Shown: one piece after another, positions 1 through 64,000 of the stretch | Position numbering within the stretch: the stretch's first letter is position 1 | Layout: every line of letters starts with the position of its first letter | Assembly (NCBI RefSeq): GCF_001428305.1 | Contig: NZ_LMRZ01000005.1 | Coordinates: 1-64,000, forward strand | Direction of reading: 5' to 3' | DNA length: 64,000 bases | DNA from: Janibacter sp. Soil728 | GTDB lineage: Bacteria; Actinomycetota; Actinomycetes; Actinomycetales; Dermatophilaceae | The notes under the pieces: generated by a model | The model's database searches: none | Told to the model about the DNA's origin: nothing | What the model saw: the letters and a program-made list of their open reading frames with translations, nothing else | Made by a program: the position numbers and the translations under genes

Positions 1-46
1 AAACCAGCCGGACAACGCGACCATGTCCGAATAGACACACACCCCT

Positions 47-92
47 GACTGTCCGACATGTCCCTTCACGACTGTCCGACATGTCCCTTCAC
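47..92. repeat. Two perfect tandem copies of a 23-bp unit
   Basis: Positions 47-69 and 70-92 are identical; each contains TGTCCGACATGTCCCTTCAC after GAC. The unit carries a small palindrome TGTCCGACA. Diverged copies of the same unit lie in the opposite orientation at about 18700-18752. No ORF overlaps it. It could be the remnant of a transposon end or a protein-binding site; the sequence alone does not decide. Confidence 0.85.
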
Positions 93-103
93 AGGACACC
101 GGT

Positions 104-127
104 GAATCGTCGGCGCGTTTACCTCCA
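104..127. repeat. Partial copy of the GACGATTCGTC-type palindromic repeat
   Basis: The stretch GAATCGTCGGCGCGTTTACC followed by TCCA matches one half of the quasi-palindromic repeat family found at 15.6-19.0 kb (core GACGAWTCGTC, arm GTTTACCTCCA). The left arm is missing. It sits just after the 23-bp tandem repeat, the same association seen near 18.7 kb. The rest of the gene-free first 166 bases holds only a CGAAGGGGG motif at about 152-160. Confidence 0.6.
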
Positions 128-166
128 ATCGGGCGATGGGAGGTGAGTGGGCGAAGGGGGAGTCGC

Positions 167-898
167 TCAGCGGGGGAGCCGGCGGGTCTCGACGGGGGTC
201 TCGACGACCTGGCCGTCAGCCCCCTTCGTCACGATGTAGGCACCCTTGCCGTCGACCTCGGTGACCGCCTCGACGAGCTCGGTGCCGTGGTAGACCAGAC
301 CGACTCCGTCGTCGGTGCAGTGCGTCTCGCCGAGCGTGCCGTCGGCGACCATGCGGTGCACGGTCGGTCGGCGACGGGCCTCGCTGTCGTAGTGCACGCC
401 GCTGTCGTAGGGCAGCAGCGCCAGACCGTTGTCCACGGACTGCAGCTGCGGACCGAAGGAGTCGGTCGTCCCTCCGCGGTACCAGCAGATCGAGCCCGCG
501 CTCACGCCGGCGAGGACGACGCCCGCCTCCCACACGCGGCGGAAGATCGCGTCCAGACCGTGCACCCGCCACACCGCGAGCAGGTTGGCGACGGAACCGC
601 CGTTGACCCACACGACGTCCTGGGCGAGCAGGTGAGCCTCGATGTCCTCGACATTGGGCATCGGGAAGAGGTTGAGGTGAGTGACCTCGTAGCCCGCGAC
701 CGCGCCGGCCTCGGAGAAGGCGGCGTTGAAGGGCCGCGGGTCGCCGCTGGCCGTGCCGAGCTGGCAGATCCTGGGGCGCGAGGTCGTCCCCGACAGGTCG
801 ACTGCGTGGTGCACGAGGCCGGCGAAGGCGAGGTCGCCCCGCTCGGGACGGATGTAGCCACCGGAGGTGGCGAGGATCGTGGGCCGGTCAGCGGTCAT
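167..898 (-). CDS. pepE: Peptidase E-like protein (class I glutamine amidotransferase fold, S51 family)
   Basis: A 243-residue cytoplasmic protein with the S51 layout: an N-terminal ATSGGY segment, a central NGGSVANLL segment and the nucleophile elbow GVSAGSICW, whose serine is the expected catalytic residue. Family members cleave Asp-X dipeptides or act as cyanophycinase-type hydrolases, so the substrate here is inferred, not shown. Length is normal for the family. It is transcribed away from the kinase gene at 984, leaving an 85-bp divergent control region. The gene contains one CGAAGGGGG motif on its coding strand near 221. Confident in the family, less so in the precise dipeptidase role. 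Confidence 0.8.
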   Translation of the reverse strand: MTADRPTILATSGGYIRPERGDLAFAGLVHHAVDLSGTTSRPRICQLGTASGDPRPFNAAFSEAGAVAGYEVTHLNLFPMPNVEDIEAHLLAQDVVWVNGGSVANLLAVWRVHGLDAIFRRVWEAGVVLAGVSAGSICWYRGGTTDSFGPQLQSVDNGLALLPYDSGVHYDSEARRRPTVHRMVADGTLGETHCTDDGVGLVYHGTELVEAVTEVDGKGAYIVTKGADGQVVETPVETRRLPR

Positions 899-983
899 GA
901 CCGCAGGCTATCCAGCGTCGGCCGAAGGGGGGCGCTGTGGAAAACTCGACGACCCTCGCCCGCAGATCCGCCATCGTGGAGCC

Positions 984-2663
984 ATGGACGAGATCCCTCC
1001 GTCAGTACCCGGGTATCGGCTCACCCGACTGCTCGGCACCGGGTCGACGGCGACGGTGTGGCGAGCCCGCCGGGACGCCGACGACGAGCTCGTCGCGGTC
1101 AAGCTCGTTGCCGCGCAGGCCGATGACGAGGCGGTGCGCGAGTACGCGATGCTCCAGATCGCTGCTGCTGAGCACGTCGTCACCCTGCACGAGACGCTCG
1201 AGATCGACACGGATGACGGACCGGGCCTGGCGCTGGTCCTCGAGTACCTCGCGGGAGGCAGTCTGGAGCGGGTCGTCGCGGAGCGGGGACACCTCACCCC
1301 GGGGGAGAGCGTCACGGTGATCGCTCCCATCGCGCAGGCGGTGGCCGGGCTGCACGATCTCGGGATCGTCCACGGGGACCTCAGCCCGGGCAATGTCCTG
1401 CTCGACTCGACCGGGCGACCGGTGCTCGCCGACCTCGGGTACTCGCGTTTGACCGGCGAGTCTCCCGGGGACGTCTACGGGACCGAGGGGCACGTCGCCC
1501 CGGAGGTGCTCGAGGGCAGCGACCCGACTCGGGAGAGTGATGTGCACGCCCTCGGCGCGCTCGCGTGGCTGTGCCTGGTGGGTGCGGCTCCCGCCCACAT
1601 CGCCGAACGACCTGACCTGCGCGACCTCGTGCCGGACGAGCCGGCGCTGACCGATGTCGTGGAGGCCTGCCTCTCACCGCACCCGGACGACCGACCGGAG
1701 GCCGACGAGGTGGCGCGCGCGGTCTTCGACGCCGTGAGTGCCCAGCCGCTGCGCATGACCGCGTCCGGCGATGTCGGGAGCAGCCTGACGCGACGGATCC
1801 GTGAGGCCGCCAGCGAGGAGGGCATCCGCGTACCCGAGTGGCAGGAGGAGCTGGCCCGCGTCCTGCCGGACGAGGCCGATCACCGATGGTGGCGACGTCG
1901 TGGACCTCGCGTGAGACGGGAGCGTCCGCCCATGGCGAAGGGGGGTCGCCACGCCGCCCCGCGCCGCGAGCGCGAGCGCGACGAGCCCATCGACCTCACG
2001 CGTGATGTCGACCCGGACCTGGTCGAGGTGAGCGTCCCGCGCGCGATCGCCCGCTCGGCGCTGGCGCCTGCTGACGGTGCCCGTCGCGTCGGGGTGCTTG
2101 TCACCGTGGGGCTCGCGCTGCTTCTCGCGGTCCTCGTGCCGTGGCAGCAGCTGGCGAGCGCGGGTGGGGCCGAGGAGGAGGAGAGCGCGCCGGTCAGGAC
2201 GGACCGGAGCGCGATGGCCGCGACGCAGGTGGAGTCATCAGGCGTGCTGCACGACCGTTCCTCGCCACGGCAGTCCCCGCGACTGCTCGCACAGGAGCTG
2301 ACCTCCCTTCGCCAGCAGGTGGTCGTCGACCTGGACGTCGACGCGCTCGCCCGTCTCGACCTTCCCGGATCGCTGGCCGCGACGAAGGACCGAGAACTCG
2401 TCGACCGGCTGACGCAGAGTGGTGAGCGCTTCCGCGGGGTCACGATGACCGTGCGCTCGGCCCGGCTGGAGCGCACCCACGGGTCCACGGCGGTGTTGCG
2501 CACGATTGTCGACGAAGGCGCCTATGACGTCGTCGCGGCAGACGGCGGACGCAGCGCCCGACCGGCTCGGCGGGGTCAGCCGCTCGACCTCGTCCTTGCC
2601 TGGCACGACGGCGCGTGGCGGGTCCGCGACGTCACCGCGCCCGCTGACTCCGCCACCCCCTGA
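984..2663 (+). CDS. Membrane-anchored Ser/Thr protein kinase-like protein
   Basis: A 559-residue protein. The kinase domain occupies about residues 8-260: glycine loop GTGSTATVW, ATP lysine in VAVKL, catalytic loop HGDLSPGN, metal site ADLGYS (DLG instead of DFG) and VAPEVLEG. A basic linker leads to one membrane segment around residue 375 (VGVLVTVGLALLLAVLVPW), then an extracytoplasmic tail of about 170 residues with no PASTA repeats. The HRD arginine is replaced by glycine, so activation-loop control probably differs from classical kinases. I chose ATG 984 because the kinase fold starts right after it; an in-frame start at 867 would add an unlikely tail overlapping pepE. Ligand and targets are unknown. 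Confidence 0.8.
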   Translation: MDEIPPSVPGYRLTRLLGTGSTATVWRARRDADDELVAVKLVAAQADDEAVREYAMLQIAAAEHVVTLHETLEIDTDDGPGLALVLEYLAGGSLERVVAERGHLTPGESVTVIAPIAQAVAGLHDLGIVHGDLSPGNVLLDSTGRPVLADLGYSRLTGESPGDVYGTEGHVAPEVLEGSDPTRESDVHALGALAWLCLVGAAPAHIAERPDLRDLVPDEPALTDVVEACLSPHPDDRPEADEVARAVFDAVSAQPLRMTASGDVGSSLTRRIREAASEEGIRVPEWQEELARVLPDEADHRWWRRRGPRVRRERPPMAKGGRHAAPRRERERDEPIDLTRDVDPDLVEVSVPRAIARSALAPADGARRVGVLVTVGLALLLAVLVPWQQLASAGGAEEEESAPVRTDRSAMAATQVESSGVLHDRSSPRQSPRLLAQELTSLRQQVVVDLDVDALARLDLPGSLAATKDRELVDRLTQSGERFRGVTMTVRSARLERTHGSTAVLRTIVDEGAYDVVAADGGRSARPARRGQPLDLVLAWHDGAWRVRDVTAPADSATP

Positions 2664-2667
2664 ACCC

Positions 2668-2818
2668 TGCATTCACCTATGGCAGTGCACCCTTCCACGC
2701 CAGGGGGACCGTGCATTCCCCTATGGCAATGCACCCTTCCAAGCCATGGACCGTGCATTCCCCTATGGCAATGCACCCTTCCACGCCAGGGGGACCGTGC
2801 ATTGCCCTATGGCAATGC
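2668..2818. repeat. Four tandem palindromic repeat units (42-44 bp) between convergent genes
   Basis: Units begin at 2668, 2712, 2754 and 2798. Each opens with TGCATTCCCCTATGGCAATG or a variant. In the fourth unit GCATTGCC and GGCAATGC pair perfectly around a CTAT loop. The first three continue with CACCCTTCCA, and units 1 and 3 are nearly identical over 44 bp. The array fills the gap between the kinase and the epimerase, so it may also act as a two-way terminator. Short ORFs reading through it are repeat artefacts. Confidence 0.9.
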
Positions 2819-2843
2819 GGGGATCAGGGTCGTTCGCGGCTGC

Positions 2844-3752
2844 TCAGGGTCGTGCGAGGAGGTGGGCGAGCGCGTCGTCGAGGCGGGGGTGGGCATGCTC
2901 GAAGCCTTCGTCGAGCAACCGCTGGGGGAGCACCCTGACCGAGGCGAGCGCTTCGTCGGCGAACTCGCCGAGCACGAGTCGCATGGCTGCCCGCGGTGCG
3001 GGGAGGACGGCGGGACGGTGCAACGCCCGGCCGAGCCCGCGGGCCAGCTCGCGCTGGCGTACCGGGTGAGGAGCGGTGAGGTTGACCGGTCCGGTGATCG
3101 AGGGGTCCTCGATGAGCCGGGTGTAGGCGGCGACGGTGTCGGCGAGCGTGATCCAGGGCATCCACTGCCGTCCGGACCCGAGTGGTCCGCCGAGACCGAG
3201 TCGTCCCAGCCGCAGCATCGGGGTGAGGGCGCCGCCCTTCGTCGACAGCACGATCCCCGTGCGGGCATGAGCCACAGGGACACCCGCGTCCTTGGCGGGG
3301 ATGGTCGCCGCCTCCCAGTCGCGCACGACATTGGCGAGGAAGGTGACGGCCTCCGCGGAGGCCTCGGTGAGCACCTCGTCGCCGCGGTCGCCGTAGATCC
3401 CGATGGCGGACGCGCTGACCAGCCGCGTGGGACCCGCCCCGTCGGCGATCGCGCGCGCGACGAGATCGGTGCCGTCGACCCGCGAGGAGTGGATCAGCGA
3501 CTTGTACTCGGGGGTCCAGCGCCGATCACCGACGCCGGCGCCCGCGAGGTGCACCACGGTGTCGACGTCCGCGAGGACATCGCGCGTCAGCTGCCCGGCC
3601 GCCGGGTCCCACTGCCGCTCGTGGCCGGCCGAGGGCTCACGGCGCACGAGGTGGACGACGTCGTGACCCCCTTCGCGCAGGGACGACGACAGCGCGCCAC
3701 CAATCAGTCCGGAAGCTCCGGTGATGGCGACGCGCTGTCGGCGTGCGGTCAT
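2844..3752 (-). CDS. TIGR01777-family epimerase (SDR39U1/YfcH-like)
   Basis: A 302-residue atypical short-chain dehydrogenase/reductase. The N-terminus ITGASGLIGGAL is the glycine-rich NAD(P) site; VHLAGAGVGDRRW and VSASAIGIYGDRG are the family's dinucleotide-fold and active-site segments; the C-terminal DUF1731-type region is present (LGEFADEALASVRVLPQRL). Its substrate is not known in any family member I can name. I chose ATG 3752 because it lies one base after the sucB stop codon, implying translational coupling; a longer reading from 3833 would run into sucB. The mycobacterial dlaT gene has the same neighbour (from memory). Confidence 0.85.
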   Translation of the reverse strand: MTARRQRVAITGASGLIGGALSSSLREGGHDVVHLVRREPSAGHERQWDPAAGQLTRDVLADVDTVVHLAGAGVGDRRWTPEYKSLIHSSRVDGTDLVARAIADGAGPTRLVSASAIGIYGDRGDEVLTEASAEAVTFLANVVRDWEAATIPAKDAGVPVAHARTGIVLSTKGGALTPMLRLGRLGLGGPLGSGRQWMPWITLADTVAAYTRLIEDPSITGPVNLTAPHPVRQRELARGLGRALHRPAVLPAPRAAMRLVLGEFADEALASVRVLPQRLLDEGFEHAHPRLDDALAHLLARP

Positions 3753-3753
3753 G

Positions 3754-5658
3754 TCAGGCCTCGAAACGGCCTTCTTCGAGGCGAGCCTTGATGGTCCCGA
3801 GGAACCTCGCGGCGTCCGCCCCGTCCACGACACGGTGGTCGTAGCTGAGGGCCAGGTACATCATCGACCGGATCGCCAGGGTCTCCCCACCGTCGTCGGT
3901 CACGATGACCACGGGGCGGCGCACGATGGCACCCGTCCCGAGCATCGCGACCTGCGGCTGGTTGAGGATCGGGGTGTCGAAGAGCGCACCCCGGCTGCCG
4001 GTGTTGGTGATGGTGAAGGTCCCACCGGACAGGTCGTCCGGCGTGATCTTGTTGTTGCGGGTGCGGTCGGCGACGTCCGCGATGGCGCGGGCGAGGCCGG
4101 CGACGTTGAGGTCACCGGCGTTCTTGACGACCGGGGTGAAGAGGCCCTTCGGCGTGTCCACGGCGATGGAGAGGTTTTCCTGACCGTGGTAGACGATCTC
4201 CTCACCCTCGACGCTGGCGTTGACGCCCGGGTGCTCCTTGAGCGCCTCGGCCGTGGCCAGGGCGATGAAGGGGAGGAAGGAGAGCTTGGTGCCCTCGCGG
4301 CTGACGAACTCGGCCTTGGCCGCGTCACGCACCCGCGACACCTTGGTCATGTCGACCTCGACGACCGTGGTCAGCTGGGCGCTGACCTGCAGCGACTCGA
4401 CCATGCGCTCGGCGATGACCTTGCGCAGACGGGACATCTTCTCGCGGGTGCCGCGCTTGGACTTCGGGACATTGGACTCGAAGCCTGCGGGGACGGCCGA
4501 CGGCGCAGCAGCGGCAGCCGGGGCAGCAGCGGGAGCGGCCGCCGGGGCGGACTCCTGCGGCTGGTTCTTGGCCTTGGCAGCCTCGAGCACGTCCTGCTTG
4601 CGGATGCGGCCACCGATGCCGGTGCCCGTGATCTGCGAGAGGTCGATGCCGTTGTCCGAGGCGAGCTTGCGCACGAGCGGAGTCACGTAGGCGGCGGCGT
4701 CGCCACCGGAGGCAGCGGGAGCCTCCGTCTTGGGTGCTTCCGCCTTCGGAGCCTCGGCCTTCGGGGCCTCCTGCTTCGGTGCCTCGGCCTTCGGGGCCTC
4801 CTGCTTGGGGGCCTCGGCCTTCGGAGCCTCCTGCTTGGGGGCGGGAGCCTCTGCCGGCTCCTCCTGAGCGGCCTCGGGCTCCTGCGCAGCGGCCTCTTGG
4901 GCGTCATTGCCTGCGGTCTTGGGGTCCGACTCGTCGGCCTGCGGGACAGGGGACTCCTCGGCGTCCTCGGAGGAGGACTCGCCGCCACCCGAGCCACCGA
5001 CGATGGCCAGGTCAGCGCCGACCTCGACGGTCTCGTCCTCCTGGACGAGGATCTTGGTCAGCGTGCCCGCGACGGGGGAGGGGATCTCGGTGTCGACCTT
5101 GTCGGTGGAGACCTCCAGGAGGGGCTCGTCGACCTCGACGGTGTCGCCCTCGGCCTTGAGCCAACGGGAGACGGTGCCCTCGGTGACGGACTCACCCAGA
5201 GCCGGCATGGCCACCTTGGTGCCCTCGCCGTCACCGGAGGCCGGCTTGGCCTCCGCAGCGGGTGCCTCTTCAGCCTTGGGCTCCTCAGCAGGAGCCTCCT
5301 CAGCGGGGGCCTCCTCAGCGGGGGCCTCCTCAGCGGCAGGAGCAGCCTCCTCAGCGGGGGCCTCCTCGGCGGCAGGAGCAGCCTGCTCGTCGTCACCGGA
5401 GTCCGAGGACGCCGGGGCGTCTCCGTCACCGATCACAGCGAGGTCGGCTCCGACCTCGACGGTCTCGTCCTCTTCGACGAGGATCTCCTGGATGGTGCCT
5501 GCGACCGGCGAAGGGATCTCGGTGTCGACCTTGTCGGTCGAGACCTCGAGCAGCGGCTCGTCGATCTCGACAGTGTCGCCAACATTCTTCAGCCATCGCG
5601 TCACGGTGCCCTCGGTCACCGACTCGCCCAGGGCCGGCATTGTCACCCGCTCAGACAT
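3754..5658 (-). CDS. sucB: Dihydrolipoamide acyltransferase, E2 of 2-oxoglutarate/pyruvate dehydrogenase
   Basis: E2 core of the 2-oxoacid dehydrogenase complexes, moving acyl groups from E1 to CoA on lipoyl arms. The 634 residues show two lipoyl domains, each with the lipoyl-lysine motif [11 protein letters not shown] (near residues 40 and 160). Two Ala/Pro/Glu-rich linkers with internal repeats ([28 protein letters not shown]) flank the second. A peripheral-subunit-binding domain ([16 protein letters not shown]) and a catalytic domain ending in the [15 protein letters not shown] active-site segment follow. ATG 5658 is preceded by GAAGGAG at good spacing; an upstream ATG at 5676 overlaps that site and is unlikely. 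It lies downstream of lpdA on the same strand with a 128-bp gap. In actinobacteria one E2 can serve both complexes (dlaT-like), so the substrate is not fixed by sequence. Confidence 0.93.
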
Positions 5659-5786
5659 GCGCCTCTGCTCCTTCAATAAAGATGGTTTACGTCACAGACT
5701 CTCACGAGTCGGTGTGGTCATGTCCATGGGGCCCACGTCCGCGTCGGACACGTATCGGCAACAGGTTCGACCCCATGGTGTGGTCA

Positions 5787-7187
5787 TCATGCGTGTGCGT
5801 GCAACGGCCGTCCGGCGGCAAGCATGGCTGCCTCGCCGAAGGCCTCTCCCTGACTCGGGTGCGCGTGCACCAGAGGCGCGATGTCCTCGGGGTGTGCCTC
5901 CCAGCCGACGGCCAGCTGTGCCTCGCTGATCATCTCGCTGACGCCCAGTCCGACCATGTGCACGCCGAGGACCGGACCGTCCTTCTCGCGGATGAGGGTC
6001 ACCGAGCCGGTGGTGCCACGGATGATGCTGCGGCCGTTGCCGCCCAAGGGGTAGACGACGGTCTCGACGTCCTTGCCGGCTCCCTTCGCCGCCTTGCTCG
6101 TCAGTCCGACGGAGGCGATCTCGGGGTCGCAGTAGGTCACCTTGGGGATGATGATGTCGTCGATCGGCGTGGGGTCGAGGCCGGCGATGTCCTCCGCGAC
6201 GAAGATCCCGTGGGCGAAGCCGCGATGAGCCAGCTGCAGTCCGGGCACCAGGTCGCCGACCGCGCGCACGCCGTCGACATTGGTGCGCAGGCGCTCGTCG
6301 GTCGGGACGAACCCGCGGTCGACGCTGACACCGGCCTCCTCGAAGCCCAGTCCCTCGCTGCGCGGACCTCGGCCCACGGCGACGAGGACGAGGTCGACCT
6401 CCAGTGGGTCGCCGCTCTCGAGGTGCACGACGGCACGCTGGTCGTCGGCCTCGACCGACGCGACCCGGGTGGACGTGAGAGCGGTGATCTTGCGCTTCTT
6501 GAACTCGCGGGTGAGGTGCTTGGAGATCGACGGCTCCTCGGCCGCGACGATCCGGTCGAGAGCCTCGACGATCGTCACCTCGGCGCCGAAGCTGCGCAGC
6601 ATCGAGGCGAACTCGACACCGATCACGCCGCCGCCGAGCACGGCGACACGCTGGGGGATCTCGGTGAGGTTCATCGCCTGGTCGCTCGTCATGACCCGCG
6701 GGCCGAGCTCCACGCCCGGGATGGTGCGGGCGTACGAACCGGTCGCCAGGACAACGGTCTTCGCGCTCAGGCGAGTGGTCCCCCCTTCGCCCTCGACCTC
6801 CACGGTGCTCGCGTCGACGAGCCGACCACGGCCGGTGACGACCTCGATGCCGGCCTGCCCGACGAGCCCGGTCAGCCCCTTGTAGAGCTGCGAGACGACC
6901 TTGTCCTTGCGTGCGTGGAGGGCCGTGGTGTCGATCCCCTCGAAGGTCGTGAGGATCCCGTGGGACGCCCCTGCGCGGGCACCGTCGGCGAGCTCGGCCG
7001 CGTGCAGCAGGGCCTTGGTCGGGATGCACCCGCGGTGCAGGCAGGTCCCGCCGATCTTGTCCTCCTCGACGAGCGCGACCGTGAGGCCCAGCTGCGAGGC
7101 GCGCAGGGCGCAGGCGTACCCGCCGCTGCCGGCTCCGAGGATGACGAGGTCGAAGGGGGACGAGGTCGAGTTCGTGGGGTCGGCCAC
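5787..7187 (-). CDS. lpdA: Dihydrolipoyl dehydrogenase (E3)
   Basis: FAD-dependent disulfide oxidoreductase that re-oxidises dihydrolipoamide with NAD+. The 466 residues contain the FAD site ILGAGSGGYACALR, the redox-active disulfide GGTCLHRGCIPTK, the NAD-binding VLGGGVIGVEFA, the second FAD segment AVGDLVPGLQLAHR, and a C-terminal HAHPSQGE segment carrying the active-site His-Glu pair. I chose GTG 7187 because AAAGGAG lies 8 bases upstream; the longer in-frame reading to 7304 lacks such a site and adds a non-homologous tail. It supplies E3 to the neighbouring sucB product. Confidence 0.94.
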   Translation of the reverse strand: MADPTNSTSSPFDLVILGAGSGGYACALRASQLGLTVALVEEDKIGGTCLHRGCIPTKALLHAAELADGARAGASHGILTTFEGIDTTALHARKDKVVSQLYKGLTGLVGQAGIEVVTGRGRLVDASTVEVEGEGGTTRLSAKTVVLATGSYARTIPGVELGPRVMTSDQAMNLTEIPQRVAVLGGGVIGVEFASMLRSFGAEVTIVEALDRIVAAEEPSISKHLTREFKKRKITALTSTRVASVEADDQRAVVHLESGDPLEVDLVLVAVGRGPRSEGLGFEEAGVSVDRGFVPTDERLRTNVDGVRAVGDLVPGLQLAHRGFAHGIFVAEDIAGLDPTPIDDIIIPKVTYCDPEIASVGLTSKAAKGAGKDVETVVYPLGGNGRSIIRGTTGSVTLIREKDGPVLGVHMVGLGVSEMISEAQLAVGWEAHPEDIAPLVHAHPSQGEAFGEAAMLAAGRPLHAHA

Positions 7188-7330
7188 GGGTTGCTCCTTT
7201 GCGCGGGTGATGTGTCCGGGGTCACGGACCGGGCCCCAGCGTAGAGGCAGAGGAGCCGGTGCCGCGAAGGCGGCGAGGTGAGGGATGGCTAAAGTGCGTG
7301 TCACCAGCCATCACTTCAGGGGAAAATTTC

Positions 7331-8374
7331 ATGACTTCACGTTTTGCTGCCCACACGTCCGCAGGTGTCTCGCGCAGGACGGTGGCGAAGACTGCCGCGT
7401 GGTCGGTGCCCGCCGTCACGGTCGCTGCCGCAGCGCCCACGCTGGCCGCGAGCACGGCGGCGACGGTCGACCTGATGCTCCAGGGCCAGCCCTTCGGTGA
7501 CGGGGTCGCGGGGTACAGCGAGGATCGATCCCGGATGTACGAGCTGACTCTCATCGGTGGGTTCGACGCCACCAACATGGGGACGGCTGCTGCGCCTGCT
7601 GGCAGCACGGTGAACCTGTCCTTCGACTCCCGGCTCTTCAGCGGAGTGACGCTGACGGCCGACGACGTCGCAGTGACGGCGGGCACGCCCCGGACGAGCG
7701 GGAACCTGACCACGATCCCCTTCCGCCTGGACAACCCGATCCCCGTCGGGGGCCTGGTGTCCCTGCGGCCGTCACTGGTTCGGGTAGGGGGACCAGAGGC
7801 GGCATGGGCCACGGACATCGAGCCGTACACGGTGACGATCACGCCCGCGACGGGTACCACCGACTCGGTGCCCGACAACAACAGCGTGTCGACGACGGCG
7901 CGGTACTACGACACGAACGATGCAGCGCTGACCGCTACCTGGAGGGAGCACAACCTGGTGACGGCCGCCGGCGACCCGCTGCCGATCAACGTGCAGGACA
8001 CCCTCACCGTCACGGCGAACACCCCGGGTGACATCCCGACGGACAGCTCCCTGATCATCGGCGGCCCGACCGTGCACGACGGCACGGGCTACGTGGATGT
8101 CTTCGAGGACGTGCGGATCGTCAGCGCCACGCTCGACGGGCAGGACGTCGCGGACACGTTCGTGAAGCAGCCGAGCAGCGGTGGCGACGACCGCGTCGAG
8201 TGGCGGATCGGGGTCGCGATCCCGGCCGGCCAGCAGCTGGTCGTCGACGTCGACGTCGACATCGCCACCTCGACCCGCGAGTTCGTCTACAGCGGGGCCT
8301 GGACGCAGTTCATGTCCCAGCGGGACCGGGACGACAGCAACAACCGGGCGGACACGGGACCCTTCCCCGCCTGA
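7331..8374 (+). CDS. Tat-exported protein of unknown function
   Basis: A 347-residue protein with a twin-arginine signal: SRRTVAK followed by a hydrophobic stretch (WSVPAVTVAAAAPTLAAS). The mature part is rich in Thr, Val, Asp and Gly and looks like repeated beta-sandwich segments (for example PVGGLVSLRPSLVRV and PAGQQLVVDVDVDIATS, each a 'beyond-baseline' strand pattern). There is no sortase motif, membrane anchor or catalytic signature. ATG 7331 follows AGGGGA with 9-base spacing. The gene stands alone between lpdA and pepA and ends in a strong two-way terminator. I do not recognise the family; a surface or adhesion-like role is only a guess. Confidence 0.7.
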   Translation: MTSRFAAHTSAGVSRRTVAKTAAWSVPAVTVAAAAPTLAASTAATVDLMLQGQPFGDGVAGYSEDRSRMYELTLIGGFDATNMGTAAAPAGSTVNLSFDSRLFSGVTLTADDVAVTAGTPRTSGNLTTIPFRLDNPIPVGGLVSLRPSLVRVGGPEAAWATDIEPYTVTITPATGTTDSVPDNNSVSTTARYYDTNDAALTATWREHNLVTAAGDPLPINVQDTLTVTANTPGDIPTDSSLIIGGPTVHDGTGYVDVFEDVRIVSATLDGQDVADTFVKQPSSGGDDRVEWRIGVAIPAGQQLVVDVDVDIATSTREFVYSGAWTQFMSQRDRDDSNNRADTGPFPA

Positions 8375-8387
8375 GCACCCGCCGGAT

Positions 8388-8431
8388 GCACGAGACCCCC
8401 TGCCCGTCACGACGGGCAGGGGGTCTCGTGC
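8388..8431. terminator. Strong bidirectional hairpin terminator
   Basis: A perfect inverted repeat with 21-bp arms (left arm starts GCACGAGACCCCC, right arm ends GGGGGTCTCGTGC) around a 2-base centre, placed between the convergent 7331-8374 gene and pepA. There is no clear T tract, as is common in high-GC actinobacteria. Confidence 0.88.
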
Positions 8432-8447
8432 GTCGGAGCGAAGAGGA

Positions 8448-9935
8448 TCAGCCCAGCGACGCGATGTGCTCCAGCATGGTGCCGACGGCGACGCCGGTGC
8501 CGCCCTTGGGGACGTGACCCCAGGGGCTGCCCTCGTTGAAGGAGGGGCCGGCGATGTCGAGGTGCGCCCACGGGATGGGCTCGCCCTCGGCGTCCTTGGC
8601 GAACTCCTGCAGGAAGAGGCCCGCGGTCAGCGCGCCACCCCAGCGGTCACCCTTGTGGGCGAGGTCCGCGACGAAGGAGTCGAGACCTGACCGGAGGTCG
8701 ACCGGCAGCGGCAGCGGCCAGCTCGGCTCGTCGGCGCGGTCGGACGCCTCGGTGATCGCGGTGCGCAGGTCGTCGTCGTTGCCCATGACGCCGAAGATCT
8801 TCGGGCCGAGCGCGACGACGCACGCGCCGGTCAGGGTGGCGACGTCGAGGATCTGGTCGGGACCCGACTCGGCGGCCAGGGCCATGCCGTCGGCGAGGAC
8901 CATCCGGCCCTCGGCGTCGGTGTCGATGATCTCGACGGTCGTGCCGTTGCGCATGGTGACGACGTCACCGGGGCGCTGGGCGTTGTCGCCGGGCATGTTC
9001 TCCGCGAGGCAGAGGTAGCCGGTGACCGCGACGGGCAGACCGAGCTCGGCGGCGGCGACGACGGTCGCGGCCACGGCGGCAGCGCCGGCCATGTCGGACT
9101 TCATGGTCAGCATGCCCGCAGACGGCTTGATGCACACACCGCCGGAGTCGAAGGTGATGCCCTTGCCGACGAGCGCGATGTGCGGGACCTTCTTGCTGCG
9201 CGGCGTGTAGGAGAGGGTGACGATGCGCGGGGGGCGGCTGCTGCCCTGGCCCACGCCGACGATGCCGCCGAAGCCGCCCTCGACGAGCGCCTTGTCGTCG
9301 AGCACCTTGACCGTCAGCTTGCCCGAGGAGGCCTTGGCCACCTGCTGCACCTGCTCGGCGAAGGACTGCGGGAAGAGCAGGTTGGGCGCGGTGTTGACCA
9401 GGTCGCGGGCCCACGCGACATTGCGCGCGACGGTCTCGGCGGTGGCGAGCACGTCCTTGGGGGCGTCCTTGCGGTCGAGCGATGAGAAGACCGTGATCTC
9501 GCGGTCATCGGCCGTGGCCGGGGCGGACTTGTGCTCGGTGAAGGCGTAGCCACCCGCCACGGCGCCCTCGGCGATCGCCGCGAGCTCGGTGGCGTCGGCG
9601 TGCGGCAGGGCGAGCGCGACCGAGCCCTTGCCCGCGGCGCGCACTGCGGCGCCGGCGGCCCGGCGCAGGACGTCGCTCCCCCCTTCGTCCGTGCCCAGAC
9701 CGACGAGCACGACCTTGTCCGCCTTCAGACCCGGCACTGCGGGAAGGGTGGTGGTCGCGCCGACCTTGGTGCTCACCTCGAGGAGGGGCAGGACCTGGTC
9801 GAGGTGCTTGGCGGTGGGCTTGGGCAGCTCTTCGCTCGCGGTGGCGGTGGCCGGGTCGGAGCCGGTGACCCCGATGACGAGGGTGCGGCCGGACCAGGCG
9901 GCGAGGGGGTGGGAACCGAGGATCAACGAGGGCAC
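8448..9935 (-). CDS. pepA: Leucyl aminopeptidase (M17 family)
   Basis: A 495-residue cytoplasmic di-metal aminopeptidase that removes N-terminal residues from peptides. The C-terminal catalytic domain shows VGKGITFDSGG (metal lysine and aspartate), KSDMAGAAAV and the signature DTDAEGRMVLAD. The N-terminal domain is the variable macrodomain-like part. The start is a GTG at 9935 with only a weak upstream AAAGG. It is divergent from gcvT across an 83-bp gap, an arrangement I recall from mycobacteria (pepB/gcvT). Confidence 0.93.
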   Translation of the reverse strand: MPSLILGSHPLAAWSGRTLVIGVTGSDPATATASEELPKPTAKHLDQVLPLLEVSTKVGATTTLPAVPGLKADKVVLVGLGTDEGGSDVLRRAAGAAVRAAGKGSVALALPHADATELAAIAEGAVAGGYAFTEHKSAPATADDREITVFSSLDRKDAPKDVLATAETVARNVAWARDLVNTAPNLLFPQSFAEQVQQVAKASSGKLTVKVLDDKALVEGGFGGIVGVGQGSSRPPRIVTLSYTPRSKKVPHIALVGKGITFDSGGVCIKPSAGMLTMKSDMAGAAAVAATVVAAAELGLPVAVTGYLCLAENMPGDNAQRPGDVVTMRNGTTVEIIDTDAEGRMVLADGMALAAESGPDQILDVATLTGACVVALGPKIFGVMGNDDDLRTAITEASDRADEPSWPLPLPVDLRSGLDSFVADLAHKGDRWGGALTAGLFLQEFAKDAEGEPIPWAHLDIAGPSFNEGSPWGHVPKGGTGVAVGTMLEHIASLG

Positions 9936-10018
9936 GTGCGTGGCGCCTTTCGATCGGGGAGATGGTGGGTGTACCTCCGGCAGGCTATCCCGGATGGCGA
10001 GACGGTAGCGTCTGCCGC

Positions 10019-11128
10019 ATGACCGACAGTGACGTCCTGCGCACCTCTTCGATCCATGACCGCCATGTCGCGCTCAACGCCAAGATGGCCGACTTCGGTG
10101 GCTGGGAGATGCCCATCGAGTACCCCGGCGGCGGCGTCGTCGCCGAGCACACCGCCGTGCGTGAACGGGTGGGCCTGTTCGACGTGAGCCACCTGGGCAA
10201 GGCCAGTGTCACCGGCCCCGGCGCCATCGACCTGATCAACTCCACACTGACCAACGACCTCGGTCGGATCGGTACCGGCCAGGCGCAGTACACGTTGTGC
10301 TGCAACGAGTCCGGTGGCGTGGTCGACGACCTCATCGCCTACCTGCGCAGCGAGGAAGATGTCTTCCTCATCCCCAACGCCGCCAACACCGCGACGGTCG
10401 TGCGGATGCTGCAGGAGGCCGCTCCCGAGGGCGTCGAGGTGCGCAACCTGCACGAGGACTACGTCGTGCTCGCCGTCCAGGGCCCCAAGAGCGACGAGGT
10501 CCTCACCGCGCTCGGCCTGCCGGTCGACCACGACTACATGTCCTTCGACGAGGCGCAGTGGCAGGGCCACGACCTCACCGTCTGCCGCACCGGCTACACG
10601 GGGGAGCGCGGCTACGAGCTCGTCGCCCCGGCCGCTGCCGGCCTGGAGCTGTGGGACGCGATCGTCGAGGCGATGGCCCCCTTCGACGGACTGCCCTGTG
10701 GCCTCGGTGCCCGCGACACGCTGCGCACCGAGATGGGCTACCCGTTGCACGGCAACGATCTCTCCCCGGAGATCACCCCCGTCATGGCGCGCTCCGCGTG
10801 GGCGGTCGGCTGGGACAAGGAGACCTTCTGGGGCAAGGACGCGCTCGTCGCCCAGCGTGTCGCCAAGTCCTCCCGCCTGCTGCGCGGCCTGCTCGTCACC
10901 GGCCGCGGCATCCCGCGCAGCCACTGCGCGGTCACGGTCGACGGGGCCGAGGTCGGAGAGGTCACCTCCGGCACCTTCAGCCCCTCGCTCAAGCAGGGCA
11001 TCGCCCTGGCGTTGCTCGACCGGTCCGTCGCCGAGGGCGACGAGGTCGTCATCGACGTCCGCGGCCGTGAGGTCGCCGCCACGGTGACCAAGCCCCCCTT
11101 CGTCCAGGTGCAGGTGCGTCAGTCATGA
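10019..11128 (+). CDS. gcvT: Aminomethyltransferase, T protein of the glycine cleavage system
   Basis: Transfers the aminomethyl carbon from lipoylated GcvH to tetrahydrofolate. The 369 residues carry the family N-terminus HDRHVALNAKMADFGGWEMP, the folate-contact region DVSHLGKASVTG, TGYTGERGYELV and LGARDTLRTEMGYPLHGNDL. The start ATG 10019 has no Shine-Dalgarno sequence but a TAGCGT -10-like hexamer at 10006-10011, seven bases upstream, which suggests a leaderless mRNA. An ORF reading from 9962 is rejected for that reason. Its stop overlaps the next small gene (ATGA). Confidence 0.94.
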   Translation: MTDSDVLRTSSIHDRHVALNAKMADFGGWEMPIEYPGGGVVAEHTAVRERVGLFDVSHLGKASVTGPGAIDLINSTLTNDLGRIGTGQAQYTLCCNESGGVVDDLIAYLRSEEDVFLIPNAANTATVVRMLQEAAPEGVEVRNLHEDYVVLAVQGPKSDEVLTALGLPVDHDYMSFDEAQWQGHDLTVCRTGYTGERGYELVAPAAAGLELWDAIVEAMAPFDGLPCGLGARDTLRTEMGYPLHGNDLSPEITPVMARSAWAVGWDKETFWGKDALVAQRVAKSSRLLRGLLVTGRGIPRSHCAVTVDGAEVGEVTSGTFSPSLKQGIALALLDRSVAEGDEVVIDVRGREVAATVTKPPFVQVQVRQS

Positions 11129-11331
11129 GTGAGTCCTACCGCTGGCGGCTCGAGGACTCCTCGGGCGCACCGCTGCCGAGCGGGCACTCGGTGCCCTTCC
11201 CGACCCAGGCCGAGGCCGAGGCGTGGTTTGCCGAGTCGTGGGAGGACCTCGCCGGCGCGGGCGTCGCCCAGGTGAGCCTGCTGCGCGAGGCCGAGGTCGT
11301 CTACGGGCCGATGTCGTTGTCGGCCGGCTGA
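11125..11331 (+). CDS. Small conserved-looking protein of unknown function
   Basis: A 68-residue acidic protein (SYRWRLEDSSGAPLP at the start, AEAEAWFAESWEDLAGAGV in the middle). It overlaps the gcvT stop by four bases (ATGA), so it is translated from the gcvT message, and a large palindromic terminator follows directly. No domain is recognised. It resembles short actinobacterial proteins with one Trp-rich alpha/beta segment. Confidence 0.7.
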   Translation: MSESYRWRLEDSSGAPLPSGHSVPFPTQAEAEAWFAESWEDLAGAGVAQVSLLREAEVVYGPMSLSAG

Positions 11332-11340
11332 CCGCGACCA

Positions 11341-11390
11341 CGCACGAAGGGGGCGCCTCCACCGATCGGTGGAGGCGCCCCCTTCGTGCG
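11341..11390. terminator. Perfect 50-bp palindrome, bidirectional terminator
   Basis: All 50 bases are self-complementary: the left half starts CGCACGAAGGGGGCGCCTCC and the right half ends CCCCCTTCGTGCG, with no unpaired loop in the duplex form. It lies between the convergent gcvT operon and the DUF3043 gene. Each arm contains the window's over-represented CGAAGGGGG motif. Confidence 0.9.
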
Positions 11391-11401
11391 TGCGGTGTGG
11401 G

Positions 11402-11986
11402 TCAGCGCGGGGTGTCGCCGCGCCCCACCATCGGCTTGGGCATCCGGCTGCGGCGGATCTGGAAGGCCCGCATGACGAGGTACATCCCCAGGCCACGGGT
11501 CTCGGTGTCGGCGCCGAAGCGATCGAGGATCTTGACCTTGGTCCGGCGCCACAGCAGGTAGGCGTCGAGGATCGCGATGATGATCAGGACGTAGACGCCG
11601 AGGAAGACGTAGGTCGCCCACTGACCGGCGAAGAGGCTCAGCACCAGCACGGCGAGCATGAGCGGCAGCAGCCACTCGCCGAGGTTGAAGCGGGCGTCGA
11701 CCGTGTCGCGGACGTAGCGCCGGACCGGACCCTTGTCACGGGCGGGCAGGTGCTTCTCGTCGCCGGTGACCATCGCGGCGCGCATCTTCTGCGCATTCTC
11801 GCGGCGGGCGGCGCGGTCCGCGGACTTGGCCGACTTGCGGTCGGTCTGCACCAGGGGACGCCGACGGGCCGCCTCCTGCTCGCGCCGCTTGGGCGTCGGC
11901 CGGTTCTTGGCGCCATCGCGCGGGGACCGCTCCCGGACGGCAGAGTCCTGGGCAGCAGCTTGGTCATCCTTCTTGCGTCCGAACAC
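11402..11986 (-). CDS. DUF3043-type integral membrane protein
   Basis: A 194-residue protein: a basic cytoplasmic N-terminal half (FGRKKDD, KNRPTPKRREQEAARRRP), a middle LGEWLLPLMLAVLVLSLFAG helix and a second helix YVFLGVYVLIIIAILDAYLL, then a short basic tail. This matches the actinobacterial DUF3043 family, whose function is unknown. GTG 11986 is preferred because family members begin with (M)FGRKK; another in-frame GTG at 11995 is possible. It is divergent from the M20 peptidase and ends against the 50-bp palindrome. Confidence 0.8.
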   Translation of the reverse strand: MFGRKKDDQAAAQDSAVRERSPRDGAKNRPTPKRREQEAARRRPLVQTDRKSAKSADRAARRENAQKMRAAMVTGDEKHLPARDKGPVRRYVRDTVDARFNLGEWLLPLMLAVLVLSLFAGQWATYVFLGVYVLIIIAILDAYLLWRRTKVKILDRFGADTETRGLGMYLVMRAFQIRRSRMPKPMVGRGDTPR

Positions 11987-12051
11987 GAGGTGCACTCTAG
12001 GCGTAGCGCCGTGGGCACCAACCGTCGGCCGGTCGCGATAGCGTCGGGCCC

Positions 12052-13416
12052 GTGACCGACACCACTCTCACCGCAGACCAGATCGAGACCCTGCGCGCCC
12101 GCGTGCGCGAGCTGATGCCGCAGGTGCGCACCGACCTCGAGGACCTCACCCGGATCCCGAGCGTCAGCCTCGACTCCTTCGACCAGGCCCACGTGCAGGC
12201 CTCCGCCGAGCGCACCGCCGAGCTGTTGCGCGCGGAGGGCCTCGACGTGGAGATCGTGGAGGAAGGGGGGCGACCGGCCGTCATCGGGCACATCGACGGC
12301 CCCGAGGGTGCGCCCACCGTCCTGCTCTACGCGCACCACGACGTGCAGCCCCCGGGCAACGTCGAGGACTGGGACACCGACCCCTTCGAGCCGACCGAGG
12401 TCGACGGCCGTCTCTACGGTCGAGGCGCGGCCGACGACAAGGCGGGAGTCATGGCACACGTCGCCGCCCTGCGCGCCCACTCCGGCAACCTGCCGGTCGG
12501 CGTGACGATCTTCGTCGAGGGCGAGGAGGAGATCGCCAGCGAGTCGCTGCCGCGCCTGCTGGAGCGTCACGGTGACCGCCTGACGTCCGACGCGATCGTC
12601 CTCGCTGACTCGCTCAACTGGGCCATCGGGACCCCCGCGCTGACGACGACGCTGCGCGGTTCGATCCGCGCCGTCGTCACCGTGCGCACACTCGACCACG
12701 GCGTGCACTCCGGCATGTTCGGCGGCGCCTGCCCCGACGCGATCACGACCATGTGCCGGCTGCTCGCCACGCTCCACGACGACCAGGGCGATGTCGCGAT
12801 CGAGGGTCTGCTGCACGCAGACGCCCCCGAGATCGACTACGACGAGGCGCGGCTGCGTGAGGAGTCCGGGCTGCTCGACGGCACCCAGCTCATCGGTACC
12901 GGCTCGATCCCGTCGCGGCTGTGGACCAAGCCTGCTGCGATCGTCATCGGCATCGATGCCCCGAGCGTCGACGAGGCAGGCAACGTCCTCAACGCGTCCG
13001 CGAGCGCCAAGATCAACCTGCGGCTGAACCCGACACAGGACCCGCAGGACGCGTGGAAGGCCCTGCAGAAGCACCTGCAGGAGTACGCCCCGTGGGGCGC
13101 GAGCGTCGAGGTCGAGCTCGACGAGCAGGGCTGGGGCTTCGCCGCCGACGCGCAGGGTCCGGTTTACGACCAGGCGCGCGCCGCCTTCGCCGATGCCTGG
13201 GGCAACGACCCGGTCGACGTCGGGATCGGTGGGTCGATCCCCTTCGTCCAGGCCTTCGCCGAGAAGTTCCCGGACGCGGCGATCCTCGTCACCGGCGTCG
13301 AGGACCCCGACACCCGCGCGCACGGTGCCAACGAGTCACTGCACCTGGGCGAGTTCGAGAAGGTCTGTGTCGCCGAGGCGCTGCTCCTTGCCCGGCTCGG
13401 CGCGATGCGGTCCTGA
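12052..13416 (+). CDS. M20-family metallodipeptidase
   Basis: A 454-residue zinc dipeptidase of the DapE/CNDP group. Metal and catalytic positions are visible: HHD in LLYAHHDVQPPG, the bridging aspartate in GRGAADDKAG, the general base in FVEGEEEIAS, LADS, and the C-terminal histidine in AHGANESLHLGEF. The dimerisation domain lies at about residues 210-330. GTG 12052 follows a TAGCGT hexamer at 12039-12044 by seven bases, so the mRNA is probably leaderless. It leads a run of close genes (13431 and 14028). Substrate specificity cannot be read from the sequence. Confidence 0.9.
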   Translation: MTDTTLTADQIETLRARVRELMPQVRTDLEDLTRIPSVSLDSFDQAHVQASAERTAELLRAEGLDVEIVEEGGRPAVIGHIDGPEGAPTVLLYAHHDVQPPGNVEDWDTDPFEPTEVDGRLYGRGAADDKAGVMAHVAALRAHSGNLPVGVTIFVEGEEEIASESLPRLLERHGDRLTSDAIVLADSLNWAIGTPALTTTLRGSIRAVVTVRTLDHGVHSGMFGGACPDAITTMCRLLATLHDDQGDVAIEGLLHADAPEIDYDEARLREESGLLDGTQLIGTGSIPSRLWTKPAAIVIGIDAPSVDEAGNVLNASASAKINLRLNPTQDPQDAWKALQKHLQEYAPWGASVEVELDEQGWGFAADAQGPVYDQARAAFADAWGNDPVDVGIGGSIPFVQAFAEKFPDAAILVTGVEDPDTRAHGANESLHLGEFEKVCVAEALLLARLGAMRS

Positions 13417-13430
13417 GAGGGGCTTGAGGG

Positions 13431-14024
13431 ATGCCGCAGAGTGCGGAGGAGATCCACCAGCTGGCGCGGTCCCGGACGGACGCCCCTGACCTGGGTTTCG
13501 TCGAGTGGCCGGCCTTCCCGTGGGCTGTCGACGGTGGTCGGATCGTGGCCAAGGAGCTCGATCCGCCCGCCGACCACGACCGCGTCCGCGATGGCGAAGG
13601 GGGTGTCGACTGCTGGCGGTGCGAGCACCCCGACGAGGGCGTGGTGTGGCGCAACGAGCGGTGGATCCTCTCGACGGACCGCGAGGGACGGGGCGGACTG
13701 CTGACGCTGTGGCTGCAGACCCGTGAGCACATGGACTTCGGTGACATGGGCGAGGACCTGGCCGCGGAGTTCGGTCGGCTGACCCTGCGGCTGCACAACG
13801 CGATGCTCGCCCTGCCCAACGCAGGTCGGGTGCACCTGGGCAAGTGGGGCGACGGCAGCGCGCACCTGCACGTCCTGGCGATGGTGCGGCCGGCGCGTCT
13901 GCCCCAGGTCATCGGCTCCTTCGCCGTCGAGTGGGACGACCTCCTGCCGCCCGTACCCGAGGATGTCTGGCAGCGCGAGGTCGACGAGGTGGCAGTCGTC
14001 ATGGCCACGGGCGACGCGGTCTGA
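13431..14024 (+). CDS. HIT-like protein (histidine-triad superfamily)
   Basis: A 197-residue protein with a CxxC pair (CWRCEHPDEG) near residue 62, an aromatic strand-rich centre, and the motif GDGSAHLHVLAMVRP around residue 140. The CxxC followed later by HxH resembles HIT nucleotide hydrolases/transferases, but the third histidine of the HxHxH triad is absent. It therefore may be a diverged or inactive member. It sits 14 bases after the M20 gene and 3 bases before the macrodomain gene, implying one transcript. Pairing with a macrodomain protein hints at nucleotide or ADP-ribose metabolism, which is inference only. Confidence 0.6.
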   Translation: MPQSAEEIHQLARSRTDAPDLGFVEWPAFPWAVDGGRIVAKELDPPADHDRVRDGEGGVDCWRCEHPDEGVVWRNERWILSTDREGRGGLLTLWLQTREHMDFGDMGEDLAAEFGRLTLRLHNAMLALPNAGRVHLGKWGDGSAHLHVLAMVRPARLPQVIGSFAVEWDDLLPPVPEDVWQREVDEVAVVMATGDAV

Positions 14025-14027
14025 GCC

Positions 14028-14555
14028 ATGGTCACGCTGACCGCGGTGCATGGAGACATCACGACCCAGCAGGTCGACGCGATCGTCAACGCCGCCAACA
14101 ACGCGATGCGCGGCGGCGGGGGAGTGGACGGGGCCATCCACCGGGTCGGTGGGCCGGCGGTCCTCGAGGACTGCATCGTGCGTTTCCCCGACGGACTGGC
14201 CACCGGGGACGCCGGGTGGACGACGGGAGGGGACCTCCCTTCGCGCTGGGTCATCCACACGGTCGGGCCCAACCACGCTGCGGGACAACGCGACCGCTCC
14301 TTGCTCACCTCCTGCTACCGGCGCTCGCTCGAGGTCGCCGACGAGGTCGGCGCCCGTAGCGTCGCCTTCCCGCTCATCAGCGCTGGGATCTACGGCTGGC
14401 CCAAGGACGACGCGATCGCGGCCGCGGTCGAGACGATCGCGGGCGCGGCGACGCGGGTCGAGCAGGTGCGGATCGTCGCCTTCGACGAGGCGACCTTCGA
14501 GCAGGTGCGCGAGCAGATCGCGTGCGCAGCCGAGGCAGGCGTCGGTGGACAATAG
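14028..14555 (+). CDS. Macrodomain protein (ADP-ribose/O-acetyl-ADP-ribose hydrolase type)
   Basis: A 175-residue single macrodomain of the MacroD/YmdB class: VHGDITTQQVDAIVNAANN binds ADP-ribose, GGGGVDGAIHRVGGP is the substrate loop with the catalytic-type aspartate, and FPLISAGIYGWP is the diphosphate-binding segment. Family members remove ADP-ribose from proteins or hydrolyse O-acetyl-ADP-ribose. It is the last gene of the M20-HIT-macro run, and its stop codon lies inside the operator-like element for the next gene. Confidence 0.88.
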   Translation: MVTLTAVHGDITTQQVDAIVNAANNAMRGGGGVDGAIHRVGGPAVLEDCIVRFPDGLATGDAGWTTGGDLPSRWVIHTVGPNHAAGQRDRSLLTSCYRRSLEVADEVGARSVAFPLISAGIYGWPKDDAIAAAVETIAGAATRVEQVRIVAFDEATFEQVREQIACAAEAGVGGQ

Positions 14556-14574
14556 TTCAATCTTCAACTAAAGT
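14553..14574 (+). promoter_or_regulatory. Likely promoter with operator-like inverted repeat upstream of the GST-like gene
   Basis: TAGTT (14553-14557) and AACTA (14566-14570) form an inverted repeat around CAATCTTC, and the right arm overlaps a TAAAGT -10-like hexamer at 14569-14574, seven bases before ATG 14582. The region is strikingly AT-rich for this genome. The layout suits a MarR/TetR-type repressor site on a leaderless promoter, but no regulator gene is adjacent. Confidence 0.45.
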
Positions 14575-14581
14575 GGGCGGC

Positions 14582-15619
14582 ATGACACAGGGCAGCTACG
14601 TCGAGAAGGAATTCACCCGCGACACGACCTACATCGAGGACCGCATCACCTCGGACGGGTCGAGCGCGTGGCCGGTCGAGCCGGGGCGATACCGCCTCGT
14701 CGTCTCCCGCGCCTGCCCGTGGGCCAACCGCACGATCATCGTGCGCCGACTGCTCGGCCTCGAGGACGTCATCTCCATGGGCGTCACCGGACCGACGCAC
14801 GACGCGGACTCGTGGACCTTCGACCTCGACGAGGGCCACCTCGACCCCGTGCTGCAGATCCCGCGGATCAAGGACGCCTACCTGGCGCGCTTCCCCGACT
14901 ACCCCAAGGGCATCACCGTCCCCGCAATGGTCGACATCCCGACGGGTCAGGTCGTGACCAACGACTTCCCGCAGATCACGCAGGACTTCTCCACGCAGTG
15001 GCGCGAGTTCCACCGCGAGGGCGCTCCGGACCTGTGGCCCGAGGACCTCCTCGAGGAGATGGCGGTCGTCAACAAGCGCATCTACACCGAGATCAACAAC
15101 GGCGTCTACCGCTGCGGCTTCTCCGGCGACCAGGCCGCCTACGAGGCTGCCTACGACCGGCTGTGGACCGCGATGGACTGGCTCGAGGAGCGCCTCGCCA
15201 CCCGTCGCTACCTCATGGGCGACCACATCACCGAGGCCGACGTGCGCCTCTTCACCACGCTGGCGCGCTTCGACCCCGTCTACCACGGGCACTTCAAGGC
15301 CAACCGGTCCAAGCTCTCCGAGATGCCGGTGCTGTGGGCCTACGCGCGCGACCTCTTCACCACGCCGGGCTTCGGTGACACGACGGACTTCGTGCACATC
15401 AAGAGCCACTACTACGAGGTGCACACGGACATCAACCCGACCGGCATCGTCCCCGCCGGTCCGGACTACTCCAACTGGCTGGAGCCGCACGGCCGCGAGT
15501 CGCTCGGGGGATCCCCCTTCGGCAGTGGGACCGCCCCCGGCGCCCCGAGCGAGGCCGAGCGGGTCCCCACGGCGCACAACCCGTTGCTCGACGAGACCGG
15601 GATGGTCCGCATCGCCTGA
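14582..15619 (+). CDS. Glutathionyl-hydroquinone reductase-like protein (Xi-class GST, YqjG/ECM4 family)
   Basis: A 345-residue thioredoxin-fold plus helical-domain protein. The catalytic cysteine lies in SRACPWANR (CPWA motif, about residue 44), followed by the GST C-terminal domain (RRYLMGDHITEADVRLFTTL) and a tail with HIKSHYY typical of this class. In proteobacteria these enzymes reduce glutathionyl-hydroquinones; actinobacteria usually use mycothiol, so the physiological thiol is uncertain. ATG 14582 has a -10-like TAAAGT seven bases upstream rather than a ribosome site. A redox- or quinone-stress induced promoter is plausible. Confidence 0.87.
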   Translation: MTQGSYVEKEFTRDTTYIEDRITSDGSSAWPVEPGRYRLVVSRACPWANRTIIVRRLLGLEDVISMGVTGPTHDADSWTFDLDEGHLDPVLQIPRIKDAYLARFPDYPKGITVPAMVDIPTGQVVTNDFPQITQDFSTQWREFHREGAPDLWPEDLLEEMAVVNKRIYTEINNGVYRCGFSGDQAAYEAAYDRLWTAMDWLEERLATRRYLMGDHITEADVRLFTTLARFDPVYHGHFKANRSKLSEMPVLWAYARDLFTTPGFGDTTDFVHIKSHYYEVHTDINPTGIVPAGPDYSNWLEPHGRESLGGSPFGSGTAPGAPSEAERVPTAHNPLLDETGMVRIA

Positions 15620-15645
15620 GGGCGCTCCTCGTCTCGTTGCTCGAC

Positions 15646-15704
15646 CCGCCGGGTGGAGGTAAACACGCTGACGATTCGTCGGCGGGTTGGCATCCACCCG
15701 GCGG
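15646..15704. repeat. 59-bp quasi-palindromic repeat, copy with intact arms
   Basis: Ends are perfect inverted 12-mers, CCGCCGGGTGGA and TCCACCCGGCGG. The inside is asymmetric: GGTAAACACGCTGACGATTC then GTCGGCGGGTTGGCA, centred on GACGATTCGTC. It is about 90% identical to the copy at 16725-16783, with similarity continuing some 20 bp past the right end (CGTCGG..CCAGGCTGG). The rest of the 15620-15857 gap shows only a ribosome site before 15858. Confidence 0.88.
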
Positions 15705-15857
15705 CGTCGGCCCGCCAGGCTGGCTGGGTGGGTTGGTCCACCGGCCTCGGGAGGGCGAGTCATTCCGCCGGTGTTGGGTGGGTGTTCACCGGCGCGGGCC
15801 GGGATCGACACCGGGCCGCGGCACCGTGGCGCTCACCCGACCCAGGAGATCGCCACC

Positions 15858-16703
15858 ATGGCCCGTCATGTCCGTCACCGTCCCCTCGCCACCGCTGCTG
15901 TCGCTGCCCTGGCGCTGACCCTGCCCGTCGGCGCGGCCAGCGCCGCACCCGTCGAGCTGGGCACGCCGTTGCCGGCGGCCCACGCCCACAACGACTACGA
16001 GCACGACCGGCCGCTGCTCGACGCGCTGGAGCACGGCTTCACGTCGGTCGAGGCAGACGTGTGGCTCGTCGACGGCGAGCTGCGCGTCGCCCATGACGAG
16101 TGGGAGGTCGCCGACGCGCCCACCCTCGAGGAGGCCTACCTCGACCCGCTCTCCGAGATCGCCACGCGCGGTGGGCAGCAGATCTACCCCGGGTACACCG
16201 GTGACTTCCAGCTGCTCATCGACATCAAGAGCGACGGGCCGACCACGTGGAAGGCCATCGAGGAGGAGCTCGAGGAGCACGAGCAGGTCTTCACGCGCGT
16301 CCACAAGGGCAAGGTCAAGGACCGCGCGGTCGAGGCTGTCATCAGCGGCAACCGTCCTCGCGCGCAGATGGAGGCGGCGACGACCCGCTACTCCTTCTAC
16401 GACGGACGCTCGAGCGACCTCGGCTCCGGGACCGACGCTGACCTCATGCCCCTCGTCAGCGAGAACTGGACGAAGCTCTTCACCTGGCAGGGCATCGGCG
16501 AGATGCCTGCGGCTGAGCGGGACAAGCTCCACTCCTACGTCGAGCAGGCCCACGCGGACGGGTACCGAGTGAGGTTCTGGGCGACCAACGACATCGCTGG
16601 TCCCGCCCGTGAGGACCTCTGGCGCGAGCTGCGTGACGCCGGCGTCGACCACATCAACACCGACGACCTCGACGGGCTGCAGGAGTTCCTCACCGAGGAG
16701 TGA
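15858..16703 (+). CDS. Secreted PI-PLC/glycerophosphodiesterase-like protein
   Basis: A 281-residue exported protein. The first 30 residues form a Sec signal (RHRPLATAAVAALALTLPVG, cleavage near ASAAP). The mature N-terminus AHAHNDYEHDRPLLDALEHG followed by VEADVWLVDGELRVAHD is the TIM-barrel start shared with glycerophosphodiester phosphodiesterases and the AIM6-like group; HND and EAD supply the presumed acid-base and metal residues, and the barrel ends with VRFWATND and DHINTDDL. ATG 15858 follows AGGAG by 9 bases. It is flanked on both sides by the 59-bp repeats. Phospholipid-derived diesters are likely substrates, by family only. Confidence 0.75.
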   Translation: MARHVRHRPLATAAVAALALTLPVGAASAAPVELGTPLPAAHAHNDYEHDRPLLDALEHGFTSVEADVWLVDGELRVAHDEWEVADAPTLEEAYLDPLSEIATRGGQQIYPGYTGDFQLLIDIKSDGPTTWKAIEEELEEHEQVFTRVHKGKVKDRAVEAVISGNRPRAQMEAATTRYSFYDGRSSDLGSGTDADLMPLVSENWTKLFTWQGIGEMPAAERDKLHSYVEQAHADGYRVRFWATNDIAGPAREDLWRELRDAGVDHINTDDLDGLQEFLTEE

Positions 16704-16724
16704 GTGCGGCGCCAGACCCTCCCG

Positions 16725-16783
16725 CCGCCGGGTGGAGGTGGACACGCTGACGATTCGTCGGCGGGTTGGCATCCACCCGGCGG
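16725..16783. repeat. 59-bp quasi-palindromic repeat, second intact copy
   Basis: Same 12-bp inverted ends (CCGCCGGGTGGA / TCCACCCGGCGG) and GACGATTCGTC core as at 15646. The left inner arm reads GGTGGACACGC in place of GGTAAACACGC. It starts 21 bases after one stop codon and ends 23 bases before the next start codon, filling almost the whole intergenic space. Confidence 0.88.
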
Positions 16784-16806
16784 CGTCGGCTTGGCAGGCT
16801 GGGGCC

Positions 16807-17445
16807 ATGGACGATGCACGGCTCATCTCCCGGACGGCTGCCAACCGACGACTCTTCGCCGATGTCCTCGACGAGCTCGGTGAGGCCCACGCCCACGACG
16901 CCACCCTGTGCGCGGGCTGGGACGTGCGCACCCTCGCCGGTCACCAGCTGCAGCCGGTACACGTGCCGTCGTGGCGCTTCCTGCTCACTGCTGCCCGGCA
17001 GCGATCGATGGCTCGCGCGTGTGATGTGCATGCGGTCCGGCTGGGGGACCGGCCGCTGGCCGAGATCGCAGCGGAGCTGCGGGAGCGCGCGACTGATGGG
17101 TCGAGACCCTGGTTCATCGGCCGTGCCGGGCCCTTCACGGACTCGTGCATCCACCTGCGTGACCTCGCCGAACCGCAGGGCCTGGACGTCACTGTGCCGA
17201 TCGAGGACTGGCGGACGGCCCTTGAGATCATCGTGTCGCCGCGTGGCCGTGCGTCCTTCCTCCCTGTAGAGGGCCTGCTCGACGGCCTGCGCTGGGCGGC
17301 CACGGACGTGGCGTGGGTCCATGGCGAAGGGAGCGCCGTCACCGGCAGCGCCGAAGCCCTCGCCATGGTCATGTCGGGACGATCCGGCTACCTCGACCGC
17401 ATCCGTGGGGAGGGCCTCGCGGTGCTTCGAGCTCGGCTGGAGTGA
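16807..17445 (+). CDS. Maleylpyruvate isomerase-family protein (mycothiol-dependent DinB-like fold)
   Basis: A 212-residue protein resembling the MDMPI N-terminal four-helix bundle: ATLCAGWDVRTLAGHQL carries the Trp-Asp-His segment that normally supplies a zinc-binding histidine, and a C-terminal DLAEPQGLDVTVP / EGSAVTGSAEALAMVMSGR matches the mycothiol-dependent enzyme tail. Such proteins are numerous in actinobacteria and mostly uncharacterised. The start ATG 16807 lies only 23 bases after a palindromic repeat, so that repeat falls in its leader or promoter. The exact reaction is not determinable. Confidence 0.72.
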   Translation: MDDARLISRTAANRRLFADVLDELGEAHAHDATLCAGWDVRTLAGHQLQPVHVPSWRFLLTAARQRSMARACDVHAVRLGDRPLAEIAAELRERATDGSRPWFIGRAGPFTDSCIHLRDLAEPQGLDVTVPIEDWRTALEIIVSPRGRASFLPVEGLLDGLRWAATDVAWVHGEGSAVTGSAEALAMVMSGRSGYLDRIRGEGLAVLRARLE

Positions 17446-17460
17446 GCCACCACCTCCCGT

Positions 17461-17505
17461 TGGAGGTGAATGCGCTGACGAGTCGTCCGCGAGTCGGCAT
17501 CCACC
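17461..17505. repeat. Diverged 45-bp copy of the quasi-palindromic repeat
   Basis: TGGAGGTGAATGCGCTGACG, then AGTCGTCCGCG and TCGGCATCCACC; core GACGAGTCGTC with one change from the consensus. It lies in the gap between the convergent gene ends at 17445 and 17527. Confidence 0.75.
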
Positions 17506-17526
17506 CGCGGCCGTCCGCGCGCAGGA

Positions 17527-18459
17527 TCACCCGGCGAGGCGAAGACCGGACAGTCGGGCGTGGGCGGCCACGACCTGGCCCATGAACTGCTCCTCGGCGA
17601 TGCGCAGCCCGAGCACGTCGATGCGCAGGACGGTGTCGCCGTGGAGGGTCACGGAGTTCTGCCGGAGGTTGTCATCGGTGACGGCGAGTCCCCACCGGTG
17701 GCCGGCGCCGTCGATCTCGACGACCAGCCCGCACTCCCACCTCACGTCGAGGTAGACACGGCCTCTCTGTCCGTTGCGCACGACCTGACGGGCCGGCTCC
17801 GGGAGTCGGTACCGACGGCACAGCGCCGCGAAGTCCAGCTCGCCCAATGCCTGGACGCCGAGGGCGACGTCCGGGGCCACACCTGCGATCAGTGCTCGGC
17901 GTGTCCGGCCCCGTACGAGGCTCGTGGCCTCGAGGAGCTGCGCGCCGGTGCACAGCCGCTGCTGCACCGGCATGATGAGGACGAGCGCCGCTTGTCGGTC
18001 GGACACGGCCCAGTGAGCGGCGCGCACGGCAGCCGGTGCCGGCCTGACGACCGGGAGCTCACCGGGAGCGAGGAGCGACGGCGGGCGGGAGCGCACCTTG
18101 TGCACGACGACGCCGTCGACCGGGGTGATGCTGGCGGTGTGGGGGACGGAGACGTGCACCAAGTCGTCGTTCCACCGCTCGAGACCGGCATGCTGCAGCG
18201 CAGTGGGGCCATCCAGTGCCGCGATGCCCGAGCCGACCTCCCAGACCGCGCGCCATCGACGGGCCAGATCGCCCAGGTCACCGGTGTGGGTCGCGATGGT
18301 CCACCGCCCGTGCGCGACCCACCTGCGATGACGCAGCTGGAGGCGCACCTCGTCACGGTCGATCCCCAGGGCGCGCAGATGTGTGCGGCTGATGACGCCG
18401 CCGTATGGGGCAGCGGCCGCCGTCGCTGTGTCGTGGATCCCGAGGATGCGTGCGTCCAT
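17527..18459 (-). CDS. DUF559-type nuclease-like protein with AbiEi-like N-terminal winged helix
   Basis: A 310-residue protein. The N-terminal 50 residues (GVISRTHLRALGIDRDEVRL, RRWVAHGRW) resemble the winged-helix part of AbiEi-type antitoxin proteins. The C-terminal 110 residues match the Vsr-like PD-(D/E)XK fold of DUF559: GELDF, then VYLDVRW and VVEIDGAGH with the acidic metal-binding residues, ending RIDVLGLRI. Such genes are frequent orphan genes in actinobacteria with unknown biology; no toxin partner is next to it. ATG 18459 is preferred because the in-frame extension to 18945 reads through palindromic repeats. It is embedded in the densest cluster of those repeats. Confidence 0.75.
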   Translation of the reverse strand: MDARILGIHDTATAAAAPYGGVISRTHLRALGIDRDEVRLQLRHRRWVAHGRWTIATHTGDLGDLARRWRAVWEVGSGIAALDGPTALQHAGLERWNDDLVHVSVPHTASITPVDGVVVHKVRSRPPSLLAPGELPVVRPAPAAVRAAHWAVSDRQAALVLIMPVQQRLCTGAQLLEATSLVRGRTRRALIAGVAPDVALGVQALGELDFAALCRRYRLPEPARQVVRNGQRGRVYLDVRWECGLVVEIDGAGHRWGLAVTDDNLRQNSVTLHGDTVLRIDVLGLRIAEEQFMGQVVAAHARLSGLRLAG

Positions 18460-18541
18460 GACCCCATCCCAAGGGGACGGAGCGCCGGGAGCGAGGGGCG
18501 CTTGCTGGCTGTGGATGAACCGGCCGGACGTGCCGTGGGTG

Positions 18542-18979
18542 GGGACGAATCGTCCCTGGCGACCGGGGGAGGAGGCGCGGGGATCCCCCCTTCGCCTTGG
18601 GTGGATGTCGACTCGCCGACGATTCGTCCGCGTGTTTACCTCCACCGGGACTTGGTCATCGGGAGTGGATGCCAACTCGCCGACGATTCGTCCGCGTGAT
18701 GTGAAGGGACATGTCTGACAGGTATGTGAAGGGACACCGCTGACAGTCCGGGGATACCCCCTTCGCCTTGGGTGGATGTCGACTTGCGGATGATTCGTCC
18801 GCGCGTTTACCTCCACCGGGGATTTGGGCGCCAGGGGGAGGAGGCGCGGGGATCCCCCCTTCGCCTTGGGTGGATGTCGACTCGCGGACGATTCGTCCGC
18901 GCGTTCACCTCTACCGGGGACTCGGTCATCGGGAGTGGATGCCAACTCGCCGACGATTCGTCCGCGTGTTTACCTCCAC
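18542..18979. repeat. Cluster of quasi-palindromic repeats and a ~130-bp direct duplication
   Basis: This gene-free stretch (18460-19027) is mostly repeat. Copies with core GAYGATTCGTC lie at 18601-18645, 18665-18698 (cut off on the right), 18772-18816, 18870-18914 and 18935-18979, plus a core-only GGGACGAATCGTCCC at 18542-18556. A block of about 130 bp (18567-18697) recurs at 18837-18967 with one indel and a few changes; both blocks begin GAGGAGGCGCGGGGATCCCC and contain two palindromes. The three copies at 18601, 18772 and 18870 are preceded by CCCCCTTCGCCTTGGG. No promoter is evident to me for the flanking minus-strand genes. Confidence 0.88.
18697..18752. repeat. Two diverged copies of the 23-bp unit of 47-92, inverted
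   Basis: Reads GTGAAGGGACATGTCTGACA and then GTGAAGGGACACCGCTGACA with AGTC following, the reverse complement of the tandem unit at 47-92 with a few substitutions. It directly truncates the palindrome at 18665, consistent with an insertion or recombination junction. Confidence 0.75.
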
Positions 18980-19027
18980 CCGGGACTCAGGCGAACTGGC
19001 CACCGGGGAATCGGGCGACCGGAGAAC

Positions 19028-20239
19028 TCAGTCCTTCGAGGTCTCACCCGGCAGCGCGAGCATCTGGTCGAGCGCGACCTTGGCCCAGTGCGCGACCTCG
19101 GGGTCGACGACGATCGGGTTGACCACGCGGCCCTCGACGATCGACTCGAGGGCCCAGACGAGGTGGGGCAGGTCGATCCGGTTCATCGTCGAGCAGTAGC
19201 AGACGTTCTTCTCGAGGAAGCTGATCTCCTGCTCGGGGAACATCTGGCCCAGCCGCTGCACGAGGTTGAGCTCGGTGCCGACGACCCACTTGGTGCCCGG
19301 GGGAGCCGCGGCCACGGTCTTGATGATCTTCTCGGTCGAGCCGACCTCGTCGGCGATCGAGACGACCTCGTTGCGGCACTCCGGGTGCACGATGACGCGC
19401 ACGCCGGGGATCTCCCTCCGCGCCGTCTCCACCGCGTCGACCGAGAAGCGCCCGTGCACCGAGCAGTGCCCGCGCCACAGGATCATCCGGGCGTCGCGGA
19501 TCTGCTGGACCGTCAGCCCGCCCATCGGCTGGTGCGGGTCCCAGACGACGCAGTCCTCGAGGTCACGACCGAGGTCGCGCGCCCAGGTGTTGCGGCCGAG
19601 GTGCTGGTCGGGGAGGAAGAGGACCTTGCCCTCGGACTCCACCCCACCCCGCTCGTCGAAGGCCCAGGTCAGCGCCGTCCTGGCATTCGAGGAGGTGCAG
19701 ATCGTCCCGCCGTGGCGACCGGTGAAGGCCTTGATCGCGGCGGAGGAGTTCATGTACGTCACGGGGACCGTCACGTCGGCGACCCCCGCCTCGACGAGGT
19801 CGTCCCAGCAGTCCTCGACCTGGTGCAGCGCGGCCATGTCGGCCATCGAGCAGCCGGCCGCGAGGTCGGGCAGGACGACGGTCTGCTCGTCGTTGGTCAG
19901 GATGTCGGCCGACTCGGCCATGAAGTGCACACCGCAAAAGACGATGTACGGCGCATCGGGACGCGCCGCGGCCTCCTTGGCCAGCTTGAAGGAGTCGCCG
20001 GTGACATCGGCGAACTCGATGACCTCGTCGCGCTGGTAGTGGTGCCCGAGGACGAAGACCGTGTCGCCGAGCGTCTCCTTGGCCGCGCGGGCCCGGGCGA
20101 CGAGGCCCGGGTCGGACGGGGCCGGCAGGTCACCCGGACACTCCACCCCGCGTTCGGAGTGCGGGTCGTTGCCCTGTCCGAGGACGAGCAGGGAGAGGGG
20201 CTTCGGCGTTGACTGCGTCGTGGCGCTCACGGGAGGCAT
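19028..20239 (-). CDS. nadA: Quinolinate synthase A
   Basis: Condenses iminoaspartate with dihydroxyacetone phosphate to quinolinate in de novo NAD synthesis, using a 4Fe-4S cluster. The 403 residues include VLGHHYQRDEVIEFAD, FCGVHFMAESAD, PDLAAGCSMAD, TYMNSSAAIKA and HPECRNEV, with a late cysteine in CYCSTMNRIDLPHLVWALE; the conserved cysteines are present. The start is ATG 20239 (GTG 20230 is an alternative); a much longer reading to 21295 is antisense to the kinase gene and rejected. No nadB or nadC lies in the window. It is divergent from the glycerate kinase gene with 40 bp between start codons. Confidence 0.93.
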   Translation of the reverse strand: MPPVSATTQSTPKPLSLLVLGQGNDPHSERGVECPGDLPAPSDPGLVARARAAKETLGDTVFVLGHHYQRDEVIEFADVTGDSFKLAKEAAARPDAPYIVFCGVHFMAESADILTNDEQTVVLPDLAAGCSMADMAALHQVEDCWDDLVEAGVADVTVPVTYMNSSAAIKAFTGRHGGTICTSSNARTALTWAFDERGGVESEGKVLFLPDQHLGRNTWARDLGRDLEDCVVWDPHQPMGGLTVQQIRDARMILWRGHCSVHGRFSVDAVETARREIPGVRVIVHPECRNEVVSIADEVGSTEKIIKTVAAAPPGTKWVVGTELNLVQRLGQMFPEQEISFLEKNVCYCSTMNRIDLPHLVWALESIVEGRVVNPIVVDPEVAHWAKVALDQMLALPGETSKD

Positions 20240-20279
20240 GCTCCCACAGGGACCCGGAGCGGCTCGGTAGAGTCCATGC

Positions 20280-21446
20280 GTGCACGTGATCATTGCTCCG
20301 GACTGCTTCACCGGCACCCTCACCGCGACCCAGGCGGCTGAGGCGATCGCCGAAGGGTGGCGCCGCAAGGCCCCCGACGACCTGCTGACCGTCGTCCCGC
20401 TCTCCGACGGTGGGCCCGGGTTCCTCGACGTCCTCACCACGAGCGTTCCCGGCGACTCCTCGATCGTCACCGTCTCCGGCCCACGTGGCGCCCCCGTCCC
20501 GGCGGCTCTGCACATCACCACCGACGAAGGGGGCCGACGCACCGCCTGGGTGGAGTCGGCCCAGGCCATCGGTCTGCACCTGCTCGAGGTCCCCGAGCGC
20601 GACCCCGGCCTGACGAGCACGTGGGGCCTGGGCGAGCTGCTCGAGGCCGCGCTGACCCTGGGCGTGGACCGCATCGTCGTGGGCCTGGGAGGTTCCTCCA
20701 CCAATGACGCCGGCGCGGGGATGCTCGCTGCCCTCGGCGCCGGTCCGCGTGACGTGCTGGCCGGCGGGGGCGCGGGCCTCATCGCCACCCGCGAGGGCGA
20801 CCTCGTGGGCCTGACCGCCGCGCGAGAGCGCTTCGCCGGCATCGAGCTGGTGGCCGCCACCGATGTCGCCTCCCCGCTGCTCGGCATGCAGGGAGCCAGC
20901 GCCATCTTCTCCGAGCAGAAGGGGGCGACCCCCGAGCAGTCGCAGGTCCTCGAGGGGGCGCTCGGGCACTTCGCCGACCAGGTGCGACGCGTCCTGCCGC
21001 CCGGGACGGACCTGCTGAGCGGCCGCGAGCGCCGTCTCGACAGGGAGCCCGGTGCGGGCGCCGCCGGAGGGGTCGGCTTCGGCCTGATGCTGCTCGGGGC
21101 CCGTCGGGCGAGCGGCGTCGAGATCGTGCTCGAGGCCGTCGGGTTGTCCGGTCTCGTCGCCGCCGCGGACCTCGTCATCACCGGAGAGGGTTCGCTGGAC
21201 TGGCAGAGCCTGCAGGGCAAGGTCGTGGCGGGGGTCGCGCAGGTCGCTGCCGCCCACGCGACCCCTGCGGTCGCGCTGGCCGGCCGGGTCCTCATCGGCC
21301 GCCGCGAGTCGATGGCGCTCGGGCTGAGCGGTGCCTACGCGGTCGCTGACCGCGAGGAGGACGTCGAGGCTGCGATGGCCGACCCGGTGGGGACCCTGAG
21401 GGCCCGCGCCGAGAGGGTGGCCGTGACGTGGTCACCCCGGCGGTGA
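20280..21446 (+). CDS. Glycerate kinase
   Basis: A 388-residue kinase of the GarK/GlxK family that phosphorylates D-glycerate. It opens with IAPDCFTGTLTATQAAEAIA, contains PLSDGGPGFLDVL, the glycine-rich VGLGGSSTNDAGAGMLAALG and the terminal VITGEGSLDWQSLQGKVVAGVA signature. The start GTG 20280 is six bases after TAGAGT (20268-20273), suggesting a leaderless message. Gene order with the HesB and PfkB genes downstream matches what I recall of Rv2205c-Rv2202c. Confidence 0.9.
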   Translation: MHVIIAPDCFTGTLTATQAAEAIAEGWRRKAPDDLLTVVPLSDGGPGFLDVLTTSVPGDSSIVTVSGPRGAPVPAALHITTDEGGRRTAWVESAQAIGLHLLEVPERDPGLTSTWGLGELLEAALTLGVDRIVVGLGGSSTNDAGAGMLAALGAGPRDVLAGGGAGLIATREGDLVGLTAARERFAGIELVAATDVASPLLGMQGASAIFSEQKGATPEQSQVLEGALGHFADQVRRVLPPGTDLLSGRERRLDREPGAGAAGGVGFGLMLLGARRASGVEIVLEAVGLSGLVAAADLVITGEGSLDWQSLQGKVVAGVAQVAAAHATPAVALAGRVLIGRRESMALGLSGAYAVADREEDVEAAMADPVGTLRARAERVAVTWSPRR

Positions 21447-21561
21447 CCCGTGGATGTCTGCCGTATGGTGGATGGACGGGAACAACCCGCGCACCGCGCA
21501 TGTTGACCCCGTCGTGGCGGGCTCCGTCACGGACTTCAACCCCGAGTCGTGAGGACATCGC

Positions 21562-21948
21562 ATGAGCGTCCAGGACACCCAGGCCACCACCCCCGACGGC
21601 GCTGCCGAGGCGGCCACCGAGACCCACGGCATCGTCCTCACCGACGTTGCCGCGGGCAAGGTCAAGTCGCTGCTCGAGCAGGAGGGTCGCGACGACCTGC
21701 GCCTGCGCATCGGCGTCCAGCCGGGCGGCTGCTCCGGCCTGATCTACCAGCTGTACTTCGACGAGCGCTCGCTCGACGGTGATCTCGTGCGTGACTTCGG
21801 TGGAGTTCAGGTCGTCGTCGACCGCATGAGCGCCCCGTACCTCTCGGACGCGACGATCGACTTCGCCGACACCATCGAGAAGCAGGGCTTCACCATCGAC
21901 AACCCCAATGCGGGCAGCTCGTGCGCCTGCGGCGACAGCTTCAGCTGA
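21562..21948 (+). CDS. erpA: Iron-sulfur cluster insertion protein (HesB/IscA/ErpA family)
   Basis: A 128-residue A-type carrier that delivers Fe-S clusters to apoproteins. The three conserved cysteines are present: PGGCSGLIY and the C-terminal SSCACGDSFS. An N-terminal extension of about 20 residues precedes the domain. ATG 21562 follows GTGAGGA at good spacing. Likely clients encoded nearby include the Rieske protein and NadA, which is inference. Confidence 0.92.
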   Translation: MSVQDTQATTPDGAAEAATETHGIVLTDVAAGKVKSLLEQEGRDDLRLRIGVQPGGCSGLIYQLYFDERSLDGDLVRDFGGVQVVVDRMSAPYLSDATIDFADTIEKQGFTIDNPNAGSSCACGDSFS

Positions 21949-21967
21949 TCGACCGAGGCATCGAGCC

Positions 21968-22008
21968 CGAAGGGGGCGTTCTCACCACGGTGAGGACGCC
22001 CCCTTCGT
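21968..22008. terminator. Hairpin terminator with CGAAGGGGG arms
   Basis: CGAAGGGGGCGTTCTCACC pairs with GGTGAGGACGCCCCCTTCG (one G-U type mismatch, 3-base loop). It follows the erpA stop by about 20 bases and separates it from the PfkB kinase gene. Confidence 0.88.
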
Positions 22009-22050
22009 CGTTGTGGCGGCGGTGTCGTGGCGTCTCTGTAAGGTGGCCCG

Positions 22051-23040
22051 GTGCCCATCGCGATTGCCGGATCCATTGCCACTGACCACCTGATGACCTT
22101 CGCGGGTCGCTTTGCCGACTCGCTCGTGGTCGAGCAGCTCGACAAGATCTCCGTGAGCTTCCTGGCCCACAAGCTGGAGATCCGCCGAGGGGGAGTGGCC
22201 GCCAACATCTGCTTCGGCATGGCCAACCTCGGCCAGCGGCCGGTCCTCGTCGGCTCGGTCGGTGAGGACTTCGCCGACTACCGCAGCTGGCTCGAGCGCC
22301 ACGGCGTCGACTGCGAGTCGGTCCGGGTCTCCGAGACCCAGCACACCGCCCGTTTCGTCTGCACGACCGACGACGACATGGCCCAGATCGCGACCTTCTA
22401 CGCCGGTGCCATGAGCGAGGCCCGCGAGATCGAGCTGACCCCCATCGCCGCCCGCGTCGGTGGCCTCGACCTCGTGCTGGTCGGCCCCGACGACCCGGAC
22501 GCCATGCGCCGTCACACCCGCGAGTGCCGCACCCGGGGCATCCCCTTCGTCGCCGACCCCAGCCAGCAGCTGGCCTTCGGCGACGGCGAGCTGATCCGCG
22601 ACCTCGTCGACGGCGCCGAGTACCTCATCACCAACGAGTACGAGTCGCACCTGACCGAGCAGAAGACCGGCTGGACCCAGGACGAGATCAACGCGCGCGT
22701 CACCTACCGCGTGACCACCCTCGGCAAGGACGGAGTGCGGATCACCGGCAAGGGTCTCGACGAGCCGATCGTCGTTGGCATCGCGCGCGAGGTCACCAAG
22801 GCCGACCCCACGGGGGTCGGTGATGCCTTCCGTGCCGGCTTCCTCACCGGGATCACCGAGGGGCTCCCGCTGCGCGAGTCGGCCGAGCTCGGCTCGATGC
22901 TCGCGACCTATGTCATCGAGACGGTCGGCACCCAGGAGTACGAGCTGGGCACCGCTCGCTTCTTCGAGCGTCTCGCCGAGGCATACGGCCAGGAGAGCGC
23001 CGACCTGATCGCCGGGCACGTCACCTGCCCGCGCCCCTGA
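22051..23040 (+). CDS. PfkB-family carbohydrate kinase, adenosine kinase (AdoK)-like
   Basis: A 329-residue ribokinase-fold enzyme. The N-terminal sheet (PIAIAGSIATDHLMTF), substrate-binding GGVAANICFGMANLG and the ATP/anion-hole motif DPTGVGDAFRAGF with catalytic Asp are visible. The position between the HesB gene and ctaC matches mycobacterial adoK (cbhK), so adenosine is the best substrate guess; other ribokinase substrates are possible. The start GTG 22051 has TAAGGT six bases upstream (22039-22044), again a leaderless arrangement. Confidence 0.85.
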   Translation: MPIAIAGSIATDHLMTFAGRFADSLVVEQLDKISVSFLAHKLEIRRGGVAANICFGMANLGQRPVLVGSVGEDFADYRSWLERHGVDCESVRVSETQHTARFVCTTDDDMAQIATFYAGAMSEAREIELTPIAARVGGLDLVLVGPDDPDAMRRHTRECRTRGIPFVADPSQQLAFGDGELIRDLVDGAEYLITNEYESHLTEQKTGWTQDEINARVTYRVTTLGKDGVRITGKGLDEPIVVGIAREVTKADPTGVGDAFRAGFLTGITEGLPLRESAELGSMLATYVIETVGTQEYELGTARFFERLAEAYGQESADLIAGHVTCPRP

Positions 23041-23059
23041 GCCCCACCCACCGGCCGAC

Positions 23060-23824
23060 GTGAGCCCCTCTCCCTTCCCGCCGGTCGAGCCCACGGGCGC
23101 CTCGCAGCTCTGGGCGGGCTACCTGCGTGCCGGTCTGCAGTCGGCGCAGCTGGCGCCTCGCGAGACCGGTGAGGTGGTGGGTGTGGGCGGACGGCTCGAC
23201 CCGGCGTCGATCCTCACCGCCTACCGCCTCGGCGTCTTCCCCATGGGACTGGGCGAAGGGGGGTCCCCACCGATGGGGTGGTGGAGCCCGACCTGGCGTG
23301 GGGTGCTGCGGCCGGGCCACGTGCACATCAGCCGGTCCCTACGACGTTCCCTGTCCAGCTTCACCGTGACCGTCGACCAGGACTTCGCGGCGGTCGTCAC
23401 CGCGTGCGCCGACCCCAGCCGTGAGGGCTACTGGATCACCGACGACGTCGCGGACGCCTACGGGCGGCTGCACGAGCTGGGCTGGGCGCACAGCATCGAG
23501 GTGCGCGATGACGCGGGCACCCTCGTCGGTGGCCTCTACGGCATCGCCGTGGGCGGCCTCTTCGCCGGGGAGTCGATGTTCCACCACGCCACCGACGCGT
23601 CGAAGGTGGCGCTGGTCGCCCTCGACCGCCTCGTCTGCGCAGACGGCGATCCGCGCCGGATCATCGACGTCCAGTGGCGCACCCCGCACCTCGAGACGCT
23701 CGGGATCGAGGAGATCCACCGGCGGGAGTACCACGCGCGGCTGGCCGGGGCGCTGCAGGCCCCCGCTCTCGACTTCGGGGTCGGGCTCACGGATCTGCGA
23801 GGAGCCGGGCGCGGCACTGCCTGA
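23060..23824 (+). CDS. aat: Leucyl/phenylalanyl-tRNA--protein transferase
   Basis: Adds Leu or Phe to the N-terminus of proteins starting with basic residues, marking them for ClpS-ClpAP degradation (N-degron pathway). The 254 residues show the family signatures LTAYRLGVFPMG, WWSPTWRGVLRP, EGYWITDDVADAYGRLHELG, HSIEV, GGLYGIAVGGLFAGESMFH and DVQWRTPHLETLG. An N-terminal extension of about 35 residues precedes the domain. Its 3' end overlaps the end of the convergent downstream gene by 38 bases. Confidence 0.9.
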   Translation: MSPSPFPPVEPTGASQLWAGYLRAGLQSAQLAPRETGEVVGVGGRLDPASILTAYRLGVFPMGLGEGGSPPMGWWSPTWRGVLRPGHVHISRSLRRSLSSFTVTVDQDFAAVVTACADPSREGYWITDDVADAYGRLHELGWAHSIEVRDDAGTLVGGLYGIAVGGLFAGESMFHHATDASKVALVALDRLVCADGDPRRIIDVQWRTPHLETLGIEEIHRREYHARLAGALQAPALDFGVGLTDLRGAGRGTA

Positions 23825-24956
23825 CCACGTCGTCGAGCTGCCTGCACAGGCGCTCGACCGCGTCGTCACGACCGGGTGCGACCGCCCGCAGTGGCAGCGT
23901 GATGCGCACATTGCCCTGCGTGAGCGCGCCCATCGCGGCCAGCACGTGGCTCGGCTCGAGGGTGTCGGCCGTGCAGGCAGAGCCGGAGGCCACCGCCAGG
24001 CCGCGTCGGGCCAGCTCGTCGACGATCGTCTCGCCGTCGACGTACAGCACGGAGAAGGTGCACACGTGCGGGAGGCGGTCCTGCGGGTCGCCGACGACGT
24101 CGACCTCCTCGATGGCTCCGGCCACTGCCCGGATGCGGTCGATGAGCGCTCTCGCGTCCCTCCCTTCGTCCTCCTGGTGCGCAGCACACTGCTGCCATGC
24201 CTCGGCCGCGGCGAGTGCGGTCGGCACGTCGACGGGGTCGAGGGCGTAGCCGCCCTCGTGCGGGCTCGGTGGGTGGTGGGGGGAGACCCGCGTGCCGGTG
24301 CGCACGACCAGCACGCCCAGACGTGGTCCACCCCAGGAGGTCGCATCGCCCACCAGCACGTCGAAGTCCGTCGGGGTGGCGTCGCGGCCCAGACCCGCGC
24401 GGGCATCGACGAGCAGCGGGACTCCGTGCTCCCGCGTCACCTCTCGCGCGGCGGCCAACGGCTGGCGGGTCCCGACCTCTTGGTTGGCCGACTGCAGCGC
24501 AGCGAAGGGGGTTGCCGAAGTGATCGCGTCCCGCCAGGCCGGGAGGTCGATCGCGCCCGTGGGGGAGACCGCCACCTGCGACGGGGGGACCTCCCCGGCC
24601 CGCAGCCAGCGCAGCAGCGCGGAGTGCTCGACGGCCGATGCGACCACCGGACCCGGCAGGCGGCGTCGCCCACGCGAGAGCAACGCCATCGCGGAGCGGG
24701 CCGCCTGGTCACCGCTGGCGTGGAAGCTGACCTCGTCCGCTCGCACACCCAGCCCCTGCGCGAGGACCTCTCGAGCCTGGTCGAGCAGAGCCCGGCTACG
24801 ACGCCCCGCTGCGTGGCGCGCGGAGGGGTCGGCCCAGGCGATCTCGTGGGCTCCGAGGAGGGTGTCGAGGGCCCTGGGAAGGACCGGCCCGGGAGAGGCG
24901 TCGAGGAGACCGGGAGGGCCGCCCACGTCGGCCCGCACAGGGGTTGGGTCGGTCAT
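23787..24956 (-). CDS. Cysteine desulfurase-like protein lacking the PLP lysine
   Basis: A 389-residue fold-type I, class V aminotransferase relative. It keeps the ring-stacking histidine (ASAVEHSALLRW), the PLP-nitrogen aspartate (LLVDARAGLG) and the mobile cysteine loop (SGSACTADTLEPSHVL). Where NifS/IscS have SAHK-x-x-GPKG it reads GDATSWGGPRLGV, so the Schiff-base lysine is a serine. Classical desulfurase activity is therefore unlikely unless a different residue serves. It is divergent from ctaC. The start is uncertain: ATG 24956 is chosen, with an in-frame GTG at 24989 also possible. Relatives beside ctaC exist in other actinobacteria by my recollection. Confidence 0.75.
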   Translation of the reverse strand: MTDPTPVRADVGGPPGLLDASPGPVLPRALDTLLGAHEIAWADPSARHAAGRRSRALLDQAREVLAQGLGVRADEVSFHASGDQAARSAMALLSRGRRRLPGPVVASAVEHSALLRWLRAGEVPPSQVAVSPTGAIDLPAWRDAITSATPFAALQSANQEVGTRQPLAAAREVTREHGVPLLVDARAGLGRDATPTDFDVLVGDATSWGGPRLGVLVVRTGTRVSPHHPPSPHEGGYALDPVDVPTALAAAEAWQQCAAHQEDEGRDARALIDRIRAVAGAIEEVDVVGDPQDRLPHVCTFSVLYVDGETIVDELARRGLAVASGSACTADTLEPSHVLAAMGALTQGNVRITLPLRAVAPGRDDAVERLCRQLDDVVRQCRARLLADP

Positions 24957-25087
24957 GTCCTCGGAAGACGAATCGCACTGTCGCGCCACGTGTCGAGGCT
25001 AATGCCCCCCTTCGTCGGAAGTGCGCTCGTGCTGCGGTAACGTGACCCACGTCTTCAAGAAACCTTCGGACCAGTAGTAGGTGCCCC

Positions 25088-26002
25088 TTGCCTGTGTCTT
25101 TGAGCCCATCCTCTCGGCGTACGCGCCGTGGAGTCGGTGCCATCGGACTAACCATCGCCGTCGTGGCTCTCTCGGCCTGCAGTGCGGTCGGTGTCCACAC
25201 CGACCCCAAAAACGGGTACCTCCCAGAGGGGGTCACGGAGGAGGCCCAGATCGTGGAGAACCTCTGGATCTGGGCCTGGGTCGCGGCGCTGGCCGTCGGC
25301 GTGCTCGTCTGGGGGCTGATCCTCTGGTGCATGACGGCCTACCGCCGGCGCAAGGACGACGACGGCTCGCTGCCGATCCAGCTGCAGTACAACGTGCCGC
25401 TGGAGATCCTCTACACCGTGGTTCCCATGCTCATGGTGGGTGCGCTCTTCTACTACACCCAGGACGCCACGACCAAGCTGAACGACGTCTCCCAGGAGCC
25501 CGACCAGACGATCAACATCGTCGGCAAGCAGTGGAGCTGGGACTTCAACTACATCGACGAGGATGTCCACGAGGCTGGCCAGATGGCCGTGCTCGACGGC
25601 AAGGTGGGCGCGGAGAAGGACCTGCCGACCCTCTACGTGCCCAAGGGCGAGCGCGTCGAGTTCGTCCTGACCTCCCGCGACGTCATCCACTCCTTCTGGG
25701 TGCCTGCCTTCCTCGAGAAGATGGACGTCAACCCGGGCATCGTCAACCGTTTCCAGGTGACGCCGACCCAGACCGGCACCTTCCAGGGCAAGTGCGCAGA
25801 GCTGTGCGGCGCCTACCACTCGCAGATGCTGTTCAACGTCAAGGTCGTGGAGCCTGCTGAGTTCGACAAGCACATGGCCGACCTCAAGGCCAAGGGCCAG
25901 ACCGGTCTGCTCGACAACGGCCTCAACCGCGAGAAGATCAACCCGCGCGATCAAGACCTCCTGGGCAAGGACGACTCCGCGCGAACCTCCGAGGAGAACT
26001 GA
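25088..26002 (+). CDS. ctaC: Cytochrome c oxidase subunit II
   Basis: CuA-bearing subunit of the aa3 oxidase, receiving electrons from the bc1-bound cytochrome c. The 304 residues begin with a lipoprotein signal ([12 protein letters not shown], lipobox LSAC), then two membrane helices ([19 protein letters not shown] and [13 protein letters not shown]) and a cupredoxin domain with KQWSWDFNY and the CuA site [12 protein letters not shown]. The start is a TTG at 25088, with GTG 25094 as an alternative. A TAACGT hexamer at 25038-25043 may be its -10. Its stop overlaps the ctaD start (TGATG). Confidence 0.93.
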
Positions 26003-27747
26003 TGTCGACCGTATCCGGCGCACTCGCCAGGAGCACGACCGAGGCCGAGGTCTCGGAACGCACGATCGCGAGGCGTGAGAAGGCGGGCTCGCAGTTCTTC
26101 CGCTACATCACGACGACCGACCACAAGGTCATCGGCAACCTCTACATGGTCACCAGCTTCGTGTGGTTCCTCCTCGGAGGACTCATGGCGCTGGTCATCC
26201 GGCTCGAGCTGTGGGCTCCCGGCCTGCAGGTGGTGGACAACCCCGAGCAGTTCAACGAGATGTTCACGATGCACGGCACGATCATGCTGCTGCTCTTCGC
26301 GACGCCGGCCTTCGCGGCCTTCGCCAACGCGCTGATGCCGCTGCAGATCGGCGCCCCCGATGTCGCCTTCCCGCGGCTGAACATGTTCGCCTACTGGCTC
26401 TACCTCTTCGGCGGCATCATCGCTGCTGGTGGTCTGCTCACCCCCGGTGGCGCGGCCTCCTTCGGCTGGACCGCCTACACCCCGCTGTCCGACCCGACCT
26501 ACAGCCCCGGCATCGGTGGCGACCTGTGGGTCTGGGGCCTGGCGCTCAGCGGATTCGGCACGATCCTCGGTGCCGTCAACTTCATCACCACGATCATCTG
26601 CATGCGCGCGCCCGGCATGACGATGTTCCGGATGCCGATCTTCACCTGGGGCATCCTGATCACGTCCGTCCTGGTCCTCATGGCCTTCCCGGTCCTCGCG
26701 GCGGCCCTGATCGGCCTCGGCGTCGATCGAAGGTTCGGCGGGCAGATCTTTGACGCGGCCAGCGGTGGAGCACTGCTCTGGCAGCACCTCTTCTGGTTCT
26801 TCGGGCACCCAGAGGTCTACATCCTCGCCCTGCCGTTCTTCGGAGTGATCTCCGAGATCCTGCCGGTCTTCTCCCGCAAGCCGATCTTCGGCTACAAGAC
26901 GCTGGTCTTCGCGACGATCGCCATCGCGGCCCTGTCCGTCTCCGTGTGGGCGCACCACATGTACGGCACCGGCCAGGTCTTCCTACCCTTCTTCGCGATC
27001 ATGACGATGGCGATCTCGGTACCGACCGGGGTGAAGTTCTTCAACTGGATCGGCACGATGTGGGGCGGCAAGCTCGTCTTCGCCACCCCGCTGGTCTGGG
27101 CGATCGGCTTCCTCGTCACCTTCCTCTTCGGCGGTCTGACCGGTGTCATCATGGCCAGCCCCGCGCTGGACTTCCACATCACCGACACGTACTTCATCGT
27201 CGCGCACTTCCACTACGTGCTCTTCGGCACGATCGTCTTCTCCTTCTTCGGCGGGCTGTACTTCTGGTGGCCCAAGCTCACCGGAAAGATGCTCGACGAA
27301 GGTCTGGGCAAGCTGCACTTCTGGCTGCTGTTCGTCGGCTTCCACATGACCTTCCTCATCCAGCACTGGCTGGGAGTCGAGGGCATGCCGCGCCGATACG
27401 CGGACTACATGCCGGAGGACAACTTCCAGCTCGCCAACCAGATCTCCACGGTCGGCTCGCTCATCCTGGCGGTCAGCTTCCTGCCCTTCTTCTACAACGT
27501 GTGGAAGACTCACGTGAGCGCGCCCAAGGTCGAGGTCGACGACCCGTGGGGCTACGGAGGCAGCCTCGAGTGGGCGACCTCCTGCCCGCCGCCGCGGCAC
27601 AACTTCACGTCGATCCCGCCGATCCGCTCCGAGCGCCCGGTCTTCGACATGAACCACCCTGAGTACGCACCGGCCGCGATCCGTTCGCGCTTCGCGCACG
27701 ACACGGCCGCCGTCACGGCCACGACCGATGGTGAGGGCACCCGATGA
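26002..27747 (+). CDS. ctaD: Cytochrome c oxidase subunit I
   Basis: Catalytic heme a/a3-CuB subunit with proton pumping. The 581 residues contain 12 membrane helices; [15 protein letters not shown] holds a heme a ligand, [19 protein letters not shown] is the CuB/Tyr cross-link region, WAHHMYGTG supplies two CuB histidines, and [11 protein letters not shown] holds heme ligands. The D-channel region is present near the start. Translationally coupled to ctaC and ctaF (ATGA overlap). Confidence 0.96.
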
Positions 27748-28145
27748 AGACCGAGGTTCAGTTCTTTGGCTTCATCGGCGTGTTCTTCGCCTTCGTCTGC
27801 GCGCTCTACGGTTTCTGGACCGACTGGGTCGAGCCCGTGGGCTGGGTCGCGCTCGGCCTGAGTGCCGGCCTCTGCTTCATGATCACCTTCTTCCTGTGGC
27901 ACACCGGACGCAAGCTGCCGCTGCGCCCGGACGACGACGAGGACGGCGAGATCGACCAGATCGCTGGCGCGTACGGCGCCTTCTCGCCCTTCTCGTGGTG
28001 GCCGCTGTGGCTCGCCCTGTCGGGCGCGCTGGTCTTCCTCGGTGTGGCCGCGGGCCTGTGGATCTCCGCCTTCGGTGCGATCCTTGGTGTCTGGGCCCTC
28101 TGCGGGTGGGTCTTCGAGTACTACTCGGGTGAGCACGCGCACTGA
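27744..28145 (+). CDS. ctaF: Cytochrome c oxidase subunit IV, actinobacterial type
   Basis: A 133-residue membrane protein with four helices ([37 protein letters not shown] and two more after a charged loop [17 protein letters not shown]). The loop and the C-terminus [13 protein letters not shown] are typical of the small subunit IV of actinobacterial aa3 oxidases. It overlaps the ctaD stop by four bases. Confidence 0.93.
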
Positions 28146-28163
28146 TCTGGCGCGTACACTCGC

Positions 28164-28200
28164 CTGAAGGGGCCACGGACCACGGTCCGGGCCCCTTCAG
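28164..28200. terminator. Terminator of the ctaCDF operon
   Basis: CTGAAGGGGCC pairs with GGCCCCTTCAG; an inner CGGAC/GTCCG continues the stem. It lies 19 bases after the ctaF stop. Confidence 0.85.
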
Positions 28201-28260
28201 TGCGTCCACGGCGGCGATCCCGCGTGGAGCCTCGTCTCGTCCTTCTGGGGGAATGTTCTC

Positions 28261-29472
28261 GTGATTGTCGTGCTGCGCCGGCTGCGGATCCTCGGGCTGG
28301 CGGTCGTGCTCGCGCTCCTGGTGGCCGCGTGCGGCAGTGGCGACGACGGGTCCCCGACGGGTTCGCGGGGCCAGGGCTCGGCGAGCGAGTCCTCGACGAC
28401 GCCGGACAAGCCCCCTGCAGAGATCAAGGTCAGCCCGGCCGCGGACACCACCGAGGTCATGCCCGACGCTGTCGTGCACGTGCAGGTGATGCGCGGCGAC
28501 CTGGGCAAGGTGTCGGTGACCACTGATGCAGGCGACGAGCTCGCAGGCAAGGTGTCCGGCCAGGCGTGGTCCTCGACCGCCAGGCTGAAGCCGGACACGA
28601 GCTACACCGTCGCTGTCACCGCAGCCGGTCCCGAGGGCGGGGAGAGCACCCAGACCTCGACCTTCACCACGCACAAGCCGGCGATCACGGCGACCTACGG
28701 CATCGTGTACAACCAGCAGACCGTGGGCGTGGCCATGCCGGCCAGCATCCAGTTCGACTCGGTGGTGACCGACGCCGCCTACCGCAAGAAGATCGAGCAG
28801 GCCGTCTCGGTGACGACCACCCCCAAGACCGAGGGGTCGTGGGGATGGCTCGACAACCGGCAGCTGATGTGGCGCCCCAAGGACTTCTGGGCCCCCGGCA
28901 CGACCGTCACGATCAACGCCCCTCTCACCGGCTTCCAGACCGGTGAGGACAAGTGGGTGGCCGAGGACCTCTCCGGTTCGATGACCATCGGTCGTCAGCA
29001 GATGAGTCGCGTCGACATCGACAAGCACCAGATGACCGTCTCCCGAGATGGCGCGACGATCAAGACCTTCCCGGTGAGCAGCGGCAAGCCCGGCAAGGAG
29101 ACCGAGACTCGCTCGGGGATGAAGGTCGTCATCGGCAAGCAGCGCGAGATGACCATGGACTCCGCGACCATCGGCATCGACAAGGGCGAGCCCGGGTACT
29201 ACAAGGTCGACACCAACTTCAACGTCCGCGTGACCTGGACGGGGGAGTTCGTGCACTCAGCGCCGTGGTCGGTGGGCGCGCAGGGCAGCACCAATGTCTC
29301 GCACGGCTGTGTCAACATGGCGCCCTCGGCGGCGAAGTGGTTCTACGACAACTCCTTGCCGGGTGACCCGGTGGACTTCGAAGGATCCGCACGTCAGTTC
29401 AAGCCGACCGAGGGCATCGGCGTGTGGCAGTTCGACTATGCACACTGGCAGCAGCAGAGCGCACTGGTCTGA
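28261..29472 (+). CDS. Lipoprotein L,D-transpeptidase with Ig-like domain
   Basis: Forms 3-3 peptidoglycan cross-links at the outer face of the membrane. The 403 residues begin with a lipoprotein signal (VVLALLVAACGSG, lipobox VAAC), a Ser/Thr-rich linker, two Ig-like domains (about residues 55-250) and a YkuD catalytic domain. The active site is EFVHSAPWSVGAQG followed by SHGCVNM, giving His and Cys. A Trp/Gln-rich C-terminal tail is typical of mycobacterial LdtMt2-type enzymes. GTG 28261 follows GGGGGAA. Single-gene unit between the ctaF terminator and the convergent zincin gene. Confidence 0.92.
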   Translation: MIVVLRRLRILGLAVVLALLVAACGSGDDGSPTGSRGQGSASESSTTPDKPPAEIKVSPAADTTEVMPDAVVHVQVMRGDLGKVSVTTDAGDELAGKVSGQAWSSTARLKPDTSYTVAVTAAGPEGGESTQTSTFTTHKPAITATYGIVYNQQTVGVAMPASIQFDSVVTDAAYRKKIEQAVSVTTTPKTEGSWGWLDNRQLMWRPKDFWAPGTTVTINAPLTGFQTGEDKWVAEDLSGSMTIGRQQMSRVDIDKHQMTVSRDGATIKTFPVSSGKPGKETETRSGMKVVIGKQREMTMDSATIGIDKGEPGYYKVDTNFNVRVTWTGEFVHSAPWSVGAQGSTNVSHGCVNMAPSAAKWFYDNSLPGDPVDFEGSARQFKPTEGIGVWQFDYAHWQQQSALV

Positions 29473-29498
29473 CCGAGTTCACGCTCCGGCTCGGGCGC

Positions 29499-29879
29499 CT
29501 AGCCCCAGCCGAGCTCGTGGAGGCGCTCCTCGTCGATCCCGACGTGGTGACCGGCCTCGTGCACGATGGTGATGGTGATCTCCTCCCGCAGCTCCTCGAG
29601 GTCCTGACACATCCGCGTCAACGGCCCTCGGAAGAGCACGATGCGGTCGGGGAGCGCACCAGCCCACATCCCGTCGCGCTCGGTCAACGGGACGCCGAGG
29701 TAGATCCCGAGCAGCTCGCCGTTGTCCTCAGCAGACAGCTGCGGGTCGGCGTGCTCGAGCCCTGGCTCGTCCTCGACGAAGAAGGCGACGTTGTCGAGCA
29801 TCGCGAGGAGCTCTTGAGGGACCTGGTCGAGGGCGTCGCTCACCGCCAGCTCGAAGTCCTCTTGGCTGATCTCGACCAT
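29499..29879 (-). CDS. Minimal zincin-type metallopeptidase family protein
   Basis: A 126-residue single-domain protein with the zinc motif HEAGHHVGIDEERLHELG (HExxH plus a downstream glutamate). It matches the short 'metallopeptidase family' (possibly PF06262) found next to housekeeping genes in actinobacteria; substrates are unknown. It starts one base after the MFS gene stop codon, so the two are co-transcribed. Confidence 0.85.
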   Translation of the reverse strand: MVEISQEDFELAVSDALDQVPQELLAMLDNVAFFVEDEPGLEHADPQLSAEDNGELLGIYLGVPLTERDGMWAGALPDRIVLFRGPLTRMCQDLEELREEITITIVHEAGHHVGIDEERLHELGWG

Positions 29880-29880
29880 C

Positions 29881-31140
29881 TCAGGTCACCTCCGGTGTGA
29901 GTTGCTGCACCGGTACCGACCGTGGGGGGCGGGCGGTCCGGCGGTACAGGTGGAACAAGGCGATGCCGAGGGCCAGCAGCCCGAGGCTCGTCGCGGCGAG
30001 CCCGGCGAGCGTCGTCGCCGCGATGGGTACGACGACGGCGGTGAGCGTGGCATTGAGCAGCAGCATCAAGAAGGTCGAGACGGAGGCCGCAGTGCCCCGG
30101 GCGTGCGGCACTGCGTCGAGCAGGGCCAGCTGGTAGACCGGCAGGGAGATCCCCGTCCCGAAGGCGATGGCAGTGGGACCCACCACCGCCCAGGGGAGTG
30201 ATGCGGTGCCCGGCAGGAGGGCAAGTCCGAGCCCCAGGACCGCGCCGGTCAGGGCGACGGCCTGACCGCTGATGATCAGGCGGTCCCCGCTGACCCTCCC
30301 GGCCAGACGGCTGTTGGTGAAGGACCCCAGGATCATCCCGGTGACCATGGGGACGAAGAAGACCCAGAAGTCCTGGGCTCCCTTGCCCAGCAGGGAGACG
30401 ACGAAGATCGGCGCTGCGCCGATGTAGAGGAACTGCCCGGCGAAGGAAAATGCCGAGGCGGCCGACAGCACCTGAAAGCGTCGCATCCGTACGACCGCCA
30501 TGACCCCGCCGATGATGGAGCGCAGGTCCATGGGCGTTCGTCGCTCCGGAGGGTGGCTCTCGGGGAGCAGCGCGAGGACGGCTATGGCGATGAAGGCGCC
30601 GAAGCCGCTGAGGAACCAGAAGACCAGTGGCCACGGCCCCGAGAGGAGCAACCAGCCCCCGATGATGGGCGCGAGCGCGGGCGCGATGCCGAAGATCATC
30701 GCGATGGTGGCCATCAGGCGTTGGGCCCGGGCTCCCTCGAAGAGATCACGCACGACCGTGCGCGAGACGATCGTCCCGGCACCGGCCGACATCCCCTGCA
30801 GCACGCGGAAGGCCAGGAGCACGGGCAGCGAAGGGGAGAGCGCGCACCCGATCGAGGCCAACGCGTAGACGGCGGCGCCGGTGACCATGACCGGTTTGCG
30901 GCCGACCGCGTCGCTGAGGGGCCCGTGGAAGAGGCTCATCACCGCGAACGCGCCCAGGTAGGCACTCACCACCAGCTGCATCGATGCGTCCGAGGCGGCG
31001 AAGTCCTCACCCATTGCCTGGAAGGCAGGGAAGGCCGCGTCGATGGAGAACGGGCCGAACATGCCGAGCAGCGCCAGCAGGACCGTGGTGACGGCCAAGG
31101 GCGTTGTCGTGACGAGGGGAGAAGAGCGAGGGCTGGGCAT
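29881..31140 (-). CDS. MFS drug exporter, Bcr/CflA type
   Basis: A 419-residue permease of twelve helices. GPLSDAVGRKPVMVTGA is the MFS motif A between helices 2 and 3, RVLQGMSAGAGTIVSRTVVRD matches the motif-B/C region characteristic of Bcr/CflA exporters, and a second half begins around RRTPMDLRS. It likely extrudes a small drug-like or amino-acid-derived compound with proton exchange; the actual substrate is unknown. I chose ATG 31140; a GTG at 31158 is also in frame. The qcrB terminator lies just upstream, so the gene needs its own promoter, which I could not locate. Confidence 0.86.
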   Translation of the reverse strand: MPSPRSSPLVTTTPLAVTTVLLALLGMFGPFSIDAAFPAFQAMGEDFAASDASMQLVVSAYLGAFAVMSLFHGPLSDAVGRKPVMVTGAAVYALASIGCALSPSLPVLLAFRVLQGMSAGAGTIVSRTVVRDLFEGARAQRLMATIAMIFGIAPALAPIIGGWLLLSGPWPLVFWFLSGFGAFIAIAVLALLPESHPPERRTPMDLRSIIGGVMAVVRMRRFQVLSAASAFSFAGQFLYIGAAPIFVVSLLGKGAQDFWVFFVPMVTGMILGSFTNSRLAGRVSGDRLIISGQAVALTGAVLGLGLALLPGTASLPWAVVGPTAIAFGTGISLPVYQLALLDAVPHARGTAASVSTFLMLLLNATLTAVVVPIAATTLAGLAATSLGLLALGIALFHLYRRTARPPRSVPVQQLTPEVT

Positions 31141-31175
31141 CTCGAGACATCCTCGCACCGCGGGTGTCGGGGTAT

Positions 31176-31213
31176 GACGCAGGCCCCGGAGGATGTCCTC
31201 CGGGGCCTGCGTC
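31176..31213 (-). terminator. Terminator of the qcr operon
   Basis: A perfect 18-bp stem, GACGCAGGCCCCGGAGGA paired with TCCTCCGGGGCCTGCGTC, with a TG loop, located 18 bases after the qcrB stop on the minus strand. Confidence 0.88.
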
Positions 31214-31230
31214 GTGGTGTCCGACCGAGG

Positions 31231-32937
31231 TCAGTGAGTGGAGATCTTGTCTCCGGACTCGATGGCCTCGTGACCGTGCTCGTGGTGGGCCGCCTCGAGC
31301 TCGGCCGGCGAGACCGGCTCGACCGCGCCGTCGAAGTAGAAGGAGTGCAGCTTCGCGCGCAGCTTGTTCTTGCGCGCACCCTTCTTGTTCGCGACACCAT
31401 TGGCGTCCACGGTCGAGGTGAGCTCCAGCGGGGGAGTCTCCTCGTGCTGGACGAGGGTCCAACGCGTCTGCTCGTCGACGGGCTCGTGGACCTCGTGGAA
31501 GTCACCGGCGGCACCGCGCTCGAGGCGTCCGGTCTCACGACCGTGGAGCACGAGGTCGCGGTCGTGACGCTGCAGGCTCAGGCAGATCCGCTTGGTCGCC
31601 CAGAAGGCGATCACGGGCCCGACGAAGGTCAGCACGCGCAGGATCCACGTGATGTCGTTGATCGACATCCCGAACTTGATCGCGATGATGTCGTTGCTCG
31701 CAGCGAACATGAGCACGCCGTAGAGCGTCAGTGCAGCCATACCGAGGGCAGTGCGCGTCGGGACATTGCGCGGGCGGTCGAGCAGGTGGTGCTCGCGCTT
31801 GTCACCGGTGACCCAGGCCTCGATGAAGGGATAGGCCATCATGCCGCCGTAGAACGCGGGGATCACCAGCAGAGCACCGATGATGACCGGGAACGCCCAG
31901 GTGAAGCCGAAGGTCTCGAACTCCATGAAGCCCGGGAGCAGACGCAGCGCCCCGTCCGGGAAACCCATGTACCAGTCAGGCTGTGCGCCGGCCGTGGTGG
32001 CGTTGGGCTCGTAGGGACCGTGCACCCAGACCGCGTTGATCTGCACCAGTGCGGAGATCAGGGCGATGCCACCGAAGACGATGAAGAAGAAGCCACCGGC
32101 CTTGGCCGCGTACACGGGCATCACGGGGAAGCCGACGACATTGTCGTTGGTCTTGCCCGGGCCCGGGTACTGCGTGTGCTTCTGCAGCGCGACGAGGACG
32201 ATGTGCACCGTGAAGAGCGCGATGAGCAGCGCCGGCAGCAGCAGGATGTGGACGGAGTACAGGCGCGGGATGATGTCATCGCCCGGGAAGGTGCCACCGA
32301 AGAGGCCGTAGCTGAGGTAGCTGCCGATGACCGGCGCAGCGACCATGAAGCCCTGCGCAGCGCGCAGACCCGTACCGGACAGCAGGTCGTCCGGGAGGGA
32401 GTAGCCAGCGAAGCCCTCGACGAGCGCCAGGAGCGACAGGACGCAGCCGATGATCCAGTTGAGCTCACGCGGCTTGCGGAAGGCGCCGGTGAAGAAGACG
32501 CGGAGCATGTGCACCGACAGGGCGACGATGAAGAGCAGCGCCGACCAGTGGTGGATCTGCCGGATGAGCAGACCGCCCTTGACGTCGAAGGAGATGTCGA
32601 GCGTCGAGGCGTAGGCCCGGGACATCTCGACACCCTGCAGGGGCGCGTAGCTGCCCTCGTAGGTGGTGTGGGCCATCGACGGGTCGAACCAGAAGGTCAG
32701 GAAGACCCCGGTGAGCATGCACACGATCATCGAGTACATCGCGATCTCACCGAGCATGAAGGACCAGTGGTCGGGGAAGACCTTCTTCATGAGGTACCCG
32801 ACGCCCTTGGCGGCGCCGGTCCGGTCATCGATCCAGCCAGCGACGCCGCCGACCTTCTTCAGGCCGGGGGAGGCGGGCGCCACGGCAGGTGCGTCATCTG
32901 CACGCAGCGCGTCAGCGGGACGGGTGTTGGCGGTCAC
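31231..32937 (-). CDS. qcrB: Cytochrome bc1 complex cytochrome b subunit
   Basis: Membrane subunit holding two b hemes and the menaquinol sites. In 568 residues, the helix HHWSALLFIVALSVHMLRVF and RLYSVHILLLPALLIALFTVH supply the paired heme histidines; QPDWYMGFPDGALRL is the actinobacterial form of the PEWY quinol motif. A long C-terminal cytoplasmic extension (about 160 residues) carries charged segments typical of the actinobacterial supercomplex. The start is taken as GTG 32937, overlapping the end of qcrA; a TTG at 32943 is possible. Confidence 0.95.
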   Translation of the reverse strand: MTANTRPADALRADDAPAVAPASPGLKKVGGVAGWIDDRTGAAKGVGYLMKKVFPDHWSFMLGEIAMYSMIVCMLTGVFLTFWFDPSMAHTTYEGSYAPLQGVEMSRAYASTLDISFDVKGGLLIRQIHHWSALLFIVALSVHMLRVFFTGAFRKPRELNWIIGCVLSLLALVEGFAGYSLPDDLLSGTGLRAAQGFMVAAPVIGSYLSYGLFGGTFPGDDIIPRLYSVHILLLPALLIALFTVHIVLVALQKHTQYPGPGKTNDNVVGFPVMPVYAAKAGGFFFIVFGGIALISALVQINAVWVHGPYEPNATTAGAQPDWYMGFPDGALRLLPGFMEFETFGFTWAFPVIIGALLVIPAFYGGMMAYPFIEAWVTGDKREHHLLDRPRNVPTRTALGMAALTLYGVLMFAASNDIIAIKFGMSINDITWILRVLTFVGPVIAFWATKRICLSLQRHDRDLVLHGRETGRLERGAAGDFHEVHEPVDEQTRWTLVQHEETPPLELTSTVDANGVANKKGARKNKLRAKLHSFYFDGAVEPVSPAELEAAHHEHGHEAIESGDKISTH

Positions 32938-32939
32938 GA

Positions 32940-34064
32940 TCAACCACGCTCCCAGAAGCTCGGGCCGACAGGTTCCTGGAAGGGCTGCTCGGCGATGAGG
33001 TAACCCTCGCTGTCAACGCCGATCTTCAGCTGCGGCAGGGGGTGCCCAGCAGGACCGAAGATGACCTCGCAGTCGTTGGTCACGTCGAAGGTGGACTGGT
33101 GGCAGGGGCAGAGCAGGTGGTGCGTGGTCTGCTCGTAGAGACCGACGGGGCAGCCGACGTGGGTGCAGACCTTGGAGTAGGCGACGATGCCCTCGTAGCC
33201 CCACTCGCGGGCCTTGCGGCCCTTGTCGGTCTCCTGGAAGTCCGTGGGGTTCAGGCGCATGAGCAGGACGGAGGCCTTGCTCATCTCGTTGAGGATGTCG
33301 TCGTGCAGCTCGAGGAGCCCCTCGGGCTGGATGTGGAACACCGAGCCGATGGTGACGTCGCTGGGCTTGATCGGCGTGTCCTCGGGGTCACGGTGCAGGC
33401 GCAGCTTCTTCGGGACGTACTTGCCGTCCTTGCCCTTCTCGCCGTTCCAGAAGGTCACGGAGAGGTCATTGCGCGGGAGCGGGCCCATCGAGCCACCCAG
33501 CTGGATGAGCAGCGGCAGGGCGAAGAGACCCATCGCGGCACCGAAGGTCGCCTTGAGCAGGGGGCGTCGCGTCAGCTGCGAGCTCTCGCCACCCTCGAGC
33601 ATCGTGTCGACGAAACCCTGACGGTCCTCGTCGCTCGAGCGCATCGGGTGACGCATCTCGACGACCTCGGTGTCGGGCATGAGCGTCTTGGCCCAGTGCA
33701 CGGCACCCAGGCCGATGCCCAGCAGGCTGAAGGCCAGACCCAGTCCGAGGAGCAGGTTGGACAGGCTCATCTCGTTGGTGAAGGGCACCCAGACCTGGGT
33801 GCGCACGTCGACCATGAAGTAGGCCACGAGGAAGAGCACCGTGCCGAGGATGGACAGGATGAAGAGGATCGCCACCTGACCCTCGGCGCGCTTGGCCGCC
33901 TTGTCGTCGAGGTCGGCATTGCGCAGCACGTGGGGGGGCAGCCCGGGGTTGGCGAACCGCTCCGGGATACCACCGGAGCCCTGCACGTGGCCCTGGTCGA
34001 GGCGTACCGGCTCAGAGCCGATGGGCTCCTCCGGCTGTGCCCCCGTCGGGGTGTGCTCACTCAT
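32940..34064 (-). CDS. qcrA: Cytochrome bc1 complex Rieske iron-sulfur subunit
   Basis: Transfers electrons from menaquinol to cytochrome cc. The 374 residues have an N-terminal cytoplasmic segment, three membrane helices (for example VAILFILSILGTVLFLVAYF and LLLGLGLAFSLLGIGLGAVH) and a C-terminal Rieske domain with the 2Fe-2S ligands in CTHVGCPVGLY and CPCHQSTF. The multi-helix N-terminus is the actinobacterial form. Lies between qcrC and qcrB on one transcript. Confidence 0.95.
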   Translation of the reverse strand: MSEHTPTGAQPEEPIGSEPVRLDQGHVQGSGGIPERFANPGLPPHVLRNADLDDKAAKRAEGQVAILFILSILGTVLFLVAYFMVDVRTQVWVPFTNEMSLSNLLLGLGLAFSLLGIGLGAVHWAKTLMPDTEVVEMRHPMRSSDEDRQGFVDTMLEGGESSQLTRRPLLKATFGAAMGLFALPLLIQLGGSMGPLPRNDLSVTFWNGEKGKDGKYVPKKLRLHRDPEDTPIKPSDVTIGSVFHIQPEGLLELHDDILNEMSKASVLLMRLNPTDFQETDKGRKAREWGYEGIVAYSKVCTHVGCPVGLYEQTTHHLLCPCHQSTFDVTNDCEVIFGPAGHPLPQLKIGVDSEGYLIAEQPFQEPVGPSFWERG

Positions 34065-34104
34065 CTGTCGTCGGTCCTGTCTGTGTGGCGATGGTCAGTG
34101 TGGA

Positions 34105-34887
34105 TCAGGCGGACTTCTGGCCGAGCCAGACGGCGATGCCCACGAGGAGGCCCAGACCGATCGTCCAAATGAAGAGTCCCTCGGGCACCGGGCCGAGACC
34201 GCCGAGGGGGTTGCCGCCGGGGTTGCCGGCTTCCTGCTGGGCGTCGAGGTAGGCGATCACGTCGCGCTTGGACTCGGGGTCGATGTTGGCGTCGTTGAAG
34301 ACCGGCATGCTCTGCGGGCCCGTCTCCATCGCCTCGTAGATGTGCTTGCCCGTGACGCCGGTGACGGGCGGGGCGTCCTTGCCGCGGGTCAGGGCGCCAC
34401 CGGCGCCGGCGCTGTTGTGGCACATGGCGCAGTTGACGCGGAAGATCTGGCCACCCTTGCCCGGGTCACCCTTGGAGGCGTCGGTGTACTCCGAGTCGGG
34501 AACTGCCGGGCCGGGGCCGAGCGAGGCGACGTAGGCGGCGATGTCGGAGATCTCCTCGTCGGAGAACTTGACCATGCCGCCGGACTTGGCCTGGACCCCG
34601 GGCTCGGTCATCGGCATGCGGCCGGTGCCCATCTGGAAGTCGACCGAGGCGGCACCCACGCCGGCCAGGCTGGGCCCGACCTCGTTGATGCCCAGGCCGT
34701 TGGCGCCGTGGCAGGTCGCGCAGTTGGCGATGAAGAGCTTCTTGCCGCTGGCCACGCTGTCCGCGGCGGTGACCGAGGCCTGCGCCTGCTTGGGGGCCAC
34801 GGCGGCGTAGGCGGTGCCGGTCACGAGGAGCCCGAGCATGAGCAGCAGGGCAATCGCCGCAGGGTGACGGCGAGAGAGGGTGGGCAT
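34105..34887 (-). CDS. qcrC: Diheme cytochrome c of the bc1 complex
   Basis: A 260-residue membrane-anchored cytochrome replacing soluble cytochrome c between bc1 and aa3. It has an N-terminal signal helix (AIALLLMLGLLVTGTAYA), two heme sites NCATCHGANG and NCAMCHNSAG, and a C-terminal membrane helix FIWTIGLGLLVGIAVWLG. ATG 34887 is preferred; a longer reading to 34986 is not needed. First of the qcrC-qcrA-qcrB genes, with ctaE 56 bases upstream. Confidence 0.94.
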   Translation of the reverse strand: MPTLSRRHPAAIALLLMLGLLVTGTAYAAVAPKQAQASVTAADSVASGKKLFIANCATCHGANGLGINEVGPSLAGVGAASVDFQMGTGRMPMTEPGVQAKSGGMVKFSDEEISDIAAYVASLGPGPAVPDSEYTDASKGDPGKGGQIFRVNCAMCHNSAGAGGALTRGKDAPPVTGVTGKHIYEAMETGPQSMPVFNDANIDPESKRDVIAYLDAQQEAGNPGGNPLGGLGPVPEGLFIWTIGLGLLVGIAVWLGQKSA

Positions 34888-34943
34888 GGAAAGTCCTGTC
34901 CTCTTGGGTCGGGGGGATCGGGGCGAAGGGCGACGCATCGAGA

Positions 34944-35609
34944 TCATGCTCCGAGGAGGTAGATCGCGGCGAAGAGCGCGATCCACACGACGTCGACGAA
35001 GTGCCAGTAGTACGAGGTGACGACGGCACCGGTCTGCTGGGCGTGGCTGTAGTCACGGGTGGTGTACGTGCGGCCGATGATCAGCAGGAAGGCGATGAGG
35101 CCACCCGTGACGTGGATGCCGTGCAGGCCCGTGGTGAGGTAGAAGATCGAGGACCAGGAGTCCGTCGAGATCGTCACGCCCTCGCTGACGAGCGTGGCGT
35201 ACTCGAGGATCTGACCCGAGACGAAGATCGCGCCGAAGATGTAGGTGAGGATGTACCACTCACGCATGCCCCAGCCGGCGACGTTCAGCAGGGAGCCGGT
35301 ACGCGACTTCTGACCGTGCTCGGCCCTGAGGACACCCAGCTGGCACCACACCGACGAGACCACGAGGATCAGGGTGTTGGCAGCCGCGAAGGGCACGTTG
35401 AGCAGCGCGATGTTGTGCTCCCACAAGTCGGGTCGCATCGACCGGACCGTGAAGAAGATCGCGAAGAGCCCGGCGAAGAACATCAGCTCGCTGGACAGCC
35501 AGACGATGGTGCCGACAGACACCATGTTGGGTCGGCTGACCGGACCCATGGAGGGGTCGGCGACGGAGTGCCCGGACACGGTTGAAGGCATAGAGGTTGC
35601 AGTGGCCAC
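34944..35609 (-). CDS. ctaE: Cytochrome c oxidase subunit III
   Basis: A 221-residue subunit III with five membrane helices; [20 protein letters not shown] and [19 protein letters not shown] are the conserved parts, ending [24 protein letters not shown] 35609 gives the family N-terminus (V)ATATS and lies six bases after a CATAAT -10 element, suggesting a leaderless transcript; ATG 35591 is an alternative. It heads the ctaE-qcrC-qcrA-qcrB unit, keeping oxidase subunit III with the bc1 genes as in mycobacteria. Confidence 0.93.
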
Positions 35610-35615
35610 GGGCCC

Positions 35616-35621
35616 ATTATG
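35616..35621 (-). promoter_or_regulatory. -10 element of the ctaE-qcrCAB operon
   Basis: On the minus strand the sequence reads CTTATAGACATAATGGGCCC then the GTG start of ctaE. CATAAT is placed so that transcription would begin at or next to the start codon. A TATAGA just upstream overlaps. I see no good -35. Confidence 0.55.
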
Positions 35622-35696
35622 TCTATAAGTCCGGGCGGTTGTGCGCCACCCCCCTCCGCGAGTCTCGTGACCCCCCTCACCGCTACGATCTTGCGC

Positions 35697-36161
35697 ATGA
35701 CCGGTACCCCCCAGCAGACCCCTTCCGCCTCCGCGTCCGACGCGCACGTCGGGGCCGGGGCACGCGACGTCGTTTCGGTGCAGGTCCTCCTGCACAGCGA
35801 CAACATCACCACGCGGGACGCCGTGCGTGCGGCCATCGGCCGTCGCCCCGCCAAGGATGTCGAGATCGCAGGGTGGCGTGAGTGTGCGACAGCGGACGCC
35901 GTGATCGAGGCCGTCGAGGCCGGCGGCATCGACCTCCTGGTGCTCGACGGCGAGGCGGCCAGGCTCGGCGGCATGGGTCTGTGCCGTCAGCTGAAGTCCG
36001 AGATCCACCAGTGCCCCCCGGTGCTCGTGCTCACCGGCCGGCCGCAGGACGGGTGGCTGGCGACCTGGTCGATGGCCGACGCGTCCGTGCCGCACCCTCT
36101 CGACCCGATCACCCTGGCTGACGCGGTGGCCGACCTCGCCCGAGGCGTGTCCCACCGATGA
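35697..36161 (+). CDS. Receiver-like (pseudo-response-regulator) protein
   Basis: A 154-residue stand-alone receiver-fold protein. The phospho-acceptor position is [10 protein letters not shown] (Asp present) and the Ser/Thr switch VLVLTGRP is present, but the K of the usual KP motif is a histidine ([16 protein letters not shown]), and the N-terminal acidic pair is not evident (VQVLLHSDN). It has no output domain. Phosphorylation is doubtful; it may act by protein contact. ATG 35697 follows TACGAT by seven bases (leaderless). It is divergent from ctaE and overlaps trpD by four bases, so it may link respiration and tryptophan genes only by position. Confidence 0.7.
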
Positions 36162-37219
36162 CCGCGACGGGCACGCACACCTGGCCCGCCGTCCTCACCA
36201 CGCTTCTCTCAGGGCACGACCTCTCGTCGGACGAGACGTCATGGGCCATGCGCGAGATGATGTCCGGCGACGCGGCCCCGGCGCAGATCGCCGGGTTCCT
36301 CGTGGCGCTGCGGGCGAAGGGGGAGACCGTCACCGAGCTGCGGGCGCTGGCTGATGTCATGCTCGAGCACGCGCTGCCGATCGACGTGGCCGGGCCGACC
36401 CTGGACATCGTGGGGACCGGCGGGGACATGGCCGGCACCGTGAACATCTCGACGATGTCCTCCATCTGCATCGCCGCGACCGGCGTCCGGGTGGTCAAGC
36501 ACGGCAACCGGGCCTCGTCGTCCAAGTCCGGCTCCGCCGACGTCCTCGAGTCGCTGGGTGTCAACCTCTCCCTTCCTCCCGAGGCGGTCACGAGCGTCGT
36601 GGACGTCGCGGGCATCACCTTCTGCTTCGCGCAGACCTTCCACCCCTCCTTCCGGCACACGGCGGCCCCGCGGCGGGACCTGGGGGTCGGTACGGCACTC
36701 AACGTGCTGGGACCGATGACCAACCCGAGCCGTCCGACCTACTCGGTCGTGGGGGTCGCCGACGAGCGTGTGGCGCCCCTCATGGCCGGTGTCTTCGCCG
36801 ATCGCGGCACGGACGCCCTGGTCTTCCGCGGTGACGACGGGCTCGACGAGCTGACGGTCGCCGACTCCTCGCACGTGTGGTGGGTCGCGGGCGGTCAGAT
36901 CAGCGAGCTCACCCTGACGCCGGAGGACGTGGGCCTGCAGCGCAGCCCGCTCGACTCCCTCCGGGGTGGGGACGCGGACTTCAACGCCGAGGTCGCTCGA
37001 CGGCTCTTCGCGGGCCGGACCGGCCCCGTGCGGGACGCCGTGGTCCTCAATGCAGGCGCGGCGGTCGCCCTGTCGCAGTCGGGTGCGCAGCTGCCGGCCG
37101 ACCCGATCGCCGCGATCCGTGGGGGGATGGACACGGTCGAGGCGGTCCTGGACTCGGGCCGTGCCGCCGAGCAGCTCGACCGGTGGGTCGCGGCGACACG
37201 CGACGCCAGCCCTGCCTGA
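36158..37219 (+). CDS. trpD: Anthranilate phosphoribosyltransferase
   Basis: Transfers phosphoribosyl from PRPP to anthranilate in tryptophan synthesis. The 353 residues contain [17 protein letters not shown] (PRPP loop), [34 protein letters not shown] and [10 protein letters not shown]. It overlaps the receiver-like gene by ATGA. No other trp gene is adjacent. Confidence 0.95.
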
Positions 37220-37223
37220 AGGG

Positions 37224-37260
37224 GCAGCACAGGGGATGGTCGACCATCCCTGGGTCTGCC
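37224..37260. terminator. Bidirectional terminator between trpD and the Lrp-type gene
   Basis: GGGATGGTCGACCATCCC (37233-37250) is a perfect palindrome; flanking GGCAG/CTGCC lengthens the stem imperfectly. It separates two convergent genes. Confidence 0.7.
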
Positions 37261-37275
37261 GCTCTGGCCCGGGGG

Positions 37276-37554
37276 TTACTCCAGGCCGATGCTGAAGGCT
37301 GCGTCGAGGTCGTGCTTGCTGTAGGCGCGGAAGGCGATCTGGGTCGAGGTGTCGACGATGCCGTCGACCTTGTTGAGTCGGCCGGCGATGACGTCGTCGA
37401 GGTCCTCGTGCTGGTGCACGCGCACCATCGCGATCAGGTCGGCGTCCCCGGCGACGGAGTAGACCTCGCTGACGCCGTCGATGCCGGCGACGGTCTCGGC
37501 CACCTCGGGGATGCGTGCGGTCTCGGCGTGGATGAGGACGATGGCAGTGATCAC
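37276..37554 (-). CDS. Stand-alone Lrp/AsnC effector-binding (RAM) domain protein
   Basis: A 92-residue alpha/beta domain (ITAIVLIHAETARIPEVAET, VAGDADLIAMVRVH) matching the ligand-binding RAM domain of Lrp/AsnC regulators without the DNA-binding helix-turn-helix. Such proteins may bind amino acids or modulate full-length Lrp proteins. GTG 37554 overlaps the stop of the upstream exonuclease gene (GTGA), so translation is coupled. Confidence 0.85.
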   Translation of the reverse strand: MITAIVLIHAETARIPEVAETVAGIDGVSEVYSVAGDADLIAMVRVHQHEDLDDVIAGRLNKVDGIVDTSTQIAFRAYSKHDLDAAFSIGLE

Positions 37555-39242
37555 GAGGCCCACCCTAGAGCAGGTGCCAGCTCCTTGTGGGCGGCTGCAG
37601 CGCCTCCGACAGGGCAGGTCCACTCGCCCTCGATGTCGACCAGCCGGGTCCCCTCGGCCTCGAGCCAGCGCAGGACGAGCTCGGTCTCCTCGGGCAGGGC
37701 GCTGGTGCCCGGACCGGTCGGCGGTGCGACGACCTCGGCGCAGGCGCGCAGGGCCGCCACGTAGGGCATCGGGTCGGCGCCGGCGGGGGAGTTGGAGCTG
37801 GCGGCCAGACGCCCGTGGCGCACGCAGACCAGGTCCCAGCCTCCTCGTGGCGTCCGGCGGGCGGCGATGATCTCGCTCGCCTCGCGCACCGGGGTCGCCC
37901 GCTGACTGCGCGAGGTCGCCCGGACGAGCGCGCCGAGCCGATCGCGCAGGGCAGCGGCCTCCTCGTAGCGCTCGTCCTCGGAGAGGGTGTGCAGGCGCTC
38001 GCGCACCATGGCGACGGCCGGACGTGAGTCGCCGACGAGCACCCGGACGGCGTCGGCCACCGTCACGGCGTAGTCCTCGACCGTCGCGGCACCGGTGCAC
38101 GGCGCCGCGCAGCGGCCCATGTCGGCCAGGGCGCACGCCGAGGTCGCACGAGTGGGGGACAGGCGGGTCAGGCACTGCCGCAGCGGGACCGCGTCGTACA
38201 ACGCGGCCGCGGCGTCCTCGGCCGAACGACGGGTGCCGAAGGGACCCGCGTAGGCCAGGTCGTCAGGGCCGACGGAGCGGACGATCGACAACCGGGGGAA
38301 GGCCTCGTCGGTGAGCTTGAGCCACCACACCTTGTCGGGGCGACGCGAGCGACGGTTGTAGCGCGGCTGGTGCTGGGCGATCAGCCGCAGCTCACGCACC
38401 TGGGCCTCGAGGGTCGTCGCGCAGACGATGGGGGTGATCTCGGTGGCCAGATGGACCATCTCGCCCATCCGTCGGCGCTGCTCGGAGGCCGTGAAGTAGT
38501 TGCGCGCCCGCGCGCGGATGTCGACCGAGGTGCCCACGTAGAGCGCCTCGCCGCGATCGTCCTTGAAGACGTAGACCCCGGGGGCAGAGGGCAGTCCATC
38601 GGCCAGGTGCCGCTTGCGGCGAAGGTCGTCGCTGACCCGCGAGCTGTAGGAGCTGAGCTCCTCGAGGGTGTCGACGCCGACGGACCCGAGCCGCCCGATC
38701 AGGCCGTGCAGGACGTCGACGGTCGCCCGGGCGTCGTGCAGGGCCCGGTGGTCGGGTGTGGTCGCCGCACCGAAGTATCGGGCGAGGGTGCCCAGCTTGT
38801 GGTTGGCGACCTCGTCGCGCGAGACGACCTGACGGGCCAGCCGCACGGTGTCGAGGACGGCCGGCCCGGGCCAGCGCAGGTCGTGGGCCGAGCAGGCCGC
38901 CTTGAGGAAGCCGATGTCGAAGCCTGCGTTGTGCGCGACGAGGACCGCTCCCTTCGCGAACTCGAGGAAGCTGGCCACGGCCTCGGCGGTGCGGGGTGCG
39001 TCGGCGACCATCGAGTTGGTGATGCCGGTGAGCGACTGGATGAAGGCGGGGATCGGCTCGCCCGGGTTGACGAAGGTCTGCAGCTCGCCGAGCTCGACAC
39101 CCCCGCGCACCTTGACGGCGCCGATCTCGGTGATGCCGCAGTCGCGAGCGGAGCCACCCGTGGTCTCGAGGTCGACCACGACGAAGGTGACCTCGGCCAG
39201 TGGTGTGCCGAGATCCCCGAGTCTGTCCTGGACGATCTCCAT
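37551..39242 (-). CDS. DEDDh exonuclease fused to a UvrC-like GIY-YIG module
   Basis: A 563-residue fusion. Residues 15-180 form a DnaQ-like 3'-5' exonuclease: VVVDLETTG (DxE), VAHNAGFDIGFL and HRALHDARATV complete the DEDDh set. Residues 205-300 resemble the GIY-YIG nuclease of UvrC (GVYVFKDDRGEALYVGTSVD, ARNYF), followed by a UvrC-type cysteine segment (CALADMGRCAAPC) and a UVR-like helix (ERYEEAAALRDRLGALV). Mycobacterial Rv2191 has this architecture beside trpD. Likely role: DNA repair or damage processing; not demonstrated. ATG 39242 has no visible ribosome site. Confidence 0.87.
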   Translation of the reverse strand: MEIVQDRLGDLGTPLAEVTFVVVDLETTGGSARDCGITEIGAVKVRGGVELGELQTFVNPGEPIPAFIQSLTGITNSMVADAPRTAEAVASFLEFAKGAVLVAHNAGFDIGFLKAACSAHDLRWPGPAVLDTVRLARQVVSRDEVANHKLGTLARYFGAATTPDHRALHDARATVDVLHGLIGRLGSVGVDTLEELSSYSSRVSDDLRRKRHLADGLPSAPGVYVFKDDRGEALYVGTSVDIRARARNYFTASEQRRRMGEMVHLATEITPIVCATTLEAQVRELRLIAQHQPRYNRRSRRPDKVWWLKLTDEAFPRLSIVRSVGPDDLAYAGPFGTRRSAEDAAAALYDAVPLRQCLTRLSPTRATSACALADMGRCAAPCTGAATVEDYAVTVADAVRVLVGDSRPAVAMVRERLHTLSEDERYEEAAALRDRLGALVRATSRSQRATPVREASEIIAARRTPRGGWDLVCVRHGRLAASSNSPAGADPMPYVAALRACAEVVAPPTGPGTSALPEETELVLRWLEAEGTRLVDIEGEWTCPVGGAAAAHKELAPALGWAS

Positions 39243-39305
39243 GTCGCTGACGTTAGGCGGGGCCACCGACAACGACCGGGAGGCGCGGCGTGGCAGCCTG
39301 AGGCC

Positions 39306-40340
39306 ATGCGATCGATGGACGACCTGGCCGATGTCCGCGACTTCTACCGTGACTTCGCCGACCGTGAGGCGAAGGGGGAGTCCCTCACCTTCCAGAGGTG
39401 GGCGGCCGGTGTGGCGCAGGACCCTGAGGTCCTTGAGCTGCTCTCCGGCCTCCCGGTGCCCAAGCGCCAGCCCAACCTCGTCTTCGCGGCGGCGCGGTGG
39501 CACGGCGCGGTGACGTCGGCGGACCCCGACTACGCGGACCTGCGCACCGTCCTGCTCGAGGACTGGCCGGCCGTCCGCGAGACGATCCTCGCGCGCTCCA
39601 CCCAGACCAACGAGGTCGGACGGTGTGCGACGCTGCTCCCCGTGCTGGCCGGCCTCGAGGGGCCGCTCGCCCTCGTCGAGGTCGGCGCCAGCGCCGGGCT
39701 GTGCCTGCACCCCGACCGCTGGTCCTACCGCTATGTCGATGCCACGGGTGCGCAGGTCGCCCGACTGGACCCGGCCGGCGGGGCCTCCCCGGTCGTGCTC
39801 GACTGCACCGTGCGAGGACCGCTCCCGTTGCCCGCCGCGATCCCCGAGATCGTCCACCGCGGCGGGGTGGACCTCAACCCGCTCGACCTGGCGTCCGGTG
39901 ACACGGCGGACTGGTTGCAGACGCTGGTGTGGCCGGAGCACGAGGACCGCCGCGCACGGTTGGCCGCTGCGTGCCGCGTCGTCGCCGGCCACCCGGTGGA
40001 CATCATCCGTGGAGACCTGCTCACCGGCCTCGACGAGGCCGTGGCGCGAGCCCGTGAGGCAGCACCCGAGGCGACGGTCGTCATCTTCCACTCGGCCGTC
40101 ATCGCCTACCTGGACGAAGGGGGCCGCGACCGCTGGCCCGGCATCGTCGGCGCCGTGGTGCAGCAGGTCCGCGACGACGGGGGCCGCGCCCACTGGATCA
40201 GCAACGAGGGCGCCCGGGTGCTGCCGAGCGTGAGCGCCACGGCCGGGTGCGCGCAGACCGGGCCCGACTTCTGCCTCGCTCTGGACGCTCGTGCGCTGGG
40301 GTGGAGCCACGCGCACGGGAGGCACCTCACCTGGTGCTGA
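39306..40340 (+). CDS. DUF2332-family protein
   Basis: A 344-residue protein with the DUF2332 pattern: a helical N-terminus (DVRDFYRDFADREAKGESLTF), LPVLAGLEGPLALVEVGASAGLCLHPDRW (an SAM-like glycine loop), RGGVDLNPLD, WPEHEDRRARL and VVIFHSAVIAYL. It looks like a diverged methyltransferase-type Rossmann fold, but no enzymatic role is established. Start ATG 39306 (ATG 39315 possible). Divergent from the exonuclease gene. Confidence 0.82.
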   Translation: MRSMDDLADVRDFYRDFADREAKGESLTFQRWAAGVAQDPEVLELLSGLPVPKRQPNLVFAAARWHGAVTSADPDYADLRTVLLEDWPAVRETILARSTQTNEVGRCATLLPVLAGLEGPLALVEVGASAGLCLHPDRWSYRYVDATGAQVARLDPAGGASPVVLDCTVRGPLPLPAAIPEIVHRGGVDLNPLDLASGDTADWLQTLVWPEHEDRRARLAAACRVVAGHPVDIIRGDLLTGLDEAVARAREAAPEATVVIFHSAVIAYLDEGGRDRWPGIVGAVVQQVRDDGGRAHWISNEGARVLPSVSATAGCAQTGPDFCLALDARALGWSHAHGRHLTWC

Positions 40341-40416
40341 CGGGAGGGCTGTCGGGGGTGACTCCTAGCGTTGTCGGTGCCGGGATGGACCCGGTGACGA
40401 CGAGGAGGTGACGGAC

Positions 40417-40692
40417 ATGGCCCGTCGACCCGGAGCACCACTGATGATCGACTGCGGAACCTGCCCGGTCCAGCACGTCGGCTGCGCCGACTGCATGGTG
40501 ACCGCGTTGGGGTCGCCGACCGCTCTCGCCGACCCCGGGCTGGCGACGCAGCTGCCGCTGGACCGTCGCGAGCGCGAGGTCGTCTCGCGCCTGGTCGCCG
40601 CCGGGCTGGTGAGCGCCGAGACGGCGAACGAGGCCCGTGCAGTGCACGAGCCTCGTTCGGGGTACGACGAGCTGCGGAGGTTCGCGGGCTGA
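40417..40692 (+). CDS. Small cysteine-rich protein of unknown function
   Basis: A 91-residue protein with a cluster of four cysteines and a histidine (DCGTCPVQHVGCADC), a likely metal site, and a basic helical C-terminus (LDRREREVVSRLVAAGLVS). ATG 40417 has a near-perfect Shine-Dalgarno AGGAGGTGA. Similar short proteins accompany DUF2332 genes in actinobacteria, by my recollection. It is convergent with the acyl-CoA ligase gene, 12 bases away. Confidence 0.75.
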   Translation: MARRPGAPLMIDCGTCPVQHVGCADCMVTALGSPTALADPGLATQLPLDRREREVVSRLVAAGLVSAETANEARAVHEPRSGYDELRRFAG

Positions 40693-40704
40693 GCCCGCAC
40701 CGGA

Positions 40705-42495
40705 TCAGCTGCCGTAGAGGGCTTCGACCTCGTCCTCGAAGTCGCGCATGATGATGTTGCGCTTGAGCTTCAGCGAGGGCGTGAGCGTCCCGTTGTCCTC
40801 GGTGAAGTCCTCACCCAGGATCGAGAACTTGCGGATCGACTCCGCCTTGGACACGGCCTTGTTGGCGTCGTCGACAGCGCCCTGGACCGCCGCGAGGACG
40901 GTCTCGTGGGTGCGCGCCTGCTCGACGGTCAGGCTGCCGAGGCCGATGTTGGCGGCCCAGCCCGGCAGCATCTCCTCGTCGAGCGTGACGAGCGCCGCGA
41001 TGAAGGGCTTGCCGTCACCGACGACGAGGCACTGGCTGATGATCGGGTGGGCGCGCAGCCGGTCCTCGAGGACACCGGGGGCGACGTTCTTGCCGCCCGC
41101 GGTCACGAGGATCTCCTTCTTGCGGCCGGTGATCTTCAGGTACCCGTCCCGGTCGAGCTCGCCGAGGTCGCCGGTGCGGAACCAGCCGTCCTGCAGCGCA
41201 TCGAGGGTGGCCTGCTCGTTGTCGTGGTAGCCCTTGAGGACGTTGACGCCCTGGATGAGGATCTCGCCGTCGTCGGCGATCCGGATGGAGACGCCGGGCA
41301 GCGGGGGACCGACGGTGCCGATCTTGACCTTCTCCGGGATGTTGACGGTGGCCGGCGCCGTGGTCTCGGTGAGGCCGTAGCCCTCGAGGATGGTGACGCC
41401 GATCCCGCGGAAGAAGTGGCCCAGGCGCGTGCCGAGCGGGGCGCCGCCGGAGACGGCGTACTCGACCTTGTTGCCCATCTTGGCCCGCAGAGTGCTGTAG
41501 ACGAGCTTGTCGAAGACGGCGTGCTGGACCTTGAGCTTCAGCGGGAGCTTGCCGGTGTCCTGGGCCTCGGACCAGGCGATGGCGACGTCGGAGGCGCGAG
41601 CGAAGATCTTGCCCTTGCCGCCGGCGGTCGCGGTCTCGTTGGCCTTGTTGTAGATCTTCTCGAAGACCCGGGGCACCGCGAGGATGAAGGTCGGCTGGAA
41701 GGCCTGGAAGTCGTCGAGGATGTTGGCGATGTCGGCGCTGTGGCCCATGCGTCGGTCGGCAGTGATGGCCAGCACCTGGATGAAGCGGGCGAAGACGTGC
41801 GCCAGCGGCAGGAAGAGCAGGGTCGAGGCCTCCTCCTTGTTGAGCACGTCGCCGAGCTTGGCGATGGCGTTCTCGGCCAGACCGAGGAAGTTCTCGTGCG
41901 TCAGCTCGCAGCCCTTGGGACGACCCGTGGTGCCCGAGGTGTAGATGATCGTGGCGATCGAGTCACGACCCTGGGCGTCGATGCGCTCCTGCAGCTGCTC
42001 CTCGGTGACGTCGGCACCGGAGGCGTTGATCGTCTCGAGGTCACCGTTGTCGATGACGAAGACCCGCTCGAGACTGCTGACGTTGGCGTCGGCCTCCTCG
42101 GCGACGGAGGCGTGCTTGACGGTCTCCACGACGAGGAACTTGGTCCCGGAGTCCTTGACGATCCACTCGACCTGCTCGGCGGAGCTCGTCTCGTAGATCG
42201 GCACCGGCACACCGCCGGCAGTCCACGTGGCGAAGTCGAGCACGGTCCACTCGTAGCGAGTGCGAGCCATGATCGCCAGCCGGTCGCCGACTCCCAGACC
42301 CTGGGCGATCAGGCCCTTGGCGAGGGTGCGGACGTCGGTGTTGAACTGAGCGGTGGTGATGTCGCGCCAGGCGTCCTGCTCCTTCACGGTGAAGGCCACC
42401 CGCTGAGGGTTCTTACCCGCGTTACGCCCCGGCAGGTCCGCCAGGGAGTCGTTGGGGTCGCCCTCGATGAGTCGGGGCATCACGCTGTCGTTCAC
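40705..42495 (-). CDS. Long-chain fatty-acid--CoA ligase (FadD15-like)
   Basis: A 596-residue ANL-superfamily enzyme that activates fatty acids to acyl-CoA via acyl-AMP. P-loop-like IIYTSGTTGRPKGCELTH (residues ~178-195), YGLTETTAPATVNIP, the ATP aspartate in WFRTGDLGELD and the C-terminal KKEILVTAGGKNVAP hinge/lysine region are all visible. GTG 42495 follows AAGGAGAT. It corresponds by position to mycobacterial fadD15. Substrate chain length cannot be read. Confidence 0.9.
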   Translation of the reverse strand: MNDSVMPRLIEGDPNDSLADLPGRNAGKNPQRVAFTVKEQDAWRDITTAQFNTDVRTLAKGLIAQGLGVGDRLAIMARTRYEWTVLDFATWTAGGVPVPIYETSSAEQVEWIVKDSGTKFLVVETVKHASVAEEADANVSSLERVFVIDNGDLETINASGADVTEEQLQERIDAQGRDSIATIIYTSGTTGRPKGCELTHENFLGLAENAIAKLGDVLNKEEASTLLFLPLAHVFARFIQVLAITADRRMGHSADIANILDDFQAFQPTFILAVPRVFEKIYNKANETATAGGKGKIFARASDVAIAWSEAQDTGKLPLKLKVQHAVFDKLVYSTLRAKMGNKVEYAVSGGAPLGTRLGHFFRGIGVTILEGYGLTETTAPATVNIPEKVKIGTVGPPLPGVSIRIADDGEILIQGVNVLKGYHDNEQATLDALQDGWFRTGDLGELDRDGYLKITGRKKEILVTAGGKNVAPGVLEDRLRAHPIISQCLVVGDGKPFIAALVTLDEEMLPGWAANIGLGSLTVEQARTHETVLAAVQGAVDDANKAVSKAESIRKFSILGEDFTEDNGTLTPSLKLKRNIIMRDFEDEVEALYGS

Positions 42496-42667
42496 GGGAT
42501 CTCCTTCGTTCGCCGTCCCAGCCAGCCTCAACCGAAGGCTGGCCCGCGCACGAGACTACCTGTGGGCACGCGTGCCCCATCCTGACGAACCCGTGACGGT
42601 GACCATATTCTTCGCTGACGTCCACCCCCGTCGAGAGGTCCTCGTGCTCCTTCGTCATCGCCGCCCC

Positions 42668-43003
42668 ATGATCGACATCGTCGACGAGAGCTATGTGCGA
42701 GCCGAGCCGCAGGCCGTGCGCGCTGAGCTCGACGTGCCCGGCGTGCTCGACGGGCTGTGGCCGGGGCTCCAACGCCAGACCGTGCAGGACCGAGGGGCGA
42801 AGGGGGTGCGCTGGCTCTGCGCGGGCGAGGTCGAGGGACGTCTGGAGATCTGGTTGGAGGCGTCGGGTGGCGGGACGATCGTCCACCATTTCGTCCACGG
42901 CCGGAGTCAGGGTTCTCCTGCCCGGTGGTCGAAGGTCCACCGTCGGCGGTGGAAGCAGGGACTCAACCAGATCAAGGATCGACTCGAGGGTCGTTCGCGA
43001 TAG
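42668..43003 (+). CDS. Polyketide cyclase/SRPBCC-like protein
   Basis: A protein of about 111 residues (IDIVDESYVRAEPQAVRAEL, then WLCAGEVEGRLEIWLEAS and a basic tail KVHRRRWKQGLNQIKDRLEG). It resembles the short N-terminally reduced START/SRPBCC proteins; it is shorter than the usual ~140 residues. The start is uncertain: ATG 42668 chosen, with in-frame GTG 42644 preceded by GAGAGG also possible. A CATATT hexamer at 42605-42610 may be its -10. Its stop codon TAG is part of the -10 element of the next gene. Confidence 0.55.
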   Translation: MIDIVDESYVRAEPQAVRAELDVPGVLDGLWPGLQRQTVQDRGAKGVRWLCAGEVEGRLEIWLEASGGGTIVHHFVHGRSQGSPARWSKVHRRRWKQGLNQIKDRLEGRSR

Positions 43004-43013
43004 TGTCGCCCGC

Positions 43014-43457
43014 ATGGCCGACAGCACCCGCTCCAGCATCCTCGTCGACGCCTCGCCCGGCGAGGTCCTCGACATCATCGCCGACCTCGAGGCCTACCCG
43101 GACTGGGCCAAGGAGATCAAGAAGGTCGAGATCCTCTCCGAGGACGGTGACGGATGGCCCGACCAGGCGGTCTTCACCCTCGACGCCGGGGCGATCAAGG
43201 ACACCTACACGCTCGACTACGCGTGGGACGTCGAGGAGGACGGGGTCGGCGTCGCGTCGTGGACCCTCGTCTCCGCCACGATGCTCAAGGCGATGGACGG
43301 CTCGTACACCCTGGTGGCGAAGGGGGACGGTACCGAGGTGACCTATGAGCTCACGGTGGACGTCAAGGTCCCGATGCTCGGCATGCTCAAGCGCAAGGCC
43401 GAGAAGGTCATCGTCGACACGGCGCTGCGCGACCTCAAGAAGCACGCCGAGGCCTGA
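43014..43457 (+). CDS. SRPBCC (cyclase/dehydrase) family protein
   Basis: A 147-residue START-fold protein with the family opening SSILVDASPGEVLDIIADLEAYPDWAKEIKKVE, a central beta grip and a C-terminal helix LKRKAEKVIVDTALRDLKKH that closes the ligand cavity. It matches mycobacterial Rv2185c-type proteins, thought to bind hydrophobic ligands; the ligand is unknown. ATG 43014 follows TAGTGT (43001-43006) by seven bases, so the transcript is probably leaderless. Confidence 0.85.
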   Translation: MADSTRSSILVDASPGEVLDIIADLEAYPDWAKEIKKVEILSEDGDGWPDQAVFTLDAGAIKDTYTLDYAWDVEEDGVGVASWTLVSATMLKAMDGSYTLVAKGDGTEVTYELTVDVKVPMLGMLKRKAEKVIVDTALRDLKKHAEA

Positions 43458-43464
43458 GAGGACC

Positions 43465-44376
43465 GTGCGAGCCCACCTCGTCGTCGGAGGAGGCGACCAC
43501 AGCAGCGCCGTCACCGCCGAAGTCGTGGCCGCGCTGAGGAACCGTCAGCCGGGTGCGCGGCCCTCGAACCTCGAGACCCCCGTCGACCCGGTCGTCCTGG
43601 CGATCGACACCCACCTGGACCGGGTCCTCGCGGCTCTCGACCTGCCCGCGCCTGTCGTGGCCGATCTGATCGCCACGATCTTGCCGAGGGACCTGCCACA
43701 GCTGCTGCGCCTGGCGCGCGAGATCGCTCAGGCGCAGACGGCCGGCCACGACCTGGTCGTGGACGTCGACATCGAGGTCGCTCGACTCCTCGACGTCCCG
43801 CAGCGCGTCGCGCGTGCCTTCGCCGCCTTCGTCCCCGTCGTCGGCCGGTGGGAGGTCCTCGTCGCACCGGAAGGCATCGGGGCACTGCCGATGCCCGACC
43901 CGCCGGTCCTGGCCGCCCTGCGTGAGGGGGCCGAGATGCTCGATGGCCTCGACCGTGCGCTCGCCGACCCGATGGTGACGAGCCTGCACCTGGCCGCCCC
44001 CGACGGACCGGTCGGCGCAGCCCGTCGCGCCGACGCCGAGGTCCTGCTGGCCCTCATGGGGCGCACGCTCACCGCGGTCCACCCCGTGAGCGGTGCCGGG
44101 GTCGAGTACCTGCCCGCCCCCTCAGCCGACTCCGGCCCCCGCGTGCAGCGTGACGACGACCGCTGGGTCCTGCAGATCGACGTCCCCGGTGTGCGGGCCG
44201 CAGACCTCGAGCTCGTGCGTCACGACGACGAGATCGTCCTGGGCTGCGCCGGCCGCACGCGGCGGGTGCTGCTCCCTTCGGTCCTGCGACGGTGCGAGAT
44301 CGAGCGCGCAGGGGTCGCCGGCGGCGTGCTCACCCTGTCGATGGCGCCCGACCCGGCGGTGTGGCCCCGTGGTTGA
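43465..44376 (+). CDS. ArsA-like protein with degenerate P-loop and HSP20-like C-terminus
   Basis: A 303-residue relative of the ArsA/GET3-like ATPases of actinobacteria (position of Rv2184c). The N-terminus reads AHLVVGGGDHSSAVTAEVVAAL where GKGGVGKTT would be expected: the Walker-A lysine and threonine are gone. The C-terminal 80 residues form the HSP20-like domain of the ArsA_HSP20 type (WVLQIDVPGVRAADLELV). It is therefore probably not an ATPase. GTG 43465 lies eight bases after the SRPBCC stop, and it overlaps the following small ORF. Confidence 0.75.
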   Translation: MRAHLVVGGGDHSSAVTAEVVAALRNRQPGARPSNLETPVDPVVLAIDTHLDRVLAALDLPAPVVADLIATILPRDLPQLLRLAREIAQAQTAGHDLVVDVDIEVARLLDVPQRVARAFAAFVPVVGRWEVLVAPEGIGALPMPDPPVLAALREGAEMLDGLDRALADPMVTSLHLAAPDGPVGAARRADAEVLLALMGRTLTAVHPVSGAGVEYLPAPSADSGPRVQRDDDRWVLQIDVPGVRAADLELVRHDDEIVLGCAGRTRRVLLPSVLRRCEIERAGVAGGVLTLSMAPDPAVWPRG

Positions 44377-44695
44377 CCAGAACGAGCCGCTCGGGGGGCC
44401 CGAGGAGATCGTCGTCCAGCTGCTGCGGGTGCTCTCCGAGGTCGACCTCGAGGCCCTCGGTGACGACCTGCGCGGACTGGACACGGCCACGGCCCAGCGC
44501 GCCATGACCGGTGCCAGCCTCCTTGCGGAGGCACTGACCCGGGCCACCCTGGGCTCGGAGACCGTGGCCGACGCGCTCGGGACCGAGTTCGGTGGGCCGG
44601 CGAGCCACGTGCCCCATCGCGAGCGGGGCCAGCGGATCACGATCCACGACGACGAGGTCGCGACTGCGACGACCGATCACGCGAGCGAGGCCTGA
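44369..44695 (+). CDS. Small acidic protein of unknown function
   Basis: A 108-residue acidic protein (EEIVVQLLRVLSEVDLEALG, MTGASLLAEALTRATLG) predicted largely helical. It overlaps the ArsA-like gene by 8 bases and the first ROK kinase gene by 1 base, so it sits within one transcription unit. No domain is recognised. Confidence 0.65.
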   Translation: MVDQNEPLGGPEEIVVQLLRVLSEVDLEALGDDLRGLDTATAQRAMTGASLLAEALTRATLGSETVADALGTEFGGPASHVPHRERGQRITIHDDEVATATTDHASEA

Positions 44696-45669
44696 TGGAC
44701 CAGCACGACGACCACCGCACGGCCATCGGCATCGACATCGGTGGCACCAAGATCGCCGGCGCCCTGGTCGACGGTGCCGGTCGGATCACCCACCGCGAGC
44801 AGGTGGCGACACCCGCGGACGACACGACCGCCATCATCGAAGCCACGGCGCAGCTCATCACGACCCTGACGGCGGCGGCCGAGGGCGAGATCCAGGGCGT
44901 GGGCATCGCGTGCGCCGCCTTCGTCGATGCCCGCGCCGGCCATGTCTGGTTCGCGCCCAACCTGCCGTGGCGCGATCTCGACCTCGCGGCCGAGGTCTCC
45001 TCCCGAGTGGGCCGTGAGGTCGTCGTCGAGAACGACGCCAATGCCGCGGCCTGGGGCGAGTACCGCTTCGGCGCGGGCAGCGACTGCGACGACATGCTCC
45101 TGGTGACCGTCGGGACCGGCGTCGGCGGCGGCTGCATCAACGACGACCGCCTCATCCGCGGCGCCTTCGGGATCGGCGGCGAGATCGGCCACGTGGTCCT
45201 CGACCCGAGCGGCCCCCGCTGCGGGTGCGGCAATCTCGGCTGTCTCGAGGTCTTCGCCTCGGGGACGGCACTGGTGCGCAATGCCCGCGAGCTCGTCACC
45301 TCGCCCTCACCCCTCGGGGAGGCCCTGCGCGCCCGCTGCGGCGGTGACCCCGATGCCCTGACGGGTCACGACATCACCGAGCTCGCCCGCGAGGGCGACG
45401 GTGCCTCGGTCGAGCTGCTCGACGAGCTGGGCACCCGCCTCGGACAAGGGATCGCCTCGATCTGCGCCGTGCTGGACCCGGGCCGTGTGGCCATCGGCGG
45501 CGGTGTCGCCGACGCCGGCGACCTGCTCGTCGGCCCGACCCGCACCGCCTTCGCCAAGCACCTCATCGGCCGGGGGCACCGCCCTTCGCCCGAGATCGTC
45601 GTGGCCACGCTCGGCAACGACGCAGGCATCGTCGGTGCCGCCACGATCGCCCGGGAGGGCCGCGCATGA
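44695..45669 (+). CDS. ROK-family sugar kinase (glucokinase-like), first copy
   Basis: A 324-residue sugar kinase. The phosphate loop IGIDIGGTKIAGALVD, the catalytic ENDANAAAWGEYR, TVGTGVGGG and the zinc motif GHVVLDPSGPRCGCGNLGCLE (His plus three Cys) are intact. Actinobacterial enzymes of this type phosphorylate glucose with ATP. It overlaps the second copy by four bases (ATGA). About 45% identity to that copy by eye, suggesting an old duplication. Confidence 0.88.
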   Translation: MDQHDDHRTAIGIDIGGTKIAGALVDGAGRITHREQVATPADDTTAIIEATAQLITTLTAAAEGEIQGVGIACAAFVDARAGHVWFAPNLPWRDLDLAAEVSSRVGREVVVENDANAAAWGEYRFGAGSDCDDMLLVTVGTGVGGGCINDDRLIRGAFGIGGEIGHVVLDPSGPRCGCGNLGCLEVFASGTALVRNARELVTSPSPLGEALRARCGGDPDALTGHDITELAREGDGASVELLDELGTRLGQGIASICAVLDPGRVAIGGGVADAGDLLVGPTRTAFAKHLIGRGHRPSPEIVVATLGNDAGIVGAATIAREGRA

Positions 45670-46640
45670 GCACGAGCATCGGTATCGACATCGGCGGGAC
45701 CAAGGTCTCCGGCGGCGTCCTCGACGAGGACGGTCGCATCCTCGTCCGCACGCGGCGCGACACCCCGGACCGGTCCAACGCTCCCCGGGTCGTCGAGGAC
45801 ACCATCGTCGAGGTCATCGAGGAGCTGCTCGTCCAGGCCGACGCCGAGGGTGTCGAGCGCCCCGTCACGGTGGGTGTCGGCGCGGCCGGCTTCGTCGCCG
45901 CGGACCGCTCGACCGTCGTCTTCGCGCCGCACCTCTCCTGGCGCAACGAGCCGCTGCGTGAGGCTCTCGGCAAGCGGCTCGACCTGCCGATCTCCATCGA
46001 CAACGACGCCAATGCCGCCCTGTGGGCCGAGCACCGCTTCGGTGCAGCGCGCGGAGCCAGCCACGCCGTGATGATCACGCTCGGGACCGGCATCGGGGGA
46101 GCGATCCTCGTCGGCGGCCAGCTGGTGCGCGGCCGCTACGGCATCGCGGGGGAGTTCGGGCACATGCAGGTCGTCCCCGGCGGCCAGCGCTGCGAGTGCG
46201 GCAACCGCGGCTGCTGGGAGCAGTACTCCTCGGGCAATGCCCTCGTGCGCGAGGCGCGTGGCCTGGCCATGGCCAACTCGCCGATGGCCACCGACCTGCT
46301 CGCGCACGTCGGCGGCGACCCGGCCTCGCTCACCGGCCCGATGATCACCGAGGCCGCGCGCCACGGTGACGCCACGGCCACCGAGCTGCTGGCCGAGATC
46401 GGTCACTGGCTCGGCGTGGGCATCGCCAACCTCGCGGCCGCTCTCGACCCCGAGGTCTTCGTCATCGGTGGTGGCGTGAGCGCGGCCGGGGACCTGCTCC
46501 TCGGCCCGGCCCGTGACACCTTCGCCCGTCAGCTGCCCGGTCGTGGGTACCGGCCGGCCGCCACGATCGTCGCGGCCCGCTTCGGTCCGGACGCCGGGCT
46601 CATCGGAGCGGCCGCGCTGGGGGCCGAGGAGCAGATGTGA
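45666..46640 (+). CDS. ROK-family sugar kinase (glucokinase-like), second copy
   Basis: Also 324 residues: IGIDIGGTKVSGGVLDEDG, SIDNDANAALWAEHR, TLGTGIGGAILVGG and zinc motif GHMQVVPGGQRCECGNRGCWE are all intact, so both copies should be active kinases. Overlaps its neighbours by four bases on each side, implying tight translational coupling with the following hydrolase gene. The split of substrates between the two copies is unknown. Confidence 0.88.
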   Translation: MSTSIGIDIGGTKVSGGVLDEDGRILVRTRRDTPDRSNAPRVVEDTIVEVIEELLVQADAEGVERPVTVGVGAAGFVAADRSTVVFAPHLSWRNEPLREALGKRLDLPISIDNDANAALWAEHRFGAARGASHAVMITLGTGIGGAILVGGQLVRGRYGIAGEFGHMQVVPGGQRCECGNRGCWEQYSSGNALVREARGLAMANSPMATDLLAHVGGDPASLTGPMITEAARHGDATATELLAEIGHWLGVGIANLAAALDPEVFVIGGGVSAAGDLLLGPARDTFARQLPGRGYRPAATIVAARFGPDAGLIGAAALGAEEQM

Positions 46641-47344
46641 GCCTGCGCGTCGCCTCGTACAACCTGCGCGCGCTGCAGGACGACATCGCGGCACTGGCCC
46701 GGACGGTCCGCGTCATCGATCCCGACGTGCTGTGCCTGCAGGAGGTGCCCTGGCTCGGGCCGACCAACCACCGCATCGCCGACTTCGCCCAGCGCTGCGG
46801 TCTCGTGTGGTCCGGTCGTAGCCAGCGGGCCGGCCAGACCAGCGTCCTGACCAACCAGCGCACCAACGTCCTGGCGGTGACCCATCACCGCCTGCCCACC
46901 CGTTCGTGGCGCGATCGGCGAGGGTTCGCGGTGACCCGGGTGGCCCCCTTCGGCCGCACGTCCGTCTCGGTCGCGAGCGTCCACCTCGGTCTCGACGCCG
47001 ACGAGCGGCTCACCCACGCCCGGCAGATCATGGAGCGGCTCTCCGCGGTGCCGGGGCCGGCGCTGCTCGCCGGTGACCTCAACGAGCAGTCCGACGGCGC
47101 GGCCTGGCAGCTCTTCGGCTCGTCGATGCAGCCGATCAGCCCACTGGTCCCGACCTATCCGTCCGCGTCGCCCGACCGCGTGCTCGACGTCGTCTTCGCC
47201 ACGCCCGACGTGACGGTGCTGCCGCACCGGGAGGTGCCGTGGGTGTGGGAGGACCTCAAGGCCGCCACCGATCACCGACCGGTGTGGGTCGACATCGAGA
47301 CCTCGCCCCTGGCCGACCCGACGGTGCCGCGCTCGGGGGAGTGA
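46637..47344 (+). CDS. Endonuclease/exonuclease/phosphatase (EEP) family hydrolase
   Basis: A 235-residue metal-dependent phosphodiesterase fold: VASYNLRAL (metal Asn), LCLQEVPW (metal Glu), VHLGLDADER, LLAGDLNEQSDG (catalytic Asp-Asn) and ATDHRPVWVD (catalytic Asp-His). It could act on DNA, phospholipid or inositol phosphates. Start GTG 46637 overlaps the sugar kinase stop. Confidence 0.85.
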   Translation: MSLRVASYNLRALQDDIAALARTVRVIDPDVLCLQEVPWLGPTNHRIADFAQRCGLVWSGRSQRAGQTSVLTNQRTNVLAVTHHRLPTRSWRDRRGFAVTRVAPFGRTSVSVASVHLGLDADERLTHARQIMERLSAVPGPALLAGDLNEQSDGAAWQLFGSSMQPISPLVPTYPSASPDRVLDVVFATPDVTVLPHREVPWVWEDLKAATDHRPVWVDIETSPLADPTVPRSGE

Positions 47345-47353
47345 GCGACGGGG

Positions 47354-47896
47354 TCAGACCCTCGCGCCGTTCGAGGGGTCGTCGTCCCGGTCGTGCGGCT
47401 GGCGGATGACCAGACAGACGAAGCCACCGATGATCGCCCCGGCGACGAGGAAGGTCACCCAGCTGCCGACGTAGGGGCGGGCGATGGCCAGCCAGAGCAG
47501 TCCGAGGATGCCCAGACCCAGGCCCAGGAGCGCGCCCCAGAAGAGCCGGTCCGTCGCGGGCGGCAGGGGAGCAGGGGGAGGCGGTCGGAAGCCCTCGTCG
47601 TCGTCCGCAGAGCCGGGGTCGTCGTCGGAACCCATCAGGGCGTCGGCAACCGAGTTGGTCGGGTCCACCCGCCACGGGACGTCGTTGCGCTGCGGGTCGA
47701 CCGGCCGCGGGGGAGGGAAGGTGCCGTGCACCCCGGCCGTGGTCTGTCGTGGGCGACGCGGCGGGGTGTCGAGAGGGGAGGGCAGACGGTCGTGGGCGGG
47801 CTGGTCCTCGTCGGACGTCGGCTCGTCCCAGCGCGCGACCATCGCCTCGAAGGCCGTGTCGACATCGCGGTCGTCGGGCTGCTGCCGCTCGGTCAT
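47354..47896 (-). CDS. Membrane protein of unknown function with disordered N-terminus
   Basis: About 180 residues: a Pro/Asp-rich, probably disordered N-terminal 115 residues (DTPPRRPRQTTAGVHGTFP, DDDPGSADDDEGF) and two C-terminal helices (WGALLGLGLGILGLLWLA and VTFLVAGAIIGGFVCLVI). ATG 47896 is preferred to 47911 on spacing. Convergent with the EEP gene 9 bases away; no family recognised. Confidence 0.7.
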   Translation of the reverse strand: MTERQQPDDRDVDTAFEAMVARWDEPTSDEDQPAHDRLPSPLDTPPRRPRQTTAGVHGTFPPPRPVDPQRNDVPWRVDPTNSVADALMGSDDDPGSADDDEGFRPPPPAPLPPATDRLFWGALLGLGLGILGLLWLAIARPYVGSWVTFLVAGAIIGGFVCLVIRQPHDRDDDPSNGARV

Positions 47897-48003
47897 CTGC
47901 TGTCCGCCCATCTGACGCCGTCATCGCCTGGTGGACATCCTCGCACGTACCGTAGGCGTAGTCCTTACCGTAGAGTTCGCTGCGATCTGGAGGTGAGGCA
48001 AAG

Positions 48004-48834
48004 GTGCTGTACTGGTTTGTCAAGCGAGTGGTCCTCGGACCACTGCTCAAGCTGCTCTTTCGACCCAAGGTGGAGGGTCTCGAGCACATCCCTGCGGACG
48101 GTGCGGCGATCCTTGCCAGCAACCACTTGTCCTTCTCGGACTCGATCTTCCTGCCGCTCGAGATGGAGCGTCGGCTCACCTTCTTGGCGAAGTCCGACTA
48201 CTTCACCGGACCGGGGATCAAGGGACGGCTCACCGCAGCCTTCTTCCGCAGCATGGGCCAGCTGCCGATCGACCGCAGCGGAGGCAGGGCGAGCGAGGCC
48301 GCACTGCGCGCCGGGCTCAGCGTGCTCGAGCGTGGTGAGCTGCTCGGTCTCTATCCCGAGGGCACCCGCTCGCCCGACTCGCGTCTCTACCGAGGCCGCA
48401 CCGGCGTCGCCCGGATGGCGCTCACTGCCGGTGTCCCCGTCATCCCCGTCGCGATGATCGACACCGACAAGGCCCAACCGACCGGGCAGCTGATCCCCAA
48501 CATCCGCCGCATCGGCATCAAGATCGGCAAGCCGCTGGACTTCTCCCGGTACGAGGGCATGGAGGGCGACCGCTTCGTCCTGCGCTCGATCACCGACGAG
48601 ATCATGTACGAGCTCATGCAGCTGTCCGACCAGGAGTACGTCGACATGTACGCCACGTCGATGAAGGAAAAGCTGCTCACCAAGGCCAAGCGCCGCGCTC
48701 GCGAGCTGCAGGAAGCGGCACGTCCGGGCCGTGCGGTCGCCGAGCTCGAGCACATCATCGAGCAGGGTGACCGACCCGAGCAGGGTGACCGACCCGGGGA
48801 CAGCCCGTGGTCCGAGGAGAAGGACGGGCTCTAG
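48004..48834 (+). CDS. 1-acylglycerol-3-phosphate acyltransferase-like (PlsC family)
   Basis: A 276-residue lysophospholipid acyltransferase. NHLSFSDSI is the catalytic NHx4D motif; YPEGTRSPDSRLYRGRTG is the phosphate-binding EGTR block; MALTAGVPVIPVA follows. An N-terminal helix anchors it to the membrane face. The tail contains a short tandem repeat EQGDRPEQGDRPGD. AGGTGAGG precedes GTG 48004, so this gene has a leader, unlike many neighbours. Matches Rv2182c by position. Confidence 0.86.
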   Translation: MLYWFVKRVVLGPLLKLLFRPKVEGLEHIPADGAAILASNHLSFSDSIFLPLEMERRLTFLAKSDYFTGPGIKGRLTAAFFRSMGQLPIDRSGGRASEAALRAGLSVLERGELLGLYPEGTRSPDSRLYRGRTGVARMALTAGVPVIPVAMIDTDKAQPTGQLIPNIRRIGIKIGKPLDFSRYEGMEGDRFVLRSITDEIMYELMQLSDQEYVDMYATSMKEKLLTKAKRRARELQEAARPGRAVAELEHIIEQGDRPEQGDRPGDSPWSEEKDGL

Positions 48835-48838
48835 TCCC

Positions 48839-50023
48839 ATGCAGGTGGACCCGGGGGAGAGCTCGCTGCGGCGGCACTACAACCCCTCACCGCTCATCGA
48901 CAGTGCCGGCGGCCGTGGGCTGGCCCTCTACCGGTTCCTGTCCCTCGGCTATGCCGCGATCCTCGTCGGCCTCCACCGTGAGCACGTCATCCTCTGGTGG
49001 CCCATCATCCTCTTCGGGGTCGTGGTCCTCGCCTGGTCGATCGCCGCGCCGCTGCTGCCGCGCCCGACCAAGACGGCCATCGCGGTCGAGCTGGTCATCG
49101 CCTGTACCGGCATCCTCCTCACCAGCGTGGTCTACTCGGCCGCCGCGGTCAGCGACGGCATCTCGACCCTGCCGGGTGTCTGGTCCGCGGCGCCGGTCAT
49201 GGCCGCAGCACTGCTCTGCGAGATCCCCGGCGGGGTCGTCGCGGCCACCGTCGTCGCCGCGGCCAACATCATCCAGGCCGAGGACGACAGCCAGCTGACC
49301 TGGCACAACATCTTCCTGCTCTTCCTCCTCGGCATCCTCGTCGGTCTCGCGGTCCAGCTGGCCCGGGAGAGCCAGAAGAACCTCGAGCGGGCCCTCGCGG
49401 TCAGCGCACGTCTCGCCGAGCGCGAGCGCATCGGCCGCGAGGTGCACGACGGCGTCCTCCAGGCGCTGGCGATGATCAACCGCCGCGGTCGCGAGCTCGG
49501 GAGCGAAGGGAGGGTCCTGGCCGACCTCGCCGCCGACCAGGAGCGCTCCCTGCGCACCCTCATCACGCGCTTCGAGCCGGCTGCGGCAGAGTCCTCCGCG
49601 CCCGGCAGCGAGGAGGTCCGTGACCTCACGGCCGGGCTGGCCTCCCTTCGCTCGTCCTCGGTCGAGGTGGTCCTGCCGGCCGGCCCGGTGAGGTTGCCGG
49701 CCCACGCCGCGCAGGAGGTGGAGGCAGCCGTCGCGGCGGCCCTCGACAACGTCGCCCAGCACGCCGGGCCGGGTGCCAGGGCGTGGGTGCTCCTCGATGC
49801 CGACGACCGTGGGATCGAGATCGTCATCCGGGACAACGGCGTGGGCATCGAGTCCGACCGACTCGTCCGTGCGGTCGAGGAGGGCCGTCTCGGGGCGAGC
49901 AGCTCGATCCGTGGACGGATGCTCGACCTCGGTGGTGACGCGAGCTGGCGCTCACCGTCGGCCGGAGGCACGACGGTCACCCTCAGCCTCCCGTCATCGG
50001 ACGTGGCAGGCTCCACCCCATGA
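48839..50023 (+). CDS. Sensor histidine kinase (MacS-like, HisKA_3 type)
   Basis: A 394-residue membrane sensor. Five or so membrane helices fill residues 25-175 (ALYRFLSLGYAAILVGL, HNIFLLFLLGILVGLAVQL), then a dimerisation helix with the phospho-acceptor EVHDGVLQALAMI and a degenerate HATPase with DNVAQHAG (N box) and RDNGVGIESDR (G1). No extracytoplasmic sensor domain is seen, so it probably senses through its membrane part. It overlaps the response-regulator gene by four bases. Confidence 0.88.
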   Translation: MQVDPGESSLRRHYNPSPLIDSAGGRGLALYRFLSLGYAAILVGLHREHVILWWPIILFGVVVLAWSIAAPLLPRPTKTAIAVELVIACTGILLTSVVYSAAAVSDGISTLPGVWSAAPVMAAALLCEIPGGVVAATVVAAANIIQAEDDSQLTWHNIFLLFLLGILVGLAVQLARESQKNLERALAVSARLAERERIGREVHDGVLQALAMINRRGRELGSEGRVLADLAADQERSLRTLITRFEPAAAESSAPGSEEVRDLTAGLASLRSSSVEVVLPAGPVRLPAHAAQEVEAAVAAALDNVAQHAGPGARAWVLLDADDRGIEIVIRDNGVGIESDRLVRAVEEGRLGASSSIRGRMLDLGGDASWRSPSAGGTTVTLSLPSSDVAGSTP

Positions 50024-50700
50024 GCGAGCCCACGACGCCCCTGACGGTCCTCGTCGCCGACGACCACCCGCTCTGGCGAGACGCCCTGGTGCGCGACCTC
50101 GAGGAAGCCGGGTTCGACATCGTCGGCACCGCGGCCGACGGCCCGTCGACCGTGCGCCGTACCAAGGCGACGGTGCCGGACGTCCTCGTCCTCGACCTCA
50201 ACCTGCCGCACCTGCGCGGAGACGAGGTGTGCACCGCGATCAGCGACCTGTCGACCAAGGTGCTCATCCTCTCCGCCAGCGGCGAAGAGCACGACGTGCT
50301 CGCCGCGGTCAAGGCCGGGGCGAGCGGCTACCTCGTGAAGTCGGCCTCGCCGGCCGAGATCCGGGACGCCGTGAGCGCGACCGGGGCCGGGGAAGCCGTC
50401 TTCACCCCCGGTCTGGCCGGCCTGGTGCTCGGGGAGTTCCGCGAGATGAGCAGCCGCGCGCGGACCGAGCCCGAGCCGGCCGAAGAGACCTCGCGGGTGC
50501 CCGAGCTCACCGAGCGCGAGACGGAGATCCTGCGTTACGTGGCGATGGGGATGACCGCCAAGGAGATCGCCGCCGATCTGGTCATCTCGCACCGGACCGT
50601 GCAGAACCACGTGCAGAACATCCTCGGCAAGCTCCACCTGCACAACCGTGTGGAGCTGACCCGCTTCGCCATCAGCCGGGGACTCGACCAGCCGGAGTGA
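50020..50700 (+). CDS. NarL/LuxR-type response regulator
   Basis: A 226-residue two-domain regulator: receiver with DDH (VLVADDHPLWRDALV), phospho-Asp in VLVLDLNLPHLRG, Thr/Ser and SGYLVKSASPAEIRDAV (Lys), then a LuxR helix-turn-helix (LTERETEILRYVAMGMTAKEI). Partner of the preceding kinase. Its targets could include the adjacent aroG gene, whose start is 64 bases downstream; that is speculation. Confidence 0.9.
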   Translation: MSEPTTPLTVLVADDHPLWRDALVRDLEEAGFDIVGTAADGPSTVRRTKATVPDVLVLDLNLPHLRGDEVCTAISDLSTKVLILSASGEEHDVLAAVKAGASGYLVKSASPAEIRDAVSATGAGEAVFTPGLAGLVLGEFREMSSRARTEPEPAEETSRVPELTERETEILRYVAMGMTAKEIAADLVISHRTVQNHVQNILGKLHLHNRVELTRFAISRGLDQPE

Positions 50701-50764
50701 CCTCCCTTCGTCCTGTGGTTGGACGGGTGCAAGCGCGTCGGGTGACGCGGCCTATCCTTGGCAG

Positions 50765-52114
50765 GTGACCACCGCAGTGCCCTCCTCCATGTCCCCAGCC
50801 ACGATCTCCAGCGACCTGCCTGCAGCGCAGCAGCCCAACTGGCCCGACCGTGCTGTCCTCGACGACGCCATCGCGCAGCTGGCGACCTATCCGCCGCTCG
50901 TCTTCGCGGGGGAGTGCGACAACCTGCGCGACCGGATGGCTGCGGCCGCCGTCGGTGAGGCCTTCGTGCTCCAGGGAGGCGACTGCGCCGAGACCTTCGT
51001 CCACGCCACCGCCGACAACATCCGCGACCGGATCAAGACCGTGCTGCAGATGGCAGCCGTGCTCACCTACGGCGCGGGCATGCCCGTGATCAAGATGGGT
51101 CGGATGGCGGGCCAGTTCGCCAAGCCCCGCAGCAAGGACACCGAGACGCGAGACGGCGTCACCCTGCCCGCCTACCGCGGCGACATGGTCAACGACTTCG
51201 CCTTCACCCCCGAGTCGCGCAACCCCGACCCGGGCCGCCTGCTGCGCGGGTACCACACGAGCGCGTCGACGCTGAACCTCGTGCGTGCCTTCACCCAGGG
51301 TGGCTTCGCCGACCTGCGTCGGGTGCACGACTGGAATGTCGGCTTCGTCTCCAACTCCGCCAACCGTCGCTACGAGGGCCTGGCCCACGAGATCGACAAG
51401 GCGATGCGCTTCATGGCCGCCTGCGGGGTCGACTTCGAGGCGATGCGCGCGACCGAGTTCTGGTCCGCTCACGAGGCGCTGCTGCTGGACTACGAGCGGC
51501 CGATGACCCGTGTCGACTCACGCACCGGCGACCTCTACGACACCTCCGGCCACTTCCTGTGGATCGGCGAGCGCACCCGCCAGATCGACCACGCGCACCT
51601 CGACTTCGTCAGCCGCATCCGCAACCCGATCGGGATGAAGGTCTCGGACAAGGCCGACCCCGACGAGCTGCTGCGGATCATCGACCTGCTCGACCCGCAC
51701 CGCGAGCCGGGCCGCCTGACCTTCATCACCCGCATGGGCTCGGGCAAGATCCGCGACGCCATGCCCTCCATCGTGGAGAAGGTGCGTGACTCCGGCGCCA
51801 TCGTCACGTGGATCTGCGACCCGATGCACGGCAACACCTTCGAGTCGGCGTCGGGCTTCAAGACCCGCGACTTCGACGACGTCGTCGACGAGGTGCGTGG
51901 CTTCTTCGAGGTGCACCGCTCGCTCGGTACCGTCCCGGGTGGCCTGCACATCGAGCTCACCGGCAACGACGTCACCGAGTGCCTCGGTGGCGCCGAGCGG
52001 ATCCTCGACGCGGACCTCAACAAGCGTTACGAGAGCGTCTGCGACCCGCGCCTGAACCACCAGCAGAGCCTCGAGCTGGCCTTCCTCACCGCGGAGATGC
52101 TCAGCGAGCGCTGA
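50765..52114 (+). CDS. aroG: Class II 3-deoxy-7-phosphoheptulonate synthase (DAHP synthase)
   Basis: Condenses PEP and erythrose 4-phosphate, the first step of aromatic biosynthesis. 449 residues with the class II signatures VLQGGDCAETFVHATADNI, KMGRMAGQFAKPRS, DFVSRIRNPIGMKVSD, PHREPGRLTFITRMG and CDPMHGNTFES. GTG 50765 lies six bases after TATCCT (50753-50758), a leaderless-type promoter. Mycobacterial Rv2178c is at the equivalent place. Confidence 0.95.
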   Translation: MTTAVPSSMSPATISSDLPAAQQPNWPDRAVLDDAIAQLATYPPLVFAGECDNLRDRMAAAAVGEAFVLQGGDCAETFVHATADNIRDRIKTVLQMAAVLTYGAGMPVIKMGRMAGQFAKPRSKDTETRDGVTLPAYRGDMVNDFAFTPESRNPDPGRLLRGYHTSASTLNLVRAFTQGGFADLRRVHDWNVGFVSNSANRRYEGLAHEIDKAMRFMAACGVDFEAMRATEFWSAHEALLLDYERPMTRVDSRTGDLYDTSGHFLWIGERTRQIDHAHLDFVSRIRNPIGMKVSDKADPDELLRIIDLLDPHREPGRLTFITRMGSGKIRDAMPSIVEKVRDSGAIVTWICDPMHGNTFESASGFKTRDFDDVVDEVRGFFEVHRSLGTVPGGLHIELTGNDVTECLGGAERILDADLNKRYESVCDPRLNHQQSLELAFLTAEMLSER

Positions 52115-52182
52115 CGGGCCATCGCACGACCCGCTGTCCCGTGAGTCGGTGACGCGTCGCGCTGCTACCCCCGGCTACGGGA

Positions 52183-52623
52183 TCACGACGTGTGTCGGCG
52201 CCGGCACACGAGCACGGTGACGACGGACGTCGTGGCCGTGAGGACCCCACCCCAGAGGGTGTCGAGCGCGGAGATGGCCAAGGGCCAGCCGTCGAGGACG
52301 GCAAGGTTGGTGAACCCGAAGGTCGCGTAGGCGGTGAGGCCGAGCGCGAGTCCCCGGACCAGCGCGATGCGCACGGATCCCGCGTCGAGCGCAGGGCGGA
52401 CGACGAGGACGGTCGTGCCGAGGACGTACACGACGTAGAAGACGGCGGCTGCCCAGGCGACCGGCGGGTCGGCGAGCCCCCCACCGAGCTCGGCGTCGTA
52501 CAGCGGCCCGGCGACCAGACCGATCCACACGGCATCGAGCAGACCGAGGACGAGTGCGGCGACGAGGGCGGGCAGCACCCAGCGGCGGACCGGTCCGGCC
52601 TGGTCGTGATCGCGGACTGCCAT
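52183..52623 (-). CDS. DUF2177-type membrane protein
   Basis: A 146-residue protein with four helices (LPALVAALVLGLLDAVWIG, VFYVVYVLGTTVLVV, LGLTAYATFGFTNLAVL and a final one). The Phe-Asn-containing helix FGFTNLAVLDGWPLAISALDTLWGG matches DUF2177. Function unknown. Its ATG overlaps the PknL-like gene stop (TGATG), so it is co-translated with the kinase. Confidence 0.8.
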   Translation of the reverse strand: MAVRDHDQAGPVRRWVLPALVAALVLGLLDAVWIGLVAGPLYDAELGGGLADPPVAWAAAVFYVVYVLGTTVLVVRPALDAGSVRIALVRGLALGLTAYATFGFTNLAVLDGWPLAISALDTLWGGVLTATTSVVTVLVCRRRHTS

Positions 52624-54488
52624 CAGACGACGAGGATCGTGACTGTGGAGCCCTTGGGTGCGCTGCCGCCGCCGGGGCGTGAGGCGCGGACCTCGTCGAG
52701 GACCCCGCCGAGGAAGGTCTGCACCGAGACCTTGAAGCCGGCGTCCTGCAGCTTCGTGGTCGCCGCGGCGCGGCTGAGGCCGTCGACGTCGGGGACCGCG
52801 ATCATCTCCGGGCCCTTGGACACGGTGATCGTCACCGTCTCCCCGGGCAGGAGGGTTCCGCTCGAGGGGCTCTGGCTGACGACCGAACCCTTGGTGACCG
52901 ACGAGGAGTAGACCTCGTCGGACGTGGCGACATCCAGCCCGGCGCCCTCGAGGGCAGTCGTGGCGTCGGCGGAGGTCTTGCCCGTGACGCCCGGGACGTC
53001 GATCGGCTCGGGGCCCTTGGAGATCACGAGGTCGACCGGGGCGTCGCGCTTGAGGCTGGTACCGGTCTTGGGCGTGGTGGAGACGACCTCGCCCTTGGGC
53101 ACGGTGTCGTCCCACGCCTGCGTCGTCGTGTCGACGACCAGGTGGGTGGACTTGAGGGCGGCCGTCGCCTGTGCGGTGGTCTTGCCGTCGAGGTCGGGGA
53201 CCTTGTACCGCTCCGGTCCCTTGGAGAAGACGATGGTGACCTCGCTGCCCTTCGACAGCTCGGTGCCGGTGGGTGGGTTGGAGGTGATCGCCTGCCCCTT
53301 GGGCACCTTCTCGTCGAAGGCGCTCTGCTCGGTGAGCGACAGATCGTTCTGGGTGAGAGTGGACTCGACGTCCTGCTGGGTCTGACCAGCGGTGTCGGGT
53401 ACGAGGACCATGCTGCCGGGACCCTCCTGGGTCCACCACCAGCCACCGCCGGCGGCGAGGAGGGCGGCGAGCAGGAGTGCCACGAGGACACCTCGAGCAC
53501 GGCGACGGCGGCGCGAAGGGGGAGCCGGAGCAGACGTGGCGATGGCGGTGGTCGGACGGGGGCGCGGGTGGGCGATCGTCGCCGTCCCGACGGAGGTCGT
53601 GCGCCGGCTGGCGCCGGGGCGGCGGTCCAGCTCGTCGGTGGTCAGGTCGGCCCGGACCCGCTGCAGCTCGGCGAGGTAGGCACCCGCGTCGCGTGGGCGT
53701 CCGTCGGGATCGCGGTGGGTCGCCAGCGCGAACAGGTCGTCGAGCTGTACCGGCAGCCCCTCCACCACATCAGAGGGCGCGGCCAAGGACCCGTGGACGT
53801 GCTGGAAGGCGACATGGATCGGGGACTCGCCCTCGACGGCTCGCTGCCCGGTGAGCAGCTCGAAGAGGATGAGACCGGCCGCGTAGACATCGCTGCGAGC
53901 GTCCGCGATGCCGCGCTCGACCTGCTCGGGGGAGAGGTAGGCCACCGTGCCGAAGAGCACGCCGTCATCGGCGGTGGTGGTCTGGGAGGTGACGGCTCGG
54001 GCCAGCCCGAAGTCCGCGACCTTGATCTGGCCGCGGTCGGCGATGAGCACGTTCTCGGGCTTGACGTCGCGGTGGATGTAACCGGCCTCGTGCGCGGCGG
54101 CCAGACCGGTGAGGACCGGCTCGAGGATGTCGAGCGCAGCGCGGGGGGTGAGGGCGCCCTCGGCGTCCATGACGGCCCGTGCGGTGCGCCCTTCGATGTA
54201 CTCCATCGCGAGGAAGACCTGACCGTTGTCCTCGCCCTGGTCGAAGACGGGCACGACATTGGGGTGGCTCAAGCGAGCGGCCGATCGGGCCTCGCGACGG
54301 AAGCGCGACACGAAGGTCTCGTCCGCCGCGAGGTCGGGGCGCATGACCTTCAGGGCCACCTCCCGGTCCAGCCGGGTGTCGGTGGCGAGCAGGACCGTGG
54401 CCATCCCGCCGTCAGCGAGGTGGCGCAGCACCTTGTACCGACCGTCGACGAGGTCGCCGACGAGCGGGTGCGTGGATGCGGTGGTCAC
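52623..54488 (-). CDS. pknL: PASTA-domain Ser/Thr protein kinase (PknL-like)
   Basis: A ~621-residue transmembrane kinase. Kinase domain (residues ~10-270): GGMATVLLA, VALKVM, HRDVKPENVL, KVADFGLA, AYLSPEQVE. A membrane helix (GVLVALLLAALLAAGGG) near 330 is followed by four PASTA domains (each ending in a VTI-x-SKGPE or TVTILVV strand) that bind muropeptides/lipid II. The order kinase, adjacent LysM hydrolase and Rv2175c-like regulator parallels the mycobacterial pknL-Rv2175c pair. GTG 54488 follows TAGACT (54495-54500) by six bases, a leaderless start; TTG 54494 is in frame too. Confidence 0.9.
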   Translation of the reverse strand: MTTASTHPLVGDLVDGRYKVLRHLADGGMATVLLATDTRLDREVALKVMRPDLAADETFVSRFRREARSAARLSHPNVVPVFDQGEDNGQVFLAMEYIEGRTARAVMDAEGALTPRAALDILEPVLTGLAAAHEAGYIHRDVKPENVLIADRGQIKVADFGLARAVTSQTTTADDGVLFGTVAYLSPEQVERGIADARSDVYAAGLILFELLTGQRAVEGESPIHVAFQHVHGSLAAPSDVVEGLPVQLDDLFALATHRDPDGRPRDAGAYLAELQRVRADLTTDELDRRPGASRRTTSVGTATIAHPRPRPTTAIATSAPAPPSRRRRRARGVLVALLLAALLAAGGGWWWTQEGPGSMVLVPDTAGQTQQDVESTLTQNDLSLTEQSAFDEKVPKGQAITSNPPTGTELSKGSEVTIVFSKGPERYKVPDLDGKTTAQATAALKSTHLVVDTTTQAWDDTVPKGEVVSTTPKTGTSLKRDAPVDLVISKGPEPIDVPGVTGKTSADATTALEGAGLDVATSDEVYSSSVTKGSVVSQSPSSGTLLPGETVTITVSKGPEMIAVPDVDGLSRAAATTKLQDAGFKVSVQTFLGGVLDEVRASRPGGGSAPKGSTVTILVV

Positions 54489-54523
54489 GCTCAAAGTCTA
54501 GGTTCGCCCCCTTCGTCCATCCG

Positions 54524-55678
54524 TCACATCCGGGTTCGGAGCGCCTTGACGTTCTTCACGTACTGCTTGGTGTCGGTGTACATGCCGTTGGACTCCACGG
54601 ACGCCAGGCCCTGGTAGTAGCCGGCGATGGCGTCGGAGGTGCTGTCTGCCTGCTCGGTGAGGACCTTGAGCAGCAGGACACCGGCCGTGATGTTGTCGTC
54701 GGTGTCGAGCAGGTCGAGCTGGCGACCGGCGAGCTGCGAGGTCCACTCGCCGGTGCTCGGGATGACCTGCATGGTGCCGACGGCGTTGGCGACGGACACC
54801 TGGCGTTGGTTCCAGCCGGACTCCTGGTAGGAGATGGCCAGGGCGATCGACGGGTCGACCCCGTGCTGGCGGGAGATGCGGGTGATCTTGGCCTTGGTCT
54901 CAGCGCGGCTCGGGACCGCCCGCCCGGCGAGGATGCTGCGGTTGCGGTCCGCGGCGTCGACGATCTTGTCCGAGTAGGTGCGACCGGCGAAGGTGTTGTT
55001 CTTCGTCGCGGTCGGCTTCTTCTTGGCGTGGGTGGCGTTCGAGGAGCTCTTGGACGCGCCGGTGACCTTGAGGCTGGTGCCGGGGTGGATGAACTCGTTG
55101 CTGGAGATTCGGTTGAGCTTGGCCAGGCGCGCGACGCTCATGTGGTGGCGGGCGGCGATGCCCGTGAGGGTCTCCCCGTCGCGCACCGTGTGGCGCGACG
55201 TGGTCGCCGGGCGGCTGGCGCGCTTGGCAGGCTTGGTCGCGGCGCCCGTGACACGGAGCTTTTCACCGGGGTGGATGAACTTGCCGCTGAGGTCGTTGAG
55301 CGAGCGCAGTCGCTCGACGCTCATGTGGTGGCGGGCGGCGATGCCGGTCAAGGTGTCACCGCTGCGCACGACGTACGAGCGGGTGGAACCAGAGCGGGCG
55401 GGCTTCGACGCGGAACGCTCAGGGGCGGTGGATGCCGAGCGTCCGGGGACTCGCAGCTTCTGTCCCGGGTGGATGAAGGAGTCGGCGGAGAGGTGGTTGC
55501 GCGACAGCAGGGCCGCCGGGCTCACGTGGTAGCGGGCGGCGATGTCGTAGATCGTCTCGCCGGCGCGGACGGTGTGGCTGGGCGTGCCTTGGGACGCGTG
55601 GGCCGTGGTCTCGGCGGTCTGGTCGATCTCTGCGACCACGGGCATGGCGGGGGCAGTGACGAGAAGCGGAAGGACCAT
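54524..55678 (-). CDS. Secreted LysM-repeat lytic transglycosylase
   Basis: A 384-residue cell-wall hydrolase. A short N-terminal signal, three LysM domains (each with a VR-x-G-E/D-T or equivalent start followed by IAARHHMS and FIHPG-x-KL) at about residues 35-78, 100-143 and 162-205, a linker, and a C-terminal SLT domain with the catalytic glutamate in AISYQESGWNQRQVSVANAVGT. Probably cleaves peptidoglycan under control of the neighbouring PASTA kinase (inference). ATG 55678 follows GGAG. The 195-bp gap upstream holds degenerate TGTGGCGYRTGTGG direct repeats. Confidence 0.88.
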   Translation of the reverse strand: MVLPLLVTAPAMPVVAEIDQTAETTAHASQGTPSHTVRAGETIYDIAARYHVSPAALLSRNHLSADSFIHPGQKLRVPGRSASTAPERSASKPARSGSTRSYVVRSGDTLTGIAARHHMSVERLRSLNDLSGKFIHPGEKLRVTGAATKPAKRASRPATTSRHTVRDGETLTGIAARHHMSVARLAKLNRISSNEFIHPGTSLKVTGASKSSSNATHAKKKPTATKNNTFAGRTYSDKIVDAADRNRSILAGRAVPSRAETKAKITRISRQHGVDPSIALAISYQESGWNQRQVSVANAVGTMQVIPSTGEWTSQLAGRQLDLLDTDDNITAGVLLLKVLTEQADSTSDAIAGYYQGLASVESNGMYTDTKQYVKNVKALRTRM

Positions 55679-55873
55679 GTGGGGACTCCGATGTCGGGGA
55701 CGCAGGGGAACGCCCGGGGGTGGGAGATGTGGCGCGTGTGGGACCTGTTACTGATGTGGCGTATGTGGTTTCTGCGACGACGGTACCGAAGATGAGCCTG
55801 TTTCGCGCGTTGTCCGACACGTGGCGCGCTTCGATGTGCTGGGCCGGACCCGCGCTCTGACACACTGGCGGGC

Positions 55874-56227
55874 GTGAATGACACCCCTGATCTTGATGTC
55901 TGGCTGCCTCTCCCCGACGTGGCCGAGCGGCTCGGCGTCCGCCTGTCCGACGTGCGACGGATGCTCGACGATCGCGAGCTCCTCGCCTCGCGCCGCGGGG
56001 AGCGCAACACGCTCTGCGTGCCGGAGGTCTTCCTCGGCGAGGACGGTCCGTTGCCCGAGCTTGCCGGGACCTTCACGGTGCTGAGCGATGCTGCCTTCTC
56101 CGACGAGGAGATCCTCGAGTGGATGTTTGCTCGTGACGAGACGTGGCCCGCAGGGTCGACCGCGATCGAGGCGATGCTCGCGGGATTCAAGACCGAGGTG
56201 CGCCGCCGGGCGATGGAAGAGGCGTAG
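55874..56227 (+). CDS. Rv2175c-like DNA-binding protein, PknL-substrate family
   Basis: A 117-residue regulator: an N-terminal winged helix of the MerR/excisionase-like kind (LPDVAERLGVRLSDVRRML, VPEVFLGEDG) and a C-terminal helical domain (FSDEEILEWMF, GSTAIEAMLAGFKTEVRR) characteristic of Rv2175c, phosphorylated by PknL in mycobacteria (known there). Its placement divergent from the LysM/PknL genes supports the same partnership here. GTG start at 55874. Confidence 0.85.
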   Translation: MNDTPDLDVWLPLPDVAERLGVRLSDVRRMLDDRELLASRRGERNTLCVPEVFLGEDGPLPELAGTFTVLSDAAFSDEEILEWMFARDETWPAGSTAIEAMLAGFKTEVRRRAMEEA

Positions 56228-56236
56228 AGCGGCGGG

Positions 56237-57208
56237 TCAGCCTTCGTCGGCAGTGAGCCGAGTCTTTGTGCCGACCACGGCGAGGGTGTCGACGGGCTCG
56301 TCCTGCAGGTCGGCGGTGGTGGCGATGTCTTGCCATTGGCCGCCGTTGACGCGGTATCGGCCGGTCAGTCGGGCGTCGACCTTGATGTCGACGTCGCCGG
56401 TCTTCGTGTACTTGTGCGTGATGTCGCCGTCGAGGTGGGTGCCGCCCGGGCTGGTGGTCCACTCGGAGTGGGTGCCGTCACCGAAGTCGTAGCGGTAGTC
56501 CTGTGCATCGACCTTGAAGTCGATGGTCCAGGACAAGAGCTTGACGGGCTTGCTGGTCTCGCCCGGCTCCAGGCCGGTGTCCTCGGGCCATGTCGCGGCG
56601 TAGTAGGTCGTGAAGTTGGTCAGGGTCTTCATGCCCTTGGGCTCGACGCTGACGGTCGGCTTGCTGAAGGGGAGCTCTTTGAAGGCGGTCTGGATCTGGG
56701 CGAAGGTCGGGACGGGTGGGGCCTGGATGGGAACGACCAGAGGCGGTCGGCCAGGGCCTTGGTCGATGGTCACGGAGTCGGCGACTCCGCACGTGGTGCG
56801 GGAGTTCTGCCATGGGCCGTCGTTGACGGAGACGTAGGTGATGGTGGGCGGTTGGAAGTAGTTGGGGTCGCCTGACTCGGTGATGCACCCGGCGCGGGTG
56901 CCGGCGCAATCCGTGTTGCGGTTCTCGCAGGTCTCGTACCTGACCTTCACCTCGTCCTTGGGCTTCGCGCCCTTGATGTCTGTCGAGACGATGTTGGCCG
57001 ACAGGGCCCGGCCGGAGGGGAGGGTTGGTGCTCCGCCTGCGTCTGCGCCTTTGGCGAGGCCGGGTGGGATGATGCGATGTTCTTCCACCGATGCTCCAGC
57101 GCCAATGTCGGAGATCACTCCGATGGGGTCTGCGTGGGCCGATTGGATCGAAAGAACCGTGAAGCAGAATGCGGCGAGTATCGCGATCGGGGAGATGCGG
57201 CTGGTCAT
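56237..57208 (-). CDS. Secreted protein with PKD-like domain
   Basis: A 323-residue exported protein: Sec signal (SPIAILAAFCFTVLSIQSAHA), a Cys-paired region (YETCENRNTDCAGTRAGC), and a PKD-type fold in the second half (YDFGDGTHSEWT, GGTHLDGDITHKYTKTGDVDIKV). No enzyme motif is seen; an adhesive or structural surface role is a guess. Its ATG overlaps the stop of the lipoprotein gene upstream (ATGA), so the two form an operon. Base composition is lower in G+C than neighbouring genes, consistent with an accessory pair. Confidence 0.78.
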   Translation of the reverse strand: MTSRISPIAILAAFCFTVLSIQSAHADPIGVISDIGAGASVEEHRIIPPGLAKGADAGGAPTLPSGRALSANIVSTDIKGAKPKDEVKVRYETCENRNTDCAGTRAGCITESGDPNYFQPPTITYVSVNDGPWQNSRTTCGVADSVTIDQGPGRPPLVVPIQAPPVPTFAQIQTAFKELPFSKPTVSVEPKGMKTLTNFTTYYAATWPEDTGLEPGETSKPVKLLSWTIDFKVDAQDYRYDFGDGTHSEWTTSPGGTHLDGDITHKYTKTGDVDIKVDARLTGRYRVNGGQWQDIATTADLQDEPVDTLAVVGTKTRLTADEG

Positions 57209-57840
57209 GTGGCAACCCAATCTGCCATCTGCCATCGCCCGTTCTGCCAAATCAGGTGCTCAGTGAGTGTGTATTGGGCAGCTTTCACCGTGCCGTTTGG
57301 CTCGCCGTTCGAATCGACGCGTTTGTGGGCGGCCACCTTGACATTCATCGACACTTTGTAGCCGGCGTCTGGACGTTTGACTGCTTTGACGTTAGACACT
57401 GAATAGGGATTCTTGTCCCGCGACCAGCCCTTGGCGTGCTCCTCGTTGATGTGCTTGATCGCGGTGCTGCACACCTGGCAGTCGCTGGTGTCCATCTGTT
57501 CGAGAGCAATCGTCTCTCCACTGTGACCTGCCTCGCCCAGGGCCTCGTAGTAGTACTTCCCGAAGGCCGCAGCTCCTTCCTTCGTCTCTTCCCGAGCGGC
57601 CGCAGGCAGATCGCTGGGCATCTCGGGCCCCTCGCTGGTAGCGCTGCTGCTGGAGGGGCTGCTCGACGAAGAGCTCGAGCCGGATGCGCTCGAGGAGGGC
57701 GGCGACGTCGAGTCCCCGGGCAGGGGAGAGACGGTCGTCGAAGACGTCGGCTCGACAGGCTCGTCACCACTGCACGCGGCCAGGCCTCCGGTCAGGAGGG
57801 CGGCTGCGGTCAGGACTGCTGCTCCACGCGTGAACTGCAC
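57205..57840 (-). CDS. DUF6318-type lipoprotein
   Basis: A 211-residue lipoprotein: signal AALLTGGLAACSGDEP (lipobox LAAC), a serine-rich linker of about 40 residues (SASGSSSSSSSPSSSSATS) and a folded domain (EGAAAFGKYYYEALGEAG, SDCQVCSTAIKHINEEHAKG with a CxxC pair) matching DUF6318. The family is found in actinobacteria, unknown function. First gene of the pair with the PKD protein. Confidence 0.82.
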   Translation of the reverse strand: MQFTRGAAVLTAAALLTGGLAACSGDEPVEPTSSTTVSPLPGDSTSPPSSSASGSSSSSSSPSSSSATSEGPEMPSDLPAAAREETKEGAAAFGKYYYEALGEAGHSGETIALEQMDTSDCQVCSTAIKHINEEHAKGWSRDKNPYSVSNVKAVKRPDAGYKVSMNVKVAAHKRVDSNGEPNGTVKAAQYTLTEHLIWQNGRWQMADWVAT

Positions 57841-57969
57841 GATCTTCGCTTTCGTCGACGACGGGCGCGAACCGTGTGGCCACCCCCGAGAACGCCGTCA
57901 ACGCTAGCGACTTCCGGCCAACTCGCATCTTGACCGTCCACAGGCGCCGAGACGAGCGTCAGACGGGGA

Positions 57970-58050
57970 GTGTCGTACTGCAGTTCGCGCAGCAACCGAC
58001 GAGGAGTCGCGGGTCCTGGGGTGTGGCGGACGCCAACTGCAGTCCGACAC
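57970..58050. repeat. 16-bp inverted repeat spaced 49 bp
   Basis: GTGTCGTACTGCAGTT (57970-57985) and AACTGCAGTCCGACAC (58035-58050) pair with one mismatch. It lies in the 228-bp gap between the ends of the prenyl synthase and the lipoprotein start. It may be the transcription end of the synthase gene or a mobile-element scar. Nothing else notable is seen in that gap. Confidence 0.7.
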
Positions 58051-58068
58051 GCAGTGGCCGGGCTGGTC

Positions 58069-59154
58069 TCAGGTGGTGCGCGCGGTGGTGACGTCGACGA
58101 GATCGGCGAGGACCGACCGCGCGGGGTCGGCGACCCCGGTCGCCTCAGCGAGAGCAGCGCGGGCCGCCTCGGCGCCGACGGTGATGTCGCGCTCGACCCC
58201 GTCGAGGGCGCCCGTGTCGACGATCAGCTCGCGGAAGGACTCGACCTCTTCGGCGCCCAGGTCGGGTGCCCCGAGCCACTGGTCGACCTTGGTCGTCGCG
58301 ACGTCGTCCGCACCCGCGAGGGTGCGGGCGATGAGCACGGTGCGCTTGCCCTCGCGCAGGTCGTCGCCCGCGGGCTTGCCGGTGACCTCTGGGTCGCCGA
58401 AGACGCCGAGCACGTCGTCGCGCAGCTGGAAGGCCTCACCCAGCGCCAGCCCGTAGCGGGACAGGGCCGCGAGGTCGCTCTCGGACGCGCCGCCAGCGGT
58501 CGCCCCGATGAGCAGCGGGTGCTCGATCGAGTACTTGGCGCTCTTGTAGCGGATGACGTGCCGCGAGCGTTCGATCCGCTCGGCGTCGTCCAGCCGGTGC
58601 CATGGGCGCATCGAGGTGACGATGTCGAGGAACTGGCCGGCCATGAGCTGTCCGCGCATCCGCTCGAAGGCCGGGCGGGCTGCAGCGAGCGCCTCCGTGG
58701 GCAGACCCGAGTCGGCGTAGAGGTCGTCGCACCAGCCGAGGCAGAGGTTGCCGGCGAGGATCGCGCCAGCCACGCCGAAGCGGTCCGGATCGCCGTGCCA
58801 GACGCGCTCTGCGTGGGTCCGTGCGAGGGCCCGGTGCATCGCCGGCTGACCGCGGCGGGTCTCGCTGTCGTCCATGACGTCGTCGTGGATGAGCGCAGCG
58901 GCCTGGAAGAGCTCCATCGAGGCGGCGAGGGAGATTGCGCCCTCGTCGTCGTCGCGCCCGGCAGCGCGCCAGCCCCAGTAGGCGAACCCGGCCCGCAGCC
59001 GCTTGCCGCCCTGCAGGAGGGTGCGCACGGGGCCGGTGAGGTCGGCCACATCAGGTCCGATCTCGGCGAGCTCGACCTCCCAGCGGTCCAGCTCGGTGTC
59101 GATGCGGTCCTGGACCCGCGAACGCAGGTCGGCCAGGTCCAGCGGGTGCGGCAC
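58069..59154 (-). CDS. Polyprenyl (geranylgeranyl-type) diphosphate synthase
   Basis: A 361-residue trans-isoprenyl diphosphate synthase. First Asp-rich motif DDVMDDSETRRG (FARM) and second FQLRDDVLGVFGD (SARM) are intact, with GGKRLRAGF and KSAKYSIEHPL between. Product chain length depends on residues before FARM (SMELFQAAALIHDD) and cannot be fixed here; by position it matches mycobacterial idsA2. GTG start at 59154, divergent from the SOS operon. Confidence 0.9.
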   Translation of the reverse strand: MPHPLDLADLRSRVQDRIDTELDRWEVELAEIGPDVADLTGPVRTLLQGGKRLRAGFAYWGWRAAGRDDDEGAISLAASMELFQAAALIHDDVMDDSETRRGQPAMHRALARTHAERVWHGDPDRFGVAGAILAGNLCLGWCDDLYADSGLPTEALAAARPAFERMRGQLMAGQFLDIVTSMRPWHRLDDAERIERSRHVIRYKSAKYSIEHPLLIGATAGGASESDLAALSRYGLALGEAFQLRDDVLGVFGDPEVTGKPAGDDLREGKRTVLIARTLAGADDVATTKVDQWLGAPDLGAEEVESFRELIVDTGALDGVERDITVGAEAARAALAEATGVADPARSVLADLVDVTTARTT

Positions 59155-59230
59155 GTGGGCTCCAGTGGCGAGAGGTGTCGGTGGTCCGTGGTCGGATCCT
59201 TGGGTCGCGACCAGCCTACGTCGAGCGGGG

Positions 59231-59259
59231 TTGACTGGCTGTCAGCCCCCCGGTCTACT
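59231..59259 (+). promoter_or_regulatory. Sigma70-type promoter of the DUF6504-HEPN-dnaE2 operon
   Basis: TTGACT (59231-59236), a 17-bp spacer and TCTACT (59254-59259). The LexA-type box starts five bases after the -10, placing it over the transcription start. Confidence 0.7.
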
Positions 59260-59264
59260 GTTGT

Positions 59265-59280
59265 TCGAACAGATGTTCGA
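59265..59280 (+). promoter_or_regulatory. SOS box (LexA operator)
   Basis: TCGAACAGATGTTCGA is a perfect match to the actinobacterial/Gram-positive SOS consensus TCGAAC-N4-GTTCGA. It overlaps the expected transcription start of the operon ending in dnaE2. Confidence 0.88.
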
Positions 59281-59294
59281 GCAAAGGAGTGGTC

Positions 59295-59591
59295 ATGGTC
59301 AGGCTCGTCGAGGAGGCCATAGAGGTACGAGTGGCGGAGACACGACCGGAGCAGTTCCTCTGGAGAGGGCGGCTCTACCGGGTCACCGAGGTGGTCGATC
59401 ACTGGCAGGAGAGGCGTGCCTGGTGGCGCGCGACAGACGGGCAGTCGCTCTCGCAGGTCCCGCTCGCCCGGGACGTGTGGCGGGTGTCCGCGAGCCGGGG
59501 CCGCAGCGGCACGCCAGGGGTCTACGACCTGGGCGTGGACGGTGGCTCGTCGGGCGCGTCCGACTGGCTGCTCCTGCGGACCCAGGACTGA
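59295..59591 (+). CDS. DUF6504-family protein
   Basis: A 98-residue protein (VRLVEEAIEVRVAETRPEQF, RLYRVTEVVDHWQERRAWW) with a small beta barrel-like pattern, matching DUF6504, which accompanies error-prone polymerase genes in actinobacteria. ATG 59295 follows AAAGGAG by 5 bases; the GTG at 59289 falls inside that site. First gene of the SOS operon. Function unknown. Confidence 0.83.
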   Translation: MVRLVEEAIEVRVAETRPEQFLWRGRLYRVTEVVDHWQERRAWWRATDGQSLSQVPLARDVWRVSASRGRSGTPGVYDLGVDGGSSGASDWLLLRTQD

Positions 59592-59601
59592 GGGGGCGGT
59601 G

Positions 59602-60078
59602 ATGGTTGCCGTTGCCGTCCTCCACCCCGATCGCCTCGACGGGGCGATGGACCTGCTCTTCAGCGCGGGAGAGAGCCTCGCGGCCGCGCACATGGCTCGC
59701 AGCGTGCCTGATCGCAGTGCCGGGACCCGGCTTGCCGTGCTCCGGGCTGCTGCCGCCGTGCTGTGCGTGCGTGGTCGTCCCATGCGCTCCGGTCCCGTCG
59801 ACGTGTGGCAGCTGCTGCCCCAGGTGGCGCCCGAGCTGACCGAGTGGGCGGACTTCTTCGAGGTGGTCCTGCCCGAAGGGGGGACCCGCCCCGGTCATGG
59901 AGCGGCCGGACCGATGAGCGTGCGCGAGGTCGACGACCTGCTGCGCCAGGGAGAGGACTTCGTGCGGATCGTCGCCGGTCTCCTCGGCCTGTCACCGGTG
60001 CCGGTGCCCGGTGACCTCGTCGCGATCACGGGCGCGCCTGACCTCAAGGAGATGCGGTACGGCGGTGGTGCCGGGTGA
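59602..60078 (+). CDS. SAV_6107-family HEPN-domain protein
   Basis: A 158-residue helical protein (GAMDLLFSAGESLAAAHMARSV, RLAVLRAAAAVLCVRGRP, VDDLLRQGEDFVRIVAGLLGL) matching the SAV_6107 HEPN family that lies beside dnaE2 in actinobacteria. The RNase motif RX4-6H of toxic HEPN proteins is not obvious. It overlaps dnaE2 (GTGA). Confidence 0.78.
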   Translation: MVAVAVLHPDRLDGAMDLLFSAGESLAAAHMARSVPDRSAGTRLAVLRAAAAVLCVRGRPMRSGPVDVWQLLPQVAPELTEWADFFEVVLPEGGTRPGHGAAGPMSVREVDDLLRQGEDFVRIVAGLLGLSPVPVPGDLVAITGAPDLKEMRYGGGAG

Positions 60079-63000
60079 GCTTCGCCCATCTGCACGTGGC
60101 GTCGGGGTTCTCCCTTCGTCATGGCACGACGACTCCGGAGGACCTCGTGGCCCGGGCCGCGGAGCTCGGGCAGCCGGCTCTCGCCCTGACCGACCGCGAC
60201 GGGCTCTACGGGGCGGTGCGCTTCGTCCGCGCGGCGACCGCGGCCGGGATCGTGCCGATCCTCGGGGTGGACCTGGCCGTCGACGACGGGTCCCGGACTC
60301 CCTCGCGCCGACGCACGCCCGTACGAGGTGGCGCCGAGGTCGACCCTCGTCACCCACGGGTCACCGTCCTGGCCCGCGGCACCGGAGCCGGGGTCCCGCA
60401 CGGGGTCGGCTGGGCCAGGCTGTGCCGACTCGTCAGCGAGGTGCACCTGACGGGCGAGCGCGGCGAAGCCGTGGCGACGGCGGCGATGGTCGCCCGGCAT
60501 GCAGCGGCGCCAGGACCCGACGAGCCGGGACCGCTGCTCGTCCTGCTCGGCCCGACCTCCGACGTCGGCGCCGCGCTGCTCGCCCGTCGGCCGGACCTCG
60601 CGCGTCAACGGCTGCAGGCCTGGCAGCAGGTCCTGCCCGCCGGTGCGCTCGCGATCGAGGTCGTCGACCACGGCGGTCCGCCCGGCACGCCGGCCTCGAC
60701 CGGCCACGCCGCGCACCTGCTCGGCCTCGCCGACTCCTGCGGTGTCCCCGCCGTGCTCACCGCGGCCGTGCGCCATCTGCGGCCGGAGGACGCGGCGACC
60801 GCAGACGTCCTCGACGCGACCCGTCGACTCGTCGCCCTCGACGCCCGTCACCTCGACCGGGTGACGACCGCCGGGCACCTCGCCGACGACGCCACGATGG
60901 CTGCGAGCGCCCACCGGGTGACGACCGCACTCGGCGGCGGCGCCGGCGGCTGGTCCTGCGCGAGTCCGGCCGAGCGAGCCCGGGTGCTCCTCGACGAGAC
61001 GGTGCGCACGGCGATGGGGTGCGCTCTGGATGACCGCCTGGACCTGGGCATCGGCCGGGTGCACCTGCCGGAGGCGCACGTGCTGGGGCTACGACCGGAC
61101 CAGGACCCGCAGGCGGTGCTCGCGCAGCGGTGCCGGGCAGCGATCGGCGCGCGCTACCCCGACGCGCTGCCGTCGATGCTGCGACAGGTCGAGGAGCGGC
61201 TGGCCGACGAGCTCGACGTCGTCGATGCCTTGGGGTACCCGACCTACTTCCTGACCGTCGCCGAGGTCGTCGACCTCATCACCGGCGCCGGGGTGCGCGT
61301 CGCCGCCCGCGGCTCCGGGGCGGGCAGCCTCGTCAACCACCTGCTCGGCATCAGCGCCATCGACCCGATCCGGCACGACCTGCTCATGGAGCGCTTCTGC
61401 TCGCCGCTGAGGGCCGAGCTGCCCGACATCGACATCGACGTGGAGTCCGCGCGCCGGACCGAGATGTACGGGCTGGTCCTGGAGCGCTTCGGCCGCGACC
61501 GGGTGACGTGCGTGTCGATGATGGACACCTACAAGGCGCGGCACGCCATCCGTGACGTCGGCGCGGCGCTGGGGGTCCCCCCTTCGGAGGTCGACGAGAT
61601 CGCCAAGGCCTTCCCGCACATCCGCGCCAAGGATGTGCGCTCGGCGATGGCCGAGCTGCCCGAGCTGCGCACCCGCAGCCTCGACGGACCACGTCTCGGA
61701 GTGCTCTTCGACCTGGTGGAGCGGCTCGACGGACTGCCACGACACATCGCCCTGCACCCCTGCGGTGTCGTCCTGTCCGACGGTGGTCTGCTCGACCGCA
61801 CCCCGGTCGAGTCGAGCTGGCTGGGCTTCCCGATGAGCCAGTTCGACAAGGACGACGTCGAGGCGCTCGGGCTGCTCAAGCTCGACATCCTCGGCATCCG
61901 GATGCAGTCGGCGATGGCGCACGCGGTCGGCGAGGTCGAGCGGGCCGACGGGGGGCGGATCGACCTCGACGACCGGGCCGATGTCCCGCTCGACGACCCG
62001 GCGACCTTCGCGATGATCCGTACGACCCGCACGCTCGGGTGCTTCCAGATCGAGAGCCCGGGACAGCGCGAGCTCATCGGCAAGCTCGCACCCACCGTCT
62101 TCGACGACCTGATCATCGACATCTCGCTCTTCCGCCCCGGCCCGGTGAAGTCGGACATGATCCGACCCTTCCTCGAGGCCCGGCACGGCTGGTCGCGGCC
62201 GCAGTTCCTCCACGACCGGCTCGTCCCGGCGCTCGCCGAGACCGAGGGGGTCGTCGTCTTCCACGAGCAGATGCTGCGGATCATCTCCGAGACGAGCGGC
62301 GCGACCCTGGCGCAGGCCGACGAGGTGCGGCGCACCATGGGCAGTCCCGACGGGCAGGCGCGCATCGAGGCGTGGTGGCGGCCCGCTGCGGCCGCCCGTG
62401 GTTACCCGCAGGCCGACGTCGACCGGATCTGGACGGTGCTGGCAGCCTTCGCCTCCTTCGGTTTCTGCAAGGCGCACGCTGCCGCCTTCGCCATGCCGAC
62501 CTATCAGTCCGCGTGGCTCAAGACCCACCACCCGGCAGCCTTCCTCGCCGGTGTCCTCACCCACGACCCGGGCATGTACCCCAAGCGACTGCTCCTCGAG
62601 GAGGCCCGCTCGCTCGGCGTCACGGTCCTCGGCGTCGACGTCAACGCGAGCACGGGGGAGTACCGCATCGAGCGCGCGCCCGTGCCGGGGCAGCCTCCGG
62701 ACGACCCGGACCTGCCCGACGGGTCCGGCTGGGGGATCCGCCTCTCGCTCGCCGACGTCAAGGGCATGAGCGACGGCGAGATCGCTCGCGTCGTCGCCGG
62801 AGCGCCCTACGACTCGCTCGCCGACTTCTGGCAGCGGGCTGCGGTGAGCCGGCCGGTCGTCGAGCGGTTGATCCTCGTCGGGGCCTTCGACTCCGTGCAC
62901 GGCACCGGGGCGGGGCGCGCGGGGCCGGGACTCGGCAGCCGCGGGCGACTGACCCGCCGTGACCTGCTGCTGCACGTCGCCGAGCTCGACCGCTGGTCAC

Positions 63001-63800
63001 GGGCCGCATCAGGTCGCTCCCGAGGGCGGGCACGGCGGGCCGATGTCCCGACCTGGGCAGCAGGGAAGCCGGGGGCGCAGCAGGTGCGCACGAGCACCGT
63101 CACCCCGGTCGCCAGTCAGCTGACCCTCGACCTCGGCGACTCCCCGGAGCTCGGTGACGGCGTCGGCCTGCCCGAGATGACCGTCCCCGACCAGGTGAGC
63201 GCCGAGCTGGAGATCCTCGGGCTCGATGCCTCACGGCATGTCATGGACTTCTACGCGCCGATGCTCCAGGCGCTCGGGGTGACCCGCAGTACCGACCTGC
63301 TCTCGGTGCGCAACGGTGCGCGGATCCTCGCCGCAGGAGTCAAGGTCGCGACCCAGACCCCACCGATCCGCTCTGGTCGCCGGGTCGTCTTCCTCACCGT
63401 CGACGACTCGACCGGCCCGGTCGACGCGACCTTCTTCGAGGACGTGCAGGGGCCCTACGCGGCGACGATCTTCCACTCCTGGTTGTTGCTCGTGCGCGGC
63501 ACGATCCGTCGGGCCGGGCCGCGCGGGGTCTCGGTGCTCGCCTCTGGCGCCTGGGAGCTGTCGACGCTGTGGGAGGCCTGGGAACGTGGCGGGATCGAGG
63601 CCGTGCACGCCGCGCTCGACGAGGCCGACGATCTCGCCCGGGCCCGCGACGCCGCGCACCATCAGCCCGAGGGTCACCGCGTGCTCGTCCACGCCTCGGG
63701 TTTCCGCCAGTCACCGTGGGCCGACACCCGTCCCGCGGGCACGGGTGTCGAGCCCCCGCGCAAGCTGTGGCACTCCTCGCCCGGCAGCTCGGGGCACTGA
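60075..63800 (+). CDS. dnaE2: Error-prone DNA polymerase DnaE2
   Basis: A 1241-residue C-family polymerase for lesion bypass during SOS. N-terminal PHP domain (FAHLHVASGFSLRHGT), polymerase active-site aspartates in LPDIDIDVESARRTEMYG (about residue 450), GCFQIESPGQRELIGKL, VVFHEQMLRII, SFGFCKAHAAAFA, and a C-terminal OB fold (RRVVFLTVDDSTGPVDATFFED). It keeps the active-site triad, so it should be catalytically competent. Mutasome partner ImuB (Y-family) is not found anywhere in the window. Starts with GTG 60075. Confidence 0.93.
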   Translation: MSFAHLHVASGFSLRHGTTTPEDLVARAAELGQPALALTDRDGLYGAVRFVRAATAAGIVPILGVDLAVDDGSRTPSRRRTPVRGGAEVDPRHPRVTVLARGTGAGVPHGVGWARLCRLVSEVHLTGERGEAVATAAMVARHAAAPGPDEPGPLLVLLGPTSDVGAALLARRPDLARQRLQAWQQVLPAGALAIEVVDHGGPPGTPASTGHAAHLLGLADSCGVPAVLTAAVRHLRPEDAATADVLDATRRLVALDARHLDRVTTAGHLADDATMAASAHRVTTALGGGAGGWSCASPAERARVLLDETVRTAMGCALDDRLDLGIGRVHLPEAHVLGLRPDQDPQAVLAQRCRAAIGARYPDALPSMLRQVEERLADELDVVDALGYPTYFLTVAEVVDLITGAGVRVAARGSGAGSLVNHLLGISAIDPIRHDLLMERFCSPLRAELPDIDIDVESARRTEMYGLVLERFGRDRVTCVSMMDTYKARHAIRDVGAALGVPPSEVDEIAKAFPHIRAKDVRSAMAELPELRTRSLDGPRLGVLFDLVERLDGLPRHIALHPCGVVLSDGGLLDRTPVESSWLGFPMSQFDKDDVEALGLLKLDILGIRMQSAMAHAVGEVERADGGRIDLDDRADVPLDDPATFAMIRTTRTLGCFQIESPGQRELIGKLAPTVFDDLIIDISLFRPGPVKSDMIRPFLEARHGWSRPQFLHDRLVPALAETEGVVVFHEQMLRIISETSGATLAQADEVRRTMGSPDGQARIEAWWRPAAAARGYPQADVDRIWTVLAAFASFGFCKAHAAAFAMPTYQSAWLKTHHPAAFLAGVLTHDPGMYPKRLLLEEARSLGVTVLGVDVNASTGEYRIERAPVPGQPPDDPDLPDGSGWGIRLSLADVKGMSDGEIARVVAGAPYDSLADFWQRAAVSRPVVERLILVGAFDSVHGTGAGRAGPGLGSRGRLTRRDLLLHVAELDRWSRAASGRSRGRARRADVPTWAAGKPGAQQVRTSTVTPVASQLTLDLGDSPELGDGVGLPEMTVPDQVSAELEILGLDASRHVMDFYAPMLQALGVTRSTDLLSVRNGARILAAGVKVATQTPPIRSGRRVVFLTVDDSTGPVDATFFEDVQGPYAATIFHSWLLLVRGTIRRAGPRGVSVLASGAWELSTLWEAWERGGIEAVHAALDEADDLARARDAAHHQPEGHRVLVHASGFRQSPWADTRPAGTGVEPPRKLWHSSPGSSGH

Positions 63801-63803
63801 ACC

Positions 63804-63827
63804 TTCGCCCCCTCCAGAGGGGGCGAA
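63804..63827. terminator. Terminator after dnaE2
   Basis: TTCGCCCCCTC pairs perfectly with GAGGGGGCGAA (2-base loop), beginning 4 bases after the dnaE2 stop. Confidence 0.8.
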
Positions 63828-63875
63828 CCTCCCTTCGCGCCGCAGCGGATCGTCGGGAGCCCGCGGAGACCGGGA

Positions 63876-63915
63876 CAAAGACAACCCGCGTGCCCTGACA
63901 CGCGATGTGTCTTTG
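63876..63915. repeat. Nested inverted repeat before the last gene
   Basis: CAAAGACA (63876-63883) pairs with TGTCTTTG (63908-63915) and an inner CGCGTG/CACGCG continues the stem. It is AT-richer than its surroundings. It could be a second terminator for dnaE2, or an operator for the next gene. Confidence 0.6.
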
Positions 63916-63968
63916 AATGGCGGGCATGGGGCGAAGGGGTGTCACCCGCGGCGACTAGGGTTGCAGCC

Positions 63969-64000
63969 ATGACTGACGAGCGAGCATGGCGCCGTGGCGG
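63969..64000 (+). CDS. Start of a partial gene running off the window
   Basis: ATG 63969 opens a reading frame (TDERAWRRGG) to the last base of the window; TAGGGT at 63956-63961 lies seven bases upstream, the same leaderless pattern seen elsewhere. Only about ten residues are visible, so the product is unknown. Confidence 0.4.
   Translation, partial: MTDERAWRRG

Follow-up and report, generated by a model that had tools for sequence, protein, structure and literature searches.

In Janibacter sp. Soil728, a gene for a protein with an AbiEi-like DNA-binding module and a probable Vsr-like nuclease, as judged from fold matches, lies between copies of a 49-bp near-palindrome, and relatives of the gene usually lie between palindromes of their own. 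This bracketing is gene-specific and the private palindromes diverge with the protein; we have very little doubt that gene and palindrome are truly paired. This appears to be a second form of the REP–RAYT partnership, unrelated to the known one, and no report of a nuclease gene paired with palindromes was found in the literature searched. On balance we favour the reading that the gene and its palindromes form a REPtron-like selfish unit, which would work by recognition and cutting with an unrelated enzyme.

A 49-bp palindromic repeat family

The window, by which we mean the whole 64,000-nucleotide stretch analysed, contains eight copies of the near-palindrome, one of them cut by an insertion-sequence remnant, and two fragments. 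The consensus of the 49-bp unit, drawn from 64 copies in several Janibacter genomes, is GGGTGGAGGTnnACnCGCnGACGAnTCGTCCGCGnGTnnACCTCCACCC. With at most one mismatch, the core GACGAWTCGTC occurs at nine sites in the window, compared with 2.19 expected (SD 1.52; 100 shuffles, maximum 8). The features discussed are as follows.

1..97, strand not assigned: right end of an IS481-type element, with the contig beginning inside the element (same sequence as the L057 right end)
98..129, minus strand: half palindrome copy cut by the IS481-type element (profile search)
15651..15699, plus strand: 49-bp palindrome copy (nhmmer E 3.2e-14)
16730..16778, plus strand: 49-bp palindrome copy (nhmmer E 2.9e-13)
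17458..17506, plus strand: 49-bp palindrome copy, 20 bp beyond the stop codon of the partner gene (nhmmer E 1.6e-11)
17527..18459, minus strand: partner gene of the palindromes, for a putative AbiEi-like + DUF559/Vsr-like protein of 310 aa (stop codon at 17527–17529)
18540..18560, strand not assigned: core-only fragment upstream of the partner gene (exact 11-bp core)
18599..18647, plus strand: 49-bp palindrome copy, about 140 bp upstream of the start codon of the partner gene (nhmmer E 1.4e-14)
18663..18698, plus strand: palindrome copy cut by an insertion-sequence remnant, starting 64 bp after the 18599 copy (profile search)
18697..18752, strand not assigned: IS481-type left-end remnant in the 18663 copy, ends approximate (near-identical to the L057 insertion-sequence left end)
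18770..18818, plus strand: 49-bp palindrome copy (nhmmer E 2e-13)
18868..18916, plus strand: 49-bp palindrome copy, forming a 65-bp doublet with the 18933 copy (profile search)
18933..18981, plus strand: 49-bp palindrome copy (nhmmer E 1.9e-14)
19028..20101, minus strand: 3' part of nadA, the portion used as query; neighbour marking the site (nadA search)

The quasi-palindromic repeat family described in the first-pass annotation is therefore real, although its unit was put there at 45–59 bp. The perfect 12-bp inverted ends reported for the copies given as 15646 and 16725 were confirmed by eye. Of two partial copies proposed, the one at 104 is the half copy at 98–129, while the one at 18542 was rejected as a palindrome copy, having only the 11-bp core and a profile score of about 5 bits, which is not significant. 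The statement that all copies lie between genes holds by eye for the window, but a crude heuristic places four of the eight inside over-long open reading frames (ORFs).

The genome comprises 3.64 Mb in 10 contigs. When the window and 32 fetched stretches were searched iteratively with a profile, 51 rows were returned. These amount to about 49 distinct copies, as one appears twice where contig ends overlap and two others make up a single interrupted copy; a covariance model run on the whole genome gave 106 two-strand matches, or about 53 copies. The claimed clustering around the gene holds in that no other cluster seen is as dense as that of the window, but copies occur at other places too, to a genome total of about 50. 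With the crude ORF heuristic, applied to 50 of the 51 rows, 20 copies lay between convergent, 14 between tandem and four between divergent ORFs, with 10 inside a heuristic ORF and two at a contig or stretch edge. These locations suit REP-like sites and argue against a regulon.

The element thus occurs, as REPs do, in many copies as short extragenic palindromes, both single and in doublets. Among close pairs in the fetched Janibacter stretches, 22 of 31 are spaced 64–66 bp apart, and doublet spacings favour a period of about 10 bp (18 locus-spacings; an equally high value in 2 of 5000 random sets). Base-pair compensation was no higher than in shuffled alignments (78.7% of cells paired versus 80.8%), showing that the dyad is not maintained by compensatory pairs, as expected for a protein site on duplex DNA.

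The partner gene and its product

The window protein had no match in Pfam or NCBIfam at E ≤ 1. PF04480 (DUF559) matched 11 of 23 relatives at that threshold, the best at 0.00056, and the gene carries its DUF559 label because of these relatives. An AbiEi-like fold, consisting of a winged helix–turn–helix and the AbiEi C-terminal fold, was found at residues 7–199. A Vsr-like fold is faintly suggested for the probable nuclease domain by weak fold matches. Residues D238, E248, H254 and D263 are kept in 58, 59, 59 and 59 of 59 proteins, respectively, and the restriction-enzyme profile mREase_II matches 23 of the 59.

Bracketing is specific to the gene

With the window protein as query, matches were obtained at 28 places in 16 Janibacter genomes. 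All eight genes of the subfamily (at least 66% identity to the window protein) have palindrome copies on both sides, and in the other seven, as in the window, copies lie just past the stop codon. The truncated subfamily gene L146 has retained two copies on one side. The window palindrome brackets none of the 16 full-length paralogues (47–55% identity; two represent one segmental duplication) and lies beside none of three pieces of one broken gene. At the same positions, 11 of the 16 paralogues have clear upstream–downstream pairs of other, private palindromes, with arms such as TTCGAAGAAGGACCGCGACC, GTTGAAATACnCCCCGCG and GGTCGAGGTATCCCCGACCG; in the remaining five, such palindromes are weak or unseen at that threshold.

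The first-pass annotation had also asked whether copies cluster near DUF559 homologues. None of the 53 repeat places in the genome lies within 10 kb of any of its eight PF04480 hits, the window gene not being among these hits. Taken alone, this lack of enrichment would have overturned the annotation's proposal. The pairing is gene-specific, not DUF559-wide.

Pairing across genera

A single scan of named genomes yielded 65 named loci, from Intrasporangium, Terrabacter, Phycicoccus, Knoellia, Tetrasphaera, Ornithinimicrobium, Flexivirga, Dermacoccus, Aeromicrobium, Kribbella and others; this set overlaps the 16-genome set in its Janibacter genes, and the two are therefore not independent. Good palindromes (at least 17 of 23 pairs) within 350 bp of the gene were present upstream in 43 of the 65 loci, downstream in 42 and on both sides in 31; the rest of the loci, with much coding sequence, had 48 in 469 kb. 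A looser threshold gave candidates on both sides in 62 loci. The best upstream–downstream identity in these had a median of 0.85, compared with 0.47 between mismatched loci, and 58 of the 62 lay above the 95th percentile of the null. Palindromes on both sides matching at an identity of at least 0.70 were found in 55 of 65 loci and in none of 349 shifted control windows from the same loci, even though both sides had candidates in 222 of these windows, of which 21 were above 0.574. Together with the contrast between subfamily and paralogues in Janibacter, these counts support the earlier proposal of a gene for a putative Vsr/PD-(D/E)XK nuclease beside its own repeat family, the arrangement seen in REP/RAYT systems. 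Protein and palindrome identity are correlated (rho 0.559, 52 loci, 0 of 999 permutations), in part through plain orthology.

An alternative is that the palindromes are operators, with the AbiEi-like module autorepressing its gene through the upstream copy, the scattered copies being a regulon or neutral sites, and the nuclease acting in defence or repair. We consider this unlikely: most loci have a second copy past the stop codon, as the 55 matched pairs show, the centre of the upstream copy lies a median of 130 bp before the start codon in the named loci, and copies in the Soil728 genome avoid promoters, as seen in the ORF contexts above.

Dispersal, presence and absence

Solo copies exist for all three palindrome families tested. 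The TTCGAAGAAGG family has matches in 12 of 16 Janibacter genomes; in the genome of the window it occurs at four places and brackets neither of the two genes found there with the window protein. The palindrome of Tetrasphaera australiensis occurs at eight places in its own genome, two of them the gene flanks, and in none of 12 other genomes. Copy numbers of both these families are small.

Counting both strands, Janibacter genomes with an intact subfamily gene have 106, 118, 81, 42, 37, 24, 6 and 6 matches to the window palindrome, and those without one have 25, 23, 11, 4, 1, 0, 0 and 0. Copy number is thus higher with the gene (one-sided Mann–Whitney p 0.005, uncorrected for phylogeny, in genomes that vary in completeness, G015 being at 79%).

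The nadA query matched 15 of 16 Janibacter genomes. At this site the cassette adjoins nadA in six of the 15, a gene remnant with two palindrome copies is present in G013, and eight have no gene. Seven of these eight have no element within 1.5 kb downstream, and G003 has one at about 0.8 kb; in all eight, the junction itself has neither gene nor palindrome. In G006 and G008, a homologue of 66% identity is located away from nadA. These empty sites bear on a further account, in which the palindromes came first, as a target at which a homing-type or site-specific gene lands and which it duplicates, while another agent spreads the palindromes. Since the eight nadA junctions in other Janibacter carry no palindrome, and since palindromes diverge in parallel with the protein and differ between paralogues, we hold this account to be distinctly improbable.

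REP palindromes are common bacterial repeats, and to our knowledge the RAYT family is their only dedicated partner. In another account, the copies would be ordinary REPs that a RAYT moves, or else ordinary terminators, and the DUF559 gene a bystander. Their mostly intergenic positions, often near 3' ends, their palindromic structure, doublets and REP-like character would fit. However, Y1_Tnp (PF01797), the RAYT profile, was detected at E ≤ 0.001 in none of 39 genomes, this one included, whereas 5 of 14 control genomes were positive, and no Rfam family matched in the window at gathering thresholds. The sequence is also almost limited to its genus, unlike conserved terminators: outside Janibacter, matches occurred in 0 of 23 genomes in one search and in 1 of 23 by covariance model, the exception being G016 (six matches), whose homologue carries a different palindrome. 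A bystander gene, finally, does not sit well with private palindromes beside paralogues in many genera, and we give this explanation hardly any credence.

Six of six stretches fetched from G012 align to copy-bearing stretches of the Soil728 genome, and many sites are therefore old; among stretches of more distant Janibacter, 8 of 14 align and 6 do not. Differences at shared sites were also seen. L055 and L119 have one copy versus four, which looks like local tandem duplication; the copy at position 9096 of L045 is absent in G008, where the junction is not clean; and in G011 a MazE-like ORF and, after it, one that is PIN-like by eye lie between two copies, where G000 has a bare doublet. None of these presence/absence differences showed a clean insertion boundary or a new insertion. 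Given the shared sites and no event caught in the act, spread appears to have been old or slow.

A proposed REPtron-like selfish unit

In the reading that we favour, the protein encoded between the copies would recognise the 49-bp palindrome as its cognate site on double-stranded DNA, reading the two half-sites with the AbiEi-type winged-helix module that is fused to the probable Vsr-like (DUF559) nuclease domain. The gene and its bracketing palindromes would form a small selfish unit, analogous to the REPtron (a RAYT gene and its REPs), of which solo copies and 65-bp doublets would be non-autonomous derivatives. In the past, they may have spread when the site was nicked or cut and host repair or copying then took place. 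That the protein binds the palindrome is suggested by the precedent of AbiEi and by the lack of base-pair covariation, while the weak fold matches and conserved acidic residues suggest that it may cut DNA; cutting, in turn, could drive the spread or mobilisation of the palindrome.

REPtrons are described as short extragenic palindromes in singletons, doublets and clusters, with a RAYT gene flanked by its own family; coexisting REP families each have repeat-specific enzyme genes, and sites lie mostly between convergent or unidirectional genes (PMC3733652). The present system shares the singletons, doublets and clusters, the enzyme gene flanked by its own family, the repeat-specific genes and the convergent or unidirectional placement. 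It differs in having an AbiEi-like and probable Vsr-like (DUF559) protein in place of a Y1/HUH tyrosine transposase, in palindrome length (49 bp versus 20–40 in REPs), in a conservation that fits duplex reading and not a hairpin kept by compensation, and in the absence, by eye, of the GTAG or CGTC end tag of REPs. AbiEi binds a pair of 23-bp inverted repeats separated by 3 bp, a 49-bp site of 23-3-23 layout (PMC3985639). Our protein resembles this AbiE type IV toxin–antitoxin component in its fold and in having a 49-bp inverted repeat as the putative DNA site, but it has an additional nuclease-like domain, and two sites bracket its gene, with many more in the genome.

DUF559 genes beyond Actinobacteria

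Using a DUF559 probe, 46 records were obtained from a plasmid collection and 14, picked for variety, were examined. In 8 of the 14 loci, a repeat common to both flanks of the gene scores at least 20, while none of 56 control comparisons exceeded 13. The shared repeats are mostly C-rich hairpins with CCCTCTCCC- or CCCTCCCC-like arms around single-domain DUF559 genes. The other six loci score 9–13, which is not above controls, and some have one-sided hairpins. In E. coli, ycjD has such C-rich motifs downstream only.

Dispersed repeats of similar kind, differing in sequence from the Janibacter palindrome, have been described for which no mover is known. According to PMC3733652, no dedicated transposase belongs to CGTC REPs, and the G/C triplex motif (TMECO/PIT) occurs in more than 260 genomes, with no mobility gene reported beside the sites in E. 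coli (PMC4666352). For such repeats, a tie to DUF559 genes is a lead drawn from the 14 records selected among 46. We put forward, as a tentative idea that we find somewhat less probable than its opposite, that DUF559 (YcjD/Vsr-like) nucleases, whether or not they have an AbiEi reading head, may be a widespread second class of palindrome-keeping selfish enzymes, each gene carrying and dispersing a private palindrome, and the missing partner of orphan repeats (CCCTCTCCC triplex motifs, perhaps CGTC REPs) in Actinomycetota, Pseudomonadota and Deinococcota. A protein without the RAYT fold that usually carries its own palindrome is a concrete candidate partner for both repeat types, and the pairing gives a DUF a testable function. 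It also provides dozens of natural protein–site pairs whose members have diverged in step and which might reveal a recognition code.

An insertion sequence at the palindrome centre

The L057 left flank and the L067 right flank share CGGACGAATCCTCGG, 15 bp that form the dyad centre, and with one copy of CGGACGAATCCTCGG the two flanks sum to one 49-bp element. In G012, both flanks lie close together with no insertion sequence and with more palindrome copies between them. The IS481-type element, which contains a gene for a 397-aa rve-type transposase with a weak IS481 leucine-zipper match, inserts at the palindrome centre. Further REP-targeting insertion sequences are known elsewhere. ISPpu9 is reported to target an extragenic palindrome (REP; PMC8450116), as does the Janibacter element; the latter differs in being of IS481 type, in targeting this 49-bp family and in producing a 15-bp duplication centred on the dyad.

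Insertion into a palindrome copy and a possibly faulty scaffold join

One palindrome copy was found to be split at its dyad centre by an IS481-type element, with a target duplication of 15 bp. The element within a palindrome copy, and a remnant of its left end, were located as follows:

Window 1-129: IS481-type element in palindrome copy
L057:2503-3995 (contig C3 of the same genome): IS481-type element in palindrome copy
L067:3796-3943 (a further fetched stretch): IS481-type element in palindrome copy
Window ~18697-18752: left-end remnant of IS481-type element

On C3, an N and a repeated stretch lie within the element (L057:2630), and the end of C3 repeats the start of contig C5, where the window begins; together these suggest a faulty scaffold join. 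In another Janibacter genome, G012 (L118), the C3 left flank runs on towards the end of contig C7.

Variation at palindrome sites among Janibacter genomes

In G011, two palindrome copies enclose an ORF for a MazE-like antitoxin and a 139-aa ORF, PIN-like when judged by eye (L105:4322-4983). The corresponding site in the window's genome is a palindrome doublet with nothing in between; the two ORFs are possibly cargo. Approximately 6 kb adjoining a palindrome copy in the window's genome (L045:2556-8571) is missing from the corresponding position of G008 (L116).

DUF559 genes outside Janibacter

A single DUF559 gene of Intrasporangiaceae bacterium URHB0013 (L187) has 10 private palindrome copies, five per side, spaced 67-74 bp. 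On a Sphingomonas parapaucimobilis plasmid (L254), the suf operon holds a single-domain DUF559 gene, flanked by hairpins, between sufB and sufC. E. coli ycjD (L259), also a DUF559 gene, has a palindrome with 18-bp arms directly upstream and CCCTCTCCC-type motifs directly downstream; a 1-kb ycjD query was at least 80% covered in 3361 of 5426 E. coli genomes.
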